Source: Cryobacterium zongtaii
GTDB taxonomy: Bacteria > Actinomycetota > Actinomycetes > Actinomycetales > Microbacteriaceae
NCBI RefSeq assembly: GCF_002909375.1
Contig: NZ_PPXD01000005.1
Location: 62,001 to 126,000, forward strand
Direction of reading: 5' to 3'
Length of the DNA: 64,000 nucleotides
Shown: in pieces, positions 1 through 64,000 of the stretch
Numbering within the stretch: position 1 is the stretch's first letter
Layout: every line of letters starts with the position of its first letter
The notes under the pieces: generated by a model
What the model was told of the DNA's origin: nothing
Seen by the model: only the letters and a program-made list of their open reading frames with translations
Databases searched by the model: none
Translations under genes and position numbers: made by a program

Positions 1-1
1 C

Positions 2-355
2 CCGCCGCGCGGCCAGTTCCTGCTCGTGAGCGAGACCCAGGGGTCGCGCACCTTCGTGGGCTGCGGCGGCATCCGTCGAATCGATGACGGCGCGGATGGT
101 GCGGTGCGGTTCGAGGCGAAACACCTCTGGTTGCAACCGGAGGTGCGCGGCCGCGGCTGGGGCACCCTGCTGCTCGCCGAACTCGAAACCCGGGCCAGGG
201 CGTTCGGGGCCACGGAGCTGGTGCTCGACACGAACTCGAGCCTCGAGGCGGCCGGGGCGCTGTACCAGCGCTCCGGCTATCAGGATGTGCCGCCATACAA
301 CGACAACCCGAACGCCACGAACTGGTACCGAAAGGTGCTCGCCCCGACCCCCTGA
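2..355 (+). CDS. GNAT family N-acetyltransferase, 5' end cut by window
   Basis: The reading frame is open from the first bases of the window, so the N-terminus lies upstream; the GTG at 26 is probably internal. About 117 residues are visible. They carry the GNAT acetyl-CoA pocket: WLQPEVRGRGWGTLLLAELE matches the R/Q-x-x-G-x-G/A loop (motif A). A C-terminal part follows (VLDTNSSLEAAGALYQRSGY), where the aromatic 'Y-x-x-x-G-Y/F' strand of motif B is usual. It probably transfers an acetyl group from acetyl-CoA to a small-molecule or protein amine in the cytosol; the substrate cannot be read from sequence. The family call is secure. Confidence 0.85.
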   Translation, partial: PPRGQFLLVSETQGSRTFVGCGGIRRIDDGADGAVRFEAKHLWLQPEVRGRGWGTLLLAELETRARAFGATELVLDTNSSLEAAGALYQRSGYQDVPPYNDNPNATNWYRKVLAPTP

Positions 356-420
356 CCCGTCAGTGCTGGCTGCTCTCACAGCAGGCGGCGCGGATGCGCG
401 GCAGGAGGAGGTCGGTCGAG

Positions 421-795
421 ATGACGGTCACACGCGCCACGCTGACGGGGTTCCTGGCGGCGTTCAACAACCACGACCTGGACGCGAGCATGGGCTATTT
501 CGCCGAAGATTGCGTCTTCTACCCGCCTAGGGGTGCGAAGCCTCGGGGCGATCGTTTCGTGGGCAGGGCCGAGGTGCGGGCGGGGCTCTCCAGCCGATTC
601 GAGGGCATCCCGGACGTGCACTATGGCGACGACCGGCACTGGGTGTGCGGCGATGATCTCGGAGTCTCCGAGTGGACGCTGACCGGCACGTCAGTGTCCG
701 GCCGGCGACTCGAAGTGCGCGGCGTCGACCTGCTCGAATTCGATGCCGCCGGGAAGATCCGCCGCAAGGATTCCTTTTGGAAGATCCTCGACTGA
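421..795 (+). CDS. SnoaL-like / NTF2-fold protein
   Basis: A 124-residue protein of the NTF2-like superfamily, whose members are small cone-shaped alpha+beta barrels used as cyclases, isomerases or ligand-binding proteins. Visible hallmarks are an N-terminal helix ending in FNNHDLDASMGYFAED, the middle stretch FVGRAEVRAGLSSRFEGIPD, and a C-terminal strand pattern (GVDLLEFDAAGKIRRKDSFW) typical of SnoaL-like domains. I chose the ATG at 421 because GGAGGAGGT sits 8 bases upstream; an in-frame start at 394 would place that Shine-Dalgarno sequence inside the gene. It follows the GNAT gene on the same strand after 65 bases. No catalytic residue can be assigned, and the substrate is unknown. Confidence 0.8.
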   Translation: MTVTRATLTGFLAAFNNHDLDASMGYFAEDCVFYPPRGAKPRGDRFVGRAEVRAGLSSRFEGIPDVHYGDDRHWVCGDDLGVSEWTLTGTSVSGRRLEVRGVDLLEFDAAGKIRRKDSFWKILD

Positions 796-815
796 GGCGG
801 GTTACCGCCTCGCCC

Positions 816-1421
816 CTAGAACAACAGCGGGTCCGGCAGGCCGGTTCGCAGCTCTACCGGCAGGTGGCCGAGGTCGTTGTGGGTGACCAGCGACCACGGC
901 CGGCCGGGCTTCTGCTGCAGCACGGTGAGGCCGCAGTTGGCCTGGTTGATGCTGATCCAGCGCCAGTCGGGGGCGCCGAGCACCTCGCGGACGAACCAGG
1001 CGATCACGAAGTTGTGGGTGATCAGCAGGTCGTGTCGGGGACCCCGGTGCGGATGCAGGAATTCCGCGACTGCGTCCTCCATCTGAGCGCGGCCGGCCTC
1101 GATCTGGTCGTCGCTGACCGAGTTGAAGAACGGCGCGTATGCTTTCGGCATCTCCGGCGCCCGGCCGGAGGGAACGCAGTCGAACAACAGCGGCGACGGC
1201 TCCGAGGTGAGCGACGGCAGCCGGTCGGCGATGATGGCCGCCGTCTCCGCGGCACGTTGCAGCGGCGAATGCCAGGCGCCGGTGAACGGCACCCCGCCCA
1301 GGCGTTCGGCGATGAGGTGCGCCTGACGCTTGCCCCGCGGTGACAGCGGGCCGTCCGGCAGGCCGTATTCGGCATCCTGCTGTTCACCGTGTCGCACGAG
1401 GTAGAGGTACTGGGGCATCAT
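816..1421 (-). CDS. Histidine phosphatase family protein (phosphoglycerate mutase-like)
   Basis: A 201-residue member of the histidine phosphatase (branch 1) superfamily. The catalytic RHG motif is at the N-terminus (LYLVRHGEQQD), with the second arginine region (GVPFTGAWHSPLQRAAETA) and the second catalytic histidine in LLITHNFVIAWFVREVL. Such enzymes move or remove phosphate through a phosphohistidine; this one could act on a sugar phosphate, nucleotide or cofactor precursor. Two ATGs are adjacent (1421 and 1418), with AAAGG a few bases upstream of the first. It lies convergent to the SnoaL-like gene, with 20 bases between the stops, and downstream of the M16 protease gene on the same strand. 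Confidence 0.88.
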   Translation of the reverse strand: MMPQYLYLVRHGEQQDAEYGLPDGPLSPRGKRQAHLIAERLGGVPFTGAWHSPLQRAAETAAIIADRLPSLTSEPSPLLFDCVPSGRAPEMPKAYAPFFNSVSDDQIEAGRAQMEDAVAEFLHPHRGPRHDLLITHNFVIAWFVREVLGAPDWRWISINQANCGLTVLQQKPGRPWSLVTHNDLGHLPVELRTGLPDPLLF

Positions 1422-1473
1422 CGCCCTTTCGGTTGATGTCGTAAGAAGTCGAACGGGGCTCGCCGTGAACAGT

Positions 1474-2841
1474 TCAGTTCGGCGGGAGGGGCGCCGCCCG
1501 GCGGGACAGCACGGCGTCGAAGGCGTCCTCCTCGAGGGCGCCGACGGCGGCCACGGAGAACGGCCGGGAGACCATGTCGACCGCCAGCTGCTGCACATCG
1601 TCCGCGGTGACCAGCGCGAGGCGCCGCAGGGCCTCGTCGAGGTCGACGAACTCGCCCAGCGTGATCTCGGAGCGGCCGAGCCTGGACATCCGGGTGTCGG
1701 AGTCTTCGAGGGCCAGGGCGGATGCGCCGGAGAGCTGACCGGAGGCCCGCTTCATCTCGTCGGCGGTCACACCGTGCTCGGCGAGGCGGTGCAGCTCGTC
1801 GAGCATGATCTCGGTGACCTGACCGGCCTTGGCCGGGGTGCAGCCGGCGTACATGCCGAAGATGCCGGCGTCAGAGTAGCCCGGCGCGAACGAGTAGACG
1901 GAGTAGGCCAGGCCGCGCTTTTCGCGCACCTCCTGGAACAGGCGCGACGACATGCCGCCGCCGAAGATGGAGGTGAGCACATTCATCGCCACGCGGCGGT
2001 CGTCGGCGGCCACGAGACCCGGCACGCCGATCAGCAGGTTGGCCTGCTCGAGCGGACGGTGCACGACGCTGATGGGCTGGCCCTGGCTGATCACGGCGGC
2101 GGCGCCGGAGCGGCGTCCCACCGGTGCGGCGTACTCGCCCAGGTCCCAACCGGCCTGCAGCAGCGACCGGGTGACGGCGGCCACGAGCACGTCGTGGTCG
2201 ACGGCGCCGGCAACGGTCACGACCAGGTCTTGCGGGCGGTAGTTGGCCCGGTAGTGCTCCCAGACGGCGTCTCGGGTCGCGGCGCGGATGGTGTCCGGGC
2301 TGCCGCCGATGGGTCGGCCCAGCGGATGCGCGCCCATGACGGCCTGGAAGAAGCGTTCGTTGGCGACGTCGGCCGGGTCGTCGTCGGCCATCGCGAGTTC
2401 CTCGAGGATGACGCCGCGCTCGGTTTCGAACTCCGCGGGGTCCAGCAGCGACGAGGTGATCATGTCGGTGAGCACCTCCACGGCCATGTGGAGGTCACGA
2501 TCCTGCACCTTGGCGTAGTAGCAGGTGTATTCCTTGGCCGTCATGGCGTTGTGTTCGCCACCGACGGCGTCGAACGCGATGGCGATGTCCAGCGCCGAAC
2601 GCTCTGCGGTTCCCTTGAACAGCAGGTGCTCGAGGAAATGCGTGGAGCCGAAGTGACCGGGCTGTTCGTCGCGGGACCCCACGGCCACCCAGTAGCCGAT
2701 GGTGAGGCTGCGGCTGCCCGGCACCTGTTCGGTGACGATGCGCACCCCGCTGGGGAGGACGGTGCGCCTGACGAGGGACTCACCAGCGGCCCGAAACGAG
2801 AGTTCGGTCAGGTCAAGGGGAAATTCAACGGCACCGTTCAT
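1474..2841 (-). CDS. M16 family zinc metallopeptidase (insulinase/processing peptidase-like)
   Basis: A 455-residue pitrilysin-family peptidase. The inverted zinc motif HxxEH is at residues 68-72 (HFLEH), and the third ligand is the glutamate near 148 in ERGVILEE, about 76 residues later as expected. The C-terminal half carries the R/Y substrate-binding region (REKRGLAYSVYSF). The length fits the single-chain ~45-50 kDa bacterial form. It has no signal peptide, so it is probably a cytosolic oligopeptidase or processing peptidase. In related actinobacteria this gene usually lies directly after pnp; here pnp is on the same strand, but four unrelated genes intervene. Confidence 0.92.
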   Translation of the reverse strand: MNGAVEFPLDLTELSFRAAGESLVRRTVLPSGVRIVTEQVPGSRSLTIGYWVAVGSRDEQPGHFGSTHFLEHLLFKGTAERSALDIAIAFDAVGGEHNAMTAKEYTCYYAKVQDRDLHMAVEVLTDMITSSLLDPAEFETERGVILEELAMADDDPADVANERFFQAVMGAHPLGRPIGGSPDTIRAATRDAVWEHYRANYRPQDLVVTVAGAVDHDVLVAAVTRSLLQAGWDLGEYAAPVGRRSGAAAVISQGQPISVVHRPLEQANLLIGVPGLVAADDRRVAMNVLTSIFGGGMSSRLFQEVREKRGLAYSVYSFAPGYSDAGIFGMYAGCTPAKAGQVTEIMLDELHRLAEHGVTADEMKRASGQLSGASALALEDSDTRMSRLGRSEITLGEFVDLDEALRRLALVTADDVQQLAVDMVSRPFSVAAVGALEEDAFDAVLSRRAAPLPPN

Positions 2842-2906
2842 ATCCCCTCAACCTTACGACACCGGCGCGACCGGGCCCCGCTGGACGCGGCGGGCCTGGG
2901 CGCCGG

Positions 2907-4007
2907 TCAGGCCGACACCTTGTCGAGGTCGACCATGTCGGCACGGCCCAGCCGCACGGCGGCCGCGGCGACCAGGGCATCCACCTGTTCCGGCCGGCTC
3001 GCGCTGGCGACCGGGGCCACGACACCGTCCTTGGCCAGCAGCCAGGCCAGCGCGATCGTCGACGGAGCCACCCCGTGGTCCTCCGCGATGCGTTCGAGCA
3101 CGCCCAGCACCTTGAGGCCGGCCCGGTTGAGGTAGGCCGATGCGCGGCCGGCCCTGATGGTGTCGGTGAGGTCGGCTTTGGAGTGGTACTTGCCGGTGAG
3201 GAAGCCGTGCGCGAGGGCGAAGTACGGCATCACCGCGACACCCTGCGCCCGGCTGACCAGGGCCAGCGACGATTCGAACGAGACCCGGTTCATCAGGTTG
3301 TACGGGGTCTCCAGGGCCACGAACCTGGGCAGGCCGTTGGCGGCGAGTACCCGGGCCTCCATCAGGCGCTCCGCTGTGAAGTTGGACGCCGCGAGGTGCC
3401 GCACGGTGCCGTTGGCGATGAGCATCTCCATGGCGCCGAGGCTCTCCTCCAGCGGCACGTCGAGGTCGTCGTAGTGGAAGTGTAGAAGGTCGATGTGGTC
3501 GGTGCCGAGCCGCTCGAGGGAGGCGTGCACCGCACCGACGATGCTGCGCGGCGAGAGGCCGGGGTTGTCGCGGTTGCGGCCGATCTTGGTGGAGACGATG
3601 GTGTCGTCGCGCAGACCGCGGGTGCGCATCCACGACCCGATCAGCACCTCGCTGCGTCCGGCGGCGTAGCTGTCAGCGGTGTCGAGGAAGTTGCCACCGA
3701 GTTCCCAGTGCCGGTCGAGGATCGCCATGGCGGTGTCGCCGTCGGTGGTCCAGCCGAAGACGCTGCAGCCCAGCGCCAGCGGGTGCACGGTGAGGTCGGT
3801 GTCGCCGATGGTGCGCCGGATGTCCGGGGCGGCTGGGCGGTCGTGGTCGGGCAGCTGAACCGGAGCGGTGTGCTGGACCTCCACCGGGCGGGTTTGCAGG
3901 ATGAGATCGGCTGTCGTCAGGCTGTCTGGTGTCACCCGCTCCGTTGCTACATGCTCCGTTGCCACATGCCCCGTTGACACACGCCCCGTCGCCACGCTGC
4001 CTCTCAT
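2907..4007 (-). CDS. Aldo/keto reductase with repetitive N-terminal extension
   Basis: A 366-residue NAD(P)H-dependent aldo/keto reductase. The catalytic tetrad can be followed: Asp and Tyr in NFLDTADSYAAGRSE, Lys in VSTKIGRN and His in LLHFHYDD. The rest is a TIM barrel. The conserved fold starts only around residue 55 (RRTIGDTDLTVHPLALGCS). The preceding part is low complexity and encoded by four 15 bp tandem repeats (VATEH-type pentapeptides). The ATG at 4007 is a plausible start with a weak GGTGAAGG upstream; a later start cannot be excluded. It probably reduces aldehydes or ketones in the cytosol; the substrate is unknown. Confidence 0.88.
   Translation of the reverse strand: MRGSVATGRVSTGHVATEHVATERVTPDSLTTADLILQTRPVEVQHTAPVQLPDHDRPAAPDIRRTIGDTDLTVHPLALGCSVFGWTTDGDTAMAILDRHWELGGNFLDTADSYAAGRSEVLIGSWMRTRGLRDDTIVSTKIGRNRDNPGLSPRSIVGAVHASLERLGTDHIDLLHFHYDDLDVPLEESLGAMEMLIANGTVRHLAASNFTAERLMEARVLAANGLPRFVALETPYNLMNRVSFESSLALVSRAQGVAVMPYFALAHGFLTGKYHSKADLTDTIRAGRASAYLNRAGLKVLGVLERIAEDHGVAPSTIALAWLLAKDGVVAPVASASRPEQVDALVAAAAVRLGRADMVDLDKVSA
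3938..3997. repeat. Four 15 bp tandem repeats in the aldo/keto reductase N-terminus
   Basis: Four consecutive 15 bp units (3938-3952, 3953-3967, 3968-3982, 3983-3997) of the form gcYccgtYgcYacac/t. They are in frame with the reductase and encode VATEH-like pentapeptides. Units 1 and 2 differ at a single base, and the array decays toward the start codon. Confidence 0.85.
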
Positions 4008-4199
4008 GCCTTCACCGCCCCTCGGACGGACCAGCGCGGCTGCCGCGCGGACCCGTGTAAAGCCGAGAATAACCCGATCCGGCCAATCCGCCGGGGGCGC
4101 GCGGCAAGCGTTACACAAATGTGCGGCTTTACCCCCCGTTTAGCCGAAAATAGGCCTTCGGTGAGCTCTCTCGAAGGGTCGGGGAGTAGTGTTTCCGGC

Positions 4200-4703
4200 A
4201 TGTCTGACTCACCGCTGTACGGCGTCCCGCTCACCCTCATCGACGGCACCCCGACCACGTTCGGCCGGTTCGCCGGCAAGACCGTACTCGTGGTCAACGT
4301 GGCATCGAAGTGCGGCTTCACGCCCCAGTATGCCGGCCTGGAGGCGCTCTACCGCCGTTTCGCTGACGACGGCCTGGTGGTGCTCGGGTTGCCGTGCAAC
4401 CAGTTCATGGGCGAGGAACCCGGCAGCGAAGAGGACATCCAGCAGTTCTGCGAGCTCAACTTCGGGGTCACCTTCCCGCTCACCGCCAAGGTGGATGTGC
4501 GCGGCAAGAATCAGCATCCGCTGTACAGTCAGCTCACCGCGTTCCGGAAGGGCATGCTGCCGGGGCTGATCAAGTGGAACTTCGAGAAGTTCCTGGTGAA
4601 CGGCGACGGCGTGATCGTCGACAGGTTCGCGTCGACGGTGGAACCTGAATCTGCACAGCTCGTCGCCGCGATCGAGAAGGCCCTGGCGCGCGAAGCGGCC
4701 TGA
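4200..4703 (+). CDS. Glutathione peroxidase-family (thiol) peroxidase
   Basis: A 167-residue GPx-fold peroxidase. The peroxidatic residue is cysteine, not selenocysteine, at position 38 (NVASKCGFTPQY). The Gln and Trp partners appear in LPCNQFMGEEPG and IKWNFEKFLV. Cysteine enzymes of this family usually reduce hydroperoxides with thioredoxin; actinobacteria make mycothiol rather than glutathione, so thioredoxin is the likelier donor (inference). The ATG at 4200 gives the family's normal length, with GGGGAG about 15 bases upstream. It is divergent from the aldo/keto reductase gene, so the 192-base gap between them probably holds both promoters. Confidence 0.92.
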   Translation: MSDSPLYGVPLTLIDGTPTTFGRFAGKTVLVVNVASKCGFTPQYAGLEALYRRFADDGLVVLGLPCNQFMGEEPGSEEDIQQFCELNFGVTFPLTAKVDVRGKNQHPLYSQLTAFRKGMLPGLIKWNFEKFLVNGDGVIVDRFASTVEPESAQLVAAIEKALAREAA

Positions 4704-4713
4704 GCCACGCCGG

Positions 4714-5376
4714 TCAGGCGTCCCAGCTGCACACGCAGAGCTCGTTGCCCTCTGGGTCGGCGAGCACCCACCAGTCCGGGGCGTGTTCGTCGGTGAGCAG
4801 CACTCCCCCGACGTCGATGATGTCCTGCACCCGGTCCTCACAGTCGGCGACGGGCACGTACACGTCGAGGTGGATGCGGTTGCGCTCGGTGCGTTGGATC
4901 TCCATGTGCTGGAACCACACCTTGGGGCCACCGCCGCGAGGATCACGCAGTTCGATGTCGTCCGCGGGACCGGACTCCACATAACCCAGCCCCACCCGCC
5001 AGAATGGGCGCACGGCCTCGGCGTCGGTGCAGTCGATGGCCACGTCGGCGCGGCTGGGCACCAGACGGGTGGCGTGCGCCTCCTGCTCGGCGGCGAGTTC
5101 CTGGATGCGCTGGGCGAGCCGCAGATCCCGTTGGGTGATGCCACCCACATCGTGGCTCGTGAGCTCGAACTCCACGGACCCGTAACCCAGTTTCACGTCT
5201 GGGTGATGATTCTGGGCGTCGGCGTCGGCAGCGACGGCATCCACCAGGTGCACGGCCGCGGCGAAATCGGCCGTGCGGTAGGTGGCATACAGCGTTCCCT
5301 CCAGATGCAGGAAATCGCCCCCGGAGAGCACCGATCGGGTTTGAGCGGGAGTCAGGGTCTGGCGGGTGTCGTCCAT
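4714..5376 (-). CDS. Pterin-4a-carbinolamine dehydratase-like / VOC domain fusion
   Basis: A 220-residue two-domain protein. Residues 1-95 are a pterin-4a-carbinolamine dehydratase (PCD) domain with the active-site HHP motif (57-59, AQNHHPDVKLGYGSVEFEL) and the later His in TSHDVGGIT. Residues ~108-220 are a glyoxalase/bleomycin-resistance (VOC) fold (WRVGLGYVESGPADDIELRD through WWVLADPEGNELCV). PCD recycles tetrahydrobiopterin or acts as a Moco-related or regulatory protein; the VOC part may bind a metal or small ligand. The ATG at 5376 starts just before the PCD fold. It is convergent with the peroxidase gene, 10 bases apart. The joint function is not established. Confidence 0.85.
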   Translation of the reverse strand: MDDTRQTLTPAQTRSVLSGGDFLHLEGTLYATYRTADFAAAVHLVDAVAADADAQNHHPDVKLGYGSVEFELTSHDVGGITQRDLRLAQRIQELAAEQEAHATRLVPSRADVAIDCTDAEAVRPFWRVGLGYVESGPADDIELRDPRGGGPKVWFQHMEIQRTERNRIHLDVYVPVADCEDRVQDIIDVGGVLLTDEHAPDWWVLADPEGNELCVCSWDA

Positions 5377-5537
5377 CCGACCACTCTTCCGTGCGGCGTC
5401 GGCCCGGTCAACCCTGGGCGAATCGTCGCCTTGCCGCACCCTGACCGGTGTGGACTTCCCGCCCGCGCAGCGAATGTGGGTCACGGTGTGCACTGTGCCC
5501 TGTTCAGGGGCCAGCGCGCATGCTACGGTCAGGCAGT

Positions 5538-6017
5538 ATGCACCACTTGGACAGAGTCGATCTCGAGTTGCTCCGTGCGCTGTGCGCCACCCCCGACAGC
5601 ACCTATGTGGGGCTCGCCAACACGCTCGGGCTCTCCCGCAACACCGTGCAGGCCCGGATGAGCCGGCTCGAGGAGTCCCGGGTGTTTCTCGACTTCGATC
5701 GCCGGGTCAGTCCGGCCGTGCTCGGCTATCCGCTGACCGCGTTCATCGAGGTCCACATCGTGCAAAAGCGCGCCGCCGACATCATCGCCGAGCTCAGCCG
5801 CATCCCCGAGATCGTGCAGGCGCACGGCATGAGCGGCGCAGCGGATCTGCTGGTGCGGGTGGCCTGCGCCGACTCCGAAGACCTGTTCAGGATCGACCGC
5901 ACGATCCTCGCCTGCGAGGGCGTCGAACGCACCGAGACCTCCCTCGCGATGGGCGAGCTCATCCCGTATCGCATCGTTCCCCTGCTGGAGCGGGGCGTGC
6001 AGCCCAGGTCGGGCTAG
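5538..6017 (+). CDS. Lrp/AsnC family transcriptional regulator
   Basis: A 159-residue feast/famine regulator. The N-terminal winged helix-turn-helix is clear (LDRVDLELLRALCATPDSTYVGLANTLGLSRNTVQARMSRLE). A RAM/ACT-like ligand-binding domain follows (HIVQKRAADIIAELSRIPEI, SGAADLLVRVACADSEDLFRI). Such proteins bind amino acids or related effectors and regulate metabolism or transport genes. The ATG at 5538 starts immediately before the HTH; the upstream in-frame codons look non-coding. It diverges from the PCD-VOC gene, 161 bases apart, and a bidirectional hairpin follows it. Confidence 0.9.
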   Translation: MHHLDRVDLELLRALCATPDSTYVGLANTLGLSRNTVQARMSRLEESRVFLDFDRRVSPAVLGYPLTAFIEVHIVQKRAADIIAELSRIPEIVQAHGMSGAADLLVRVACADSEDLFRIDRTILACEGVERTETSLAMGELIPYRIVPLLERGVQPRSG

Positions 6018-6037
6018 CTGCATTCTGCAGACGCGAA

Positions 6038-6069
6038 AAGGCCCGCCCTGCCGAAGCAGGACGGGCCTT
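6038..6069. terminator. Bidirectional hairpin terminator between lrp-like gene and pnp
   Basis: 14 bp arms (6038-6051 and 6056-6069) with one mismatch and a CGAA tetraloop. The core is AAGGCCCGCCCTGC. An A-rich run precedes the left arm and a T-containing run follows the right arm, so it could stop both converging transcripts. Confidence 0.85.
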
Positions 6070-6116
6070 CCGTCTGACCGGCACACCTGGCGAGAGGTGG
6101 CCGGCAGAACTAGTGA

Positions 6117-8405
6117 CTAACCTTCGGCCGGAGCTTCGGGTCCCTCGGATGCAGCGTCACGACCGTGCGTGTCGGCTTCATCGGCGAGGACCGGGGCGAG
6201 CGAAAGCTTGCCGCGGTCGTCAATCTTGGTGATCTCGACGAGGACCTTCTGGCCCACGCCGAGGACGTCTTCGACGTTCTCCACGCGCTTGCCGCCGGCG
6301 AGCTTGCGCACCTCAGAGATGTGCAGCAGGCCGTCCTTGCCCGGGAGGAGCGAGACGAAGGCGCCGAAAGCGGCGATCTTCACGACAGTTCCGAGGAACT
6401 GCTCGCCAACCTCGGGGTTGGTGGGGTTCGCGACGGAGTTGACCATGATGCGAGCGGCCTCGGCCGACGGACCATCGACGGCGCCGATGTACACGGTACC
6501 GTCTTCCTCGATCGAGATGTCGGCTCCGGTCTCGTCCTGGATCGAGTTGATCATCTTGCCCTTCGGGCCGATGAGCTCGCCGATCTTGTCGACGGGGATC
6601 TGCACGCTGATCACGCGGGGCGCGGTCGGTGCCATCTCGTCGGGCTTGTCGATCGCGGCGTTCAGCACGGCGAGGATCGTCGTGCGAGCATCCTTCGCCT
6701 GCGTCAGCGCGCCGGCCAGGACCGACGCGGGGATGCCGTCGAGCTTGGTGTCGAGCTGGATCGCGGTGACGAACTCAGCCGTGCCGGCAACCTTGAAGTC
6801 CATGTCGCCGAGGGCGTCTTCGGCACCGAGGATGTCGGTCAGAGCCGCGTAGCGGGTCTTGCCGTCGACGGTGTCGGAGATGAGGCCCATCGCGATGCCG
6901 GCGACCGGGGCGCGCAGCGGCACTCCGGCGTTCAGCATGGACAGGGTGGAGGCGCAGACGGAACCCATCGAGGTGGATCCGTTGGAGCTGAGCGCCTCGG
7001 AGACCTGACGGATGGCGTAGGGGAATTCCTCACGGCTGGGCAGCACGGGAACCAGGGCACGCTCAGCGAGCGCTCCGTGGCCGATCTCGCGACGCTTCGG
7101 CGTACCGACCCGACCGGTTTCACCGGTGGAGTAGGGCGGGAAGTTGTAGTTGTGCATGTAACGCTTCTTGGTGACCGGGCTCAGGGAGTCGATGGTCTGC
7201 TCGAGCTTGAGCATGTTCAGCGTGGTGACACCCAGGATCTGGGTCTCGCCGCGCTGGAAGATAGCGGAACCGTGCACGCGCGGGATGACCGCAACCTCGG
7301 CGTCGAGCGGGCGGATGTCGGCCAGGCCGCGTCCGTCCATGCGAACACCCTCGTTGAGCACGCGTGAGCGCACCACGAGCTTGGTGACGGACTTGTACGC
7401 CGCGCCGACCTGGTTGTTGGCGGTTGCGGGCAGCTCGCCGGCTTCGACCTTGGCCGCGATGGCGGTCTTGACGGATGCCTTGAGCACGTCGTCGGCATCC
7501 TGACGCGCGATCTTGTCGGCGATGACGTAGACGTCCTTGAGTCCCTCGTAGGCCAGGGCTGCGACGGCGTCGTAGGTCTCCGGGGTGTACGGCGGGAACA
7601 GCGGGTAGTTGCCGGTGGGCTTGGAGGCCGCGGCGGCCACCTGCTGCTGGGCGACGATGAGCTGCTTGATGAACGGCTTGGACGCCTCGATGCCCTCGGC
7701 GATGACCTCTTCGTTCGGCTTGATGGCGCCGCCCTGGATCAAGGTCCAGGCGTTGTCGGTCGCTTCGGCCTCGATCATCATGATCGCGACGTCTTCGCTG
7801 CCATCGGCATCCGTCACAACGCGGCCGGCGACGACCATGCTGAACACGGCCTCTTCAACCTGCGAGTGCTTCGGGAAGGCGACCCACTGGCCGGAGCCGT
7901 TGTCGTCGGGGATGAGGGCGACGCGGACGCCACCGATCGGGCCGGAGAACGGCAGGCCGGCGATCTGGGTCGACATGGACGCGGCGTTGATGGCCAGGAC
8001 GTCGTAGTACTCGTCGGGCGCGATGGCCAGAACGGTGACGACAACCTGGATCTCGTTGCGCAGTCCGTCGACGAACGACGGGCGCAGCGGCCGGTCGATC
8101 AGACGGCAGGTGAGGATCGCTTCGGTCGACGGGCGACCTTCGCGGCGGAAGAAGCTGCCCGGGATGCGGCCGGCGGCGTACATGCGCTCTTCGACATCGA
8201 TGGTCAGCGGGAAGAAGTCGAAGTTGTCCTTCGGCTGCTTGCTGGCGCTCGTGGCGGAGAGAAGCATGGTCTCTTCGTCGATGTAGGCAGCGGCTGAGCC
8301 CTGTGCCTGCTGGGCGAGACGCCCGGTTTCGAAACGGATGGTGCGCTTGCCGTACTTGCCGTTGTCAATAACGGTTTCGGCGAACGTGATTTCTGGACCC
8401 TCCAT
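6117..8405 (-). CDS. pnp: Polynucleotide phosphorylase
   Basis: A 762-residue polyribonucleotide nucleotidyltransferase, which degrades RNA 3' to 5' with phosphate and is part of RNA-turnover complexes. Two RNase PH-like domains flank an all-helical linker. The second contains the conserved blocks [13 protein letters not shown] and [15 protein letters not shown] and the metal-site region [21 protein letters not shown] domain ([20 protein letters not shown]) and an S1 domain ([20 protein letters not shown]) follow. The ATG at 8405 has AAAGGAGAG upstream and gives the usual length; in-frame ATGs further up lack support. The 258 bases upstream hold no gene and may contain its promoter and leader. 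Confidence 0.98.
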
Positions 8406-8663
8406 ATGGGGGTTCTCTCCTTTGTTTAGACTCGTTTGCCCGTGTGGCGCGCGAGTGGGACATCGGAGCAGGAACAGGCAGGACAAGCTGCCGAACATGT
8501 GTTGGGCGCTGACCTTGCTGGCCACCAGTAGAAATTCACCAACACGCTCTGTCTCGAGCTGAGCGTTGGGAAACCACCACCGAGGACCAGCGTCCTGCCA
8601 GTCTGCTCCGGGTATAACCGATGGATCCGAAGATCCACCTGAACAAGCGTAGCAGAGCGGGGG

Positions 8664-9692
8664 TTAAACGACAGGGATGCGGGCGTCGAAGACCGGCCCG
8701 TCGGCGCAGACCAGCGGCCCCTCGACGCTCGGGTCGGTGCGTACCGGGCCGGCACAGCCGTGGCAGTAGCCGAGCCCGCACGCCATGTGGGCCTCGAGCG
8801 AGGCCTGCACGGGTACCCCCCAGTGCGCGCCGAGTTCCGCGGCGAGCCTGGCGAGGACGCCGGCGCCGCAGACCATGATCACGTCGGGCGCGGTGCGCTC
8901 GGGGGTGGCACCGTCGAAGCGTGCGCGGAGGCTGTTCTGCAGTGTGAGCAGGTCGCTGGAGCCGTCGTCGTCGGTGGCCTCGATGATGCGGACGCCCAGC
9001 TCGGCGCAGTCGGCGCGGCCGAGCAGCTGCTCGGCGCTGCGTCCGCTGAGCACCATGGTGGTGCGGATGCCCGTTGTGCGGGCGTCCTCCGCGGCGCCCA
9101 TCACGCCGCAGATGCCCACGCCCCGGCCGATCAGCAAGGCGGAGCGGGTGCCGCTGTCGAATTCGAAGCCGCGACCGAGCGGACCGGTGATCTGCAGGGT
9201 GCCGCCGACGGGAACGGCGGCCAGAGCGCGGGTGCCGCGGCCCACGACGCCGTAGATCATTTCCACGGTGCCGGGCCGGTCGGCGGTCGCCGGTCGGCGG
9301 CGATGGATGGCCATGGGGCGGGGCAGCAGAATCGTGTCGCCGGCGTGCGGCGGCACCGTGATCATGAGGAACTGTCCGGCCAGCGCGGTGTGGGCGATGG
9401 TGCTGCTGGCCACGACAAGGCGGCGGTAGCGCTCCCCCACCGGCTCGTGCACGAGCACCTCGGCGTCGTCCCAGACCGGTTGTGGGCGCGGCACGGTCTG
9501 GCGCGGCCGCACCGAGACCAGGCCGTCGAGCGCCTCGGCATCCGCCTCGGCGAACGCCCGCGCCCGTGCTGCCGCCTCGCGGCTCTGGCGGTACGCCTCC
9601 CGCCGGTCGAGCTCGTCGACGCCGTGCTGAGCCTGTCGAAGTAGACCTGGCGACGGGGCGCCTTCCGAGGCCAGGCTCGCGTCAGCGCTCAT
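8664..9692 (-). CDS. pyrK: Dihydroorotate dehydrogenase electron-transfer subunit-like (PyrK type)
   Basis: A 342-residue ferredoxin reductase-like iron-sulfur flavoprotein. An FAD-binding barrel (PRPMAIHRR, GTLQITGPLGRGFEF) leads to an NAD-binding region (LLIGRGVGICGVMGAAEDA) and a C-terminal [2Fe-2S] cluster with Cys 305, 310, 313 and 329 (CGLGYCHGC...C). This is the PyrK arrangement, which passes electrons from type 1B dihydroorotate dehydrogenase to NAD+. Its ATG shares the A of the pyrD stop (TGATG), so translation is coupled. The first ~90 residues are an unusual charged, Ala/Arg-rich extension absent from typical ~260-residue PyrK. It includes a stretch encoded by a dispersed-repeat-like motif at 9624-9646. 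Confidence 0.88.
   Translation of the reverse strand: MSADASLASEGAPSPGLLRQAQHGVDELDRREAYRQSREAAARARAFAEADAEALDGLVSVRPRQTVPRPQPVWDDAEVLVHEPVGERYRRLVVASSTIAHTALAGQFLMITVPPHAGDTILLPRPMAIHRRRPATADRPGTVEMIYGVVGRGTRALAAVPVGGTLQITGPLGRGFEFDSGTRSALLIGRGVGICGVMGAAEDARTTGIRTTMVLSGRSAEQLLGRADCAELGVRIIEATDDDGSSDLLTLQNSLRARFDGATPERTAPDVIMVCGAGVLARLAAELGAHWGVPVQASLEAHMACGLGYCHGCAGPVRTDPSVEGPLVCADGPVFDARIPVV
9624..9646. repeat. Dispersed-repeat-like motif CTTCGACAGGCTCAGC
   Basis: On the minus strand this reads CTTCGACAGGCTCAGCAC. I recall this as the core of a short repeat scattered in many actinobacterial genomes. Here it falls inside the N-terminal extension of the pyrK-like gene and encodes part of GLLRQAQHGV. 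Only this one copy was seen in the window. Confidence 0.5.
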
Positions 9693-10606
9693 CAGGACAC
9701 CTCCAACTCGAGCAACTCGCGAATACTGCCGACCCCGGCGTCCTGACACCGCTGCCGCAACCCCCGCGCCACCTCCACCGCCGCGAACGGCCGGGCGAAG
9801 CTGGCGGTGCCCACCTGCACGGCGCTGGCTCCCACCGAGAAGTAGTCCAGGGCGTCGTCAACGGTCTGCACTCCACCGCAGGCGATCACCGGGATCTGCA
9901 CCGCCCGGGAGGCCAGCCAGACCAGCCGCAGCACGATCGGTTTGATCGACGGCCCGGACAATCCGCCGATGACGTTGCCGAGAATCGGACGGCGGGTGAG
10001 GGCATCCAGCGGCATCGCCGGAATGGAGTTGGCCACGCAGACGGCGTCGGCGCCGGCCTCCTCGGCGGCGCGGGCACAGTCGGCGATCGAGGCCACCAGC
10101 ACCGGCAGCTTCACGATGATCGGCTTGACGGTGACGAGGCGCACGGCGGCGACCACCTCGCGGATGGCCGCCGGATCCGAGCCGATGTCGGTGCCGTCCC
10201 GGTCGAGGTTGGGGCACGACACATTCAGTTCGAAGGCGGCGCCGTTCTCGCCCAGGGCCGCGACGACCGGGGCGTACTCGCTCGGCCGGTGGCCTCCGAC
10301 GCTGATGATGGTGGGCACGTCGAGGGCCGCGTAGCGCGGATGAAGTGAGGCCAGGTAGCCGGCCGGGCCATGGCTGGGGATGCCGACACTGTTGACCATG
10401 CCCGCGGGAATCTCGGTGAGCCTGTGCACGGGGTTGCCGCCGCGGGCCGAGCCGAAGACGGTCTTGGTGACGGTGGCGCCGAGTTCGGTGACCGGGATGA
10501 GCGCGCCCAGTTCCGGGCCGAAGCAGCCGGAGGCCGGCATCACCGGGGTGCGCAGCGTGAGGCTGCCGATCCGAACGGAGAGGTCCACGGCCGGGGTTCC
10601 CGGCAT
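9692..10606 (-). CDS. pyrD: Dihydroorotate dehydrogenase, catalytic subunit (type 1B)
   Basis: A 304-residue FMN-binding TIM barrel that oxidises dihydroorotate to orotate in pyrimidine synthesis. Conserved blocks are LRTPVMPASGCFG near the start, the active-site Cys in FELNVSCPNLD (Cys as catalytic base marks class 1), KLPVLVASI, and the phosphate-binding CGGVQTVDDALDYFSVGA. The start at 10606 gives the canonical length. The same frame stays open for 87 further codons upstream, through a 21 bp tandem repeat, with possible GTG/ATG starts near 10807 and 10777, so a repetitive extension of ~60-70 residues is possible. It overlaps the pyrK-like gene by one base, matching a PyrD-PyrK heterotetramer. 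Confidence 0.92.
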   Translation of the reverse strand: MPGTPAVDLSVRIGSLTLRTPVMPASGCFGPELGALIPVTELGATVTKTVFGSARGGNPVHRLTEIPAGMVNSVGIPSHGPAGYLASLHPRYAALDVPTIISVGGHRPSEYAPVVAALGENGAAFELNVSCPNLDRDGTDIGSDPAAIREVVAAVRLVTVKPIIVKLPVLVASIADCARAAEEAGADAVCVANSIPAMPLDALTRRPILGNVIGGLSGPSIKPIVLRLVWLASRAVQIPVIACGGVQTVDDALDYFSVGASAVQVGTASFARPFAAVEVARGLRQRCQDAGVGSIRELLELEVS

Positions 10607-10670
10607 GGCTGCTTCAACGGGAAGGGCGTTCGCGGTCGTCCTATATGCGGGTGCGGCGGCGAAGAACACG

Positions 10671-10754
10671 GCGCGGGCATCCGGGAACGCGGCGCGGGCA
10701 TCCGGGAACGCGGCGCGGGCATCCGGGGACGCGGCACGGGCATCCGGGGACGCG
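10671..10754. repeat. Four 21 bp tandem repeats upstream of or within the 5' end of pyrD
   Basis: Units at 10671-10691, 10692-10712, 10713-10733 and 10734-10754, of the form gcgcgggcatccgggRacgcg. Units 1 and 2 are identical; units 3 and 4 carry one or two changes. In the pyrD frame the 21 bp unit encodes the heptapeptide PDARAAF, so copy changes would keep the frame. Confidence 0.9.
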
Positions 10755-11006
10755 GTGTCTGCACGTACGGCGACCATGGGACGACCTGTCTGCGCGGTTG
10801 TCACGGCTTCCGTCTCGCGGAAGCACTCTCTCCGGCGCACCGTGTTCCAGTCTGACCCCCTCGGCACAGGCCTTGTCAGAGCAGAAGGTCCCGGCGCTCT
10901 CGCCGCGCACTGTCGCGCTTGCGGCGCAGGTTACTTCTCGCGGCGGCCCGCCTTCGCCGCCGCGGCCCGCCTTCGCCCCGGCGGCCAGGGTTCCTACACT
11001 GGCCGT

Positions 11007-11044
11007 GAAGCAGTACACGTGCCGCGAAGCAGAGCATGTGCCGC
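11007..11044. repeat. Two 19 bp tandem repeats
   Basis: gaagcagtacacgtgccgc (11007-11025) is followed directly by gaagcagagcatgtgccgc (11026-11044), identical at 16 of 19 positions. They lie in the gene-free stretch between the FMN reductase stop and pyrD. Confidence 0.8.
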
Positions 11045-11139
11045 GGCAGCCCGTCCGGACGGACGGACGACACGCCGCAGCGGCCCCGGGGCCGCCTCGA
11101 GTGAGACGACCGCGGGACCGCGGGTGGTGGCGAAAACTG

Positions 11140-11781
11140 CTAGCGCGGAGGGAACATCCCGGCGGGGTTGAAGTCCGCGGGCAACTCGAAGGGGTCGCGC
11201 ACCCGGCTGGACCGGTCGGATCGGGCGACGAGAGCCGACAGCTCCCCCGCCGCGCGTTCGATCCGGGCCGGCAGGGTCTGCACCCGACTGTCGACGCGGC
11301 CGCCGTCACCGCTGCCCCAGTCCTCCGACGCGGCGAACACCGAGGTGGGCACCACCACGGAGTGCAGGTAGGTGAACATCGGCCGCAGCGCGTAGTCGAG
11401 CGCCAGCGAATGCCGCGGCGTTCCCGCGGTCGCGCCGATCAGCACCGGCTGGTCGGTGAGGGAGCGGTTGTCGATCACGTCGAAGAAACTCTTGAACAGT
11501 CCGCTGTAGCTGGTGGTGAAGATCGGGGTGACGGCGATCAGGCCGTCGGCCGCAGTGACGGCCTCGATCATCTCTTCCAGGCGCGGGTTGGCGAACCCGG
11601 TGAGCATGTTGTTCATGATGTCCTGCGCGTAGTCACGCAGTTCGTAGGTCAGCACCGTGGTGCTCACGCCCTCGTCGGCCAGCCGCGTCACGGTGGCCGT
11701 GGCGAGCTTGTCGGCGAGCAGCCGGGTGGACGACGGCTGGCTGAGCCCGGCGGAGATGACCGCCAGGGTGCGCTCGGTCAT
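11140..11781 (-). CDS. FMN reductase, CE1759 family
   Basis: A 213-residue NAD(P)H-dependent flavin reductase with a flavodoxin-like fold: TLAVISAGLSQPSSTRLLAD forms the phosphate-binding loop, and VTPIFTTSYSGLFKSFFDVI is the flavin-binding strand-loop. Its product, reduced FMN, would feed the monooxygenase encoded just upstream; the two genes overlap by four bases (ATGA). This pairing of an LLM monooxygenase with a dedicated reductase is recurrent in actinobacteria and known by Corynebacterium locus names (CE1758/CE1759). The C-terminal tail is Arg/Ser-rich. The physiological substrate of the pair is not known to me. Confidence 0.9.
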   Translation of the reverse strand: MTERTLAVISAGLSQPSSTRLLADKLATATVTRLADEGVSTTVLTYELRDYAQDIMNNMLTGFANPRLEEMIEAVTAADGLIAVTPIFTTSYSGLFKSFFDVIDNRSLTDQPVLIGATAGTPRHSLALDYALRPMFTYLHSVVVPTSVFAASEDWGSGDGGRVDSRVQTLPARIERAAGELSALVARSDRSSRVRDPFELPADFNPAGMFPPR

Positions 11782-12980
11782 CGCTGCGCTCCCGTCGTGC
11801 CGGCGCCGGCCAAGCCGAAGGCGGCACCGGTCGCCCGGCGGTGCGGAGCGATGGCGGCGGAGGTGTCGAGGTCATTGCGCCCGGCGGATGCTGCGGCAAC
11901 CGGCGCCCGGGAGGCGGCGAACACCAGGGATTCGTGGGTGGGGCCATCCGGCACGTCGGCCGGGCGGTTCTTGGCGAACTCCTTGCGGAGCACGGGCACA
12001 ACCTCCTCGCCGAGCAGGTCGAGCTGCTCGAGCACGGTCTTCAGCGGCAGGCCGGCGTGGTCCATCAGCCAGAGCTGGCGCTGGTAGTCGCCGACGTAGT
12101 CGCGGAAACCGAGGGTGCGGTCGATGACCTCCTGTGGGCTGCCGACGGTGAGCGGGGTCTGCGAGGTGAACTCCTCCATGCTCGGGCCGTTGCCGTAGAC
12201 CGGGGCGTTGTCGAAGTACGGCCGGAACTGACGCTTGGCATCCTGTGAGTTCTTGCTCATGAACACCTGGCCGCCGAGCCCAACCATTGCCTGCGCGGCG
12301 GTGCCGTGGCCGTAGTGCTCGAACCGGTTGCGGTAGTACTTGACCATCTTCGCGGTGTGCGAGGCCGGCCAGAAGATGTGGTTCGAGAAAAAACCGTCGC
12401 CGTAGTACGCGGCCTGCTCGGCGATCTCGGGGCTGCGGATGCTGCCGTGCCAGACGAACGGCGCCACACCGTCGAGCGGGCGCGGGGTGGACTGGAAGCC
12501 CTGCAGCGGGGTGCGGAACTGTCCCTCCCAGTCGACGAAATCCTCACGCCAGAGCCGGCGCAGCAGAGCGTAGTTCTCCAGCGCCAGCGGGATGCCCTGG
12601 CGGATGTCCTGGCCGAACCAGGGGTAGACCGGGCCGGTGTTGCCGCGGCCCAGGGTGAGGTCCACCCGGCCGTCGGCGATGTGCTGGAGCATCGCGAAGT
12701 CCTCGGCGATTTTCACCGGGTCACTGGTGGTGATCAGTGTGGTGGCGGTGGAGAGGATGATGCGCTCGGTTTTGGCCGCGATGTAGCCGAGCATCGTGGT
12801 CGGCGACGAGGGTACGAACGGCGGGTTGTGGTGCTCGCCGGTGGCGAAGACGTCCAGCCCCACCTCTTCGACCTTCTGCGCGATGGTGAGCATGGCCTTG
12901 ATGCGGGCGTGCTCCGTCGGCGTCTGACCCGTGGTGGGATCGGTGGTCAGGTCCCCGACCGTGAAGATTCCGAACTGCAT
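11778..12980 (-). CDS. LLM class flavin-dependent oxidoreductase, CE1758 family
   Basis: A 400-residue luciferase-like TIM-barrel oxidoreductase. Recognisable segments are QFGIFTVGDLTTDPTTG at the start, FATGEHHNPPFVPSSPTT, the flavin-site block DGRVDLTLGRGNTGPVYPWF, and PFVWHGSIRSPEIAEQAAYY. It probably uses FMNH2 from the overlapping downstream reductase and O2 to oxygenate an organic substrate. The last ~45 residues are Ala-rich and poorly conserved. Together with the reductase it forms a tight two-gene operon facing away from the ROK regulator region. Confidence 0.92.
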   Translation of the reverse strand: MQFGIFTVGDLTTDPTTGQTPTEHARIKAMLTIAQKVEEVGLDVFATGEHHNPPFVPSSPTTMLGYIAAKTERIILSTATTLITTSDPVKIAEDFAMLQHIADGRVDLTLGRGNTGPVYPWFGQDIRQGIPLALENYALLRRLWREDFVDWEGQFRTPLQGFQSTPRPLDGVAPFVWHGSIRSPEIAEQAAYYGDGFFSNHIFWPASHTAKMVKYYRNRFEHYGHGTAAQAMVGLGGQVFMSKNSQDAKRQFRPYFDNAPVYGNGPSMEEFTSQTPLTVGSPQEVIDRTLGFRDYVGDYQRQLWLMDHAGLPLKTVLEQLDLLGEEVVPVLRKEFAKNRPADVPDGPTHESLVFAASRAPVAAASAGRNDLDTSAAIAPHRRATGAAFGLAGAGTTGAQR

Positions 12981-13099
12981 TTCCAGCCTCCAAAACTCAA
13001 TGCGTCTGCATGTATATAGGTGTCAACGGCGGATGGCCCGATCCTATTCCCGACCCGGCGTCGCGCGTGGAGGAAGGGCTGTCCTGACGGCCCGTCGGG

Positions 13100-14251
13100 T
13101 CAGTCCGCCACGGCGAACCTGGTCAGGGTGTGCTGGATCGCGACGGCCGCCGCTCCCCTGGCCCAGGAGGACGTGCCGCTGTCGTCGACGGTGATCTGCA
13201 GCGGCGTCGCCTCGGCATCGCGGTCCCCGTGGGCCGCCGCCACGATCTCGTCCGCCACCACCTTCCACAGTCCGATGCCCTCGCCGGAGAGCACGACGGT
13301 GTCGACCATCGCGATGTTGGCGATCAGGGCCACCAGGCGGCCGAGGGCGCGTCCCGAGGCCTGGACGACGGACAGTGCGGCGGGCACTCCCGCCGCGGCC
13401 AGCGCGAGCGCCTCGTCGTACTCCACCGCCCGGCCCAGGGTGTCGCTCACCTGCGCCCGGATGCTGCCCTGGGTGAGCATGGCGTCCGAGCAGCCCCGGT
13501 GTCCGCTGCCGCAGAGCGGCCCGTTCGCATCCAACGGCACGTGTCCGCCGAGGCCGAGGCCGGAGTCCCGGGTGCTGATCACCCGGTCGTCGACCACGAG
13601 CCCGTAACCCACGCCGAGGCCGATCGTGAGCACGGCGAAGCTGGCGGTGCCCCGGCCCGCACCGAACCACTGTTCGGCGGCGGCCAGCCCCACCACGTCA
13701 TTCTCGACCAGCACCGGGATGCCGAGGCCGGCTTCCAGCGCGGAGGCCAGGTCCACGTCACGCCAGGCCAGGAACGGCGCCCGGGCGACGACCCGGGAGC
13801 CGATGACCTGGCCGCCGACAGTCACCCCGAGTGCCGTGATCGGCGCACCGTTGGCGAGTTCGAGCACCAGAGAGCGCAGCTGCCGCACCACCCCGGCCAC
13901 GTCAGTGCCGTCGAGCCGGCGGTGGGCCGAGGAGAGCTCGTTCACGCGCAGGTCGGTGAGCACGCCGAAGGCGCTGTCGCCGGTGAGCTTGACCCCGACG
14001 TAGCGGCGACCCTCCAGGCGCACATCCAGCGGCTTGGTGGGGCGGCCGACCCCGCTGATCAGGGTGTCGCTGACCTCCACAAGCAGGCCGCTGTCGAACA
14101 ACGGCTTACTCAGCCGGGTGAGACTCGCCGGGGACAGTCCGAGGCGGCGCCCCAGGTCGCTGCGCGAGATCGGGCCGTGCATGAGAACGGCACGCGCGAG
14201 GCCCATCGAGGAGTCACCGATCGATGGCGCGGCCCCGGTACTGCCGTACAT
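13100..14251 (-). CDS. ROK family transcriptional regulator
   Basis: A 383-residue ROK repressor. It has an N-terminal winged HTH (GPISRSDLGRRLGLSPASLTRLSKPL) and a C-terminal sugar-kinase-like domain with the ATP/sugar segments GVTVGGQVIGSR and PVLVENDVVGLAAAEQWF. The zinc motif appears as HVPLDANGPLCGSGHRGCSD, a variant of the CxCGxxGC box. These proteins sense sugars and repress carbohydrate genes. It is divergently transcribed from the GH13 glucosidase gene, with 224 bases between the starts, so it probably controls that gene. The ATG at 14251 has AAAGG upstream. Confidence 0.92.
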   Translation of the reverse strand: MYGSTGAAPSIGDSSMGLARAVLMHGPISRSDLGRRLGLSPASLTRLSKPLFDSGLLVEVSDTLISGVGRPTKPLDVRLEGRRYVGVKLTGDSAFGVLTDLRVNELSSAHRRLDGTDVAGVVRQLRSLVLELANGAPITALGVTVGGQVIGSRVVARAPFLAWRDVDLASALEAGLGIPVLVENDVVGLAAAEQWFGAGRGTASFAVLTIGLGVGYGLVVDDRVISTRDSGLGLGGHVPLDANGPLCGSGHRGCSDAMLTQGSIRAQVSDTLGRAVEYDEALALAAAGVPAALSVVQASGRALGRLVALIANIAMVDTVVLSGEGIGLWKVVADEIVAAAHGDRDAEATPLQITVDDSGTSSWARGAAAVAIQHTLTRFAVAD

Positions 14252-14475
14252 CGCGGTCGCCCTTTCCTGGCCCCCGAATCGGGTTGGCTCTCATCTTGAC
14301 ATAGCCGCCCCGCCGGCGCACCGACTGGCGCACCACCCCACGGCACCCCCGCAGTGGTGCCGCCCGAACACCGGACGCTACATTGGACGGACGACTTTTT
14401 TCTGCAGCTAAACCAATTCGCGTGACACCGGATCGCCCGCGCTCGCCCGCGCCGGCCCCGGCCAGGGAGGACCCC

Positions 14476-16194
14476 GTGACCAATCTGCACAGCCGCTCCG
14501 CCGGCACCGACCCCGCCGACACCCAGGACGGCCCGCACACCGCGGCGCCGTGGTGGACCACGGCCGTGGTTTACCAGGTCTATCCGCGCAGCTTCGCGGA
14601 CTCCAACGGCGACGGCGTCGGCGACCTCGGCGGGGTGCGCGGCAAGCTCGGTTACCTCGCCGAGCTCGGCGTGGACGCGATCTGGCTCTCGCCGGTCTAC
14701 CCGTCCCCGCAGCACGACAACGGCTACGACATCCGCGACTACCAGGACATCGACCCGGTGTTCGGCAGTCTGGCCGAGTTCGACCTGCTGCTGGCCGAGG
14801 CCCATGAGCTCGGCATCAAGATCGTGATGGACCTGGTGGTCAACCACACCAGCGACGAGCATCCGTGGTTCGTCGAATCGCGGTCGTCGATCGACAACCC
14901 CAAGCGCGACTGGTACTGGTGGCGCCAGCCCGGCGCGGCCGGCGCCGAGCCGAACGGCTGGGGCAGCGCTTTCAGCGGCCCGGCCTGGACCCTGGATGAG
15001 ACCACCGGTGAGTACTACCTGCACCTGTTCGCCACGCAGCAGCCCGACCTCAACTGGGAGAACCCCGAGGTGCGCCAGGCGGTCTACTCGATGATGAACT
15101 GGTGGCTGGACCGCGGCGTGGACGGGTTCCGGATGGACGTGATCAACTTCATTGCCAAGCAGGTGGAGCTGGTGAGCGGGCCGGCCGCGGCGACCGGGGG
15201 TGGTTCGCCGATGGGCGCGCAGATCCACGAGTACCTGCAGGAGATGCACCGGGCGGTGTTCGCCGGCCGCACCGGAGAGCACCTGACCGTGGGCGAGATG
15301 CCCGGTGTGAGCATTCAGGATGCCGTGCTGTTCACGGATGCGGCCCGCGCCGAGGTCGACATGATCTTCCAGTTCGAGCATGTCTCGCTCGACCAGGGCA
15401 CGCACAAGTTCGACCCGCTGCCGCGCAGCCTGGTGCCGCTGAAGCAGAGCCTGGCCCGCTGGCAGGTCGGCCTGGCGGAGACCGGCTGGAACAGCCTCTA
15501 CCTGAACAACCACGACCAGCCGCGGCTGGTGTCGCGATTCGGCAACGACACCGAGTTCCGGTACGAGTCGGCCACCCTGTGGGCGCTGGTGCTGCACCTG
15601 CACCGCGGCACGCCCTACATCTACCAGGGCGAAGAGATCGGCATGACGAACGTGACGTTCGACACCATCGACCACTACCGGGACATCGAGTCACTCAACC
15701 ACTACCGGGAGGCCGTGGAGCAGTTCGACCAGTCGCCGGCGAGTGTGCTGGCCGGGGTGCACGCCATGGGGCGGGACAACGCGCGCACACCGATGCAGTG
15801 GGACGACTCGGCCCACGCCGGGTTCAGCACCGAAACGCCGTGGCTCGCGGCCAACCCGAATTTTCCGCGCATCAACGTGGCGACCGACCGGGCAGCCGCG
15901 CGCAGCGTGTTCGCGTTCTACCAGCGGCTGATCCAGCTGCGGCACACCGATCCGGTGGTGGCGCTCGGAGCGTTCGAGCTGATCGAACCCGACCACGAGC
16001 AGCTGTACGCGTTCACCCGCATCCTGAACGGCGTGACGTTGCTGGTGCTGGCGAACGTGTCGGATGCGCCGCTGACGGTGCAGGGCGAATGGCTGCCGGA
16101 TGACATCTCCGGTGCCGAGCTGCTGCTGGGCAACTATCCCGGTGACGGTTCCGCGGCGCTCCTGCCGTGGGAGGCCCGCCTGTATCGGCTCTAG
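14476..16194 (+). CDS. GH13 alpha-glucosidase (oligo-1,6-glucosidase/maltodextrin type)
   Basis: A 572-residue cytosolic alpha-glucosidase of glycoside hydrolase family 13. The TIM barrel carries the GH13 motifs DLVVNHTSDEHPWF, GFRMDVINF (nucleophile Asp221), VGEMPG (acid/base Glu274) and NNHDQPR (transition-state Asp347). A C-terminal beta domain follows. It cleaves terminal alpha-1,4 or alpha-1,6 glucose from short oligosaccharides or sucrose-like substrates. The GTG at 14476 is chosen because GGGAGG lies just upstream; the earlier in-frame ATG at 14383 lacks such a site. There is no secretion signal. The divergent ROK regulator suggests sugar-inducible expression. Confidence 0.94.
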   Translation: MTNLHSRSAGTDPADTQDGPHTAAPWWTTAVVYQVYPRSFADSNGDGVGDLGGVRGKLGYLAELGVDAIWLSPVYPSPQHDNGYDIRDYQDIDPVFGSLAEFDLLLAEAHELGIKIVMDLVVNHTSDEHPWFVESRSSIDNPKRDWYWWRQPGAAGAEPNGWGSAFSGPAWTLDETTGEYYLHLFATQQPDLNWENPEVRQAVYSMMNWWLDRGVDGFRMDVINFIAKQVELVSGPAAATGGGSPMGAQIHEYLQEMHRAVFAGRTGEHLTVGEMPGVSIQDAVLFTDAARAEVDMIFQFEHVSLDQGTHKFDPLPRSLVPLKQSLARWQVGLAETGWNSLYLNNHDQPRLVSRFGNDTEFRYESATLWALVLHLHRGTPYIYQGEEIGMTNVTFDTIDHYRDIESLNHYREAVEQFDQSPASVLAGVHAMGRDNARTPMQWDDSAHAGFSTETPWLAANPNFPRINVATDRAAARSVFAFYQRLIQLRHTDPVVALGAFELIEPDHEQLYAFTRILNGVTLLVLANVSDAPLTVQGEWLPDDISGAELLLGNYPGDGSAALLPWEARLYRL

Positions 16195-16219
16195 CGGCAT
16201 CCGCTCGCTTCTAGTGCCG

Positions 16220-16263
16220 AAGGGGACTTCTGCGTCCGGCGTACCGGACGCAGAAGTCCCCTT
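16220..16263. terminator. Perfect 20 bp inverted repeat, probable terminator
   Basis: Two perfectly complementary 20-base arms (16220-16239 and 16244-16263) flank the loop CGTA. They lie between the converging glucosidase and permease genes. The outer bases AAGGGG/CCCCTT leave no long T run, so it could be a long rho-independent-like terminator or a copy of a dispersed palindromic element. Confidence 0.75.
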
Positions 16264-16280
16264 GGTGAACAGTTGCGCGG

Positions 16281-17831
16281 CTACTTGCCCTTGAGCGAGC
16301 GCTCCTCGCGTTCGATCTCCTCGCGGCGGGTCGCGTCGACGATGAGCTTGGCGTTGATGCCCACCAGGGAGTGGCGGCGACCGTAGGCGAAGTAGACGAC
16401 GAAGCCGAGGGCCAGCCAAACCGCGAAACGCGCCCAGGTGAGGGTGGTGAGGTTCAGCATCAGCCAGAAGCAGAGCACTGCCGAGAGGATCGGCAGGAAC
16501 GGCGACAGCGGCACCTTGAACGAGCGCTTGAGGTCGGGCCGCTTCTTGCGCAGCACCACGACGGCGATGCTCACGAGCACGAACGCCGACAGGGTGCCGA
16601 TGTTGATCATCTCTTCGAGCACACCCACGTCGGTGAGTCCGGCGATCAGCGCGACCGCCGCGCCGGTGATGATCTGGATGCGCACCGGCGTGCGGCGCTT
16701 TTCCGAGGTGACGCTGAGCCAACGCGGCAGCAGGCCGTCGCGGCTCATGGCGAACAGCACCCGCGAGAGCCCGAGCAGCAGCACCATGATCACCGTGGTG
16801 AGGCCGGCCAGGATGCCGATGGAGATGACCTGGGCGGCCCAGCCGGCGCCCACGGCGATGAAGGCGGTGGCCAGCGACGCGTTGGGGTCATCGGCGAGCA
16901 CGGTGTACGGCACCATGCCGGTGAGTACGAGGCTGACACCGACATAGAGCACGGTGACGATGGCCAGGCCGGCGAAGATGCCGCGCGGCAGGGTCTTCTG
17001 CGGGTTCTTGACCTCTTCGGCGCTGGTGGCAACCACGTCAAAGCCGATGAAGGCGAAGAACACCAGGGAGGCGCCGGCGAGCAGGCCGAAGATGCCGTAC
17101 TGCGCCGGGGCGGCGCCGGTCATGAACGAGAACAGCGACTGGGTCCAGACGTCGCTGCCGACGCCATCCGTGGTGGGCACCGACTCGGGGATGAACGGCG
17201 AGTAGTTGGCCGGGTTGATGAAGAACGCGCCGACGACGATGACGAAGAGCACGATCGCCACCTTGATGATGGTGAACACGCTGGCGACGCGGGCGGAGAG
17301 CTGGGTGCCCAGCACCAACAGAGTGGTGAAGACGGCAACGATCACGAACGCGCCCCAGCTCACGTCGAGCCCGATCACGTTGATGGTGGCGGGGATGTCC
17401 CAGTTCCAGAGGGCGAAGACGTTACTGAGGTAGATGCCCCAGTACTTGGCGATCACTGCCGCGGCGGTGAGCATCTCCAGGATCAGGTCCCAGCCGATGA
17501 TCCAGGCCAACAACTCGCCCAGGGTGGCGTAGGTGAAGGTGTACGCGGAGCCGGCCACGGGCACGGCGGAGGCGAACTCGGCGTAACACATGATCGCGAG
17601 GGCGCAGGTGACGGCGGCGAGCACGAAGGCGAGCGTCACGGATGGTCCGGCGTAGCTGCCGGCGGCCTTGGCACCGACCGAGAAGATACCGGCGCCGACG
17701 GCGACCGCGACTCCCATGATCATCAGGTCCCAGGTGCCGAGGGTGCGTTTAAGGCTGTGCCCCTTTTCCAGGGAATCCTCGATCGATGACTCGATGCTCT
17801 TCGTGCGCCAGAGACTCATGGGGGTGTCCAT
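16281..17831 (-). CDS. APC family amino acid permease (cationic amino acid transporter-like)
   Basis: A 516-residue membrane transporter with about 12-14 hydrophobic segments. Conserved APC features are the unwound first helix VAVGAGIFSVG, the cytoplasmic signature FIGFDVVATSAEEVKNPQKT, and SRVLFAMSRDGLLPRW. This pattern resembles YfnA/CAT-type amino acid-proton symporters. The cytosolic ends are charged (N-terminal SLEKGHSLKRTLGTWD; C-terminal EEIEREERSLKGK). Start choice between 17831 and an in-frame ATG at 17819 is uncertain, as neither has a strong ribosome site. The amino acid transported cannot be read from the sequence. Confidence 0.92.
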   Translation of the reverse strand: MDTPMSLWRTKSIESSIEDSLEKGHSLKRTLGTWDLMIMGVAVAVGAGIFSVGAKAAGSYAGPSVTLAFVLAAVTCALAIMCYAEFASAVPVAGSAYTFTYATLGELLAWIIGWDLILEMLTAAAVIAKYWGIYLSNVFALWNWDIPATINVIGLDVSWGAFVIVAVFTTLLVLGTQLSARVASVFTIIKVAIVLFVIVVGAFFINPANYSPFIPESVPTTDGVGSDVWTQSLFSFMTGAAPAQYGIFGLLAGASLVFFAFIGFDVVATSAEEVKNPQKTLPRGIFAGLAIVTVLYVGVSLVLTGMVPYTVLADDPNASLATAFIAVGAGWAAQVISIGILAGLTTVIMVLLLGLSRVLFAMSRDGLLPRWLSVTSEKRRTPVRIQIITGAAVALIAGLTDVGVLEEMINIGTLSAFVLVSIAVVVLRKKRPDLKRSFKVPLSPFLPILSAVLCFWLMLNLTTLTWARFAVWLALGFVVYFAYGRRHSLVGINAKLIVDATRREEIEREERSLKGK

Positions 17832-18076
17832 TCCGTGTAAAGCTCAAGTTTAGGGCGACACGTCCACCAGTGGCAGACCAAAAGTCCCAACCCGGCGCTG
17901 CAGAGCCCTGCCGGCCGGGCCGGGCCCGGCAAGCGATACCGATTCGGGTGCCGGTGCAACCTCAATGTTTCGTGAGTTTCCCTGCAGGCGCGCCGGCTCG
18001 TGGCTACCGTGGAATGGTCGTCCGGTTCACCCGGCCGGCGAACACGATCGTGAACACCGATGACAGGGAGAGAACC

Positions 18077-18631
18077 ATGACGACCACCGAGCTTTCCGGC
18101 AAGCGCATCGCTTTTCTACTCACCGATGGCTACGAAGACAGCGAACTGTCCAGCCCCTGGCAGGCCGTGACGGATGCCGGCGCCACCGCCGTGCTGGTAT
18201 CCCCCGCCACCGAAAGCGTCACGGGCAAGAAGGGCCACTCGCAGTACGTCGACCTGGCCGTCGCCGAGGCCAACGCCGACGACTTCGACGCTCTCGTGCT
18301 GCCCGGCGGCGTCGTCAATGCCGATCACCTGCGCATGGACGAGGACGCGGTCTCCTTCACCCGGGACTTCTTCGCCGCGCACAAGCCGGTGTCGGCGATC
18401 TGCCACGCCGCCTGGATCCTGATCGAGGCCGGCGTGGTGGAGGGGCGCACGCTCACCTCGTATCCGAGCCTGAAGACCGACCTGCAGAACGCCGGGGCCA
18501 CCTGGGTCGATGAGGAAGTGGTGGTGGACCAGGGCCTGGTCTCCAGCCGCACCCCCGCCGACCTGCCGGCGTTCAACGCCAAGGTGATCGAAGAGGCGCG
18601 CGAAGGCACCCACGCGGGGCAGACGCTGTAG
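18077..18631 (+). CDS. DJ-1/PfpI family protein (type 1 glutamine amidotransferase-like)
   Basis: A 184-residue DJ-1/PfpI fold protein. The nucleophile elbow with the reactive cysteine is in VSAICHAAWIL, preceded by the acidic partner region FLLTDGYEDSEL and LVLPGGVVNADHLR. Members of this subfamily (general stress protein 18-like, YhbO-like) act as stress-induced deglycases, glyoxalases or chaperones; proteolysis is doubtful. The ATG at 18077 has GGGAGAG upstream. It is convergent with the fructosamine kinase-like gene, which also handles glycation damage, so the two may share a repair role (inference). Confidence 0.9.
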   Translation: MTTTELSGKRIAFLLTDGYEDSELSSPWQAVTDAGATAVLVSPATESVTGKKGHSQYVDLAVAEANADDFDALVLPGGVVNADHLRMDEDAVSFTRDFFAAHKPVSAICHAAWILIEAGVVEGRTLTSYPSLKTDLQNAGATWVDEEVVVDQGLVSSRTPADLPAFNAKVIEEAREGTHAGQTL

Positions 18632-18647
18632 CCCTCACCCCGGCCGG

Positions 18648-19463
18648 TCACTCCGCGGGCGGGTGGGCGGCGGGTAGCTCGAGCACGGCTTCGGCGGCCT
18701 GCTCGAGTGCCCGGCCGTACGCCGCGCCGTGTCCGGCCGCGTGCACGGCCAGCGGATGCAGCTGGTGCAGCGGCGTACGCGCCCGCCAGCCCGGCACCAG
18801 CCGCGATGCCGACTCGTAGCCCGCGGTGATCTCCTCGAGGTACGGGCAGCCGAACAGGGCGAGCATCGCCAGGTCGGTTTCGCGGTGGCCGCCGTGCGCG
18901 GCCGGGTCGATCAGCACGACCCCGTCGGCGGACCACAACACGTTGCCGGTCCACAGGTCGCCGTGTATCCGGGCCGGCGGGGCGCCGTCATCGAAGTCGC
19001 CGGCCTCGATGCGCGCGCAGGCCGCGTGCACGGCCTCGGCCTGCCGGGCCGTGATCCCGCCCACGTCGACGGCGATATCCAGGTACGGCAGCACCCGGTA
19101 GCGGGCGTAGAACACTCCCCAGTCGCTCTCGTAAGCGCTGGGGAGGCTCCGATTACCGATGAACAACGGGCCGCTCCAGTTGTCGGGTGGGGCACCGAAC
19201 GCCGCGGCGCCGGCCGAGTGGGTCACCGACAGCTCCGCGCCGAACGCTCGCGCGGCCGACCGGCTGGGTGGCACCTCGTCGATGGTCTCCAGCACGATGT
19301 GCCCGGGCTCGAGGTCGAGCACCTGGGCGGTGCGCACTCCCCCGGGTATCGCCAGCCAAGCCAGGCCGGCGGCCTCGGCCTCGAAGAAGCCGGAGGGGGC
19401 ACCGTGGTGCCGCTTGTCGAAGCCCCGCGGGTCGCCGCCGGGTGAGCTGACGAAGTCATTCAT
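18648..19463 (-). CDS. Fructosamine kinase family protein
   Basis: A 271-residue member of the fructosamine/ketosamine-3-kinase family, which phosphorylates sugars attached to amines and lets glycated molecules break down. The kinase-like fold shows the catalytic loop RIHGDLWTGNVLW and the metal-binding VVLIDPAAHGGHRETDLAML, with AGLAWLAIPGGVRTAQVLDL in the N-lobe. The ATG at 19463 fits the family length. It lies 16 bases from the converging DJ-1/PfpI gene. The target (protein, free amino acid or a catabolic fructosamine) is unknown. Confidence 0.9.
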   Translation of the reverse strand: MNDFVSSPGGDPRGFDKRHHGAPSGFFEAEAAGLAWLAIPGGVRTAQVLDLEPGHIVLETIDEVPPSRSAARAFGAELSVTHSAGAAAFGAPPDNWSGPLFIGNRSLPSAYESDWGVFYARYRVLPYLDIAVDVGGITARQAEAVHAACARIEAGDFDDGAPPARIHGDLWTGNVLWSADGVVLIDPAAHGGHRETDLAMLALFGCPYLEEITAGYESASRLVPGWRARTPLHQLHPLAVHAAGHGAAYGRALEQAAEAVLELPAAHPPAE

Positions 19464-19513
19464 CCCTCCACTCTTACCGCTTGCCCCGTCCGGCGCTACG
19501 GGGAGACCGGTGC

Positions 19514-19558
19514 GTCAAGGAATGCTTGACAGAACTTCGCTGTCAATGCATCCTTGAC
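19514..19558 (+). promoter_or_regulatory. Two tandem palindromes GTCAA-N7-TTGAC overlapping the start region
   Basis: Two perfect-armed 17 bp palindromes occur at 19514-19530 and 19542-19558, with start-to-start spacing of 28 bases. The second ends two bases before the ATG at 19561. The TTGACA at 19526-19531 could be a -35 element, with CATCCT at 19549-19554 as a weak -10 at 17 bp spacing. That would place transcription start at about the A of the ATG, giving a leaderless mRNA; no Shine-Dalgarno sequence is present. A repressor bound here would cover both promoter elements. The HTH protein of the same operon is the obvious candidate (inference). Confidence 0.65.
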
Positions 19559-19560
19559 AC

Positions 19561-19884
19561 ATGAACACAAAGAGTTCCCTTTCCCGCCCGCGCTGGTATG
19601 CCGCGGCCGTGGTCGGCGGAGTGGTGGCGATCGCCGCACTCTCCACCGCGGCCATCCTCGTCGACCACGACCCGGCCGACTCCGTCTTGGGCTTCCTCAC
19701 CGGAATGCTCAGCGTTCTGCTGGTCACCGTCATCCTGTGGACCGAGATCGGCCGCCAGAGGGTGGCCAGGCTGCGCGACACCGTGGCACTCGACAACCTG
19801 GAACCGCTGCGCGACGCGACCGACGCCGAAAGTGCGGGACAGCGGCTTGGCCAACGTCGTGACCAGCGGACGGACGAGCGATGA
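19561..19884 (+). CDS. Small membrane protein of unknown function
   Basis: A 107-residue protein that I do not recognise. After a short basic N-terminus (MNTKSSLSRPRW) it has two hydrophobic segments, roughly residues 13-34 (AAAVVGGVVAIAALSTAAIL) and 42-61 (VLGFLTGMLSVLLVTVILW). A charged cytosolic tail rich in Arg, Asp and Gln follows. It starts right after two tandem palindromes, probably from a leaderless transcript. Its stop overlaps the start of the HTH gene by four bases (ATGA), so the two products are made together. The layout suggests a membrane component working with the regulator. Confidence 0.75.
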   Translation: MNTKSSLSRPRWYAAAVVGGVVAIAALSTAAILVDHDPADSVLGFLTGMLSVLLVTVILWTEIGRQRVARLRDTVALDNLEPLRDATDAESAGQRLGQRRDQRTDER

Positions 19885-20513
19885 CGGCGCCGACACCCGA
19901 ACATTCACCGACGTCGCTGACGGCCGCAGAGGCCGCCGCGGTGCGCGACGCGGTCGCCGAAGCGGTGCTCGGCAGCCCGACCGGTCTCCGCGCCGACCTC
20001 GAGAGCGACCCGGATGCGTACCTCCGTCTGGTCGGTGCCAGCCGCACCGCCGCGGAGGAAACCAGCCGATTGCTGCGGGACTCGATCAACGGCGCGCGGG
20101 CCGCCGGGCACAGCTGGGACGCCCTGGGCCGGGTGCTCGGGGTAAGCCGGCAGGCCGCCCAGCAGCGATTCTCCTCGGCGAGCCAAACAGGCTCCGCCGG
20201 CCCGGCCGCGGCCGCACACGACGGCGAGCCCGGGCATCCGCGCCGCAAGGTGCTCAGCCCGGTCACCGCGTTCGACGAGATGGCCATACTGGCGATCGAG
20301 GGCCGCCGCGGCTGGCACGTCGTGGATTACGGCACGCTCTACCACGTGCTGGAGGCCTCGGACCGGCAGTGGGAGCACCGCCGGCTGCTGTGGACACCGG
20401 GAAACGCGGCTAGACGACACCTCGAGGCCGAGGGCTGGCGTCTGGTGGGCGAGACGACGTTCCCGTGGGGTTATTACACCCGGGCACTGGACTCGGCGGC
20501 CGAGCCGGCCTGA
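19881..20513 (+). CDS. Helix-turn-helix protein, probable transcriptional regulator
   Basis: A 210-residue protein. A helix-turn-helix lies at about residues 75-98 (AGHSWDALGRVLGVSRQAAQQRF), the 'is this the right site' type of HTH common in small actinobacterial regulators. An Ala-rich linker leads to a C-terminal alpha+beta domain (residues ~120-205: VTAFDEMAILAIEGRRGWHV, LEAEGWRLVGETTFPWGYY) that I cannot place in a named family. The gene overlaps the small membrane protein gene by four bases. The two palindromes upstream of the operon are its likely binding sites, which would make it autoregulatory. A terminator follows at 20546-20580. Confidence 0.78.
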   Translation: MTAPTPEHSPTSLTAAEAAAVRDAVAEAVLGSPTGLRADLESDPDAYLRLVGASRTAAEETSRLLRDSINGARAAGHSWDALGRVLGVSRQAAQQRFSSASQTGSAGPAAAAHDGEPGHPRRKVLSPVTAFDEMAILAIEGRRGWHVVDYGTLYHVLEASDRQWEHRRLLWTPGNAARRHLEAEGWRLVGETTFPWGYYTRALDSAAEPA

Positions 20514-20545
20514 CAGCGGCGGCCTGACGGCATCCGGGGTACACA

Positions 20546-20580
20546 AAACGGGCCGCCACCTCAAGGGTGACGGCCCGTTT
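20546..20580. terminator. Hairpin terminator between HTH gene and rpsO
   Basis: 15-base arms (20546-20560 and 20566-20580) with one mismatch and a 5-base loop; the arm core is AAACGGGCCG. The minus-strand exit has TTTTGTGT, fitting a terminator for rpsO. The plus-strand side also has a short T run, so it may serve both converging genes. Confidence 0.85.
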
Positions 20581-20620
20581 CGAAGAAGATCGCGTTATCA
20601 GCGAACCATTCGGCTACTAC

Positions 20621-20890
20621 CTAGCGGCGCAGGCCGAGACGCTCGATGAGCGAGCGGTAGCGGCTGATGTCCACGTCGGACAGGTAGCCGAGCAGACGGC
20701 GACGCTGACCAACCAGGAGGAGCAGGCCACGACGCGAGTGGTGGTCGTGCTTGTGCTCTTTGAGGTGCTCCGTGAGGTCAAGAATGCGCTGCGTGAGCAT
20801 TGCAATCTGGACTTCGGGGGAACCCGTGTCGCCCGGGTGGGTAGCGTACTTTTCGATGATCGCCTTCTTAGCATTAGCTTCGAGTGCCAT
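20621..20890 (-). CDS. rpsO: 30S ribosomal protein S15
   Basis: The 89-residue S15 of the small subunit, which binds 16S rRNA helices 20-22 and the S6:S18 pair. Family landmarks are clear: [14 protein letters not shown] appears as [20 protein letters not shown], followed by [20 protein letters not shown] and the C-terminal [13 protein letters not shown]. The ATG at 20890 has AAAGGGG upstream. In most bacteria rpsO directly precedes pnp; here pnp is on the same strand about 12 kb away, with a terminator just after rpsO, so the two are not co-transcribed. Confidence 0.98.
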
Positions 20891-21175
20891 AGATGGGATC
20901 CCCTTTCTCTCACTGCGCGGTGCTCGGGGCAGAATGCCTGAGCTCTCTTTATCCGCGGCCGTTGAACGGCAACCTCAAGATCTTAGCAGAGTTCGGCCAC
21001 CCCGTTCGGATCGGGGTTCCCCTCCCCGGCGGGAGCGCGGGCGTGACACCGGACACACCGGTTCGTTCGGGCACGGGGTGCACCACGTCGGGCTCACACT
21101 CGCCGATGATTGAATGGTCCCCCGCACGGGGGCCGAGTAACACCAGCACCAACCCGTACGACACGAGGAGCACCC

Positions 21176-24100
21176 ATGGATTCGACCGGCCCGGACTCGA
21201 CCACCCTGGACTCAGCTGCACCAAACTCGACCGCACTGGACTCGACCGCACTGAATACGGGCCGCCCGGCCACGAACGGCGACATCACCATCTCGCTCAC
21301 CGCGACGCCGGTGCTCAGCTATGCCCTGGCGCACAATCGCATCAACGTGGTCGGCCGGGTGGGCGTCGACAACCGCGGGCCCGCCGTGCGGGAGGCCGTG
21401 CTGCGGCTCGAGGTGTTCAGCGCCGGCGACACCCTCGGCACCGCCCGTGATCTGCTCGTGGACCTCGCCGCTGAGCGCACCTTGACCTTTACGGATGTCT
21501 CCCTGACCGTCGACCCCGCCGCGATGCTGCTCATCGAGGAGCAGCGCCCGGCCGAGATCCGGGCCAGCCTGCTCGTGGCCGGCGTCGTCGTCGCCGAGGC
21601 GGGCGAGCCCATCCAGCTGCTCGCCGCCCAGCAGTGGATCGCCCAGCCGGTGGACCTGGCGCTGGAGATGCTCTCGGCGCACGTGCTGCCCAACCACCCC
21701 GAGATAGCCACCCTGCTCGCCGAGGCCGCTGCCGCGCTCGAGGCCCGCACCGGGTCGGCGGCCATGCCCGGCTACCAGTCGGGCCCGGACAGGGTCGACC
21801 AGGTGGTCGAGGCGGTGTTCGTGGCCATGCGGGCCCGCACCATCCGCTACGCCACCCCGCCGGCCAGCTGGTCCGACGACGGCCAGAAGGTGCGCACGCC
21901 CGGCGAGGTGCTGGGCACCACGACCGGCGAGGGCACGTCGGGTGGCGTCGGCACCTGCCTCGACACCGTCGTGGTGATGGCCGCCGCCCTCGAGCAGGCC
22001 GGGTTGCATCCGCTGCTCTGGGTGGTCGCCGGGCACGCATTCCTCGGCTACTGGCGCGAAGAGGAGACCCTCGGCGCGCCCGCGCTCACCGACGTGGCCG
22101 AGGTGATCAACCTCATCGATCTCGACCTGATCCGGCTCGTGGAGACCACCCAGGTCACCGACCGTGACACCGGCACTCCGGTCACCTTCGCCCAGGCCCA
22201 GCGCTCGCCGTATCTGGACTGGCTCGCGGACCTGGCCACCGTGATCGGAGTGGTCGACGTGGTGCAGTCGCGGCGCACCCACATCCTGCCGCTGCCGGCG
22301 CGCACCGTGACCGGCGACGGCACCGTGGTCGTCACCGAATACCGGCCGGCCGGGGCCTCGCCCGGCGGGCCCGTCGCCGTCAATGAAACGGATGCGGCCG
22401 CGAAAGATGCGGCCGACGCGGCCACCGCAGCCGCCCCGTCCGGCCACTCCTCGAGCACGCCGCCGCGTATCTCGCAGTGGAAGAACGCCCTGCTCGACCT
22501 GAGCTTGCGCAACCGGCTGATCAACTTCACCGAACGCGGCGCCCTGGCCCTGACGGTGCCCGACCAGCACCTGGCCGGCGTCGAAGACCTCGTCACCGAT
22601 GGTGCCGGGCTGACCCTGCTGCCCGCCGACCGGATGACGACGACCGACCGGGAGCGCGGCATCCGATTCGGCCGGGATCTGCCCGCCGACCAGCTCGCGG
22701 CCCTGCTCGCCGACAAAAAGGCCGTGTACGCCGACGTCACCGACGCCGCCTACGCCACCAAGCTGCGGGCGCTGGCCTACAAGGCCCGCACCGTGGTGCA
22801 GGAGACCGGCGCCAACAATCTCTACCTGGCCTTCGGCTCGCTGGTCTGGACCGCGAACGACCGGGAGCTCCGCAGCCCCCTGGTGCTCGTTCCGGTGGTG
22901 CTCGAACCGGCCGGCCGCGGGGGCGACTACCGGGTCCGGCTCGACGAGGCCGGGGCGTCCACGCCCAACTACTGCCTGCTCGAGAAGCTTCGGCAGCTGC
23001 ACGGCCTCACGATCGACGGCCTGGCGACCCCGGCCGCCGACGCGACCGGAATCGACCTGGCCGCCGCGTTCCGCGCCACCCGCGAGGCGCTGCTGGCGGC
23101 CGGTTTGCCCTACCGGGTCGAGGAGACCCTCGACCTGTCGATCCTGCAGTTCGCCAAGTTCCGCCTCTGGAAGGACCTCGACGAGAACTGGCAAACCCTG
23201 GCCGAGAACTCCCTGGTGAGCCACCTCGTGCATACCCCCACCCAGCCGTTCGTCGACCCGGTGGCCCTGCCTGCGCCCGCCGACCTCGATGCTCTCGGCG
23301 CCGAGTGCCCGGTGCCCGGCGACTCGTCGCAGCTGGCCGCCGTGGCCGAGGCCATCGCCGAGCGCACCTTCGTGCTCGAGGGCCCACCCGGCACCGGCAA
23401 GTCGCAGACCATCACCAACCTCCTCACCCGCGCGGTCTATGAGGGAAAGAAGGTGCTGTTCGTCGCGGAAAAACGCGCGGCCCTGCAGGTGGTGCAGGCC
23501 CGGCTGAACGAGGTGGGCATGGGCCCGTTCGCGCTCGACCTGCACGACAAGGCCAGCAAGCCCGCCACGGTGCGAGCCCAAATCCGGCAGGCTCTCGAAC
23601 ACGAGGTGACGGTGGACGGCCAGGGGCTGAAGAACGACCTCGACGTGCTCGGCACCGCCCGGCGCAGCCTGGCCAGGTACACCGATAGGTTGCACGAACA
23701 GAACGGCGCCGGCCTGTCCTTCTACTCCGCCCGCACCGCACAGCTCACCGCCGACGTCGACGTGCGGGCCCTGCCCGTGCCGGCCGACCTGCCCGCGCGC
23801 ATCACGGCCGACGAGCTCGACGAGCTGCGGCGGATGCTGCGGGATCTGCCCGATGTGACCGATCCGGCCCGGCCGCGGCCGCAGCATCCGTGGGCGTTCA
23901 TCACCACGCCGCCCGCCGGCCCCCTCGACCTGGCGACCGTTGCCCGCGCCGCGCTGGAGCTCGACGAAGCCCTGGCCGTGCTCCCCCGCGCCGACGAGAC
24001 GGCCGGCTCTGGCGCCGCGGCGAGCGTCGTGGCCGCCGCGGCGAGCCCTACCGAATTCGTCACGTTGAGCAGTCTCGCCGCCGCCGACCGGGTGCCGCTG

Positions 24101-26647
24101 GTCACCCTGGACGGCACCCGCTCCCCGGATTGGGCCACGGCCGCGGCCGCCGCCGAACAGGCCACCGGCACCTTTGTGCAGGCCGAACACCCGGCACTGA
24201 CCGTGCTCGAACCCGGCGCACTGCGGCTGGACGCCGCGGCCCTGCACCGGGACGCGCAGGCGGCGGATGCCTCGAGCTTCTTCGGCCGTCGCGGCCGACG
24301 GAAGGCCGTGCTCGCGCGGCTGGCCGCGGAGATGCGGCCAGGGGCGAAGCTGCCCCTCGGCTCCCTCAGCACCGTCACCGGCCAGCTCGCCGACAGCCAG
24401 GCCCGGCTGCACGCCCTGCGCGGCCTGGTGCTGGCCGTGGATGGCGTGAGCATCGCGGATGATTGGAACCCCCTGGTCGGCTCCGCGCCGGTTGCTCCGG
24501 CGCAGACCGGGCAGACTACGCAGACCGGCCCGACCGGCCGCGACGAGCTCGCCGCCCGCCTGGCCTGGCTGCGCTGGGCCGGTGGTGTCGTCGCATCCGA
24601 GCACCGCGACCTCAGCGTTGACTTCGTGGCCGCCCTGCGCGGTTACCTCGACGCCAGCACCGAACCGGATGCCGCACTCGCCACCGCACTGAACCGTGCG
24701 CTTCTCGCCCTGCAGGCCGTGATGACGGCCACCGGCGCCGGACCGGCCGCCATGGCAGGCTGGGCCGCGGACGGCGGCCTCGTCGCCGTCTGGTCCCGCG
24801 GCCGCGAGGAACGGGACGCCCAGGCACCGGGACTGCCCACCCTCACCCGGTGGATCGCCCTGCTCGAGCACCTCGAACCGCTGGCCCGGCTCGGGCTCCC
24901 GGCCGCGCACACCGCTGTGCTCCGCGGCGAGGTCGACGCCGACGACGCCGGTCTGGCGTTCGAGAAGGGGCTCGCCACGGCATCCGTCGCCGAACGCGGC
25001 TCGGCCACCACCCTGGACCAGTTCGACGCCGCCGCCCAGAACCGTTCGATCACCCGCTTCACCACGTCATCCGGTGCGGTGCGCCGGCACCTGCCCACCT
25101 TCATCCCGTACAGCGTCTTGCGGCGGCGCACCATCGGCGCGACCCCGGACGCCGCCGGCGACTCCGGGAACCCGGGCACCGAGACGGCGGCCCGGCTCGG
25201 CCTGCTCAAACGGCAGCTGGACCGGCAGCGCGGCGGCATGGGAGTGCGTGAGCTCATGCACGAGTTCGGCGACCTGATCACCGACATCCTGCCGTGCATG
25301 CTGATGAGCCCGGAGTCGGTGGCCAGGTTCTTCCCCGCCCAGGCCGGCCTGTTCGACATCGTGGTCTTCGACGAGGCTTCCCAGGTGCGGGTGTCCGACG
25401 CCGTCGGCGCCATGGGGAGGGCCCGGTCGGTGGTCGTCGTGGGTGACAGCAAGCAGATGCCGCCCACCTCGTTCGCGGAGTCGACCATCGGCTCCGGCGA
25501 GGAGGACGGCGACACCCTCGAGTTCGTGCGCGACGAGGAGTCGATCCTGTCGGAGTGCGTGCAGGCGCAGGTACCCAGCAAGTGGCTGTCCTGGCACTAT
25601 CGCAGCCAGGACGAGTCGCTGATCGCCTTCAGCAACCGCGCGTACTACCGTGACCGGTTGTCCTCGTTCCCGGCTCCGCACCACGGTGCGGGCACGGATG
25701 CCGGCTCCGGCTCCGCGGGCTACGGTGTGAGCCTCCGCCGGGTCGACGGTCAGTTCCTCCGCAGCGGTAAGGGCAAGTCGCTGCGCACCAACCCGGTCGA
25801 GGCCCAGGCCATCGTCGCCGAGATCCTGGCCAGGTTCGCCGCCGAGCCCGAAGAGACCCCGTCCATCGGCGTGATCACCTTCAACGTGCAGCAGCGGGCC
25901 CTCATCGAGGGCAGCCTCCGCGACAGCGGCGATGAGCGCATCGTGCACGCCCTCGACACCGACACCGACGGCCTGTTCGTCAAGAACCTGGAGAACGTGC
26001 AGGGTGACGAGCGCGACACCATCCTGTTCTCCACGGCGTTCAGCGCGGATGCCTCGGGCCGGCTGCCGCTGAACTTCGGTCCGCTCAACCTGCCCGGCGG
26101 CGAACGGCGCCTGAACGTGGCGATCACCCGGGCCCGGCGCCAGGTGATCGTGTTCAGCAGCTTCGCGCCCGCCGACCTGCGCGCCGAAGAAACCATCTCG
26201 GCCGGGGTGAAAGACCTGCGGGCCTACCTGGACCTGGCCGCCGGCGGCGCCGACGGGCTCGCCACTCCGCTGCGCCAGTCCGGGGCGTTGGACAGGCACC
26301 GGGAGGAGATCGCCGAGGCCCTGCGCGAGCGCGGCTTCGCGGTGCAGGCGGACGTGGGGCTGTCCGACTTCCGGGTGGACCTCAGTGTGGCCACGACCGG
26401 GGCGCCCGGGCATCCGGTGATGGCCGTGCTGCTCGATGGCCCCACCTGGGCCGCCCGCCGCACGGTCTCGGACCGGGACGGCCTGCCCGTCGAGGTGCTC
26501 TCCAGGCTGATGGGCTGGCCGGCCGTGGAGCGGGTGTGGTTGCCCGAGTGGCTGGGCGACCGCGACGCGGTGCTGGATCGTCTCGCCGAGAAACTCGACG
26601 CTCTCGACGCCGCCCGCCAGGCGCACGAGGCCGCCGCCCTGGCGTAG
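21176..26647 (+). CDS. Giant transglutaminase-like / DUF4011 / SF1 helicase / nuclease-like protein
   Basis: A 1,823-residue multidomain protein. The first ~31 residues are six pentapeptide repeats ([DN]STxL/P). Residues ~50-410 hold a beta-rich part and a transglutaminase-like segment with Cys261 (GVGTCLDTVVVMAAALEQAG) and His287 (VVAGHAFLGYW). A DUF4011 block follows near 432 (WKNALLDLSLRNRLINF). The superfamily 1 helicase core has Walker A near 736 (EGPPGTGKSQTITNLL), Walker B near 1395 (VVFDEAS), motif V near 1606 (VQGDERDTILFS) and motif VI near 1643 (LNVAITRARRQVIVF). Residues ~1703-1823 resemble the MTES_1575-type restriction-endonuclease-like domain, but the acidic residue expected before DG is Leu (VLLDG). 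GAGGAG precedes the ATG. Likely a DNA/RNA helicase in repair or phage defence; the role is inferred only. Confidence 0.88.
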   Translation: MDSTGPDSTTLDSAAPNSTALDSTALNTGRPATNGDITISLTATPVLSYALAHNRINVVGRVGVDNRGPAVREAVLRLEVFSAGDTLGTARDLLVDLAAERTLTFTDVSLTVDPAAMLLIEEQRPAEIRASLLVAGVVVAEAGEPIQLLAAQQWIAQPVDLALEMLSAHVLPNHPEIATLLAEAAAALEARTGSAAMPGYQSGPDRVDQVVEAVFVAMRARTIRYATPPASWSDDGQKVRTPGEVLGTTTGEGTSGGVGTCLDTVVVMAAALEQAGLHPLLWVVAGHAFLGYWREEETLGAPALTDVAEVINLIDLDLIRLVETTQVTDRDTGTPVTFAQAQRSPYLDWLADLATVIGVVDVVQSRRTHILPLPARTVTGDGTVVVTEYRPAGASPGGPVAVNETDAAAKDAADAATAAAPSGHSSSTPPRISQWKNALLDLSLRNRLINFTERGALALTVPDQHLAGVEDLVTDGAGLTLLPADRMTTTDRERGIRFGRDLPADQLAALLADKKAVYADVTDAAYATKLRALAYKARTVVQETGANNLYLAFGSLVWTANDRELRSPLVLVPVVLEPAGRGGDYRVRLDEAGASTPNYCLLEKLRQLHGLTIDGLATPAADATGIDLAAAFRATREALLAAGLPYRVEETLDLSILQFAKFRLWKDLDENWQTLAENSLVSHLVHTPTQPFVDPVALPAPADLDALGAECPVPGDSSQLAAVAEAIAERTFVLEGPPGTGKSQTITNLLTRAVYEGKKVLFVAEKRAALQVVQARLNEVGMGPFALDLHDKASKPATVRAQIRQALEHEVTVDGQGLKNDLDVLGTARRSLARYTDRLHEQNGAGLSFYSARTAQLTADVDVRALPVPADLPARITADELDELRRMLRDLPDVTDPARPRPQHPWAFITTPPAGPLDLATVARAALELDEALAVLPRADETAGSGAAASVVAAAASPTEFVTLSSLAAADRVPLVTLDGTRSPDWATAAAAAEQATGTFVQAEHPALTVLEPGALRLDAAALHRDAQAADASSFFGRRGRRKAVLARLAAEMRPGAKLPLGSLSTVTGQLADSQARLHALRGLVLAVDGVSIADDWNPLVGSAPVAPAQTGQTTQTGPTGRDELAARLAWLRWAGGVVASEHRDLSVDFVAALRGYLDASTEPDAALATALNRALLALQAVMTATGAGPAAMAGWAADGGLVAVWSRGREERDAQAPGLPTLTRWIALLEHLEPLARLGLPAAHTAVLRGEVDADDAGLAFEKGLATASVAERGSATTLDQFDAAAQNRSITRFTTSSGAVRRHLPTFIPYSVLRRRTIGATPDAAGDSGNPGTETAARLGLLKRQLDRQRGGMGVRELMHEFGDLITDILPCMLMSPESVARFFPAQAGLFDIVVFDEASQVRVSDAVGAMGRARSVVVVGDSKQMPPTSFAESTIGSGEEDGDTLEFVRDEESILSECVQAQVPSKWLSWHYRSQDESLIAFSNRAYYRDRLSSFPAPHHGAGTDAGSGSAGYGVSLRRVDGQFLRSGKGKSLRTNPVEAQAIVAEILARFAAEPEETPSIGVITFNVQQRALIEGSLRDSGDERIVHALDTDTDGLFVKNLENVQGDERDTILFSTAFSADASGRLPLNFGPLNLPGGERRLNVAITRARRQVIVFSSFAPADLRAEETISAGVKDLRAYLDLAAGGADGLATPLRQSGALDRHREEIAEALRERGFAVQADVGLSDFRVDLSVATTGAPGHPVMAVLLDGPTWAARRTVSDRDGLPVEVLSRLMGWPAVERVWLPEWLGDRDAVLDRLAEKLDALDAARQAHEAAALA
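21179..21268. repeat. Six 15 bp units encoding pentapeptides at the helicase N-terminus
   Basis: Directly after the start codon, six 15 bp units encode DSTGP, DSTTL, DSAAP, NSTAL, DSTAL and NTGRP. Units 4 and 5 (aactcgaccgcactg, gactcgaccgcactg) differ by one base. Confidence 0.85.
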
Positions 26648-26781
26648 CCGAGCCCTGCCCTCCCCCGCGGCACGTCTAAGCTCTCGCGGCACGTCTTTGT
26701 GCCGCCGGCACCCGTTCTAACGCGGGCCGCCGAGCACAACACGGGCCGCGGGGAGCAACACGGGTCGCGACAATAGTGCGC

Positions 26782-27459
26782 TCAGAGCACGGAGAACCCG
26801 GCGGGCAGCGGGGCACGGCCGGTGGCGGCGCGCAACAGGGGTGCGGACAGGCCCTTGTGGGCGGCCAGGTCGGCGAGCACGTGCAGGGTCGCGGCGGCGG
26901 CGGGCTCGGGCACGGTCTGGTCGGCGGCGGGTACTCCCTGGCTCTGCAGCAGGTCGCTCGTGTGCACGGTGAGTTCCAGGGTGCGCGACGGCAGGTACTC
27001 GGCGATGCGGATGCGCCCAGCCGGCGTATCCGCCGGCTCGGAGCCGTCAAGGGTGGCCACCCGGGCCAGCACCCTGGCGGCGAGCTCCGCGACCGCGACC
27101 GCGGGCTGGGCGCCGAGGGTGGCGGCGGTCTCCCGACCGCGTTGCGCGATCAGCTCGGGTGTTCCCGCGGCGAGCGCGCGCTCGAAGTAGGCCGCCGGCG
27201 TTGTCACCTCGATCGGGGCGGCGACGCCGACGGCATCCTTCTCTGCCGCGAGGTCGAGGTAGGCCTCAATGGTGGACAGGGCCCGGCTGGTGTGCCCGAC
27301 GAGGTCGCGCACACTCCACTCGCCCAGGCCCAACTGCCCCCAGACCTCGTCATCCCCGGCGGCGCGCTCGGCGATGCCTGCGGTGACCGCCACGAACCAC
27401 CTCGCGGCCGAATCGAAAGCGAAAACCGTGTCTGACCAGTCCCTGGGAGTCTCACTCAT
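26782..27459 (-). CDS. Maleylpyruvate isomerase-like / DinB-fold mycothiol-dependent family protein
   Basis: A 225-residue protein of the MDMPI/TIGR03086-type family, DinB-like four-helix bundles that use mycothiol as cofactor or bind metal. The family pattern is visible in the first half: DLVGHTSRALSTIEAYLDLA carries the metal-ligand His, and LGEWSVRDLVGH precedes it. LELTVHTSDLLQSQGVP in the second half holds the other typical His segment. The start at 27459 (ATG) is preferred to the GTG two codons upstream. Mycothiol dependence is inferred from the family. It is convergent with the giant helicase gene; the 134 bases between them contain degenerate repeats of cacgggccgcg type. Confidence 0.82.
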   Translation of the reverse strand: MSETPRDWSDTVFAFDSAARWFVAVTAGIAERAAGDDEVWGQLGLGEWSVRDLVGHTSRALSTIEAYLDLAAEKDAVGVAAPIEVTTPAAYFERALAAGTPELIAQRGRETAATLGAQPAVAVAELAARVLARVATLDGSEPADTPAGRIRIAEYLPSRTLELTVHTSDLLQSQGVPAADQTVPEPAAAATLHVLADLAAHKGLSAPLLRAATGRAPLPAGFSVL

Positions 27460-27506
27460 GCCCACAGAGTAGCCGCACCGTGCCCGCTCGTGCAGAACGC
27501 GCCGGG

Positions 27507-28502
27507 CTAGAACACTCGCGCCGCGATCTCGGCCGGCGCCGCCAGCAGCGCCTCGATCTCGTCGTCGAGCCGCACCAGGGTCAGTGACGCCCCAGCCATG
27601 TCGAGGGAGGTGCAGTATTCACCCACGTAGCTGCGTCCCACCGTGATGCCCAGTTCGGTGAGCCGCTCGTGCGCCCGCCCGAACAGGATGTAGAGCTCGC
27701 TGATCGGGGTTCCACCGAGCCCGTTGATCATCAGGGCCACCCTGTCGCCGGCCACATAGGGCAGGTCCTTCACGACGGCATCCAGCATCTCGTCGGTCAT
27801 CTCGTTGGCCGTGGTGAGCTTGGCCCGCCGCCGGCCGGGTTCACCGTGGATGCCCACACCCACCTCGATCTCATCGTCGCCGAGCTCGAACAGCGGTGAT
27901 CCCTTCGCCGGCGGGGTGCAGGAGGTGAGGGCGATCCCCATGGTGCGGGTGACGCTGTCGACCTTCTCCCCGATCCGGACCAGCTCGTCCAGGTCCGCGC
28001 CCTGCTCGGCGGCGGCGCCGACGGCTTTCATCACGAAGAAGTTGCCCGCCACCCCGCGCCGGCCCACGGTGTAGGTGGAGTCCTGCACGGCGACGTCATC
28101 GTCGATGAACAGGGTCTTCACGTTGACACCGTCGGCGGCGCTGAGCTCCTGCGCCATTTCGAAGGCCATCCGGTCGCCCGTGTAGTTGTTCACCAGCAAC
28201 AGCACACCCTTGGGCGAGGCCAGCAGCTTGGTGGTCTCGTACACGTAGTCCATCGGCGGTGCAGAGAACACGTCGCCGGGGCAGGCCGCGTCGAGCATGC
28301 CCTTGCCGACCGTCATCACGTGCGCCGGTTCGTGCCCGGAGCCCGAGCCCTGGATGATCGACACCCTGTCGGGGTTCGGGCTGTCGGCTCGCATGATCAG
28401 GTTGTACGCGGGCACATACTTCAGTGTGTCGGGGTTGGCCAGCGCGATGCCCTTGAGCATCTCCGGAACGTACTGCTTCGGATCATTGACGAATTTCTTC
28501 AT
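27507..28502 (-). CDS. dhaK: Dihydroxyacetone kinase subunit DhaK-like
   Basis: A 331-residue DhaK-fold protein, the substrate-binding half of two-part dihydroxyacetone kinases. It has the early GSGSGHEPAHVMTVGKGM block and the His in GVGIHGEPGRRRAK that forms a hemiaminal with the ketone substrate, then GLGGTPISELYILFG. It is the last gene of a four-gene minus-strand set (aldolase, HAD phosphatase, dhaL, dhaK). No PTS partner DhaM is near, so phosphate is likely supplied by ATP through DhaL or by a distant DhaM. The substrate could be dihydroxyacetone or another short ketose such as erythrulose. AGAGGGAG precedes the ATG. Confidence 0.93.
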   Translation of the reverse strand: MKKFVNDPKQYVPEMLKGIALANPDTLKYVPAYNLIMRADSPNPDRVSIIQGSGSGHEPAHVMTVGKGMLDAACPGDVFSAPPMDYVYETTKLLASPKGVLLLVNNYTGDRMAFEMAQELSAADGVNVKTLFIDDDVAVQDSTYTVGRRGVAGNFFVMKAVGAAAEQGADLDELVRIGEKVDSVTRTMGIALTSCTPPAKGSPLFELGDDEIEVGVGIHGEPGRRRAKLTTANEMTDEMLDAVVKDLPYVAGDRVALMINGLGGTPISELYILFGRAHERLTELGITVGRSYVGEYCTSLDMAGASLTLVRLDDEIEALLAAPAEIAARVF

Positions 28503-28595
28503 GGCTCCCTCTCTGGGCGGTGCTCGGTCGGTCGTTTGCTCGGTCGGTGCGTGTGCCTTGCGGATACGGGTGCGTGTGCGTGTGCGGTGCGACGC

Positions 28596-29285
28596 TCAGT
28601 CGGTGTGACTGGATGGCAGTTCCGCGTCGTTCGGGGTGCCGGCGGATGAACCCACCCGGGCATCCCACTCGGCGCTCAGCCGCTCGAGGATCACGGCCAC
28701 CGCCACCGCGCCGGGGTCCGGCGAGCCGATGCTCCGCTCCCCCGTGTAGCTGGCCCGGCCCCGACGGGCCTGCATCATGGCGGTCTGGTCGGAGGCTTGC
28801 CGGGCGACCGCGGCCATGCGGTGCAGGGTGGCGGGCGCGTCGGTGCCGGCCGTGACCTCCTCCTCGAGGGCATCCGTCATCGGCACGAGAGCGTCGAGCA
28901 GGGTCTTGTCGCCCACGTCGGAATTGCCGCGCGACTTGATGCCGGCGATTGCGCTGCGCAGCATCGCGACGGCGTCGCCGCCGCGCACCTCGTCCCTGCC
29001 CTTGACAGCGAGGGACGCCCGCAGGAACGCGGTGCCCCAGAGCGGCCCGGAGGTCCCGCCGATCCGCCCGGAGATGACCATGCCCACCTTCTGCAGGAAC
29101 GCGCTCGGGCTGCTGCGGTCGTACTCGTCCCAGTCGGCGAGGACGATTTCGAAGCCCCTGGCGAGCGAATAGCCGAAGTCACCGTCGCCGACGATGGCGT
29201 CGAGGTCGCCGAACTCCTTCTCGTTGTCGACCGCCGTCTGGGCGATGCTGTGCACGACGAATTCGGTGTCGGCCAGGCTGGTCAT
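28596..29285 (-). CDS. dhaL: Dihydroxyacetone kinase subunit DhaL-like
   Basis: A 229-residue DhaL-fold protein, the ADP/ATP-binding half of the kinase. The metal-nucleotide site reads AIVGDGDFGYSLARGFE; the usual His of GDGDHG is Phe here. The other conserved segments are RIGGTSGPLWGTAFLRA, NSDVGDKTLLDALVPM and GRASYTGERSIGSPDPGA. The start overlaps the stop of the HAD gene by four bases (ATGA). The gene ends 93 bases before dhaK, a longer gap that contains GT-rich short repeats (gtgcgtgtgcgtgtgcgg). It would transfer phosphate to the ketone bound in DhaK. Confidence 0.92.
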   Translation of the reverse strand: MTSLADTEFVVHSIAQTAVDNEKEFGDLDAIVGDGDFGYSLARGFEIVLADWDEYDRSSPSAFLQKVGMVISGRIGGTSGPLWGTAFLRASLAVKGRDEVRGGDAVAMLRSAIAGIKSRGNSDVGDKTLLDALVPMTDALEEEVTAGTDAPATLHRMAAVARQASDQTAMMQARRGRASYTGERSIGSPDPGAVAVAVILERLSAEWDARVGSSAGTPNDAELPSSHTD

Positions 29286-30085
29286 GGGGTCTCGCTTCCT
29301 GTTCTTGAGGTGCCGGGCAGGGTGAGGATCGTGACGAGGTCCGCCAGCCGCAGATACGGGCCGGGGTGGATGCCGGCCGGGTCGGCCAGGATCTCGGCGG
29401 CGGGCCCGGCGGGGTCACCGAGGGACGAGACCACGAGGGCGGCGCCGTCGAAGTCCTCGTCGGCCGTGTAGCTGCTCACGGTCACAACGGTCGCAAGCCC
29501 GGCGGCGAGCGCGGCCCGCAGCCCGTTCTCGCTGTCCTCGATCACCAGCGTTTCGCTCGGGTCGACGCCCAGCGCACGCAGGGCATACAGGTAGATGTCG
29601 GGCGCGGGCTTTTTTGCCGGAACGATGTCACCCGCGAAGACGTGGAACCCCGCAGCGAGGTCGGGCCCCACCGCGTGGGTGAGCACCGCCCGCACCGACG
29701 CCTCGGCCGAGGTCGAGGCCACGGCGAGGGTCCAGCCCGCCGCGGCGGCTTCCTCGGTGAGGCGACGGATGCCGGGGCGGGCCGGCAGCACCCCCGCGGC
29801 CACGCGTTCGGTGTAGATCGCGGTCTTGCGATGGTGCCAGGCCAGGATGGTCTCGTCCCAGGCCGCCGGGTCCTCTGGCAGACCCAGCTGCCGGGCGACG
29901 TCCGGGGTGAGGATGCTCCGCATCCGTTCCTTTCCCCCGCCGATCCTCACCTTCTCGGCGTAGTCGGCGTCACTCCAGTGCACGGGCACCCCGAACTCGT
30001 CGAAGGTCTGGTTGAACGCCGGCAGGTGGCCGTCCCGTTCGGTGTCGGCGAGCACCCCGTCGCAGTCGAAGATCAGTGCCGGCAT
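29282..30085 (-). CDS. HAD family hydrolase (phosphatase/beta-phosphoglucomutase-like)
   Basis: A 267-residue haloacid dehalogenase-type phosphatase with a cap domain. Motif I with the nucleophile Asp is LIFDCDGVLADTERDGH, motif II is AVASTSAEASVRAVLTHAVG, motif III is the Lys in VPAKKPAPDIYLYAL, and motif IV is VIEDSENGLRAALAAGL. This is the beta-phosphoglucomutase/CbbY-like subgroup, whose members remove or shuttle phosphate on sugar phosphates. The start at 30085 lies two bases after the aldolase stop and directly before motif I. In this operon it may dephosphorylate a sugar phosphate linked to the aldolase reaction (inference). Confidence 0.9.
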   Translation of the reverse strand: MPALIFDCDGVLADTERDGHLPAFNQTFDEFGVPVHWSDADYAEKVRIGGGKERMRSILTPDVARQLGLPEDPAAWDETILAWHHRKTAIYTERVAAGVLPARPGIRRLTEEAAAAGWTLAVASTSAEASVRAVLTHAVGPDLAAGFHVFAGDIVPAKKPAPDIYLYALRALGVDPSETLVIEDSENGLRAALAAGLATVVTVSSYTADEDFDGAALVVSSLGDPAGPAAEILADPAGIHPGPYLRLADLVTILTLPGTSRTGSETP

Positions 30086-30086
30086 C

Positions 30087-30944
30087 TCAGGCCTTCCCCG
30101 CGCTGCCGAACTGTTCGGCCAGTCCCCTGGTGAGGTTGACGATGTCGGTGCGCACCTTCGCGAACAGCGACGGTGGGTCCCACTTGTCGCGCGCCTGGGC
30201 ATCCGTGAGGAAGGAGAGGTTGGATTTCATGTAGGTGATCTTCAGTGCCGTGGAGATATTCACCTTGGCGCAGCCCCGAGCGATGAGGTCGGTGAATTGG
30301 GCGTCGGTCATGCCGCTGCCGCCGTGCAGGGCGATCGGGATCGGGTGGGCGGCGACGAGGTCGCTCACCCGCTGGAAGTCGAGCACCGGTTCCCGCTTGT
30401 ACACCCCGTGCGCGTTGCCGATCGCCGGCGCGAACACGTCCACGCCGGTGGCCTCGAGGAACCTGAGGGACACCGCGAGGCTCTGCCTGGCCGCCTCGGT
30501 GTCACTGCCCACACCGTCTTCGACGCCCGTGATGGACTCGATCTCGCCCTCCACGTGAGCGCCGAACGTGCGGGCCTGCCGCACCACCTCGATGGTCTGG
30601 CGCTGGTTCTCCTCCACCGGCAGGGTGGAGGCGTCGAACAACACCGAGTTCCAGCCGCGTTCGAGGCACTCGGTGATCACATCCCGGTCCGGGCAGTGGT
30701 CCAGGTGCAGCGCGACGGGCACGTCGATGCCGGCGGTCATCGCCGACCACATGGCGAAGAGCACGTCGGATCCGATGGACTTGACGGTCTTCACCGAGGT
30801 TTGCACGATCACCGGCGAGCGGGCTTCGACGGCCCCGGCCAGCACCGCCTCCATCGTGAGGTCGTTCACCACGTTGATCGCGGGAACGCCGTATTTCTCG
30901 GCGAACGCACGATCGACGATCTCCTTGAGAGTGCTCACGGCCAT
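30087..30944 (-). CDS. Class II ketose-bisphosphate aldolase
   Basis: A 285-residue zinc-dependent class II aldolase (fructose-/tagatose-bisphosphate family). Zinc ligands and the active site are recognisable: ALHLDHCPDRDV, the metal-associated HVEGEIESITG, GNAHGVYKREP, and the phosphate-binding IALHGGSGMTD and VNISTALKI. It reversibly cleaves a ketose bisphosphate to dihydroxyacetone phosphate and an aldehyde. As first gene of the operon (ATG at 30944, GAGGCG upstream) it probably sets the pathway: the kinase would make DHAP or ketose phosphate, which the aldolase splits or condenses. No regulator or transporter is adjacent. Confidence 0.92.
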   Translation of the reverse strand: MAVSTLKEIVDRAFAEKYGVPAINVVNDLTMEAVLAGAVEARSPVIVQTSVKTVKSIGSDVLFAMWSAMTAGIDVPVALHLDHCPDRDVITECLERGWNSVLFDASTLPVEENQRQTIEVVRQARTFGAHVEGEIESITGVEDGVGSDTEAARQSLAVSLRFLEATGVDVFAPAIGNAHGVYKREPVLDFQRVSDLVAAHPIPIALHGGSGMTDAQFTDLIARGCAKVNISTALKITYMKSNLSFLTDAQARDKWDPPSLFAKVRTDIVNLTRGLAEQFGSAGKA

Positions 30945-31088
30945 GTGCGCCTCGCTTCCTCGCGTGTTTGCTGGGGATCGTAGGCGTCAACACACCAACG
31001 GGCAATGGCGGACGTGACTGGATGCTGCAGCACCCCCTCGCCGCACAGCCCTCCCGCGGCGGCGCGGCGCTCGCGCATAATTGTCGCT

Positions 31089-32666
31089 ATGGACCCCGTC
31101 AGCACTATTGTCTGGATCGTCGTGTTCGTCCTGGTCACCGTCACGGTGACCGGCTTCTCCCGGCGGATCGGCTGGTCGGCGCCGTTCGTCCTGGTGGTCG
31201 TCGGCGCGGCCGCGTCGTTCCTGCCGTCGGTGCCACGCATCGAGCTCGAGCCTGAGTTGGTGCTCTACGGGCTGCTGCCCCCGCTGCTGTTCGCGGCGGC
31301 CATCCGCACGTCGATCGTGGACGTGCGGGCCCGGCGGGACGGCATCCTGCTGCTGTCGGTGGGCCTGGTGGCCTTCACCGTCGTGACGGTGGGGTTGACC
31401 GCGTGGCTGGTGGTGCCGGCGATTTCGCTCGCTGCCGCGTTCGCGTTCGGCGCTGTCGTGGCACCGACGGATGCCGTGGCGATCACGGCCATCGCCGGGC
31501 GGCTGGGCCTGCCGCGGCGGGTGGTCACGGTGCTCGAGGGTGAGAGCCTGCTCAACGACGCGACCGCGCTGGTGGCCCTCAACGCGGCGATCGCGGCCAT
31601 CCTGAGCACGGTGAGCCCGCTCTCGGTGACCGGCGACTTCGTCGTCGCTGTCGTCGGCGGTGTGGGCGTCGGGCTCGCCGTCGGGTACGTGCTGGCCGTG
31701 ATCCGTCGGCAGTTGCACGCGCCGGTGCTGGACACCAGCCTGTCGCTGGTGACGCCGTACCTGGCGTTCATCCTCGGCGAGCTGGTGCACGGTTCTGGGG
31801 TACTGGCGGTGGTGATCGCAGGCCTGTTCCTGGGCTACCGCGCGCCGGTGATCCAGTCGGCGGAGGCCCGCATCGCCGAGTCGATCAACTGGCGCACCAT
31901 CCAGTTCCTGCTGGAGAACGCCGTGTTCCTGTTCATCGGCCTCAACCTGGCGTCGATTCTTGAGGGGGTGCGGCTCACCGGCACGGGGTTCTGGACCATG
32001 GTGTGGATCGCTCTGGTGATCCTCGCCGCCTTGCTCGTGTCGCGTTTCGTGTGGATGGCCATCACCACGTCGATCTATCGGTACGGACCGCGGCGGTTGC
32101 GGGAGCGCGGCTGGAGCTGGCGCACCGGGGTGGCCGTGTCGTTCGCGGGGATGCGCGGGGTGGTCACTCTCGCGGCGGTCTTCCTACTCCCCCCGGAGAC
32201 ACCCCAGCGCGAACTTCTGCAGCTGCTGGCCTTCGTGGTGGTGGTCGGCACCCTCCTGCAGGGGCTGGCGCTGCCGTGGATCATCCGCCGGTTGCGCCTG
32301 CCGCCGCCGGACCGGACCCAGGAGCGGATCGAGGCGCAGATGCTCCTGGCCGAGGCGCAGACCGCCGGGCTGGCCCGGCTCGACACCGAGGTGACCGACG
32401 CCGACGAGGACCGGGTGATCGGCCGGTTGCGCACCAACGCCGTGTTCCTCGCGGATGCGCTCGACAACCCGGCTCCGGATGAGGCGGAGCCGCTGCCGGC
32501 CGCGTACAACCGGCTGCGGCGGGCCATGATCGAGGCCGAGCGGGAGGCCGTGCTGGCCGCCCGGGCGGACGGCCGCTACCAGGAGCCGGCCATCCGCTCT
32601 GCGTTGGCCTTCATCGATGTGGAGGAGTCAGCGCTCAAAGCCGGGTCGCCCAAGCACCAGGAATGA
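31089..32666 (+). CDS. Cation:proton antiporter, CPA1 (NhaP-like) family
   Basis: A 525-residue membrane protein with about 12 hydrophobic segments and a ~130-residue cytosolic C-terminal tail. CPA1 landmarks are AFAFGAVVAPTDAVAITAIA (transport-site Asp), LEGESLLNDATALVALNAA and FAGMRGVVTLAAVFLLPP. It exchanges Na+ or K+ for H+ across the membrane for pH and salt homeostasis. There is no Shine-Dalgarno sequence; CATAAT at 31076-31081 ends eight bases before the ATG, so the message may be leaderless. It is convergent with the AI-2E family gene. Confidence 0.93.
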   Translation: MDPVSTIVWIVVFVLVTVTVTGFSRRIGWSAPFVLVVVGAAASFLPSVPRIELEPELVLYGLLPPLLFAAAIRTSIVDVRARRDGILLLSVGLVAFTVVTVGLTAWLVVPAISLAAAFAFGAVVAPTDAVAITAIAGRLGLPRRVVTVLEGESLLNDATALVALNAAIAAILSTVSPLSVTGDFVVAVVGGVGVGLAVGYVLAVIRRQLHAPVLDTSLSLVTPYLAFILGELVHGSGVLAVVIAGLFLGYRAPVIQSAEARIAESINWRTIQFLLENAVFLFIGLNLASILEGVRLTGTGFWTMVWIALVILAALLVSRFVWMAITTSIYRYGPRRLRERGWSWRTGVAVSFAGMRGVVTLAAVFLLPPETPQRELLQLLAFVVVVGTLLQGLALPWIIRRLRLPPPDRTQERIEAQMLLAEAQTAGLARLDTEVTDADEDRVIGRLRTNAVFLADALDNPAPDEAEPLPAAYNRLRRAMIEAEREAVLAARADGRYQEPAIRSALAFIDVEESALKAGSPKHQE

Positions 32667-32721
32667 GGTGGCGGCGCGCGGAGCACCATCGTGCTCGCGG
32701 CCAAACGGCCCGGGCGAGCGG

Positions 32722-33846
32722 CTAGGCCAGCTTGGCCTGCCCGGTGAGCGCCGGCGGCTCGTTCCAGGTCTTGACGATGGCCCAGCCGACGGCGGCGATG
32801 GGCACGGCGAGGACGGCACCGATGATGCCGGCCACGATGGTGCCGGCGGTCAGGGCGACGAGGATCACCAGCGGGTGCAGCTTGAGGGACTGTGCCATCA
32901 CCACGGGCTGCAGGAAGTTGCCCTCGAGCTGGTTGACGACGATCACGATGCCCACCACGATCAACGCGATGACCCAGTCGGTGGCAACGAGCGCCACGAG
33001 AGCGGCCAGGATACCGGCCACTGTCGCACCGATCAGCGGGATGAAGGCCGTGAGGAACACGATGACCGCCAGCGGCAGTGCCAACGGCACCCCGAGCACG
33101 GCGAGGCCGATGCCGATTGCGGCGGCATCGACGAAGGCGATGATCGCCGTGCCGCGCACGTACCCGCCGAGCACCCGCACCGAGGTGGTGCCGATGCGGC
33201 GACCGCGCTGCAGGCGCTCGCCGCGGAACGGGCGCAGGAAGAACTTCCAGATGACGTCGCCGTCCTTGAGGAAGAAGAACAGGATCACGACGACGAGCAC
33301 GGCGCCGGTGATGATCTCGGTCGCCACAGACACCCCGGCGAGGGCCCCGGAGCCGAACTGGCTGCTGGTGAGGAAGTCGATGCCCTGGTCGCGGAAGTCC
33401 TCGAGCTGGGCGGAGTCGAGGGCCAACGGCCCCTCGGTGAGGTAGGTGAACAGCTGGTCGATGCCGTCAGAGGCGCTCGTCACCAGCTCGCTCCACTGGT
33501 TCTCGACGGCGACGACGATCAGGGTCACGATTCCGCCGAACACGACGATGGCGGTCAGCAGGGTGACCCAGGTGGCCAGGATCGGCGACAACCCCCGGCG
33601 GCGCAGCCATCCGATGACCGGGCTCAGAGCGGATGCCAGGATGATCGCGATAAGCAGCGGGATCACCACGAGCTTCACCTGCACGAGGATGAAGATCACC
33701 ACGGCGACGAGCGCCAGAGCGAGCAGGATCTGCCCGCTGCGGAGGCCCAGCCAGCCCAGCTTGTCGGTCAGCAAGGTGCGCAACGTCGTCGGACCGTCGG
33801 TTCGGGGCTCGGCCCTGCGGGCGCCGGTGTTGTCGGGAATTCGCAT
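32722..33846 (-). CDS. AI-2E family transporter (PerM/TqsA-like)
   Basis: A 374-residue integral membrane protein of the AI-2E exporter-like family, with about eight hydrophobic segments. Conserved features are the N-terminal helix pair (LALALVAVVIFILVQVKLVV, IPLLIAIILASALSPVIGWL), the soluble mid-section, and the re-entrant AFIPLIGATVAGILAALVA, followed by NQLEGNFLQPVVMAQSLKLH, the most characteristic block. Substrates in the family range from autoinducer-2 to lipids or unknown; none can be assigned here. It is transcribed toward the antiporter. 278 bases without a gene separate it from the divergent fdhA and probably hold both promoters. Confidence 0.92.
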   Translation of the reverse strand: MRIPDNTGARRAEPRTDGPTTLRTLLTDKLGWLGLRSGQILLALALVAVVIFILVQVKLVVIPLLIAIILASALSPVIGWLRRRGLSPILATWVTLLTAIVVFGGIVTLIVVAVENQWSELVTSASDGIDQLFTYLTEGPLALDSAQLEDFRDQGIDFLTSSQFGSGALAGVSVATEIITGAVLVVVILFFFLKDGDVIWKFFLRPFRGERLQRGRRIGTTSVRVLGGYVRGTAIIAFVDAAAIGIGLAVLGVPLALPLAVIVFLTAFIPLIGATVAGILAALVALVATDWVIALIVVGIVIVVNQLEGNFLQPVVMAQSLKLHPLVILVALTAGTIVAGIIGAVLAVPIAAVGWAIVKTWNEPPALTGQAKLA

Positions 33847-34124
33847 GTGACCACCCTAAACAAGGTTCCCCGACATAGCCCGGTAAAACGCGCGAGTTTG
33901 TGCACAGCCTCAGGCGGATTTTGGGATTCGACACCCACACGATACACACGTTTTGCTCCACCGACACCCTTGAAATTCCCAGTGTGGTGGAGTGCCATGG
34001 AGGGTGTTCCGGCGCCCTGTGTTGCTGAGAGCGAACCACCGAGGAACACCACTGAGGATGCCGCGCCACAAGCGCGAACCGACCGGTTCAGGTGTCACGA
34101 CAGGTATCAAGGAGGATACAAATA

Positions 34125-35342
34125 ATGGCAGGAAACAGAGCAGTTGCTTACGAAGGTCCGGGCAAGGTCGACGTTATCGACATCGACTACCCCACCTTCG
34201 AGCTGAAGGACGGACCCGGCGTCAACCCGGCGAACATCGGCCGCCAGGTTCAGCACGGTGTCATCCTGAGAACCATCACCACCAACATCTGTGGCTCCGA
34301 CCAGCACATGGTGCGCGGACGCACCACGGCTCCGATGGGTCTGGTCCTCGGCCACGAGATCACGGGCGAGGTAGTCGAAGTCGGCCGGGACGTCGAGTTC
34401 ATCAAGGTCGGCGACATCGTGTCGGTCCCGTTCAATATCTCCTGCGGTCGCTGTCGCAACTGCAAGGAACGCAAGACCGGTGTCTGCCTGAACGTGAACC
34501 CGGACCGTCCGGGTAGTGCGTACGGGTATGTCGACATGGGTGGCTGGGTCGGCGGGCAGTCGCAGTACGTGCTGGTCCCGTACGCGGACTGGAACCTGTT
34601 GAAGTTCCCCGACCGGGAGCAGGCGCTGGAGAAGATCCTCGACCTCACCATGCTGTCGGACATCTTCCCGACCGGGTTCCACGGTGCCTTCACCGCCGGC
34701 ATCGGCGTGGGCTCAACGGCCTACATCGCCGGCGCTGGACCGGTAGGACTCGCCGCGGCAGTCTCGGCGCAGCTGCTGGGTGCCGCCGTGGTGATCGTGG
34801 GTGACCTCAACCCCGAGCGCCTCGCACAGGCCCGCAGCTTCGGCTGTGAGACCGTTGACCTCACCAAGGGTGAGCCGCAGGATCAGATCGAACAGATCCT
34901 GGGGGTGCCGGAGGTGGATGCGGCAGTCGACGCCGTCGGATTCGAAGCACACGGACACGGCAAGGATGCCGGAACTGAGAAGCCGGCAACCGTGCTGAAC
35001 TCGCTGATGAGCATCACTGCGGCCGGCGGTGCGCTCGGTATTCCGGGGCTTTACGTCACGGGCGACCCGGGAGCTGCGACGGAAGCAGCCAAGGTGGGTT
35101 CGTTGTCGCTGAGCCTGGGTACCGGCTGGGCCAAGTCGCTGTCGTTCACCACCGGGCAGTGCCCGGTGATGAAGTACAACCGGCAGCTGATGATGGCGAT
35201 CCTGCACGACCGCGTTCAGATCGCCAAGGCCGTGCACGCACAGCCGATCAGCCTCGAGGATGCCCCGCGCGGGTATGCCGAGTTCGATGCGGGTGCGGCG
35301 ACGAAGTACGTGCTCAACCCGAACGGCTATCTCAAGGACTGA
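34125..35342 (+). CDS. fdhA: Formaldehyde dehydrogenase, glutathione-independent
   Basis: A 405-residue zinc alcohol dehydrogenase-family enzyme of the glutathione-independent formaldehyde dismutase/dehydrogenase type. The catalytic zinc region is NICGSDQHMVRGRTTAPMG with GHEITGEVVE. The structural zinc loop has four cysteines (CGRCRNCKERKTGVC). NAD binding is at YIAGAGPVGLAAAVSAQLLG. It oxidises formaldehyde to formate. A perfect AAGGAGG lies before the ATG, suggesting high expression. In this neighbourhood the formate could be handled by the FdhF/YdeP-type molybdoenzyme at 38.7-41.1 kb. Not using glutathione fits an actinobacterium. Confidence 0.94.
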   Translation: MAGNRAVAYEGPGKVDVIDIDYPTFELKDGPGVNPANIGRQVQHGVILRTITTNICGSDQHMVRGRTTAPMGLVLGHEITGEVVEVGRDVEFIKVGDIVSVPFNISCGRCRNCKERKTGVCLNVNPDRPGSAYGYVDMGGWVGGQSQYVLVPYADWNLLKFPDREQALEKILDLTMLSDIFPTGFHGAFTAGIGVGSTAYIAGAGPVGLAAAVSAQLLGAAVVIVGDLNPERLAQARSFGCETVDLTKGEPQDQIEQILGVPEVDAAVDAVGFEAHGHGKDAGTEKPATVLNSLMSITAAGGALGIPGLYVTGDPGAATEAAKVGSLSLSLGTGWAKSLSFTTGQCPVMKYNRQLMMAILHDRVQIAKAVHAQPISLEDAPRGYAEFDAGAATKYVLNPNGYLKD

Positions 35343-35479
35343 GATCTCAGACCTGACTGGCCTGTAGGCAGCATCCGGGATCGGGCCGCAGCACGCGACC
35401 CGGTCCCGGTGTGTTGAGCCAAGCGCGGGTAGCCTGATCGGGTCGCGTACCTGCGGCTCCGAGCGCAAGGACCGCCCCG

Positions 35480-36196
35480 ATGCCCCGCCATGACACCCCC
35501 ACCACGCCCTCCGAGGCTGAGCGGACGGACGGCTCCGGCCTGGGTTGGGACGCGATCATCGTCGCCGGCGGCAGGGCCAGGCGGCTGGGCGGCATCGACA
35601 AGACCGCCCTGGTCTGGCGAGGCCGCAGCCTGCTCGACGGAGTGTTGGCCGCGACCACCGGCTGTCGGCGCACCTGCGTGGTCGGATCAGACGCTGACCT
35701 CCCCGCCGATGTGCTGCGCGCCGTCGAGCAGCCGCGCTGGGGCGGTCCGGCCGCCGCGATGGTGGCAGGCCTCGAGGCGCTGGCCCGCGACTCCGGCGGC
35801 GCCTCCGCGGGCACCGGTTTTGCGGAGTGGATTGTGGTGCTCGCCGGCGACCTCGTGCACGCTGACGACGCCGTGCCGTACCTGCTGGCCGAACTCGACA
35901 GGCTCTTGACCGCCCCGCCGGCCCACGCCGCGCAGACCGACGCCGTGGCGCACCGATCCATCGACGGCCTGATCAGCGTCGATGTCGGCGGCCGGCGCCA
36001 ACCGCTGCTCGCCGTCTACCGGCGTGCGGCCCTGGCCTCCTCCGCGCTGCTGCGTCCGGCCGACAACCTCTCGGTGATGGGCCTGATCGGCCCACTCAAC
36101 CTGGTGGAACTGCGCCTTCCCGACGCCCTGTCCGACGACGTCGACACCCCGGCCGACGCAGCCAGGCTCGGCATCGTCCTTCCTGATACTGGCTAG
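35480..36196 (+). CDS. mobA: MobA-like molybdopterin nucleotidyltransferase
   Basis: A 238-residue GT-A fold NTP transferase of the MobA type, which attaches a nucleotide to molybdopterin to form the dinucleotide cofactor (MGD). The nucleotide-binding start is IIVAGGRARRLGGIDKTALV (GGxxxRxGxDK pattern). The metal-binding block WIVVLAGDLVHADD replaces the usual 'CDMP', and DTPADAARLG closes it. The first 23 residues are a variable tail. The next gene is moeA, and Mo enzymes follow, supporting a cofactor role. AAGGA precedes the ATG. Confidence 0.88.
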   Translation: MPRHDTPTTPSEAERTDGSGLGWDAIIVAGGRARRLGGIDKTALVWRGRSLLDGVLAATTGCRRTCVVGSDADLPADVLRAVEQPRWGGPAAAMVAGLEALARDSGGASAGTGFAEWIVVLAGDLVHADDAVPYLLAELDRLLTAPPAHAAQTDAVAHRSIDGLISVDVGGRRQPLLAVYRRAALASSALLRPADNLSVMGLIGPLNLVELRLPDALSDDVDTPADAARLGIVLPDTG

Positions 36197-36323
36197 CCTT
36201 GACTCAGGCGACACTGTCGTCGACCATCCTCGAGGAGCCCGTCATGCCCATGATCAACACCGGCCGATCGGTCCGACTCGGTTCACGCGACACCGAAAAC
36301 CTGGCCCGCGGCGTGGTCCTCTG

Positions 36324-37517
36324 ATGGAGTGGCTGGAGGCTAGGGCCGCCGTGCACAGGGCCGGCGCGGAGATGCCCCGCGCCACCGAGATGGTGGCGCT
36401 CCCGGACGCCGTCGGGCGCACCCTTGCCGGCGCGGTGCACTCGCTGACCGCCCTGCCGAGCTTCGCGTCCTCGGCCATGGACGGCTGGGCCGTCAGCGGC
36501 GACGAACCGTGGATTCTGGGCGAACCGATCCTGGCGGGTGACCCTCCGCCGACGACGGTCCTCGCGGCCGGGACCGCGCGGCCCATCGCCACCGGCGCCT
36601 GCGTGCCCGCCGGCACCCACGGCATCCTGCGCACGGAAAACGGTGAGCTGGTGCCGGGGTCTGCGGCCGGCACCGTGCCCACGCTCATCCGCTCGGCGCA
36701 CACCGGTGCACACGAGCCGGCACGGGGCGAGCATGTGCGCGCCCGCGGCGAGGAATGCGGACTCGACGAACGGATGCTCGAGCCCGGCTGCCTGCTCACG
36801 GTTCCCAGGGTCGCTCTCGCTGCGGTGACGGGCCACGACACCCTCACCGTGACCACAGAGCCGACCGTGGAGCTGCTGCTGCTCGGCACCGAGGTGATCG
36901 AGTCCGGCATCCCCGGTCCCGGGCAGGTGCGAGACGCGTACTCCCCGGAGTTTCCGGCCCTGCTCAGCGGACTGGGTGTGCGGCTGAGTGCACTGCGGCG
37001 GCTGCCCGACGACCTCGACCTGACCATCGACGCCATCCGGTCGAGCACCGCGGCACTGGTGATCAGCACCGGAGGCAGCGCCCGCGGCCCGGCCGACCAC
37101 CTGCGCGCGGCACTCAGCGCACTCGGGGCCACAGTGCTCATCGACGGCGTGCGGATGCGCCCCGGCCACCCCGTGATGCTCGCCCGCCTCGCCGACGGCC
37201 GCCTGATGCTCTGCCTGCCCGGCAATCCGCTGGCCGCGATGCTCGTGCTGGCCAGCCTGGGCGTACCGCTGATCGACGGGATGCTCGGCCGCCCGCTGGT
37301 GCCGCTGGGCCGAGTGACCCTCGCGCACGACATCGCCAACCTCAGCGGGTCGACCCGGCTGGTGGCGTACCGGCTCACGGACGACGGCGCGGTGCCGACG
37401 GCGCGTCAGGGTTCCGGCATGTTGCGCGGACTCGCTGAGGCCGACGGTGTGGCCGTGGTGCCGGCCGGCGGTGCGTGCTCCCCCGAGCCCGTCGCCACGA
37501 TTCCGCTGCCCTGGTAG
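36324..37517 (+). CDS. moeA: Molybdopterin molybdotransferase MoeA
   Basis: A 397-residue MoeA, which inserts molybdate into adenylated molybdopterin. The N-terminal region has VGRTLAGAVHSLTALPSFAS and SSAMDGWAV (conserved 'DG(Y/W)A'). The central MPT-binding domain contains LLLGTEVIESG and LVISTGGSARGPADHLRAAL, and CLPGNPLAAMLVLASLG follows. Domain IV closes the protein (VAYRLTDDGAVPTARQGSG). It lies 127 bases after mobA on the same strand and shows no strong ribosome site, so the exact start is less sure than the family. It serves the nitrate reductase and FdhF-type enzymes encoded nearby. Confidence 0.94.
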   Translation: MEWLEARAAVHRAGAEMPRATEMVALPDAVGRTLAGAVHSLTALPSFASSAMDGWAVSGDEPWILGEPILAGDPPPTTVLAAGTARPIATGACVPAGTHGILRTENGELVPGSAAGTVPTLIRSAHTGAHEPARGEHVRARGEECGLDERMLEPGCLLTVPRVALAAVTGHDTLTVTTEPTVELLLLGTEVIESGIPGPGQVRDAYSPEFPALLSGLGVRLSALRRLPDDLDLTIDAIRSSTAALVISTGGSARGPADHLRAALSALGATVLIDGVRMRPGHPVMLARLADGRLMLCLPGNPLAAMLVLASLGVPLIDGMLGRPLVPLGRVTLAHDIANLSGSTRLVAYRLTDDGAVPTARQGSGMLRGLAEADGVAVVPAGGACSPEPVATIPLPW

Positions 37518-37646
37518 CCGGAGTGCTGACCCTGTCGGTGACCGGGTCGGAGTGCTAAACCGGAAGGGATCGACAGATATGGAGGCCGTGGGTCCGCTGC
37601 GTGAACTTCGGATGCCCTGTCGACAGATTCGGGAGAGAAGTCAGAC

Positions 37647-38249
37647 ATGGCGACCTACACAATCGGCTACTTCGTTGGCAGCCTGAGCAGCACGTCCATC
37701 AACCGCACCCTGTCCACGGCGCTGATCGCTCTCGCCCCTGAGGAGCTTGAATTCACCGAGATCACGATCGGGAACCTGCCCCTGTACAACCCGGACTTCG
37801 ACGCGGACTTCCCGCCGGCCGGCCGGACCCTCAAGGCGGCCATCGACTCGTCGGACGGGATCCTCTTCGTCTCCCCGGAATACAATCGCTCGATCCCCGG
37901 CGCTCTGAAGAACGCGATCGACTGGGGGTCCAGGCCGTGGGGCACCAATTCCTTCGCACGCAAGCCCACCGGCATCATCGGCGCGTCCCCTGGCGGCATC
38001 GGAACCGCGGTCATGCAGTCGTCGATGCGGAGCGTCTTGAGCTTCCTCGATGCGCCTCAGCTGAATTCGCCCGAGGCTTACATCAGCTTCGACGCTGCCG
38101 TCTATGGTCCCAACGGCGAGGTCACCGACGAGTCCACCCGGTCATTCCTTCGGCACTATATGGAGGAGTATTCGGCTTTTGTGCAACGGGTGCTCACCGC
38201 GAACGCGCCTGGACACATCGGTGACGAGGACCCGAACTCCAGAAAATGA
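37647..38249 (+). CDS. NADPH-dependent FMN reductase family protein
   Basis: A 200-residue flavodoxin-like NAD(P)H:FMN/quinone reductase (YieF/ChrR-like group). The FMN phosphate loop is YFVGSLSSTSINRTLS, the flavin-contact block is ILFVSPEYNRSIPGALKNAI (signature SPEYN), and GIIGASPGGIGTAVMQ follows. Members reduce quinones, chromate or free flavin and protect from oxidative stress. GGGAGAGAAG lies before the ATG. It stands between moeA and a DUF6457 gene on the same strand, but no direct functional tie to molybdenum enzymes is shown by the sequence. Confidence 0.92.
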   Translation: MATYTIGYFVGSLSSTSINRTLSTALIALAPEELEFTEITIGNLPLYNPDFDADFPPAGRTLKAAIDSSDGILFVSPEYNRSIPGALKNAIDWGSRPWGTNSFARKPTGIIGASPGGIGTAVMQSSMRSVLSFLDAPQLNSPEAYISFDAAVYGPNGEVTDESTRSFLRHYMEEYSAFVQRVLTANAPGHIGDEDPNSRK

Positions 38250-38351
38250 CGCAGACGGTCCCGGGGGCAGCCCGATCGATTGCCGCGCCGCCGCTGAGGT
38301 GCTATTCCTGAAGCGCACGTTCCGTGCCGTACCCGGCCAGAAGGAGACCAC

Positions 38352-38666
38352 ATGAATGCCCCCGAAAACGACACCGGCCGGCTGGACGACCTGAGTCAGC
38401 GGCTGACCCAGGCACTGCAGATTCTGGACCTGAAAGTCGACTACCCGCTGCTACTCGACCTGGCCGCCGAGACCACCCGCGCCGTAGGCCCTGCCGGCGG
38501 ACCGATCAGCACCTTCCTGGTGGGATACGCGGCCGGCATGACGAGCACCTCGAGCAAACAGGCCACCACCGACGCCGTCGAGCGCGCCGTTGGAGTAGCC
38601 AGGCAGGCCACCCGGAAGAGCGGTGACGGCGGCATCGACGACGGGTGGGCGAACACCGCCCAGTAG
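38352..38666 (+). CDS. DUF6457-type small protein
   Basis: A 104-residue soluble protein, mostly helical, with the conserved core LDLAAETTRAVGPAGGPISTFLVGYAAG. From memory this matches DUF6457, a domain that in actinobacteria is found beside or fused to MobA-like proteins and near formate-dehydrogenase-type molybdoenzymes. Here it lies between the Mo-cofactor genes and the convergent FdhF/YdeP-type gene, which supports a role in Mo-enzyme maturation (inference). AGAAGGAGA precedes the ATG. The exact function is unknown. Confidence 0.78.
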   Translation: MNAPENDTGRLDDLSQRLTQALQILDLKVDYPLLLDLAAETTRAVGPAGGPISTFLVGYAAGMTSTSSKQATTDAVERAVGVARQATRKSGDGGIDDGWANTAQ

Positions 38667-38702
38667 CCGTCAGTCCAGAGCCGTCACCACAGGCGTCCGC
38701 CC

Positions 38703-41081
38703 CTACGTGGTCGGCACCGCCTCAACGGTGCGCGCCGGCTCCACCCGCACGATCACCGCCTTCGACACCGGCGTATTGCTGCCCTCCGCCACATGGTCGA
38801 GAGGCACGAGCACGTTCGCCTCCGGGTAGTACGCCGCCGCGCAGCCCCGTGCGGTGGGGTATGACACGGCCCGGAACCCACGCAGCACCCTCTCGACGCC
38901 GTCGTCGTACACGCCATGGACATCCACCATCTGCTCATCGTCGAGGCCGAGTTCGACAAGGTCGTTGGGGTTGATGAACACCACGTGACGGCCCTTCTTG
39001 ATGCCGCGATACCTGTCGTCGTGCCCGTAGATGGTGGTGTTGAACTGGTCATGCGATCGCAGGCTCTGCAGGATCAGGGTGCCGACGGGCCGGTCCAGGT
39101 ACTCGAGGTCGTTGACGGTGAGCATGGCCTTGCCGGTGGGGGTGGGGAAGGTGCGGGAATCGCGTGGCCCGTTCGGCAGCAGGAAGCCGCCGTCCTGCCG
39201 GATCTTGGCGTTGTAGTCGTCGCAGCCGGCGACGACGTGGGAGATGTGCTCCCGGATGAGGTCGTAGTCACGCTCGAATCCCACCCAGTCCACGCCCACC
39301 TTGGTGCCCAGCACCGCCCGGGCCAGGCGGCTCACGATGGCGACCTCCGACAGCAGGTTCGGTGCGACCGGGCGCACCTTGCCCCAGGACGGATGCACGG
39401 CGCAGACGGTGTCCTCCACCGACACGAACTGCTCCCCCGTGGCCTGCCGGTCGATCTCGGTGCGCCCCTTGGTCGGCAGGATCAGCGCCTCGTCGCCGAC
39501 CACGGCATGCGACCGGTTCAGTTTGGTGGAGACCTGCACCGTCATCTCGGCACCGCGCATCGCGGCCTCGGCGGCCCCGGTATCGCTGATCGCGCCGACC
39601 AGGTTGCCGCCGAGAGCCATGAAGACCTTGACCCGGCCGTCCCGCAGTCCCCTGATGGTCTCGACCGAGTCCATCCCGTGCTCCCGGGGCGGATCGAAGC
39701 CGAACTCCCGTTCGATGGCGTCGAGGAACGCCGGCGGCATCTGCTCCCAGATGCCCATGGTGCGGTCGCCCTGCACATTGCTGTGCCCGCGGATCGGCGA
39801 TGCACCCGCGCCGGGCTTGCCGATGTTGCCGCGCAGCAACAGCAGGTTGATGATCTCCTTGATCGTGGCGACGCCCTTTTTGTGCTGGGTGAGCCCCATC
39901 GCCCAGGTGATGATCACCTTTTCGGCCCGAAGGTACCGGGCGGCGAGCTCGTCGATGTCGGCGGTTTGCAGGCCGGTGGCGGCCAGCACGGCCTTCTCGT
40001 CGACCTGGGCGAGGTGCGCGGTGAGTTCTTCAAGCCCCTGGCAGTGCTCGCGCAGGAACTCGTGGTCGAGCACGGTGCCCGGTTTCGCGGCCTCCGCGGC
40101 GAGCACCCGCTTGGACACCGCCTGTAACAGGGCCATGTCGCCGCCGAGCCGCACCTGCACAAATTGGTCGGCCATTTCGGTGCCGTGCCCGATGATACCC
40201 TTCACCTTCTGCGGGTTCTTGTACCGTCTGAGCCCGGCCTCCGGCATCGGATTGACCGCGACGATCTCGGCGCCGTTCTCCTTCGCCTCCTCCAGGGCGG
40301 TCAGCATCCGGGGATGGTTGGTGCCCGGATTCTGGCCCATCACGATGATCAGGTCGGCCTTGCCGAAGTCGTCATAGGTGATGGTTGCCTTGCCGATGCC
40401 GATGGTTTGCCCCATCGCCCAGCCGGACGACTCGTGGCACATGTTGGAGCAGTCGGGCAGGTTGTTGGTGCCGAAGGCGCGCACAAAGAGTTGGTAGGCA
40501 AACGCTGCCTCGTTCGAAGTGCGGCCGCTGGTGTAGAAGGCGGCCTGATCCGGCGAGTCCAGCCCGCTGAGCTTCTCGGCGAGCAGCCTGAACGCCTCCG
40601 CCCAGCTCAGCGGCCGGTAGTGGTCGTCGCCGGCGGCCTTGTAGACCGGTTCGGTCAGCCGCCCCTGCATGCCCAGCCAGTATTCCGAGCGGTCACGCAG
40701 GTCGCTGACCGGATGCTCGGCCCAGAATTCGCTCCCGATGGTGACGGGAGTCGCCTCCCAGGTGACGGCCTTGGCGCCGTTCTCGCAGAACTCGAAGGTC
40801 TTGCGGTGGGTGGGGTCAGGCCAGGCGCAGCTCATGCAGTCGAAGCCGTCCTTTTGGTTCATCGCCAGCAGGGTCTTGCGGCTGCGGCTGACTCCCATGC
40901 CCTCCAGCGCCGGGATGGTGGAGTGCAGCGCTCCGGGCACGCCCGCCGCCCAGGACTTGGGCGAACCGACCTCGAGGGTGGACTCCCCCGCCTCGTCGGC
41001 GTCGTCGAGGTGGACCGGGCTCTTCTCGCGCGCCTGGTTGGCCCCAACCGGTGGGTTCGTGGTCACTTTTTTGGGCGTCAT
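38703..41081 (-). CDS. FdhF/YdeP family molybdopterin oxidoreductase
   Basis: A 792-residue molybdopterin-dependent oxidoreductase of the FdhF/YdeP type. A near-N-terminal cysteine cluster (FDCMSCAWPDP at about 80-88, then FEFCENG) may hold an iron-sulfur centre. The Mo-bis-MGD core includes FYTSGRTSNEAAFAYQLFVR, SNMCHESSGWAMGQTIG and the later ALGGNLVGAISDTGA. The C-terminal dinucleotide-binding domain follows (ILQSLRSHDQFNTTIYGHDD). The family is annotated as formate dehydrogenase-like; the electron acceptor is uncertain and no partner subunit is adjacent. No twin-arginine signal is visible, so it is cytosolic. I prefer the ATG at 41081, with AAAGGG upstream, over the one nine bases earlier. 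Confidence 0.9.
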   Translation of the reverse strand: MTPKKVTTNPPVGANQAREKSPVHLDDADEAGESTLEVGSPKSWAAGVPGALHSTIPALEGMGVSRSRKTLLAMNQKDGFDCMSCAWPDPTHRKTFEFCENGAKAVTWEATPVTIGSEFWAEHPVSDLRDRSEYWLGMQGRLTEPVYKAAGDDHYRPLSWAEAFRLLAEKLSGLDSPDQAAFYTSGRTSNEAAFAYQLFVRAFGTNNLPDCSNMCHESSGWAMGQTIGIGKATITYDDFGKADLIIVMGQNPGTNHPRMLTALEEAKENGAEIVAVNPMPEAGLRRYKNPQKVKGIIGHGTEMADQFVQVRLGGDMALLQAVSKRVLAAEAAKPGTVLDHEFLREHCQGLEELTAHLAQVDEKAVLAATGLQTADIDELAARYLRAEKVIITWAMGLTQHKKGVATIKEIINLLLLRGNIGKPGAGASPIRGHSNVQGDRTMGIWEQMPPAFLDAIEREFGFDPPREHGMDSVETIRGLRDGRVKVFMALGGNLVGAISDTGAAEAAMRGAEMTVQVSTKLNRSHAVVGDEALILPTKGRTEIDRQATGEQFVSVEDTVCAVHPSWGKVRPVAPNLLSEVAIVSRLARAVLGTKVGVDWVGFERDYDLIREHISHVVAGCDDYNAKIRQDGGFLLPNGPRDSRTFPTPTGKAMLTVNDLEYLDRPVGTLILQSLRSHDQFNTTIYGHDDRYRGIKKGRHVVFINPNDLVELGLDDEQMVDVHGVYDDGVERVLRGFRAVSYPTARGCAAAYYPEANVLVPLDHVAEGSNTPVSKAVIVRVEPARTVEAVPTT

Positions 41082-41329
41082 CCTGGGCATCCCTTTCGCC
41101 GGCCGGGATCAGCCGGCACTGTCGCGCCGGAGCCCGGAAAACACTGGACTTACCCCCTCAGGGCTATCAGCATCCGGCGCTCACGGCAAGGACCCGGCAA
41201 CGTTCAGGGCACACTCTGGGCGGCGAAGCGCTCGAGCCCGCAACGCCGAGTTCCGCCAAAACACTCCTTCGGGCGCATGGGGCACCCAGCCCACCCGAGT
41301 TGCCTTTCCGGCACGTCGGCGCTGCGGGC

Positions 41330-43105
41330 TCAGCCGACGGCCTGCGCCGCGAAGCGCTCGAGCACCTCGCCGATGCGGCCCTTGCAGCCTCCGCAGCCGG
41401 TCCCCGCGCGGGTGGCCGTGCCGATGCAGGCCACGGTGGTGTTGCCGGCCTGCGCCGAGGTGGAGATCGCCTCCACCGTGACACCGTTGCACCAACAGAC
41501 CGTGGACTCCGGCGCGAAGGCGTCGCCCGCGGTGGCGGGGTCGTAGTCGGGACCGTCGAACCGCAGCAGCACCGACCGATCGGCGGGCAGCTCACTGCCG
41601 CGCTCGAACAACAGGGTGAGCTCGGCACCGGTACGGGGCATGCCCACACAGACGAAGCCGGTGAGGATGCCGCCGCGAGTGACCATTTTCACGTAGCGGC
41701 CGTGCTCGGGGTCGGCCCACTGCGCGACGGCCAGGGGTGCCGGATCGGACGAGCAGCCGTGCGTGTGCGCGGTGTCGCTGTATCCGGCGTCGTTGTACCT
41801 GGCATCGACGTCGAACGGGTCGGCCGCGGTATCACCGGCGGCGACCACGTCGATGCCCTCGGCCTTGAGCATCACGACGGATGCGCCCGGTCCGGCCCCA
41901 AGCGCCGGTGCCGGTTCAGCGGTCACGGCGGCAGCTAGCACGGCCGGCCGGCCCGCTGCGACACCCGCCCTGATCTCGGCGCTGAACCGGGCCGCGAGGC
42001 TGTCGGCCTGCCGCCAGCCCGGCCCGATCAGACCGGACGGCCCACCGGCCGGTGCCATCCTGGCGCCGTTCCACGCTGCACCGGAGTCGGCATCGGCCGG
42101 ACGGCCAGCCACATGAGCGCAGTCCCCGATGGCGTGGATCGCCGCGTCCGCCCAGCTTCGCAGCGACTCGTCGACCAGGATGCCGGTGGATACGGGCAGC
42201 CCGGCCAGGTGGGCGAGTTCGGTGCGGGCACCCACCCCGCAGGAAAGCAGCAGCAGGTCGCCGCTGATCTGCTTGCCGTCGGCGCAGATGAGGGCTTCGA
42301 AGCGTTCCACGCCGTCGTCGTCGTGGTGAAACAACACGCTCTCGGCGCGGGCGTGGTTGACCATGGTGACGCCCGCCCGCCGGGCGCTCCGGGTGAGCAC
42401 CGAGCCGCCGCCGCGGTCGAGGTTGGGGTTCATCGGAATCTCGCCGTGAAAGACCACGCAAACCTCGGCGCCGGCGGCCGCGGCGGCGAGCGCGATCTCC
42501 ATGCCGAGCACTCCGGCACCGAGCACCACGATGCGCTGACCGGCCTGCACGGCGGCCAGCACGGTGGCGGCGTCGGCGAGGTCGCGGAGCGCGCTGACAC
42601 CGCGGGGCAGCGGCGCGCCGGCCCAATCCAATGCAGTGGCGCCGAGGCCGCCGGCATCCGCACCGGGCTTTATCAGGCCGCGCCGCACCCGCTTGACGCC
42701 GTCCAGGGTGGGCACATTCGCGCGCGCCCCGGTGGCCAGCACCAGCCTGTCGTACGGCACTGAGCTGCCGTCGCCGAGCGTGACCGTGCGGATGGTGCGC
42801 TTCACTTCGGTCACCGTGGTGCCGGTGAGGATGCGCGCGCCGGCAGCCAGGGCCCGGCTGCCGTCGGTGAGGTCGAGGGTGTCCCGGTCGGTGCGACCCA
42901 CGGCGTAATCGGCCAGGAGCACCCGGTTGTAGGCGTGCACCTCTTCGGCTCCGACGACGGTGAGCTCGGCCAGACCGGCCTCGACCAGCGGCAGGAGCTC
43001 GTCGACGAACCGGGCGCCGACCGGGCCGTAGCCCACGACGACGATGCGTTCGGGGGCGGCCGGGCCGGGGGAACCGGGCAGCTCGGCAGAAGTGTGGTCA
43101 GGCAT
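41330..43105 (-). CDS. Assimilatory nitrate reductase flavoprotein/electron-transfer subunit
   Basis: A 591-residue FAD/NAD(P)-dependent oxidoreductase with a C-terminal BFD-type [2Fe-2S] domain. Two dinucleotide folds are seen: ERIVVVGYGPVGARFVDEL and QRIVVLGAGVLGMEIALAAA. The FAD-closing motif IHAIGDCAHVAG follows. The BFD cluster appears at the end (TVCWCNGVTVEAI ... GTGCGGCKGRIGEVLERF). This is the NasC/NasB-like partner that feeds NAD(P)H electrons to the catalytic subunit. It overlaps the nitrate reductase gene by eight bases, so the two are coupled. The middle stretch, about residues 375-450, is a less conserved Ala-rich linker. Confidence 0.88.
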   Translation of the reverse strand: MPDHTSAELPGSPGPAAPERIVVVGYGPVGARFVDELLPLVEAGLAELTVVGAEEVHAYNRVLLADYAVGRTDRDTLDLTDGSRALAAGARILTGTTVTEVKRTIRTVTLGDGSSVPYDRLVLATGARANVPTLDGVKRVRRGLIKPGADAGGLGATALDWAGAPLPRGVSALRDLADAATVLAAVQAGQRIVVLGAGVLGMEIALAAAAAGAEVCVVFHGEIPMNPNLDRGGGSVLTRSARRAGVTMVNHARAESVLFHHDDDGVERFEALICADGKQISGDLLLLSCGVGARTELAHLAGLPVSTGILVDESLRSWADAAIHAIGDCAHVAGRPADADSGAAWNGARMAPAGGPSGLIGPGWRQADSLAARFSAEIRAGVAAGRPAVLAAAVTAEPAPALGAGPGASVVMLKAEGIDVVAAGDTAADPFDVDARYNDAGYSDTAHTHGCSSDPAPLAVAQWADPEHGRYVKMVTRGGILTGFVCVGMPRTGAELTLLFERGSELPADRSVLLRFDGPDYDPATAGDAFAPESTVCWCNGVTVEAISTSAQAGNTTVACIGTATRAGTGCGGCKGRIGEVLERFAAQAVG

Positions 43106-45254
43106 CCGCCATCACCCTCTCATGGTCGGGAGCCGACAGGCCGGGCGCATCGATTGCCCGCACCCGCACGGCGGTGCGTTTGAACTCGGGCATGCCGGAG
43201 ACCGGGTCGGTGGCGCCGGCGGTGAGCAGGTTGGCGCGCTGGTCGGCGGGAAAGTGGAAGGGCAGGAACACAGTGTCAGGCCGGATGTCGGCACTCAGCT
43301 GCGCGCGGCACCGCACGATGCCACGCTCGTTGGCCAGCTCGACCCAACCGCCGTCGATCAGACCCAGGCTCGCGGCGGTGGCCGGGTGCACCTGCATCCG
43401 GGCCTCGGGCTGGGCCTCCGACAGCTCGGCCACCCGCCGGGTCTGCGCACCGGATTGGTAGTGCTCGAGCAGCCGGCCGGTGATGAGGGTGAGCGCGCCC
43501 CGCGTCTGGGCCGGTGCCGCCACGGCGCGCGGGGTCACGGCGACGATGCGCGCGCGGCCGTCGTCGTGAACGAACCGCTCGAGGAAGAGCCGCGGGGTAC
43601 CGCCGGAGCCGGCCGGGTAGGGCCAGTACGCGGGCTCCCCCATGTCGAGCAGGGCGTAGCCGAGGCCTGAGTAGTCGGCGATGCCGCCCTCGGTGGCCCG
43701 GCAGAGTTCGTCGAAGACCTCGCCGGGTTCGGCGCTGTACACGCCGGGGGCGTCCAGGCGCCGGGCGAGCTCCTGGAAGATCCACAGTTCGCTGCGCACC
43801 CCGGCCGGCGGGTCGATCGCACGTTGGCGGCGGAGAACCCGGCCCTCGAGCGAGGTCATGGTGCCCTCCTCCTCGGCCCACTGGGTGACCGGCAGCACCA
43901 CGTCGGCCAGGGCGGCGGTCTCGGAGAAGAAGAAGTCGCTGACCACCAGGAAGTCGAGATCCGCCAGGCCCTGGCGCACCCTGTCGGCGTCGGGCGCGGA
44001 GACCACGACGTTGGCACCGTGCACGAGCAGGGTACGGATGCCGCCTGGTTGGCCGAGCGCGTTCAACAGTTCGACGGCGGGGATGCCCGCACCCGGGATC
44101 TGCTCGGGCGTCACACCCCAGACCTCGGCGACGTGGGCGCGGGCGGCGGGGTCGGTGATCTTGCGATAGCCGGGCAGCTGGTCGCACTTCTGGCCGTGCT
44201 CCCGGCCGCCCTGCCCGTTGCCCTGGCCGGTGAGGGTTCCGTAGCCGGAGTGCGTCGTGCCGACGAGGCCGAGCACCAGCGCGAGGTTGATCGCGGCGGT
44301 GGCGGTGTCGGTACCGTCGACGTGCTGCTCGACGCCCCGGCCGGTGAGGATGTAGGTGCCCTCACCGGCGGCGAGCCGACGGGCGAGGCCCTGCAGCTGC
44401 CAGACCGGAACACCGGTGTGTTCCTGCACCCGCTGCGGGTACCAGCCGGCGACGCTGAAGCGCAACTGGTCGAGGCCGGTGGTTCGCCGGGCGAGGTAGT
44501 CGGTGTCGGCGAGACGTTCGGCGAGGACCAGGTGGGTGAGCCCGAGCAGCAGCACCAGGTCGGTGCCGGGGGCCGGCTGCACGTGCATGCCGGCGCCGTC
44601 GTCGGTGAGCCGGGCTGTGGCGGTGCGGCGCGGGTCCACGACGATGAGACCGCCGGCCTGCCGGGCACCGTCGAGGTGGCCGATGAACGGCGGCATGGTC
44701 TGCGCCACATTGGAGCCGAGCATCAGGATGGTGTCGGCCGCGTCGAGGTCCTCCACCCGGAACGGCAGGCCCCGGTCGAGGCCGAAGGCGCGGTTGCCGG
44801 CCGCCGCGGCGCTGGACATGCAGAACCGGCCGTTGTAATCGATTCGGGAGGAACCGAGCGCCAGCCGGGTGAACTTGCCCAGCTGGTAGGCCTTCTCGTT
44901 GGTCAGGCCCCCGCCGCCGAAGACGCCCACGGAGTCGGCGCCGTGCTCGGCCCGGCTCGTGCGGAGCTTCTCGGCGACAAGGTCGAGCGCCTCGGTCCAG
45001 GAGACCGGGGCGAAGCTGCCGTCGGACGCACGGAGCAAGGGCTGCCGGATGCGGTCGGCCGAGCCGAGCAGTTCGGCCGCGGTCCAGCCCTTTTTGCACA
45101 GACCGCCGCGGTTGGTGGGGAAGGCCCGGCCGGCGATGGTGACCGGCAGTCCGATCGCATCCGCGGGCCGGGCGGGGGTGCTGGCGGGCGAGGGTGTGAG
45201 CGTCATCGCGCACTGCAGTGCGCAGTACGGGCAGTGCGTGTCGACGGGGGTCAC
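43098..45254 (-). CDS. Assimilatory nitrate reductase catalytic subunit
   Basis: A 718-residue molybdenum enzyme of the NasA/NarB type, reducing nitrate to nitrite in the cytosol. The N-terminal [4Fe-4S] ligands are C8, C11 and C15 (THCPYCALQCAMT), plus the Cys in GGLCKKGWTA. Mo-bis-MGD binding blocks include VGVFGGGGLTNEKAYQLGKF, MLGSNVAQTMPPF, VVDPRRTATARLTDDG and GQGNGQGGREHGQKCDQLPG. No Tat signal is present, fitting an assimilatory enzyme. The GTG at 45254 has AAAGG upstream. A long hairpin lies ~35 bases before the start. Together with the flavoprotein gene it forms a two-gene unit after the transporter. Confidence 0.94.
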   Translation of the reverse strand: MTPVDTHCPYCALQCAMTLTPSPASTPARPADAIGLPVTIAGRAFPTNRGGLCKKGWTAAELLGSADRIRQPLLRASDGSFAPVSWTEALDLVAEKLRTSRAEHGADSVGVFGGGGLTNEKAYQLGKFTRLALGSSRIDYNGRFCMSSAAAAGNRAFGLDRGLPFRVEDLDAADTILMLGSNVAQTMPPFIGHLDGARQAGGLIVVDPRRTATARLTDDGAGMHVQPAPGTDLVLLLGLTHLVLAERLADTDYLARRTTGLDQLRFSVAGWYPQRVQEHTGVPVWQLQGLARRLAAGEGTYILTGRGVEQHVDGTDTATAAINLALVLGLVGTTHSGYGTLTGQGNGQGGREHGQKCDQLPGYRKITDPAARAHVAEVWGVTPEQIPGAGIPAVELLNALGQPGGIRTLLVHGANVVVSAPDADRVRQGLADLDFLVVSDFFFSETAALADVVLPVTQWAEEEGTMTSLEGRVLRRQRAIDPPAGVRSELWIFQELARRLDAPGVYSAEPGEVFDELCRATEGGIADYSGLGYALLDMGEPAYWPYPAGSGGTPRLFLERFVHDDGRARIVAVTPRAVAAPAQTRGALTLITGRLLEHYQSGAQTRRVAELSEAQPEARMQVHPATAASLGLIDGGWVELANERGIVRCRAQLSADIRPDTVFLPFHFPADQRANLLTAGATDPVSGMPEFKRTAVRVRAIDAPGLSAPDHERVMADA

Positions 45255-45288
45255 GGAGGTGCCTTTCGTGTTGGTACGGGTTCGCGAG

Positions 45289-45337
45289 AGCGGCCGTTCG
45301 GTTGCTTCGGCCGTGCTGAAACAACCGAACGACCGCT
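45289..45337 (-). promoter_or_regulatory. 16 bp hairpin between nitrate transporter and nitrate reductase genes
   Basis: Arms at 45289-45304 and 45322-45337 (one mismatch, core CGTTCGGTTG) enclose a 17-base loop. It lies 35 bases upstream of the reductase start and 19 bases after the transporter stop. No T run follows on the minus strand, so it is more likely an RNA-processing or attenuation element than a simple terminator. Confidence 0.6.
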
Positions 45338-45356
45338 TTCGCGGATGCTGCGGGAG

Positions 45357-46775
45357 CTAGATGCGGTGTCCGGCCACGGAGGAGTTGCGGCGGAGGTAGA
45401 CGAACGCGGTGACGGCCATCATCACCAGATAGGCGCCGGCGAAGGCGTAGATCGCGCTGGAGTAGTCACCCGTGGAGGTCTTCGAGAAGCCGAGCACCTG
45501 CGGGATGACGAACCCGCCGTAGGCCCCGATCGCGGAGATCAGGCCGAGCGCGGCCGCGGTCTTCCGCTGCGTGCCGACATCGCCGGAGTCCTTGTGCGCA
45601 TCCGCGACCCCGCTCCTGGCGGCGAAGACGCTGGGGATCATGCGGTAGGTGGAGCCGTTGCCGACCCCGGTGGCCACGAAGATCAGCAGGAAGGTGACCA
45701 GGAAGAGCCAGAAGTTACCGAGTGGCAGTACCAGGTTCACCAGCACCGCCCCGGCGGCCATCACGCCGAAGGCGAAGACGGTGACCAGGGCGCCGCCGAA
45801 CCGGTCCGCGAGGCGGCCGCCGAACGGTCGGGCCAGGGAGCCGGTGAGCGCGCCGAGAAAGGCGAGCGAGAGTGACGCAGAGACGACCTGGAAGGAGGAG
45901 TAGTCGGGGAACTGGTCGGCGATCAGCTTGGGGAAGACGCTCGCGAAGCCGATGAACGAGCCGAAAGTGCCGATGTAGAGGAACGCCATGATCCACAGGT
46001 GCGGTTCCTTCACCGCGGCGATCGAGCCGGCGAAGTCGGCCTTGGCGTTGGAGAGGTTGTCCATGTACTTCCAGGCGCCGAACATGGCGAGCAGGATGAA
46101 CGGCACCCAGAAGAACCCCGCCAGCGGCAGGTTGAGCGTGCCGAGGGCGCCGAGGGTGATCACGATCGGAACGATCAACTGAGCCACAGCGGCACCGAGG
46201 TTGCCGCCGGCGGCGTTGAGGCCGAGTGCGTAACCCTTCTGGCTCTGCGGGTAGAAGTAGGTGATGTTCGACATCGAGCTGGCGAAGTTGCCGCCGCCGA
46301 GCCCGGCGAGCGCTGCGATGAGAAGCATGACCGGGAACGGGGTGTCCGGGTTGCCCACAGCGAAGCCCAGGGCGATCGACGGGATGAGGAGCAGGCCCGC
46401 GGAGATGATGGTCCAGTTGCGGCCGCCGAACTTGGGCACCAGGAAGGTGTACGGAAACCGCATGGTGGCCCCCACGAGCGTGGGGATGGAGATGAGCCAG
46501 AAGATCTGGCCGGTGTCGAAGGTGAAGCCCGCGTTCGGCAGCTGCACCACCACGATGCTCCAGAGCTGCCAGATGACGAAGCCGAGGAATTCGGCGAAGA
46601 TCGACCACTTGAGGTTGCGGGAGGCGATGGCCTTGCCCCCATTGGCCCACTGCTGGGGGTTCTCGGCGTTCCAGTTGTCGATCCACCGGCCCGGGCGGTG
46701 CACCAGTTCGGCGGATGCGGCGGGGGCGGTGAACGTGGCGGGCGGGGCTGTCGCGGTGCCGGTCGTCGGGGTCAT
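45357..46775 (-). CDS. narK: NarK-type nitrate/nitrite transporter (MFS)
   Basis: A 472-residue major facilitator transporter of the nitrate/nitrite porter family, with 12 hydrophobic segments. NNP landmarks are the Arg in ATMRFPYTFLVPKFGGRNW and the glycine-rich signatures ALAGLGGGNFASSMSNITYF and ATGVGNGSTYRMIPSVF, both diagnostic of nitrate porters. A ~45-residue Ala/Pro-rich cytosolic N-terminus precedes the first membrane segment. It imports nitrate, or exchanges it for nitrite, for the reductase encoded downstream on the same strand. GTTAC/GTTTC elements in the 229-base upstream gap may bind nitrogen regulators. Confidence 0.94.
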   Translation of the reverse strand: MTPTTGTATAPPATFTAPAASAELVHRPGRWIDNWNAENPQQWANGGKAIASRNLKWSIFAEFLGFVIWQLWSIVVVQLPNAGFTFDTGQIFWLISIPTLVGATMRFPYTFLVPKFGGRNWTIISAGLLLIPSIALGFAVGNPDTPFPVMLLIAALAGLGGGNFASSMSNITYFYPQSQKGYALGLNAAGGNLGAAVAQLIVPIVITLGALGTLNLPLAGFFWVPFILLAMFGAWKYMDNLSNAKADFAGSIAAVKEPHLWIMAFLYIGTFGSFIGFASVFPKLIADQFPDYSSFQVVSASLSLAFLGALTGSLARPFGGRLADRFGGALVTVFAFGVMAAGAVLVNLVLPLGNFWLFLVTFLLIFVATGVGNGSTYRMIPSVFAARSGVADAHKDSGDVGTQRKTAAALGLISAIGAYGGFVIPQVLGFSKTSTGDYSSAIYAFAGAYLVMMAVTAFVYLRRNSSVAGHRI

Positions 46776-46823
46776 CAGGTTCTCCTCGCGAGAAATGGTG
46801 CACTGTGAGTACGTGTCGCCGAC

Positions 46824-46864
46824 GTTACGCAGGCCGTGTTTCCGGCAGCGGATGCCGCAGTTAC
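46824..46864 (-). promoter_or_regulatory. Possible GlnR-like half-sites upstream of narK
   Basis: On the minus strand, GTAAC (46864-46860), GAAAC (46842-46838) and GTAAC (46828-46824) occur in the upstream region of the nitrate transporter. They resemble the gTnAC/GaAAC half-sites of actinobacterial GlnR, but the spacing only partly fits the n6 pattern. Tentative. Confidence 0.3.
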
Positions 46865-47004
46865 CGTTCGATCACCGTGTACTCACACCCGCAACGGGCC
46901 GCTGATAGGCCTCCGTCACATGACCGACACAAAGCCAGGCGGGACCGCGTATCCCGGTCGGTCCCGGCCTCACATCCTCCTCCGGCGCTCGCCGGAACGC
47001 GGGC

Positions 47005-47886
47005 CTACTCGGAGCCGTCCGCGGCGCGGAGGGCCTGCACTCGGTGCAGCATCTGGCGCATCTCGTTGCTGGGCTGTGACGTGGCCCGATCGGCCTCCGG
47101 GAACAAGACCTGAATGTCGGGTCCCACCTCGGTTTGCACCGCAGCGGCAAGGTCGTGCCCGTCGATCAGGTAACCCAGAGTCGGCTCCGTCACCGCGATC
47201 CAGCGTTCGTTCCAGTCGGCCAGTCGGCCGACGAGCGGCCCGGACAGGCCCAGCACCGCAGGTTCAAGCCTGTCGTCGACCAGGTCGAGGAGAGGCGACC
47301 GGTTCCGCAGCGGGAGGCCGCCGTCCCGCGGCTCGAGGAGAATCCGCGTCGGTGTACGGCCGGGCGTCCACACCCACGCCGCAACATCGACGGTGCGGGT
47401 CATAGCTCTGAACTCGGCGTCGGGCATCGCCCACATCTGCTCCACGATTGACGATCGCGGGGGCGCCGGGCTGAACGTCTGACCGTCCCCGCCGACGGCG
47501 TGCCAGGCCGCGGCAGGCGGGGTGGCGGTCTGGGAAGCACGGGAGGCCTCGGGAGCACGGGAGCGCTCCGCATCCGCGTCCAGGTAGAGAACGACGACGG
47601 CTGATCCGAACTCTTGTTGGAGCTCCGCGGCAAGGAGGTGTCCGTCGACGACAAAAGCGAGGTGCTCGGCCGGCGACGGCCACTCCTGGTGGTTCTGCCC
47701 CATCAGCAGCTCGTATCGCGAGTTCCAGCCGACCAGACGGTTCTCCAGGTCGTCGGACAGGCCGAGGACGCCGCGAGGCAATGGACCGCCCCACGCGTCG
47801 GGCGACGGGGAGCGGTCCCACAACGGGAGCCCGGCGCAGTACTCGGCCATCAGAATCACTCTGGTCGGATAGGCATCGAGGTTCAT
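47005..47886 (-). CDS. Unknown protein with two internal repeats
   Basis: A 293-residue soluble protein that I do not recognise. It is built from two copies of a ~90-100 residue unit. Repeat A spans residues 7-104 (PTRVILMAEYCAGLPLWDRS, LPRGVLGLSDDLENRLVGWN, FVVDGHLLAAELQQEFG). Repeat B spans 179-266 (PTRILLEPRDGGLPLRNRSP, PAVLGLSGPLVGRLADWNER, YLIDGHDLAAAVQTEVG). Shared marks are GLPL-x-(R/D)-R-S, VLGLS, (L/A)-x-W-N-x-R, DGH-x-L-A-A and a closing [FY]-hydrophobic-(D/E)AD. A ~75-residue linker separates them. It sits inside the nitrate locus on the same strand as narK and nirD. No catalytic motif is visible. Confidence 0.8.
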   Translation of the reverse strand: MNLDAYPTRVILMAEYCAGLPLWDRSPSPDAWGGPLPRGVLGLSDDLENRLVGWNSRYELLMGQNHQEWPSPAEHLAFVVDGHLLAAELQQEFGSAVVVLYLDADAERSRAPEASRASQTATPPAAAWHAVGGDGQTFSPAPPRSSIVEQMWAMPDAEFRAMTRTVDVAAWVWTPGRTPTRILLEPRDGGLPLRNRSPLLDLVDDRLEPAVLGLSGPLVGRLADWNERWIAVTEPTLGYLIDGHDLAAAVQTEVGPDIQVLFPEADRATSQPSNEMRQMLHRVQALRAADGSE

Positions 47887-47956
47887 GCCTCGACCCTACT
47901 GACAGAGGCGTACTGACACCGGCGTACCGACACCGGCCTACCGGTACCGGCTCGCG

Positions 47957-48766
47957 TCAGTCGGTGCGGCCGCGGCTGAACGACCAGGGCAGACCGGCCA
48001 GGGCCAGCTCGAGTCGAGCGCTGGAGGAGTAGAGGTCGATGACCACGTCCACCAGCTCGCGCGGCGGTGCCTCGCCGTCCACCAGCAGCGGGCGGCTCAC
48101 CACATCCGCGCCGCACCGTTCGGCCAGGCCGGCGAAGTAGCCGGGGGCCAGCAGGTAGGTGGCCACCACGACCCGCACCGGTGCTGCGGCGCGGGCGGCG
48201 AGCACGGCTGCGGCGAGGCGGGGCTGGGCGGCAGAGATGAACCCGACGGTCACCGGGCGGCCGAGCACGGCGGCGAGGCGGTCGCCCATGGCGTGGCAGT
48301 CGGCGACCGCGTCGGCATCGGTGGATCCGGCCGCGGCCAGCACCACGGTGTCGTCGGGCCTGAGGCCGACCTCGTGCAAGCGGTCGGCCAGGATGCGGGC
48401 CAGCCGCCAGTCGGGGCCGAGTGCCCCGGTGACCCGGACAGGTTGCCCGGCGTCGTCGGCGGCCTCGGCCAGGTCGACGCGCACGTGGTAGCCGGCCGAG
48501 AGTAGCAGGGGAACGATCACGACGGGGCGGTCGGCTCCATCGGCGGGGCCTGAGTCGGTAGGGCCGGTGTCGCTGGGGCGGGACTCGGCGGCGATGGCGC
48601 GGAGGCAGCTGGGCACATCCGGGCTCTGGACATCGACGTAACCGCCCCGCACGGTGAGGTGCGGCGCCGCGGCGGCCACGGCGTCGACCAGGGCCAGGAC
48701 GGCCCGCTGACCGGCCGGGTCGCTGGTGCCGTGCGAGGTAGCGAGCAACACCGGGGCGGTCGTCAT
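47957..48766 (-). CDS. CbiX/SirB-type sirohydrochlorin chelatase family protein
   Basis: A 269-residue member of the CbiX family (class II chelatase fold) with two tandem chelatase halves. The first metal-site His is in VLLATSHGTSDPAGQRAVLA, and the second active-site region is VVIVPLLLSAGYHVRVDLAE. The second half repeats the fold (VATYLLAPGYFAGLAERCGA). It is expected to insert iron (or cobalt) into sirohydrochlorin, which would complete siroheme for NirB. Its ATG overlaps the nirD stop (ATGA), so it is co-translated with NirD and expressed under the nitrite-reductase promoter region. The metal is not determined by the sequence. Confidence 0.88.
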   Translation of the reverse strand: MTTAPVLLATSHGTSDPAGQRAVLALVDAVAAAAPHLTVRGGYVDVQSPDVPSCLRAIAAESRPSDTGPTDSGPADGADRPVVIVPLLLSAGYHVRVDLAEAADDAGQPVRVTGALGPDWRLARILADRLHEVGLRPDDTVVLAAAGSTDADAVADCHAMGDRLAAVLGRPVTVGFISAAQPRLAAAVLAARAAAPVRVVVATYLLAPGYFAGLAERCGADVVSRPLLVDGEAPPRELVDVVIDLYSSSARLELALAGLPWSFSRGRTD

Positions 48767-49230
48767 GCTGCGGCGAATTCCACGGTCTCGGACTGCTCGG
48801 TCTCGGCCCGCTCGCCGGCCCGGTCGTGCGCGCTGCCCGGCACCTGGATCTGCACGGTGCCGTGATCGACGCGCACCGGGAAGGTGGGCAGGGCGTAGTC
48901 GGCAGAGGTGAAGCACTCCCCGGTTTCGAGGTCATAAACCTGCTTGTGCAGTGGGGAGGCCAGGGTGGGCCGGTCCCCGCGCGACCCGACGATGCCGCGG
49001 CTCATCACGCAGGAGCCCGTGGCGGGGTCCTGGTTGGATACCGCGAACAGGTGGCCGTCGGGCAGCAGCACCAGGGCCACCTGCACGCCGTCGATCAGCG
49101 CTGCCTCGGCCCACAGCGGTTCGAGTCGGTCGAGGTCGCACACGCTGGTCCAGTCCGCGGAGCTTTCGAGGTGGTGGCCAGCAGAGTCGTGGCCAGCAGA
49201 GTCGTGCGGGTGGGTGGGCGTTGTGTGCAC
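48763..49230 (-). CDS. nirD: Nitrite reductase small subunit NirD
   Basis: A 155-residue Rieske-like small subunit of assimilatory NADH nitrite reductase. The NirD core is WTSVCDLDRLEPLWAEAALI, QVALVLLPDGHLFAVSNQDP, SRGIVGSRGDRPTLASPLHK and FPVRVDHGTVQIQV. As in other NirD proteins, the two Cys-His pairs of a true Rieske centre are absent. The GTG at 49230 has GGAGGA nine bases upstream. The N-terminus has a HDSAG pentapeptide duplicated by a 15 bp direct repeat (49177-49206). It is divergent from nirB, unlike the usual nirBD order, and overlaps the chelatase gene by four bases. Confidence 0.9.
   Translation of the reverse strand: MHTTPTHPHDSAGHDSAGHHLESSADWTSVCDLDRLEPLWAEAALIDGVQVALVLLPDGHLFAVSNQDPATGSCVMSRGIVGSRGDRPTLASPLHKQVYDLETGECFTSADYALPTFPVRVDHGTVQIQVPGSAHDRAGERAETEQSETVEFAAA
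49177..49206. repeat. Exact 15 bp direct repeat in the nirD N-terminus
   Basis: gccagcagagtcgtg is present twice in tandem (49177-49191 and 49192-49206) and encodes HDSAG twice on the minus strand. Confidence 0.9.
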
Positions 49231-49351
49231 GGGGTCCTCCAGTGGTTCTGCGGGCGAATGACACGGTCTGAGTCACGGCGACGTCGGTGCGGCCTGGCAT
49301 CCACGGTAGGCAGACCTCGTGTCGGTCATCGTGCGGGGCCGTGACGATCGC

Positions 49352-49410
49352 GTAACGAAGACCTCTCACGCTGCCCGAAACGACGTGAGGACCACGTCAC
49401 ACTCCGTTAC
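49352..49410. promoter_or_regulatory. Divergent nirD/nirB control region with GlnR-like elements
   Basis: The 251-base gap between the two divergent starts (49231-49481) contains GTAAC (49352), CTCAC (49365), GAAAC (49377), GTCAC (49396) and GTTAC (49406). Outer GTAAC/GTTAC and CTCAC/GTGAG pairs are arranged as an imperfect inverted repeat. The elements resemble GlnR half-sites, though spacings deviate. Binding of GlnR and/or the NnaR-like protein is plausible, not shown. Confidence 0.35.
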
Positions 49411-49481
49411 CCGGGCGACACGGTCGGGAAATCGCCGAAATTTAGGCTGACGGAACAGCTCACCACTCGGAAAGGCACTCC

Positions 49482-52343
49482 ATGGACCACGTCACCCCCG
49501 CAGCGGCCGACGCCGCCGCAGACGTCCCCGGCACGCCCCGACGCGTCGTGGTGATCGGCGGCGGCCCCGCCGCGCACCGGTTCACCGAGGCGATGGCCGC
49601 CCGCGCCACCGCATCCGGCAACACCGGGACCGTCGAGCACACCGTGACTGTATTCGGCGAGGAACCACACCTGCCCTACGACAGGGTGGCGCTGTCCCGC
49701 CGCCTGGTCGACTCCGAAGACCTCACCCTCGGCGACACCGCCCTGTGGGACGCCGCCTTGATCAGCTACCGCGGCGGCAGCAGCGTCGTCGGCCTCGACA
49801 CCGCGGCAAAGGCGATCACCCTCGCCGACGGTGAACGGGTGCCGTACGACGACCTCGTCTTCGCCACCGGCTCCGCCGCCACCGTGCCGCCCATCCCCGG
49901 CGCCGAGGCCGGTCACGTGTACCGCACCATCGAAGACGTCGATTTCCTCGTCGGCGAGATCGGCCGGCTGCGCGAGCGCCTGGGGCGCCCGGCCAATGTC
50001 GTCGTCGTCGGCGGCGGACTGCTCGGCCTGGAAGCCGCCGGCGGTCTCGCCAGGCTCGGCGCCGCATCCACCCTGGTGCACTCGGGTGACTGGCTGATGT
50101 CGGCGCAACTCGACGAGGGCGCCGGCCAGGCGCTCGGCCGACTGATCGGCGCGCAGGGCATCGCCCTGGCGCTCGGCACCCGGCCCACCGAGATCCTGCG
50201 CTCCCCCACCGGCCGGGTCCTCGGTGTCTCGCTCACCAACGGCAGCCAGCTGCACGCCGACCTCGTGGTCTTCTCCATCGGCATCACCCCGCGCGACGAA
50301 CTCGCCAGGGCCGCGGGTCTGGAGCTCGGCCCGCGCGGCGGCATCGTCATCGGCGACGACTGCCGCACCTCGGTAGCCGGGATCTGGGCCATCGGCGAGG
50401 TCGCCAGCATCGACGGCGTCTGCGTGGGACTGGTCGCCCCGGCCAACGCCATGGCCGAGGTCACCGCCGATCGGCTGCACGGCGGCGAAGCCGTCTTCCC
50501 CGGCATCGACGATGCCACCAAGCTCAAGCTCTCCGGGGTGGAGGTCGCCAGCTTTGGTGACGCCCTCGGCCGCACCGAACACTGTCTCGAGGTGGTCTAC
50601 GCCGACCCGGCCCGCGGCCTGTACCAAAAGATCGTGGTCACCGGAGACGCCAAGACCCTGCTCGGCGGCATCTTCGTCGGCGACGCCTCGCCGTACACCT
50701 CGCTCCGCCCCCTGTTGGACCGCGAACTGCCCGCGGAGCCCGGCGCCTACCTCTCCGCCGCCGGCGCCGAACCGCCCGCGAACAGCGACCTGCCCGACGA
50801 TGTGCAGCTCTGCTCCTGCAACAACGTGTCGGTCGGCGCGGTGCGCGAAGCCGTCCGCGGCGACCACGGCGAGGCCTGCACCGAACTAGGCCCGCTCAAG
50901 GCCTGCACCCGTGCCGGCACCCAGTGCGGCTCCTGCGTCCCCCTGGTCAAGAAGATCCTCGAGACCGAGCTGCGCAAGGCCGGCGTCGAGGTGTCCAAGG
51001 CCCTCTGCGAGCACATCGCGTTCAGCCGCAGCGAACTGTTCGAGAGTGTGCGCATCCTGCAGCTCACCTCGTTCGACGACATCATGGACCGCTTCGGTAC
51101 CGGCCTCGGCTGCGACATTTGCAAGCCCACCATCGCGTCGATCCTGGCCACCCAGACCAACGGCTATGTGCTGGATGCCGGCCGTGGCGGCCTGCAGGAC
51201 ACCAACGACAGGGCCCTGGCCAACATGCAGAAGGACGGCACATACTCGGTGGTGCCGCGAATCCCGGGCGGGGAGATCACCCCGGCCAAGCTCAAGGTGA
51301 TCGCCGAGGTCGCCGAGCAGTACAACCTCTATACGAAGATCACCGGCGGGCAGCGCATCGACCTGTTCGGTGCCCGTCTCGAGCAGCTGCCCGAGATCTG
51401 GACGATCCTGGTGGACGCCGGTTTCGAATCCGGTCAGGCCTACGGCAAGTCGTTGCGCACCGTGAAGAGCTGCGTGGGCAGCACCTGGTGCCGGTTCGGC
51501 GTGCAGGACTCGGTATCGATGGCCATCCAGTTGGAGCTGCGCTACCGGGGGCTGCGGTCGCCGCACAAATTCAAGCTCGGCGTCTCCGGCTGCGCCCGTG
51601 AGTGCGCCGAGGCCCGCGGTAAGGACATCGGCATCATCGCCACGGATGTGGGTTGGAACCTGTATGTGGGCGGCAACGGCGGCTTCCAGCCGGCGCACGC
51701 ACAACTGCTCGCCCAGGACCTCGACGACGACACCCTGATCGCCTACATCGACAGGTACCTGATGTACTACATCCGCACCGGCGACAGGCTGCAGCGCACC
51801 GCGCGCTGGCAGGAGGAGTTGCCCGGTGGGCTCGAGCACGTGCGCGATGTTGTCGTGAACGACAGCCTGGGCCTGGCCGCCGAACTGGAACTGGCCATGG
51901 CCGCGCACGTGGGCAGCTACGAGGACGAATGGGCGGCGACCCTGAAGGATCCGGAGAGGCTCCGCCGGTTCCGCTCGTTCGTGAACGCGCCCACCACGCC
52001 GGACCCGGCGATCGTGCAGGTGCTCGAGCGCGGCCAGCCGCGCCCGGCCTGGCCCGGCGAGCGCGCGGCGCTGGCGGACGCGTCACCGACGGATGCGGCA
52101 CGGGCGGATGCGGGTCAGACCAGCACTGTACAGACCGGCACGGTGCAGACCGGCGCTGACTTCTTCGGTGTCAGCGTCAACGAGCCCGACGACACCGCCC
52201 CGGCCACCGGGCCGGTGCTGCTCTCCGGCGCCCGGATCCCCCTGTGGCCGGCCGATCGGAACGACACCGGCCTGACTGCAACCGGGCGGAACGACTCCGG
52301 GCGACACACAACCGCTCACGCCGCTCCACTAGACGGAGAATAG
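49482..52343 (+). CDS. nirB: Nitrite reductase (NADH) large subunit NirB
   Basis: A 953-residue siroheme enzyme reducing nitrite to ammonium. Domains in order: an FAD/NAD module (VVVIGGGPAAHRFTEAM; NVVVVGGGLLGLEAAGGLA), a BFD [2Fe-2S] domain around residues 440-500 (CSCNNVSVGAVREAV, GTQCGSCVPLVKKIL), and ferredoxin-like and siroheme/[4Fe-4S] halves. The cluster cysteines are 664, 670, 704 and 708 (CVGSTWCRFG; SGCARECAEARGKD). The last ~100 residues are a low-complexity tail with QTGTV-type pentapeptide repeats, not part of normal NirB. GGAAAGG precedes the ATG. cobA follows after four bases, so siroheme methylation is co-expressed. Confidence 0.96.
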   Translation: MDHVTPAAADAAADVPGTPRRVVVIGGGPAAHRFTEAMAARATASGNTGTVEHTVTVFGEEPHLPYDRVALSRRLVDSEDLTLGDTALWDAALISYRGGSSVVGLDTAAKAITLADGERVPYDDLVFATGSAATVPPIPGAEAGHVYRTIEDVDFLVGEIGRLRERLGRPANVVVVGGGLLGLEAAGGLARLGAASTLVHSGDWLMSAQLDEGAGQALGRLIGAQGIALALGTRPTEILRSPTGRVLGVSLTNGSQLHADLVVFSIGITPRDELARAAGLELGPRGGIVIGDDCRTSVAGIWAIGEVASIDGVCVGLVAPANAMAEVTADRLHGGEAVFPGIDDATKLKLSGVEVASFGDALGRTEHCLEVVYADPARGLYQKIVVTGDAKTLLGGIFVGDASPYTSLRPLLDRELPAEPGAYLSAAGAEPPANSDLPDDVQLCSCNNVSVGAVREAVRGDHGEACTELGPLKACTRAGTQCGSCVPLVKKILETELRKAGVEVSKALCEHIAFSRSELFESVRILQLTSFDDIMDRFGTGLGCDICKPTIASILATQTNGYVLDAGRGGLQDTNDRALANMQKDGTYSVVPRIPGGEITPAKLKVIAEVAEQYNLYTKITGGQRIDLFGARLEQLPEIWTILVDAGFESGQAYGKSLRTVKSCVGSTWCRFGVQDSVSMAIQLELRYRGLRSPHKFKLGVSGCARECAEARGKDIGIIATDVGWNLYVGGNGGFQPAHAQLLAQDLDDDTLIAYIDRYLMYYIRTGDRLQRTARWQEELPGGLEHVRDVVVNDSLGLAAELELAMAAHVGSYEDEWAATLKDPERLRRFRSFVNAPTTPDPAIVQVLERGQPRPAWPGERAALADASPTDAARADAGQTSTVQTGTVQTGADFFGVSVNEPDDTAPATGPVLLSGARIPLWPADRNDTGLTATGRNDSGRHTTAHAAPLDGE
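52116..52160. repeat. Three 15 bp units in the nirB C-terminal tail
   Basis: In-frame units cagaccagcactgta, cagaccggcacggtg and cagaccggcgctgac (52116-52160) encode QTSTV, QTGTV and QTGAD. A less regular Asn-Asp-x-Gly array follows downstream to the stop. Confidence 0.8.
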
Positions 52344-52347
52344 GGCC

Positions 52348-53448
52348 ATGCCGAATCCAACCCTCGACATCGGTCTGAACGTGACCGGTCGCCGCGTGCT
52401 CATCGTCGGCGGGAGCCGCCCCGCCCGCCGGGTCATCGCCCGGTACCGCGCTGCGGGCGCCGTGCTCTACCTCGCGGCAGACACCTACGAGGTGCCCAAC
52501 CCTCTCGTGCGCGCCGTGGCCTGGCCGCATTCGCCACGCGGCTGGCGCGACCTGGTCTCCGCCGTTGACCTCGTCGTGGCCGTCGACCTGCCCGCGCACG
52601 ACGAGCCGCTGCTCGTCGCCGCCTGCGCCGAGAAATCGGTCTGGCTCACCTGGGAGGCGGCCGCCCCGGTGTCCAGGCCCGGGCACGTCACCCTCGTCGG
52701 CGGCGGTCCCGGCGACGACGACCTGCTCACCGTCGCCGCGCTCACCGCGCTCCGCAGCGCCGACATCGTCTACTACGACAGGCTCGGTCCGCACGACAGG
52801 CTCGACGAGTGGGCGCCCGGAGCCGAACTGGTGAACGTGGGCAAACATCCGGGCCACCACGCCGTACCGCAGGCCGAGATCGAGCAGTTGCTCGTGACCA
52901 GCGCCCGCGCCGGCCTCACCGTCGTGCGCCTCAAGGGCGGCGACCCTTTCGTGTTCGGCCGTGGCGGTGAAGAAATGGCCGCCTGCCGGGCCGCCGGAGT
53001 TCCGGTCACCGTGATCTCCGGGGTCACCAGCGCCATCTCCGTGCCGGCGCTGGCGGGCATCCCGGTCACCCACCGCGACGTCTCCCGCCTGTTCACGGTG
53101 CTCAGCGGTCACCTGCCGCTCAGCGAGGAGGAGCTGGCCCACCTGGTGGGCCTGGGCGGCACCATCGTGGTGCTGATGGGCGTGGGCACCCTGCCGCACC
53201 TGGCCAGCGGCCTGGCCCGGCACGGCATGCGCGCCGACATGCCCATCGCCATCATCGAGCGCGGCTTCTCCGCGCACCAGCGCACCACCGTGGCCGACAT
53301 CGAAACCGTGGTGAGGGTAGCCGGCGAGGTCGGCGCCCGCTCCCCCGCCGTGCTCGTGATCGGCGAGGTCGTGCGGCTGGCCCAGTGCGACGACGCCGCG
53401 GCCGTTGAAGTGCTCGCAAACGCCGCTACACTCTCAGGCCAGAGGTAA
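52348..53448 (+). CDS. cobA: Uroporphyrinogen-III C-methyltransferase with short CysG-type N-terminal domain
   Basis: A 366-residue protein. Residues ~112-350 are SUMT, which methylates uroporphyrinogen III twice with SAM to precorrin-2. Motifs are VTLVGGGPGDDDLLTVAAL, VYYDRLGPHDRL, VVRLKGGDPFVFGRGGEE and VISGVTSAISVPALAGIPVT. Residues 1-110 resemble only the NAD-binding part of precorrin-2 dehydrogenase (RRVLIVGGSRPARRVIARY); the helical/chelatase half of CysG is missing. It starts four bases after nirB with GGAGAAT overlapping the nirB end, giving an operon nirB-cobA-nnaR. With the CbiX-type chelatase it can supply siroheme. Confidence 0.93.
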   Translation: MPNPTLDIGLNVTGRRVLIVGGSRPARRVIARYRAAGAVLYLAADTYEVPNPLVRAVAWPHSPRGWRDLVSAVDLVVAVDLPAHDEPLLVAACAEKSVWLTWEAAAPVSRPGHVTLVGGGPGDDDLLTVAALTALRSADIVYYDRLGPHDRLDEWAPGAELVNVGKHPGHHAVPQAEIEQLLVTSARAGLTVVRLKGGDPFVFGRGGEEMAACRAAGVPVTVISGVTSAISVPALAGIPVTHRDVSRLFTVLSGHLPLSEEELAHLVGLGGTIVVLMGVGTLPHLASGLARHGMRADMPIAIIERGFSAHQRTTVADIETVVRVAGEVGARSPAVLVIGEVVRLAQCDDAAAVEVLANAATLSGQR

Positions 53449-53450
53449 CC

Positions 53451-54623
53451 CTGCCTGACACGTCAGCCACCAGAACCATCGGAGACACAGTTAACGACAT
53501 CGGAATAGAAGCGGGGCTGCCCGGCTTCCGACCGGACCAGCTCGAGGGCTTCCGCATCGGAGTCACGTCCGACCGCCGGAGCGAGGACCTCATCGCCGCG
53601 TTCGAACGACGCGGCGCCGATGTTCTGCATGCCCCGGCGATCCGCATCGCTGCCGCGGCCGACGACTCGCAGATCACCGCCGACACCGCGGCGATCATCG
53701 CCGGCCGGCCGGACATCCTGCTGGCGACCACGTCGTACGGCATCCGTCGCTGGCTCGAAGCAGCGGATGCGGCCGGGCTCGGCCACGACCTCACCGAGAC
53801 CCTCGAGAACAGCCGCATCCTCGTGCGCGGCCCCAAGGCCCGCGGCGCCATCCGCGCCGCCAACCTTGACGACTCCGGCATGAGCGACGAGGAAACCACC
53901 AGCTCGCTCGTGGACAAGGTGCTCGGCGAGGGCGCGGCCGGGTTGACGGTGGCCGTGCAGCTGCACGGGTTCACCGACGAGTCCCAGATCCAGCGGCTGC
54001 TCGACGCCGGTGCCACGGTGCTCACCGTCGCGCCATACCGGTGGTTGCTGCCCGACGACTCCAGCCGGGTGCTCAAACTCATCGACGCGGTCTGCACCGG
54101 GTCTCTTGACGCCGTCACCTTCACCAGCGCACCCGCTGTTGAGGCGCTCTTCGGCGCGGCGGATGGCGTCGGCCGGCTCGAAGCTCTGCAGGAGGCCCTG
54201 CGCGGACCTGTCGTGGCCGCCGCGGTCGGGCATGTCACCGCCGCACCCCTGCTCGCGGCCGGCATCACCCCGATCGTGCCGGAACGGTTCCGCATGGGTG
54301 CGCTGATCAAGCTGGTCTGCGACTACCTCGCCGACGAGCGGGTTCTGCGCCTGGACAGCCGGCACGGTCCGGTAGAACTGCGCGGACGGCGGGTGTCTGT
54401 CGCCGGCGCATCCGCCCTGCTGCCGCCGACGTCGCTCACCCTTCTGCGCGCCCTGCTCGCCGCACGGGGGTCGGTGCTCTCCCGCGCCGATCTGACGGCC
54501 GCGCTGCCCGAGATCCAGGACGACCACGCCGTCGATGTGGCGATCAGCCGGCTGCGCCAGTCCCTGCCGGCGCCGGCGCTGGTCGCCACGGTGATCAAAC
54601 GCGGCTACCGCATCGACGTGTAG
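53451..54623 (+). CDS. nnaR: NnaR-type regulator: HemD-like domain fused to winged helix, non-canonical start
   Basis: About 390 residues. Residues ~20-280 are a uroporphyrinogen-III synthase (HemD)-like fold (LEGFRIGVTSDRRSEDLIAA, DILLATTSYGIRRWLEAADA, VTFTSAPAVEALFGAA, VAAAVGHVTAAPLLAAGITP). Residues ~300-390 are an OmpR-like winged helix (LLPPTSLTLLRALLAARGSV, HAVDVAISRLRQSL, IKRGYRIDV). This is the architecture of NnaR, the nitrate/nitrite regulator of Streptomyces and mycobacteria, and it follows nirB-cobA. The frame is open from 53409, but no ATG, GTG or TTG occurs before 53823, inside the conserved domain. I place the start at CTG 53451, five bases after AGAGG; a -1 frameshift from cobA or a sequence error are alternatives. 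Confidence 0.85.
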   Translation: MPDTSATRTIGDTVNDIGIEAGLPGFRPDQLEGFRIGVTSDRRSEDLIAAFERRGADVLHAPAIRIAAAADDSQITADTAAIIAGRPDILLATTSYGIRRWLEAADAAGLGHDLTETLENSRILVRGPKARGAIRAANLDDSGMSDEETTSSLVDKVLGEGAAGLTVAVQLHGFTDESQIQRLLDAGATVLTVAPYRWLLPDDSSRVLKLIDAVCTGSLDAVTFTSAPAVEALFGAADGVGRLEALQEALRGPVVAAAVGHVTAAPLLAAGITPIVPERFRMGALIKLVCDYLADERVLRLDSRHGPVELRGRRVSVAGASALLPPTSLTLLRALLAARGSVLSRADLTAALPEIQDDHAVDVAISRLRQSLPAPALVATVIKRGYRIDV

Positions 54624-54829
54624 CGGACGCTTCGCGCTCGCTCAGCAAGAGGCCAGTCGAGTTGCCAGTGGAGGCCCTTCTGCCAGGGCACCTTGCGGCG
54701 ATTCGACGAAACGTGCTGCGCCGACGTGCGCCAAAGTGCCCCTTCGCCCGCCCCGAAGCGGCGTAGTGCGGCAACTCGGCGGGCACTCCCCGCTGCGAGG
54801 GGGTGGCGAGTGGGGTATGTCAGCTGCAG
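54624..54829. other. 206-base intergenic stretch with possible dispersed repeat
   Basis: No gene is seen. It contains gtgcgccaaagtgcccc and ttcgcc (54726-54748) and ggcaactcggcggg (54771-54784). Similar pieces occur in inverse or direct form near 41250-41304, and a related cgaagggg core occurs at 16217. It may be a degenerate intergenic repeat family. Confidence 0.4.
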
Positions 54830-55708
54830 CTAGGTGAGGCGGGCGGCGACCTCGTCGAGGACCGACTCCGAGCCGGCGTAGATGCCGTCGGGCCGGGGCC
54901 AGTGACTGATCACGTCGGTGAAGCCGAGCTCGCCGGCCCGGCCGACGGCGTCATCGAAGGCACCGACACTCTGCAGCGAGTACGCCCCGCCGCTGTCGAG
55001 CGAGAGGTAGCGGTCCAGAGAGCCCGGCGCCCGGTCCGCCGCGGCGAGGGTGTCTTCCAGCCGGTGGACCAGCGCCGCCACTGCGCTCCACCATTCCTCG
55101 CCCACGGCACCGTCGGCGCCCGTGGTCACCCAGCCCGCACCGTGTTCGGCGACGAGCTTGAGGCCCTTCGGCCCGTTGGCGGCGATCACGAACGGAACCC
55201 GAGGCTGCTGCGCCGGCCGGCCCACCATACGGGCGTGCACCGCGGTGAACCAGTCGCCCGCGAAGTCGAAACCGCCCGCTCCCGGCTTCTCGTGGCGCAG
55301 CAGCAGGTCGAGGTCGGTGACGAACTCGGCGAACCTCTCGTGCCGCTGACGCGGGGTGTATGTCGGTTGCCCGAGCACGAAGGCGTCGAAGCCAGTTCCG
55401 CCCGATCCCAGCCCGAGCAGCATCCGCCCGCCGGAGATGTCGTCGACCGTGGCGACCTCCTTGGCGAACGGCACCGGATGCCGAAAGTTCGGTGAGGCGA
55501 CGAAGGTGCCCAACCGGATCCGGTCGGTGACCGCCGCCGCGGCCGCCAGGGTGGGGATGGTGGCCTGCCACGGCTGATCGGCGAGGCTGCGCCAGGACAG
55601 GTGGTCGTAGGTCCAGGCGTGATCGAAACCGTACCGCTCGGCGCCCTGCCATTTCCGGCGGGCCTCGGGCCAGTCGAACTGGGGCAGGATGACGATTCCG
55701 TGGCGCAT
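54830..55708 (-). CDS. LLM class oxidoreductase (F420- or FMN-dependent)
   Basis: A 292-residue luciferase-like TIM-barrel oxidoreductase. Typical segments are GFDHAWTYDHLSWRSLADQP, TDRIRLGTFVASPNFRHPVP, SGGRMLLGLGSGGTGFDAFV and PFVIAANGPKGLKLVAEHGA. The R-P-V-P/ASPNFR pattern and length suit the F420-dependent subgroup common in actinobacteria, but FMN use cannot be excluded. The substrate is unknown. It is divergent from the SDR gene (145 bases apart), which makes a shared redox pathway possible but unproven. Confidence 0.9.
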   Translation of the reverse strand: MRHGIVILPQFDWPEARRKWQGAERYGFDHAWTYDHLSWRSLADQPWQATIPTLAAAAAVTDRIRLGTFVASPNFRHPVPFAKEVATVDDISGGRMLLGLGSGGTGFDAFVLGQPTYTPRQRHERFAEFVTDLDLLLRHEKPGAGGFDFAGDWFTAVHARMVGRPAQQPRVPFVIAANGPKGLKLVAEHGAGWVTTGADGAVGEEWWSAVAALVHRLEDTLAAADRAPGSLDRYLSLDSGGAYSLQSVGAFDDAVGRAGELGFTDVISHWPRPDGIYAGSESVLDEVAARLT

Positions 55709-55852
55709 ACCGGCAGTCTACAAACCGACCGGGCAGCCGGGCGGCCGGAGCCCCCGCATCCGCCTGCCCCGCGCCGGGGCGACCAGACGGTGCTATGACT
55801 GGTGCGTCGGCGCCGCGCCGCACTCGAGGAAGATCTGCAAAGGAGCACCCCG

Positions 55853-56614
55853 ATGGACCCGATTGTGACCCCGGGCCGGTTCGCCGGCCAGACCGCCATC
55901 GTCACCGGAGCCGGCTCCGGGATCGGAAAAGCGACAGCCGTGCGACTGGCTCGGGAGGGCGCCAGGGTGATTGCCGGCGACGTGGTTCCCGCCCGTCTGC
56001 AGGAGCTCCTCGACCAGTTCGGCGACCTCGACATCGTGACCGTCGACGGCGACATCAGCCACCAGGACACCACCACACGGCTGGTCGCCGCGGCGAACGG
56101 CCGCATCGACGTCGTCGCCAACGTCGCCGGTGTCATGGACGGCTTCCTCCCGATCGCCGAGGTCGACGACGCCACCTGGGAGCGGGTCTTCGGCATCAAC
56201 GTGACCGGCATGATGCGCCTGATCCGCGGGGCGCTGCCGATCATGGTGGCCGGCGGCGGCGGGTCGATCGTCAACGTCACGTCCGAGGCCGGCCTCCGCG
56301 GCGGCGCGGCCGGGGTCGCCTACACGGCGTCCAAACACGCCGTGATCGGTCTGACCCGCAACACCTCCGTGATGTACTCGGCCCAGGGCATCCGCTGCAA
56401 CGCGGTCGCGCCAGGCGGGGTGCAGACGAACATCGAGGCTCCGATGCGGTCTCCCCTGGCCGGGTCGGTGCTCGGCCCGGTGTTCCAGCACGTGTTGCCT
56501 CCGGTGGCCACCTCGGAGCAACTCGCCGCCACCATCACCTGGCTCGCCAGCCCGGACTCGGCCAACGTGACCGGCATCGTCCTGGCGTCGGACGGCGGCT
56601 GGTCGGCAATATGA
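55853..56614 (+). CDS. Short-chain dehydrogenase/reductase (SDR)
   Basis: A 253-residue classical SDR using NAD(P)H. The cofactor motif TGxxxGxG appears as AIVTGAGSGIGKATAVRLAR, NAG as NVAGVMDGF, and the catalytic Ser in VNVTSEAGLRGG with Tyr and Lys in AYTASKHAVIGLTRNTS. The C-terminal consensus is GIVLASDGGWSAI. The Asp after the second strand (AGDVVPARL) favours NAD(H). AAAGGAG precedes the ATG at 55853; an upstream in-frame ATG lies before the ribosome site. The substrate is unknown. Confidence 0.95.
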   Translation: MDPIVTPGRFAGQTAIVTGAGSGIGKATAVRLAREGARVIAGDVVPARLQELLDQFGDLDIVTVDGDISHQDTTTRLVAAANGRIDVVANVAGVMDGFLPIAEVDDATWERVFGINVTGMMRLIRGALPIMVAGGGGSIVNVTSEAGLRGGAAGVAYTASKHAVIGLTRNTSVMYSAQGIRCNAVAPGGVQTNIEAPMRSPLAGSVLGPVFQHVLPPVATSEQLAATITWLASPDSANVTGIVLASDGGWSAI

Positions 56615-56679
56615 GAACCGGTCTCCCTGTCGTCGCATGAGAGGGGTGCGATGTCGGACGGTGCTGCCAGACTCACCGC

Positions 56680-57825
56680 ATGACAGGCACAGACCAGACT
56701 CAGAGCCCCGTCCCGTTCCCCGGCCGTCCGCACGGCCATGGCCGATCCGCCCCGCCGTTTCGGTGCGGCGTCGTGCCGCCCTACCTCCTCGAGCACCTGG
56801 CCGCGGTCGAGGACCCGCGCTTCGAGGCCGCGGCCGAGGCCGCCCGGCGATCGTTGCGCGTCGACGACCCCATCCGCAGCCTGCGCTTCGAGCGCCGCAC
56901 CAGCGCGCTGCCCGCGCTACCCGTCGAGGCCGTACCGGGCGTCAGCACCCGCACCATCAGCGACGCCGGCCAGCTGCAGCGGCTGCCCGGCCGCACCGTG
57001 CGCACCGAAGGTCAGCCCCCGGTCGCCGACGTGGCGGTCAACGAGGCATACACCGGCCTCGGCGACACTCATGGCCTCTATTGGAGCCAGTACCAGCGCG
57101 ACTCCATCGACGGGCGCGGCCTTCCGCTGGACGCCACGGTGCACTACGGACGGGACTATGACAACGCCTTCTGGGACGGCGAACGGATGGTGTTCGGCGA
57201 TGGCGACGGCGAGGTCTTCAACAGGTTCACGATCTCGTTGAGCGTGATCGCGCACGAGCTCACCCACGGTGTCACCCAGTACAGCGCCAACCTCGCCTAC
57301 CAGGGCCAGTCCGGTGCGCTCAACGAATCGGTGTCGGATGTCTTCGGCGCCCTCGTGGAGCAGTTCGCAGCCGGCCAGGACACCCGGTCGGCGAGCTGGT
57401 TGATCGGCGCAGGGCTCTTCACCGAGCAGGTGCAGGGCCAGGCGCTGCGTTCGATGAAGGCTCCGGGCACCGCCTATGACGACGATGTTCTCGGCACCGA
57501 TCCGCAGCCGGCCTCGATGGACGGCTACATCGACACCGAAGAAGATTACGGCGGAGTGCACCTCAATTCGGGCATCCCGAACCGGGCGTTCTATCTGGTC
57601 GCCGAGGCCCTCGGCGGCAACGCGTGGGAGGCGCCGGGGCAGATCTGGTACGACACGCTCACCGGCCCCACCCTCACCGTGAACGCCGACTTCGCCGCTT
57701 TCGCGACGGCGACGGCGACGGCCGCGATCACCCGCTATGGCGCGGGCTCCGCCGAGCACGACGCGGTTCTGGCGGGATGGACCGGAGTGGGTGTGGTCGT
57801 CGATCCGCTGCGAGCGGCCTCCTGA
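56680..57825 (+). CDS. Protealysin-like M4 metallopeptidase
   Basis: A 381-residue thermolysin-family zinc peptidase of the protealysin type. It has no signal peptide. The short propeptide bears the hallmark CGVVPPYLLEHLA near residue 29. The zinc site is His192-Glu193-x-x-His196 (IAHELTHGVTQYS), with the third ligand Glu216 in NESVSD and catalytic His294 in DYGGVHLNSGIPNRAFY. Protealysin-like enzymes are made as inactive precursors in the cytosol and self-process. The next gene encodes a probable emfourin-type inhibitor, supporting intracellular control of the protease. The ATG at 56680 lacks a strong ribosome site. Confidence 0.93.
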   Translation: MTGTDQTQSPVPFPGRPHGHGRSAPPFRCGVVPPYLLEHLAAVEDPRFEAAAEAARRSLRVDDPIRSLRFERRTSALPALPVEAVPGVSTRTISDAGQLQRLPGRTVRTEGQPPVADVAVNEAYTGLGDTHGLYWSQYQRDSIDGRGLPLDATVHYGRDYDNAFWDGERMVFGDGDGEVFNRFTISLSVIAHELTHGVTQYSANLAYQGQSGALNESVSDVFGALVEQFAAGQDTRSASWLIGAGLFTEQVQGQALRSMKAPGTAYDDDVLGTDPQPASMDGYIDTEEDYGGVHLNSGIPNRAFYLVAEALGGNAWEAPGQIWYDTLTGPTLTVNADFAAFATATATAAITRYGAGSAEHDAVLAGWTGVGVVVDPLRAAS

Positions 57826-57917
57826 CGCGGCAGCGACGGTTCAGCGTTCGCTGGCAAGCCGCCTTCGATCATGCCGACATCCCCGATCGTGGCCCCGGCC
57901 GGACGTACCATGGGGCC

Positions 57918-58184
57918 ATGAAGGTCGTCGTCTCACGCAGCGGAGGCATCGCTGGGCTCCGGGTCACCTGGGACGTGCAGGTTGACGAGCAACCGGATGC
58001 TGCCGCGTGGATGCGTTTCCTCGAGGAACTGCCCTGGGACGAGGCCGAGGACAGCGCACCGATGCCGGACCGTTATGTGTACCGCATCCGGTGTGCCCCG
58101 CACGAGGTGGTGCTCGCCGAACCGCAGGTGCACGGCGCCTGGAAAGACCTGATCGACAGGGTGCGCGCGGCGAGCGAACGCTGA
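57918..58184 (+). CDS. Emfourin-type inhibitor of the adjacent M4 peptidase
   Basis: An 88-residue protein (MKVVVSRSGGIAGLRVTWDV at its start) resembling emfourin, the small protein that inhibits protealysin and is commonly encoded beside protealysin-like genes. Shared features are the RSGGxAG motif near the start and a compact alpha/beta composition with a closing HGAWKDLIDRVRAAS helix. It begins 92 bases after the M4 gene on the same strand. An inhibitor role follows from the family and the neighbour; no activity can be read from sequence. Confidence 0.82.
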   Translation: MKVVVSRSGGIAGLRVTWDVQVDEQPDAAAWMRFLEELPWDEAEDSAPMPDRYVYRIRCAPHEVVLAEPQVHGAWKDLIDRVRAASER

Positions 58185-58293
58185 CGCAGACCACCGAACA
58201 TCGTGTCGTTAGCACCCTGTAATAACGCACGCCCGGCGATACTGATAACGTGACTCGAAAGGGGGTCACGGGGCCCCATCAAGGGGGGCCATC

Positions 58294-59406
58294 ATGGCAA
58301 CGGCACATTCGTCTGCATCATCACTTCCTGACGTCGGCGGCACCGCCGATGCACGGACGGCCGCTGGACGACCTGGCGCCCTCCTGCGGCGTGGCCTCGC
58401 CGTCACGTTCGGCCTGGTGGTTGCCACCGCCGCGATCCTCGGAACCACGCAGGCACCCGCCTCCGCGGCTCCGGTGCCCGGCACGGTCAACCAGTGCAAC
58501 TACATCCAGGACGGCGGCGGCAACGAGATCGCCTGTGACGTCACCATCACGAACTACCTCGACCTCGACACGGGCCTGTCCCGATCGGACATCACCGTGC
58601 GCACTTGTGAAGGCGCGGTCGGCGAACTGGTGTGCACCACCATCCCAGTGAGCTTCCCCACGGCCACCACCGTCGTCGACCAGTGCAACAACTCCGCCAA
58701 CGGCGGCGGGTCGATCGCCACCTGCAACGTGTCGGTGGAGAACGTCATCGTCGGCGATGCCACAACCTCTCCCGCGACCGTGAATCAGTGCAACGGTTCA
58801 GGAGCCGAAGGACCCGAACCCACGCTCAACTGCACTCCGGTGTCCTCCACCACCTCGGCCGCCATCACCCAGTGCAATGCGTCCGTCAACGGCGGCGGGG
58901 CCGCCCGCCGCGTCACCTGCACGGTCGATTCGTCGACGGTCAGCGCGGCGCTGCCGGTGACCATCCGTCAGTGCAACGATTCAGTGAACGGCGGCGGCTC
59001 CACGCTGACCTGCACCGCCTCCCTCACACACCGGATCCTGCCTGCCGGAACCGTCACACCCACCCCGTCTCCCACCCCCTCAGCAACCCCGCCGGCGGTC
59101 ACCCCCTCGGCTACCCCGCCGGCCGTCACCCCCTCGGCTACCCCGCCGGCCGTCACCCCCTCGGCAACCCCGCCGGCCGTCGAGGCAGGACAGACTCCCA
59201 CACCGTCGGCGAACCCCTTGATCCCCATCGCCGGCGGTGGTGGCGGCGGCGCCGGTTATGGCACGGACCTGGCCGAGACCGGCACCGAACTGGCTGAGAC
59301 CGGTACGGATGCCCTGCCGGTGTTCCTCATTGCGGCCGGAGCGCTGCTGATCGGTGGAATCCTCCTCACCGTGATGCTGGTGCGTCGCCGTTCCACCCAG
59401 CTGTAG
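58294..59406 (+). CDS. Sortase-anchored surface protein with five QCN repeats
   Basis: A 370-residue secreted protein. A long N-terminal region (about residues 1-60) contains a basic stretch and hydrophobic core (LAVTFGLVVATAAILGTTQA) ending at PASAA, a likely signal peptidase site. Five ~35-45 residue repeats follow, each opening with QCN and closing with a Cys (TVNQCNYIQDGGGNEIACDV, DQCNNSANGGGSIATCNV, TIRQCNDSVNGGGSTLTCTA and two more). A Pro/Thr-rich stalk with 9-residue repeats comes next. It ends with two LAETG sorting motifs in tandem, a membrane helix and RRR. The paired cysteines suggest disulfides. It is probably cell-wall attached by a class E sortase; function is unknown. AAGGGGGG precedes the ATG. 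Confidence 0.88.
   Translation: MATAHSSASSLPDVGGTADARTAAGRPGALLRRGLAVTFGLVVATAAILGTTQAPASAAPVPGTVNQCNYIQDGGGNEIACDVTITNYLDLDTGLSRSDITVRTCEGAVGELVCTTIPVSFPTATTVVDQCNNSANGGGSIATCNVSVENVIVGDATTSPATVNQCNGSGAEGPEPTLNCTPVSSTTSAAITQCNASVNGGGAARRVTCTVDSSTVSAALPVTIRQCNDSVNGGGSTLTCTASLTHRILPAGTVTPTPSPTPSATPPAVTPSATPPAVTPSATPPAVTPSATPPAVEAGQTPTPSANPLIPIAGGGGGGAGYGTDLAETGTELAETGTDALPVFLIAAGALLIGGILLTVMLVRRRSTQL
59080..59182. repeat. 27 bp tandem repeats encoding the Pro-rich stalk
   Basis: Three full 27 bp units (59080-59106, 59107-59133, 59134-59160) and a partial fourth, tcRgcNaccccgccggcSgt-type, encode SATPPAVTP. Units 2 and 3 are identical, so recent slippage is likely. Confidence 0.9.
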
Positions 59407-59469
59407 GGCAACACGCCGCGGTCCGCTCGGCATACTCGCCGAGTGGACCGCAAAGTGGGACTATGAGGT

Positions 59470-59895
59470 ATGGACAACAACGACCTTGATCCCGTTCGCA
59501 TTCTCAGCGAGGACGAGTGCTGGGAGTTGTTGCTGTCCTCAAGCTTCGGCCGTCTCGCCGCCGCTGTCGCGGATGACATCGAGATCTTTCCACTCAACTT
59601 CGTCGTGGCCGACAAACGGCTTCTGTTCCGCACGGCCGAGGGAACCAAGCTTCTCGCCCTCACCGTGAACAACAAGGTGGCTCTTGAGACCGACGCCATC
59701 GGGCGCGGCGACGCGTGGAGCGTTGTCGTGAAGGGTCTCGCCCGAGTCCTCGACACCCAGGCCGAGATCGAAGCCGCCAACGCGCTCCCGCTCCGTCCGC
59801 TGGTGCCCACACTCAAGTACATCTGGGTTGAGATCACCCCGACCGAGCTGAGCGGGCGCCGGTTCGCCCTGGAACCGGAACCGGAGCGGTACTAG
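59470..59895 (+). CDS. Pyridoxamine 5'-phosphate oxidase-like flavin/cofactor-binding protein
   Basis: A 141-residue split-barrel protein of the PNPOx-like group. The core reads LSSSFGRLAAAVADDIEIFP, LNFVVADKRLLFRTAEGTKL and NKVALETDAIGRGDAWSVVV, a pattern seen in FMN- or F420-binding or heme-degrading proteins of this fold, and in nitroreductase-like family members. It ends with the typical LKYIWVEITPTELSGRRFAL. The exact cofactor is not determinable. It starts 63 bases after the surface-protein gene; the two are probably independent. Confidence 0.88.
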   Translation: MDNNDLDPVRILSEDECWELLLSSSFGRLAAAVADDIEIFPLNFVVADKRLLFRTAEGTKLLALTVNNKVALETDAIGRGDAWSVVVKGLARVLDTQAEIEAANALPLRPLVPTLKYIWVEITPTELSGRRFALEPEPERY

Positions 59896-59898
59896 CCG

Positions 59899-60339
59899 TT
59901 AGTCGCTGGCCGCCGCCGGAGCGACCCGGCCCTCGCCAGAGAGCCCGATGAGCATCAGCACCGCAGTGCCGTAGGCATCCGCCGCGGTGGCCGCCTCGAA
60001 CACCTCGTCGACGCCGCGCACGTGCACGCTTACCCGGTACCGGTCGTCGCTGAGCCTGTGCAGGGAGCGAAACGTGCCGCGCAGGAGCGCACGCATCTGG
60101 TCTTCCCTCGGCAGCCACAGGGCATCCTCGAGCGCGAGCGAATCCAGCGCCCACTCCGTCGTGCCGTTGAAACCGAGGATGGTGCCGGTGTCGAACTCGT
60201 GCGCCTCGATGGTCATCTCGCTGACCGTGAAGACCTCGGAGTCGAAGCCCGGTCGTTCGATGCGGAACGAGTCACCGGATACCGGATGCCAGGACAATCC
60301 GGCCTGCTGCAGGGCACGGGCACAGTCGATTGAGATCAT
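59899..60339 (-). CDS. Conserved hypothetical protein
   Basis: A 146-residue soluble protein with no recognised catalytic motif. It is rich in Asp and Glu and shows alternating strands (DSFRIERPGFDSEVFTVSEM, TILGFNGTTEWALDSLALED) and a closing TAADAYGTAVLMLIGLSGEG. Similar actinobacterial proteins are sometimes labelled pilus-assembly CpaE-like, but I see no ATPase feature, so I avoid that label. It overlaps nothing and is convergent with the PNPOx-like gene (three bases between stops). A hairpin lies upstream at 60419-60442. Confidence 0.7.
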   Translation of the reverse strand: MISIDCARALQQAGLSWHPVSGDSFRIERPGFDSEVFTVSEMTIEAHEFDTGTILGFNGTTEWALDSLALEDALWLPREDQMRALLRGTFRSLHRLSDDRYRVSVHVRGVDEVFEAATAADAYGTAVLMLIGLSGEGRVAPAAASD

Positions 60340-60418
60340 GTCCCATTATCGGCGCGGGATACCGTCGAGCGCGAGGGCGTTTTTCGCACTCACACCAGGC
60401 CGTCAGGCACAGAAGATT

Positions 60419-60442
60419 GGCACGCAGGTGCGCCTGCGTGCC
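60419..60442 (-). terminator. Perfect 10 bp hairpin downstream of the FKBP gene
   Basis: GGCACGCAGG (60419-60428), loop TGCG and CCTGCGTGCC (60433-60442) form a perfect stem. It lies 83 bases past the FKBP stop on its strand, followed by a weak T-containing run; a terminator role is likely. Confidence 0.6.
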
Positions 60443-60524
60443 ACATATTTCGGGGTGCCCCGGAGCGCCGTCAGCATTCTCCGGGGCCACCACTCACCCA
60501 TCAGGCGGGTGCGGATCGAACGGT

Positions 60525-60896
60525 CTAGCTGACGCCGTTCAGGTCGATCACGAAGATCAGGGTCTTGCCGGACAGCCGGTGACCGGATCCGGCCGGGCCG
60601 TAGGCCAGGTGCGGCGGCACGGTGAGCTTGCGACGGCCGCCCACCTTCATTCCGGGGATACCCTGCTGCCAGCCGGCGATGAGGGAGCCCAGCGGGAAGT
60701 TGATCGACTGGCCGCGGTTCCAGGACGAGTCGAATTCTTCGCCGGTGTCGTATTCGACGCCGAGGTAGTGCACGTCGACGGTGGCGCCGGCGGTGGCCTC
60801 GGCCCCGTCACCTACCACGATGTCGACGATGTCGAGCTGTTCGGGCGCGGGGCCCTCCGGGAAGTCGAGTTCGGGCTTGGAGTTCAAATCAGTCAT
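60525..60896 (-). CDS. FKBP-type peptidyl-prolyl isomerase
   Basis: A 123-residue FKBP domain that catalyses cis-trans isomerisation of proline peptide bonds. The FKBP pattern is complete: TVDVHYLGVEYDTGEEFDSS, the active-site FPLGSLIAGWQQGIPGMKVG, RRKLTVPPHLAYG and the closing LIFVIDLNGV. There is no signal peptide, so it is cytosolic. The ATG at 60896 is preferred to one 12 bases upstream. The gene stands alone between the hypothetical and PrsW-type genes, all on the minus strand. Confidence 0.95.
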   Translation of the reverse strand: MTDLNSKPELDFPEGPAPEQLDIVDIVVGDGAEATAGATVDVHYLGVEYDTGEEFDSSWNRGQSINFPLGSLIAGWQQGIPGMKVGGRRKLTVPPHLAYGPAGSGHRLSGKTLIFVIDLNGVS

Positions 60897-61073
60897 GAGA
60901 CCATCCAATCGGATTCCGGCTCCGGACGCACACCTGGAAATTCCCCCTTGCGCGAACGCCGTGGCCAGGTGCAGTCTTAGTGCATAGAAACTCGCCGCAC
61001 CGGGAGAGTTGTCGGCAGTGCCACACCACCGGGCGGCGAGTTTTCTCGTGGGCCCGTGTAACCGGGCGGCACG

Positions 61074-62297
61074 TCAGCCGATGACCTGGGCTCGGTCGTC
61101 CATCAGCAGGCCCAGCAGCCGGGCCTCCTCGACCTGGTCGGGGGTACTTCCCGGCCGTGCCGCTGCGCCGCTGCGACGGGAGGGGCGCAGCTGGGCGCTG
61201 ACCAGTCGTTGCCGCACCGATGCCAGCCGGGTGGCATCCGTGATGAAGCGGTTCATCGCGAGGCGACGCGCCTGCGGCTGGCCGTGTGCCCATGCCCGTG
61301 CCTGGCGTCGGCCGCGGGGAGTCGCCAGCATCGCCACCTCGGCCGGGGTGAACCAGCCCACGGCGGCATAGTCGCTGAGCCGTTGCACCATCAGCGCCTC
61401 CTCCTTGCGCCGCAGCATGACCACGACCAGGATCGCGCCGAGGAACATCGGCACCTGTACGAGGAAGTAGTAGCCCACCAGGGATGCGTCGTCGGTGAGT
61501 AGAAAGAACGCCCCGTTCCACACCGCGTGCAGCAGAACCGCAGCGGCCAGGCCGATGAACACGGCGCCGAGGTAACTTGAACCGCTCGCACGCCGGGCGG
61601 CGAAGCCGATGGCCAGGCCGGTGCAGGCCGTGAACAGCACGTGCGCGAACGGGGAGATCACCCCGCGCAACAGGAAGGTCACGCCGAGGTCGGCGATCCC
61701 GCCGTCGAGCATCGCCACACCGAAGTACTGGATGTTCTCCGAGAACGCGAAGCCGGCGGCGATCATGGCCGCGTAGACGACTCCGTCGATCGGACCGTTG
61801 AACTGGCCGCGGATCACCCAGAACAGCAGCAGGATGCCGAATCCCTTCGCCGACTCCTCCACGAGCGGCGCCTGAATGACGGCGGCCGTGAAGTCGCCCG
61901 CCGGTCGGGCCACGCCGCTGGTCGCGACGACGATCTGCACACCGAGGTCGAACACCAGCGCCGTCACGATAGAGACGCCGGCGCCCCAGAGGAAGGCAAA
62001 CCAGAGCGCCGGCCGGGGTTCCGGCTCCCACCGGTCGATCCAACGCACCGCCAGCACCACCAGGGTGAGCGGCACCAGCGCCAGCAGCAGACAGACCAGC
62101 ACCGCGCCCGGACCGAGGAAGGTCGAGAGGTAGACCAGGACCAGCAACAGCGCGAGCGCGGCGACCACGATGCCGATGCTCGCCCATACGACAGTGCTCA
62201 GGTTTGTGCGCCGCACCGGCGAACTCCACACCGGCGTCTGGATGGGGGTGTCCTGCTGGGGCACGGCGAGCGGTCGGCCGGTCGGGTCGAGGGTCAT
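61074..62297 (-). CDS. PrsW-like intramembrane metalloprotease
   Basis: A 407-residue integral membrane protein of the PrsW (M82) family, related to CPBP/Abi proteases, some of which cleave anti-sigma factors. About eight to nine hydrophobic segments precede a ~100-residue basic cytosolic tail. Active-site motifs are EESAKGFGILLLF, GFAFSENIQYF, SPFAHVLFTACTG and LLHAVWNGAFFL. The Glu, His and Asn/Asp residues in these are the proposed metal ligands. The ATG at 62297 starts just before the first segment after a Pro-rich head. The target is unknown. It is divergent from the Ada-AlkA gene. Confidence 0.92.
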   Translation of the reverse strand: MTLDPTGRPLAVPQQDTPIQTPVWSSPVRRTNLSTVVWASIGIVVAALALLLVLVYLSTFLGPGAVLVCLLLALVPLTLVVLAVRWIDRWEPEPRPALWFAFLWGAGVSIVTALVFDLGVQIVVATSGVARPAGDFTAAVIQAPLVEESAKGFGILLLFWVIRGQFNGPIDGVVYAAMIAAGFAFSENIQYFGVAMLDGGIADLGVTFLLRGVISPFAHVLFTACTGLAIGFAARRASGSSYLGAVFIGLAAAVLLHAVWNGAFFLLTDDASLVGYYFLVQVPMFLGAILVVVMLRRKEEALMVQRLSDYAAVGWFTPAEVAMLATPRGRRQARAWAHGQPQARRLAMNRFITDATRLASVRQRLVSAQLRPSRRSGAAARPGSTPDQVEEARLLGLLMDDRAQVIG

Positions 62298-62321
62298 GCC
62301 CGCCAGTTTACGGGGACCGGA

Positions 62322-62335
62322 CCGGTTCGAACCGG
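62322..62335. promoter_or_regulatory. 14 bp perfect palindrome between prsW-like and ada-alkA genes
   Basis: CCGGTTCGAACCGG is a perfect palindrome in the 122-base gap between divergent starts. It could be an operator for either gene. I see no tRNA around the TTCGAA core. Confidence 0.4.
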
Positions 62336-62419
62336 GCAGATTCCGCCCGAGCGATGGCCCTGAACGGCGATGTCTGATTCCCGCTACCGGTCGTGCGGTG
62401 CGCGTGTCAGTCTTGGGGG

Positions 62420-64000
62420 GTGACACCAGCGCCCAGCTCCCCCGACGACCCGGTCTTCGCCGAACGATACCGGGCCATGTCCTCCCGCGACGCCCGCTTC
62501 GACGGCCAGTTCATCACCGGCGTGCACTCCACGGGCATCTACTGCCGACCGAGCTGCCCGGCCGTGACCCCCAAGCCCGGCAATGTGTCGTTCTACCTCA
62601 CTGCTGCTGCGGCTCATGAGGCGGGACTGCGGGCGTGCAAACGCTGCCTGCCCGATGCCGTGCCGGGGTCGCCGGCGTGGAACATCCGTGACGACCTGGC
62701 CGCCAGGGCGATGCGGCTGATCGGCGACGGCACCGTTGAACGAGAGGGCGTGCCCGGACTGGCAAACCGGCTCGGCTACACCCCGCGACACCTCACCAGG
62801 GTGCTGGTCGCCGAGGTCGGCGCCGGCCCTCTGGCGCTGGCTCGCGCCCACCGCGCGCAGACCGCTCGCGTGCTGCTCATGAGCACCGACCTGCCGGTCA
62901 CCGACATCGCATTCGCCGCCGGTTTCGGCAGCGTGCGGCAGTTCAACGACACCATCGCCGCGGTGTACGAGCGCACACCGTCGGCCCTGCGGGCCGGCGC
63001 CCGGGTGCGGGCCGGCAGCCGCGACCGGGACACCGAAACCGGCACCGGCACCGGCACCGGCACCGGCACCGGCACGAGGATCAGCCTGCTGCTGCCCGCC
63101 CGTGCACCGTTCGACGGCACGGGCCTGCTCGGCTTCCTGGGTGTGCGGGCCATCGACGGTGTCGAACGGTCCACCTCCGCCGGGTACGAACGCACCCTAC
63201 GGCTCCCGCACGGCTGGGCCACCCTGCAGCTGGCCGTCGCGGGCACCCTCGACGCGCCCGCGATCGCCTGCACCGCCCGGCTGAGCAGCCTCGCCGACCT
63301 CGCTCCTCTCGTGAGCCGGGTACGCCGCCTGTGCGACCTCGACGCGGATGCTCAGGCCATCGATCGCGCCCTGGCCGACGACCCGGCCCTGGCCGGCTCC
63401 GTGCACGGCACCCCCGGCATCCGGGTGCCGGGCAGCCTCGACCCCGAGGAGACCCTGTTCCGGGCCCTGCTGGGCCAGCAGGTGTCTGTGGCCGCCGCCC
63501 GCACCGCCCTCGGCCGGCTCAGTGCGGCCCTCGGCGAGCCGGTGCCCGGCGCCACCGCCACCGACCCAGACACAGACACAGACACCACCACCGCCACCGC
63601 CGCCCCACAGCTGCTCTTCCCCACAGCCGCCCGCATCGCCGAACATGGCCGCGAGGTGCTGCGCGGCCCTGCGGCCCGCATCGACACGATCATCCGCGTC
63701 GCCGCAGCGTTGGCCGCCGGCGACCTCGTGCTCGACGTCGGGGAAACCCGCGACGATCTGCAGGCCCGGCTGACCGCCCTGCCCGGCATCGGACCGTGGA
63801 CTGCCGGGTACGTGGCCATGCGGGTTCTCGGCAGCCCCGACATCCTGCTCACCAGCGACCTCGCCCTGCGCCAGGGCGCCGATCGGCTCGGCCTGCCCGC
63901 AACGGCCAGAGACCTCGCCGCCCACGGCAGCGTCTGGGCGCCATGGCGCAGTTACGCCGGCATGCACCTCTGGCGGGCGGCAGGAGCCCCACGACCGGCC
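62420..64000 (+). CDS. Ada/AlkA fusion DNA repair protein, cut at window end
   Basis: The frame is open for 527 codons to the window edge. Residues ~20-90 are the Ada N-terminal zinc domain with Cys42, 46, 73 and 76 (GIYCRPSCP; CKRCLPD), where Cys42 is the expected methyl-phosphotriester acceptor. An AraC-type HTH follows (ANRLGYTPRHLTRVLVAEVG, FAAGFGSVRQFND). A 6 bp ACCGGC repeat run follows (63038-63075). Residues ~220-527 are AlkA-type 3-methyladenine glycosylase (LFRALLGQQVSVAAARTALG, helix-hairpin-helix LTALPGIGPWTAGYVAMRV, catalytic Asp480 in TSDLALRQ). It removes alkylated bases and senses methylation. The GTG at 62420 or the ATG at 62477 could be the start. Confidence 0.92.
   Translation, partial: MTPAPSSPDDPVFAERYRAMSSRDARFDGQFITGVHSTGIYCRPSCPAVTPKPGNVSFYLTAAAAHEAGLRACKRCLPDAVPGSPAWNIRDDLAARAMRLIGDGTVEREGVPGLANRLGYTPRHLTRVLVAEVGAGPLALARAHRAQTARVLLMSTDLPVTDIAFAAGFGSVRQFNDTIAAVYERTPSALRAGARVRAGSRDRDTETGTGTGTGTGTGTRISLLLPARAPFDGTGLLGFLGVRAIDGVERSTSAGYERTLRLPHGWATLQLAVAGTLDAPAIACTARLSSLADLAPLVSRVRRLCDLDADAQAIDRALADDPALAGSVHGTPGIRVPGSLDPEETLFRALLGQQVSVAAARTALGRLSAALGEPVPGATATDPDTDTDTTTATAAPQLLFPTAARIAEHGREVLRGPAARIDTIIRVAAALAAGDLVLDVGETRDDLQARLTALPGIGPWTAGYVAMRVLGSPDILLTSDLALRQGADRLGLPATARDLAAHGSVWAPWRSYAGMHLWRAAGAPRPA

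Follow-up and report, generated by a model that had tools for sequence, protein, structure and literature searches.

The closest described systems are ClpC2, an Rv2667-type protein, and the RelS-RelI pair. The ClpC2 operator, CGTCAAC-n5-GTTGACG, lies 1-2 nt ahead of the open reading frame (PMC10030653, 2023). As far as the accessible part of that paper goes, many of the organisms studied have two copies of the operator, which overlaps the -35 and -10 elements, and the transcript is probably leaderless; EMSA showed binding by ClpC2, which represses itself and which cyclomarin A releases (PMC10030653). Fragments comprising residues 4-72 and 94-252 were crystallised, and the authors propose the C-terminal (Clp_N) domain as the DNA contact, partly from a mutant with weakened binding, in which two arginines of this domain are changed; the words helix-turn-helix do not occur in the accessible text (PMC10030653). 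RelI is an antitoxin whose helix-turn-helix (HTH) is related to that of ClpC2 (PMC13284704). In the portion of this second source that was open to us, it is stated that the region ahead of relSI showed no inverted repeats and that evidence of DNA binding was lacking; HTH fusions to DUF3887 or DUF2812 are mentioned and called typically stand-alone (PMC13284704).

The window, by which we mean the whole stretch of 64,000 nucleotides of Cryobacterium zongtaii analysed here, contains an operon that resembles these systems in layout (Table 1). An earlier note, made from the letters alone, had described two GTCAA-N7-TTGAC palindromes, 28 bases apart, abutting the ATG of a two-gene operon with a four-base overlap, together with a TTGACA-17-CATCCT promoter that placed the start of transcription at the ATG with no ribosome site, and had taken the downstream gene for an HTH protein. 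All of this held up on closer reading: the palindromes start 28 bp apart, the second leaves a 2 nt gap before the ATG at 19561, the start of the second gene overlaps the stop of the first through ATGA, the spacer between TTGACA and CATCCT is 17 nt, and no purine-rich ribosome site is present between the proximal operator and the ATG. From this promoter geometry, transcription is predicted to start at about 19561 and to give a leaderless transcript.

Table 1. Features of the P0001-P0002 operon (window coordinates) and of three related loci (coordinates of the respective locus)
Feature	Position	Strand	Basis or remark
Distal operator palindrome GTCAAGGAATGCTTGAC, perfect GTCAA-N7-TTGAC	19514-19530	.	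Sequence read; strict pair in 34/38 homologous loci
Predicted -35, TTGACA	19526-19531	+	Right arm of the distal palindrome plus the next base
Proximal operator palindrome GTCAATGCATCCTTGAC, perfect GTCAA-N7-TTGAC	19542-19558	.	Stops 2 nt short of the ATG
Predicted -10, CATCCT	19549-19554	+	Within the proximal palindrome, its positions 8-13
P0001 (ORF1), small membrane protein, 107 aa	19561-19884	+	Two hydrophobic helices and a tail with an LDNLEPL motif
P0002 (ORF2), HTH regulator, 210 aa	19881-20513	+	
P0002 helix-turn-helix, residues 79-103	20115-20189	+	AF2 helices 79-86 and 90-103; profile alignments
P0002 C-terminal alpha/beta domain, about residues 120-206	20238-20498	+	AF2 strands and helices
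L202, ClpX-type C4 zinc finger fused to HTH	1220-1644		Pfam 2.5e-14; tandem operator 3 nt ahead of ATG
L241, Deinococcus sp. QL22 plasmid	2754-2826		Three palindromes, each exactly 28 bp from the next, the last containing a perfect TATAAT
L242, Deinococcus ficus plasmid pDFI1	870-5278		Pair between replication initiator gene and parB/parA

Shuffled sequences contain GTCAA-N7-TTGAC 0.02 times on average, the window twice, and two were reached in 0 of 100 shuffles. The whole genome of 4.05 Mb has three such palindromes, two of them at this operon, and given this number the regulon of P0002 looks local. Each palindrome supplies one predicted promoter element, the distal one the -35 with its right arm and the proximal one the -10, so that the constant distance between the palindromes also gives the promoter its spacing. 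The window's own -10 is weak (CATCCT agrees with TATAAT at 3 of 6 positions), and the identical six positions read TATAAT or TATGAT in some relatives. Among six offsets scored in the proximal palindrome this one was the best: the mean match to TATAAT is 3.38/6 over 34 P0002-family pairs, that is the window and 33 homologues (other five offsets at most 2.44), and 3.49/6 over the 63 ClpC2 pairs among the loci listed (other five at most 2.21), these 63 having T at position 8 throughout and A at position 9 in all but one (62/63). A score of at least 3 is found in 30/34 proximal palindromes of the P0002 family versus 16/34 of the distal ones used as a control, and in 63/63 versus 11/63 for the ClpC2 pairs listed; the contrast is therefore sharp in ClpC2 and moderate in the P0002 family. 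The spacer between -35 and -10 measures 16-18 nt in the 34 pairs of the P0002 family and 17-18 nt in the 63 listed for ClpC2.

The question of whether homologous loci keep the palindrome pair, which the earlier note had put forward as a check, was addressed with loci found via the regulator protein alone and not via the operator. A P0002 search of 100 genomes (the window's own included) gave matches in 41, many to the HTH only, from which we took 20 loci outside the window at E≤1.5e-12; weaker matches (L025 onwards, mostly HTH-only) were excluded, as were G045 C48 (E 8.6e-18) and L164, which is the same gene as L018. A search with a 19-row alignment placed the P0002 family in 15 of 394 genomes of the class, the window's own included, and contributed 13 new loci; tblastn added five plasmid records, two of them from Deinococcus, and found no member of the family in phage records. 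Strict palindrome pairs 27-29 bp apart are present in 34 of the resulting 38 loci (18 of the 20 from the genome search, 12 of the 13 from the class and 4 of the 5 plasmids), the Deinococcus plasmids included, and in all 34 the ATG lies 2-3 nt past the proximal palindrome. The arms are constant across homologues; the N7 centres and the flanks vary. Three further loci have only one strict site, to which L245 adds a second with one mismatch, and the sole locus with none, L012, is a decayed remnant in which operator, membrane gene and regulator N-terminus are all missing, downstream of the same neighbour gene as the window's copy. An in-frame TGA is seen in L014. Six loci (L054, L072, L081, L086, L102 and L108, the last matching L006) stand outside this count, since they were found by their operator. 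With the pair in 34 of 38 loci, the case that the earlier note had named against itself, orthologues devoid of palindromes, did not occur. The weak -10 of the window could be taken to mean that the palindromes lie by chance upstream of an ordinary leadered operon; this reading is contradicted by the homologues, which keep the pair despite varying N7 and flanks, and two palindromes never arose in the 100 shuffles, so that we give it next to no credence.

P0002 is assigned to the HTH proteins on several grounds. Its family profile has crystallised RelI as the top match among solved chains (4e-14), it matches a PHROG HTH family (2.1e-8), and Pfam HTH models gave matches below their cut-offs only. 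By hhalign, the family aligns with ClpC2 N-termini (98.4%) and with RelI-type proteins (98.7%), the homology being limited to about 50-60 residues around the HTH, and the segment SWxxIGxxLGxSxQAAxxRF of the ClpC2/RelI-type superfamily is present in P0002. The AF2 model (alignment of 6 sequences, pLDDT 80, pTM 0.48) returned nothing at E≤0.001 from the PDB with Foldseek; most VIA-align rows cover residues 60-103 only and match HTH domains, of the Lrp/AsnC type among others, with Z no higher than about 5, with RelI and ClpC2 chains absent among the rows listed. These middling Z values support an HTH fold for the model and nothing finer.

The C-terminal domain is modeled as a repeated helix-strand-strand pattern and has invariant Gly-Trp pairs. 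No Pfam family scores above its cut-off in P0002, this domain included; across 19 family members, hmmscan gave weak DUF4177 matches in five, no match to DUF2812 at E≤10, and no Clp_N at E≤10, a domain for which the ClpC2 control L092 scores 1.3e-23. In joining an HTH to a C-terminal domain, P0002 is like the HTH-DUF2812 and HTH-DUF3887 fusions, to whose group it possibly belongs, and it may be the DUF2812 fusion itself as far as this is described in the available part of PMC13284704. Those fusions are called typically stand-alone there, whereas a small hydrophobic gene stands in front in 35/38 loci here. By analogy with ClpC2, the C-terminal domain is likely the sensing part of P0002, a candidate sensor or partner-binding domain.

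The hydrophobic segments of P0001 span residues 16-34 and 41-59, and homologues are found in seven other genomes of the genus (E≤1.1e-26). More widely, the first gene of the 35 loci (L245 counted, although unscored) is a hydrophobic ORF of 68-114 aa with one or two helices. No family model scores above cut-off for P0001 or the other partners scanned. SLATT effectors have two transmembrane helices and a cytosolic helical tail, a topology shared with P0001, but at 17.7 bits versus a model cut-off of 41 P0001 is not a member by this test; one of nine other first-gene partners matches SLATT (16.1 bits) and eight do not. BrnT has no match in P0001 at E≤1; among RelS-like controls it detects P0004 (3.4e-7) and five of six more (9.2e-7 to 0.0031), one of the six giving none, and all of these scores lie below its 34.5-bit cut-off. 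Weak partner matches to SLATT, SAVED-TM, Cas7, CbiN and SCO2097-like models were set aside as being far under the curated cut-offs, where such exist, and unshared between partners, and a match to PHROG 13918, a family of unknown function, gives the membrane partners no identity.

The tails of the partners were assigned by hand to classes (LDxLEPL; WLPSRDGER; others), the motifs of which recur within regulator clades. On the regulator tree the tail class changes 8 times against a shuffled mean of 20, with 0 of 200 shuffles as low; this tree has 38 rows that are not the same set as the 38 loci, as it leaves out L009, L010, L012, L020, L021 and L022 and takes in the window and five pattern-found loci. 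Because tail class tracks the regulator tree, membrane protein and regulator appear to have been largely inherited as a unit. The regulator is the first gene, with no membrane partner ahead, in L054 and L167, and the first ORF of L241 is a 29-codon remnant; the operator-regulator unit can therefore do without an intact partner. In L081 the membrane segments are gone, and the start and an LDALEPL tail are still in one frame.

ClpC2 and P0002 thus share an HTH segment and tandem palindromes placed just before the start codon over the -35 and -10; a leaderless transcript is deduced in both, and autoregulation is published for ClpC2 and predicted for P0002. In ClpC2 the HTH is followed by Clp_N repeats and the gene begins at the operator, whereas P0002 ends in an unrelated domain and is encoded behind a membrane-protein gene. 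RelS-RelI, as set out in the accessible part of its description, shares with P0001-P0002 the HTH region of RelI and the order of partner first and regulator second; RelS, however, is a soluble BrnT-like RNase and P0001 a membrane protein, and RelI is without the C-terminal domain of P0002. In view of the ClpC2 and RelI publications the module in the window is of an already known kind, and the mechanism envisaged in the earlier note seems essentially right as that of a ClpC2/RelI-type HTH autorepressor. Its word "undescribed" stands for this membrane-protein/regulator pair, which, like a general operator rule, was not found in the open-licence literature searched, and falls for the layout, the autorepression and the leaderless promoter, which the available text on ClpC2 already reports. 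What is new is the combination of a small two-helix membrane protein with an HTH protein whose C-terminal domain is under every Pfam cut-off.

We consider it very probable that the operon is a self-repressed, leaderless two-gene module under the ClpC2/RelI-type HTH protein P0002. Sequence comparison speaks for this through the operator pair, the promoter geometry, the abutting start, the shared HTH and the co-inherited partner; that P0002 would bind these sites, repress from them and be lifted by a releasing factor is suggested by analogy with ClpC2, in which binding, autorepression and release are established. P0002, probably as one dimer per palindrome, would cover the -35 (distal), the -10 (inside the proximal palindrome) and the start site, and by covering the promoter would shut off its own operon. 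A signal, or the tail of the partner, might engage the C-terminal domain or dimerisation region of P0002, which would then leave the DNA, and P0001 and P0002 would be made together. P0001 itself is most likely an effector or a sensor under the control of P0002.

These two roles lead to readings that we regard as about equally likely, each of them tentative. P0001 could be a membrane-acting toxin and P0002 its antitoxin, which would also repress the operon; the toxin gene would come first, as in RelS-RelI. It is an antitoxin, RelI, that gives the best solved-chain match to the P0002 family, and the gene order is identical. The patchy occurrence across the class (15 of 394 genomes) agrees with this, as do the plasmid homologue of Deinococcus ficus with its neighbouring replication and partition genes, the retention of the regulator where the partner is absent or broken (L054, L167, L241, L081), and the near absence of the converse, a partner without a regulator (E≤1e-12) being limited among 100 genomes to two weak matches (G005, 8.3e-6; G067, 5.0e-4). 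Yet neither P0001 nor any partner scanned matches a toxin family, the operator-HTH unit also stands ahead of non-toxin genes (ClpC2, an acyltransferase), and in near relatives of the window's genus the module adjoins an rpsO-like gene, as a resident gene would. Were the membrane partner toxic, it would represent a new toxin class. P0001 could instead be a sensor or anti-repressor, the tail of which would bind P0002 under stress and hold it at the membrane, in a positive feedback whose output is more of the pair. The recurrence of the LDxLEPL and WLPSRDGER tail motifs inside regulator clades favours such a role, and so does L081, which has lost the membrane segments and keeps its start and tail in frame; conservation of the tail could, however, also stem from its overlap with the start of the regulator, and this reading does not account for the output of a pair that regulates itself and has no other visible target. 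If the membrane partner is a sensor, the module would be a very small membrane-to-promoter circuit.

The distribution of the operator extends beyond this family. A DNA-pattern scan of GTDB species genomes gave at least 118 stretches, of which 80 loci are listed, a sample and not a census. Among these 80, 72 pairs abut an operon encoding the same HTH, either in the ORF starting at the operator (65) or in an ORF further on, at most 1.9 kb away (7); three more reach the end of the locus too soon, and five do not fit (L044, L051 and L104 without an abutting ATG; L114 and L115 with an ATG but no HTH). The HTH motif, which was drawn up after family members had been seen, is present in 0 of 252 control pieces of the same loci. 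Most of the loci listed are ClpC2-like, with the HTH followed by Clp_N (63 by sequence pattern, with a Pfam check on L092 only), and P0002-family pairs are also among them. An AAT-type acyltransferase stands right behind the tandem operator in L049, L060 and L119, with a small HTH gene downstream, and L075, the sole locus checked against Pfam AAT, has the HTH apparently fused to this enzyme. The 2023 observation on ClpC2 can thus be turned into a searchable rule, by which tandem GTCAA-N7-TTGAC palindromes before an ATG predict a self-repressed HTH module (72 of the 80 listed); such a rule locates cargo genes without annotation and makes partner proteins and their signals testable.

A RelI-based search, with a match in 33 of 296 genomes, added short HTH-only genes with sites 25-26 bp apart (L192, L200) and the zinc-finger fusion of L202, which L203 and L205 resemble; they too have the operator 3 nt ahead of the ATG, with one site mismatched in the former and both in the latter. 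By sequence, these three look like a ClpX counterpart to the ClpC2 sponge. Viral contigs gave 34 pattern matches, of which 9 have an abutting HTH ORF (several being near-copies), 1 is incomplete and 24 do not fit. The HTH genes of these nine (L216, L218, L220, L236 and five others) are short, and the operator lies 2-3 nt ahead of the start codon. Tandem palindromes with no abutting HTH gene are seen in L213, L214, L215, L221, L228, L235 and L238; most resemble GTCAAAG/CTTTGAC, with 13 bp between them, and they are apparently a different element.

Another conserved regulator might read the operator, with P0002 a mere passenger, but the HTH is found with the operator whether in fusions to unrelated partners, on Deinococcus plasmids or in some phage contigs, and we hold this reading to be improbable. 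A broader reading of the same distribution, with about as much to be said for it as against it, is that a leaderless self-repressing HTH-operator cassette has spread through Actinobacteria, some of their phages and Deinococcus plasmids onto varied cargoes (the Clp_N sponge, a ClpX-type zinc finger, an acyltransferase, an RNase toxin, and new two-helix membrane proteins acting as toxins or sensors), and that the recognition helix of ClpC2 is the true reader of its operator.

The last point bears on ClpC2 itself. P0002 and ClpC2 have only the HTH region in common yet share the same operator, which suggests that the HTH, and not the Clp_N domain, gives ClpC2 its operator specificity. A Mycolicibacterium ClpC2 modelled with AF2 (pLDDT 90) has its second HTH helix at residues 74-81, in the gap between the crystallised fragments, and the match of the P0002 profile to chain 8ada, of 72 residues, extends to the very end of that chain (E 0.0015). 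The operators differ in the inner base of the arm, which is C in 117/126 ClpC2 sites (among the loci listed) versus G or T in 58/68 sites of the P0002 family. The comparison opens to a test the DNA contact through the C-terminal domain as proposed in the available text on ClpC2; the weaker binding of the double arginine mutant fits poorly with a simple reading by the HTH only, although this C-terminal effect could be indirect.

The lack of upstream repeats reported for relSI in the accessible part of PMC13284704 could likewise be put to the test, and four relSI-type homologues proved to have a strict or near-strict pair while others have none. Among 13 RelI-like loci, one has a strict pair (L026) and three a strict site with a one-mismatch site 27-31 bp away (L180, L181, L183); one has mismatched sites only (L177), three a lone site close to the genes, exact or with one mismatch (L178, L179, L186), and five no site at all (L182, L184, L185, L187, L188). 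L177 and L180-L187 have a recognisable RelS-like ORF, which ends early in L181, so that L182, L184, L185 and L187 are relSI-type loci without an operator; with at least four such loci, the operator is a feature of part of the RelS-RelI group. The toxin ATG of L180 and L181 lies within the second site and not past it. The operator at the toxin start of L026, L180, L181 and L183 differs from the M. tuberculosis relSI locus, going by its description in the portion of the paper available.

Beyond the operon of the window, the adjoining gene, which is the same in near relatives and which we take to be rpsO, converges on the regulator gene. Between the two lies an inverted repeat, AAACGGGCCG...CGGCCCGTTT, at 20546-20580, probably a shared terminator.
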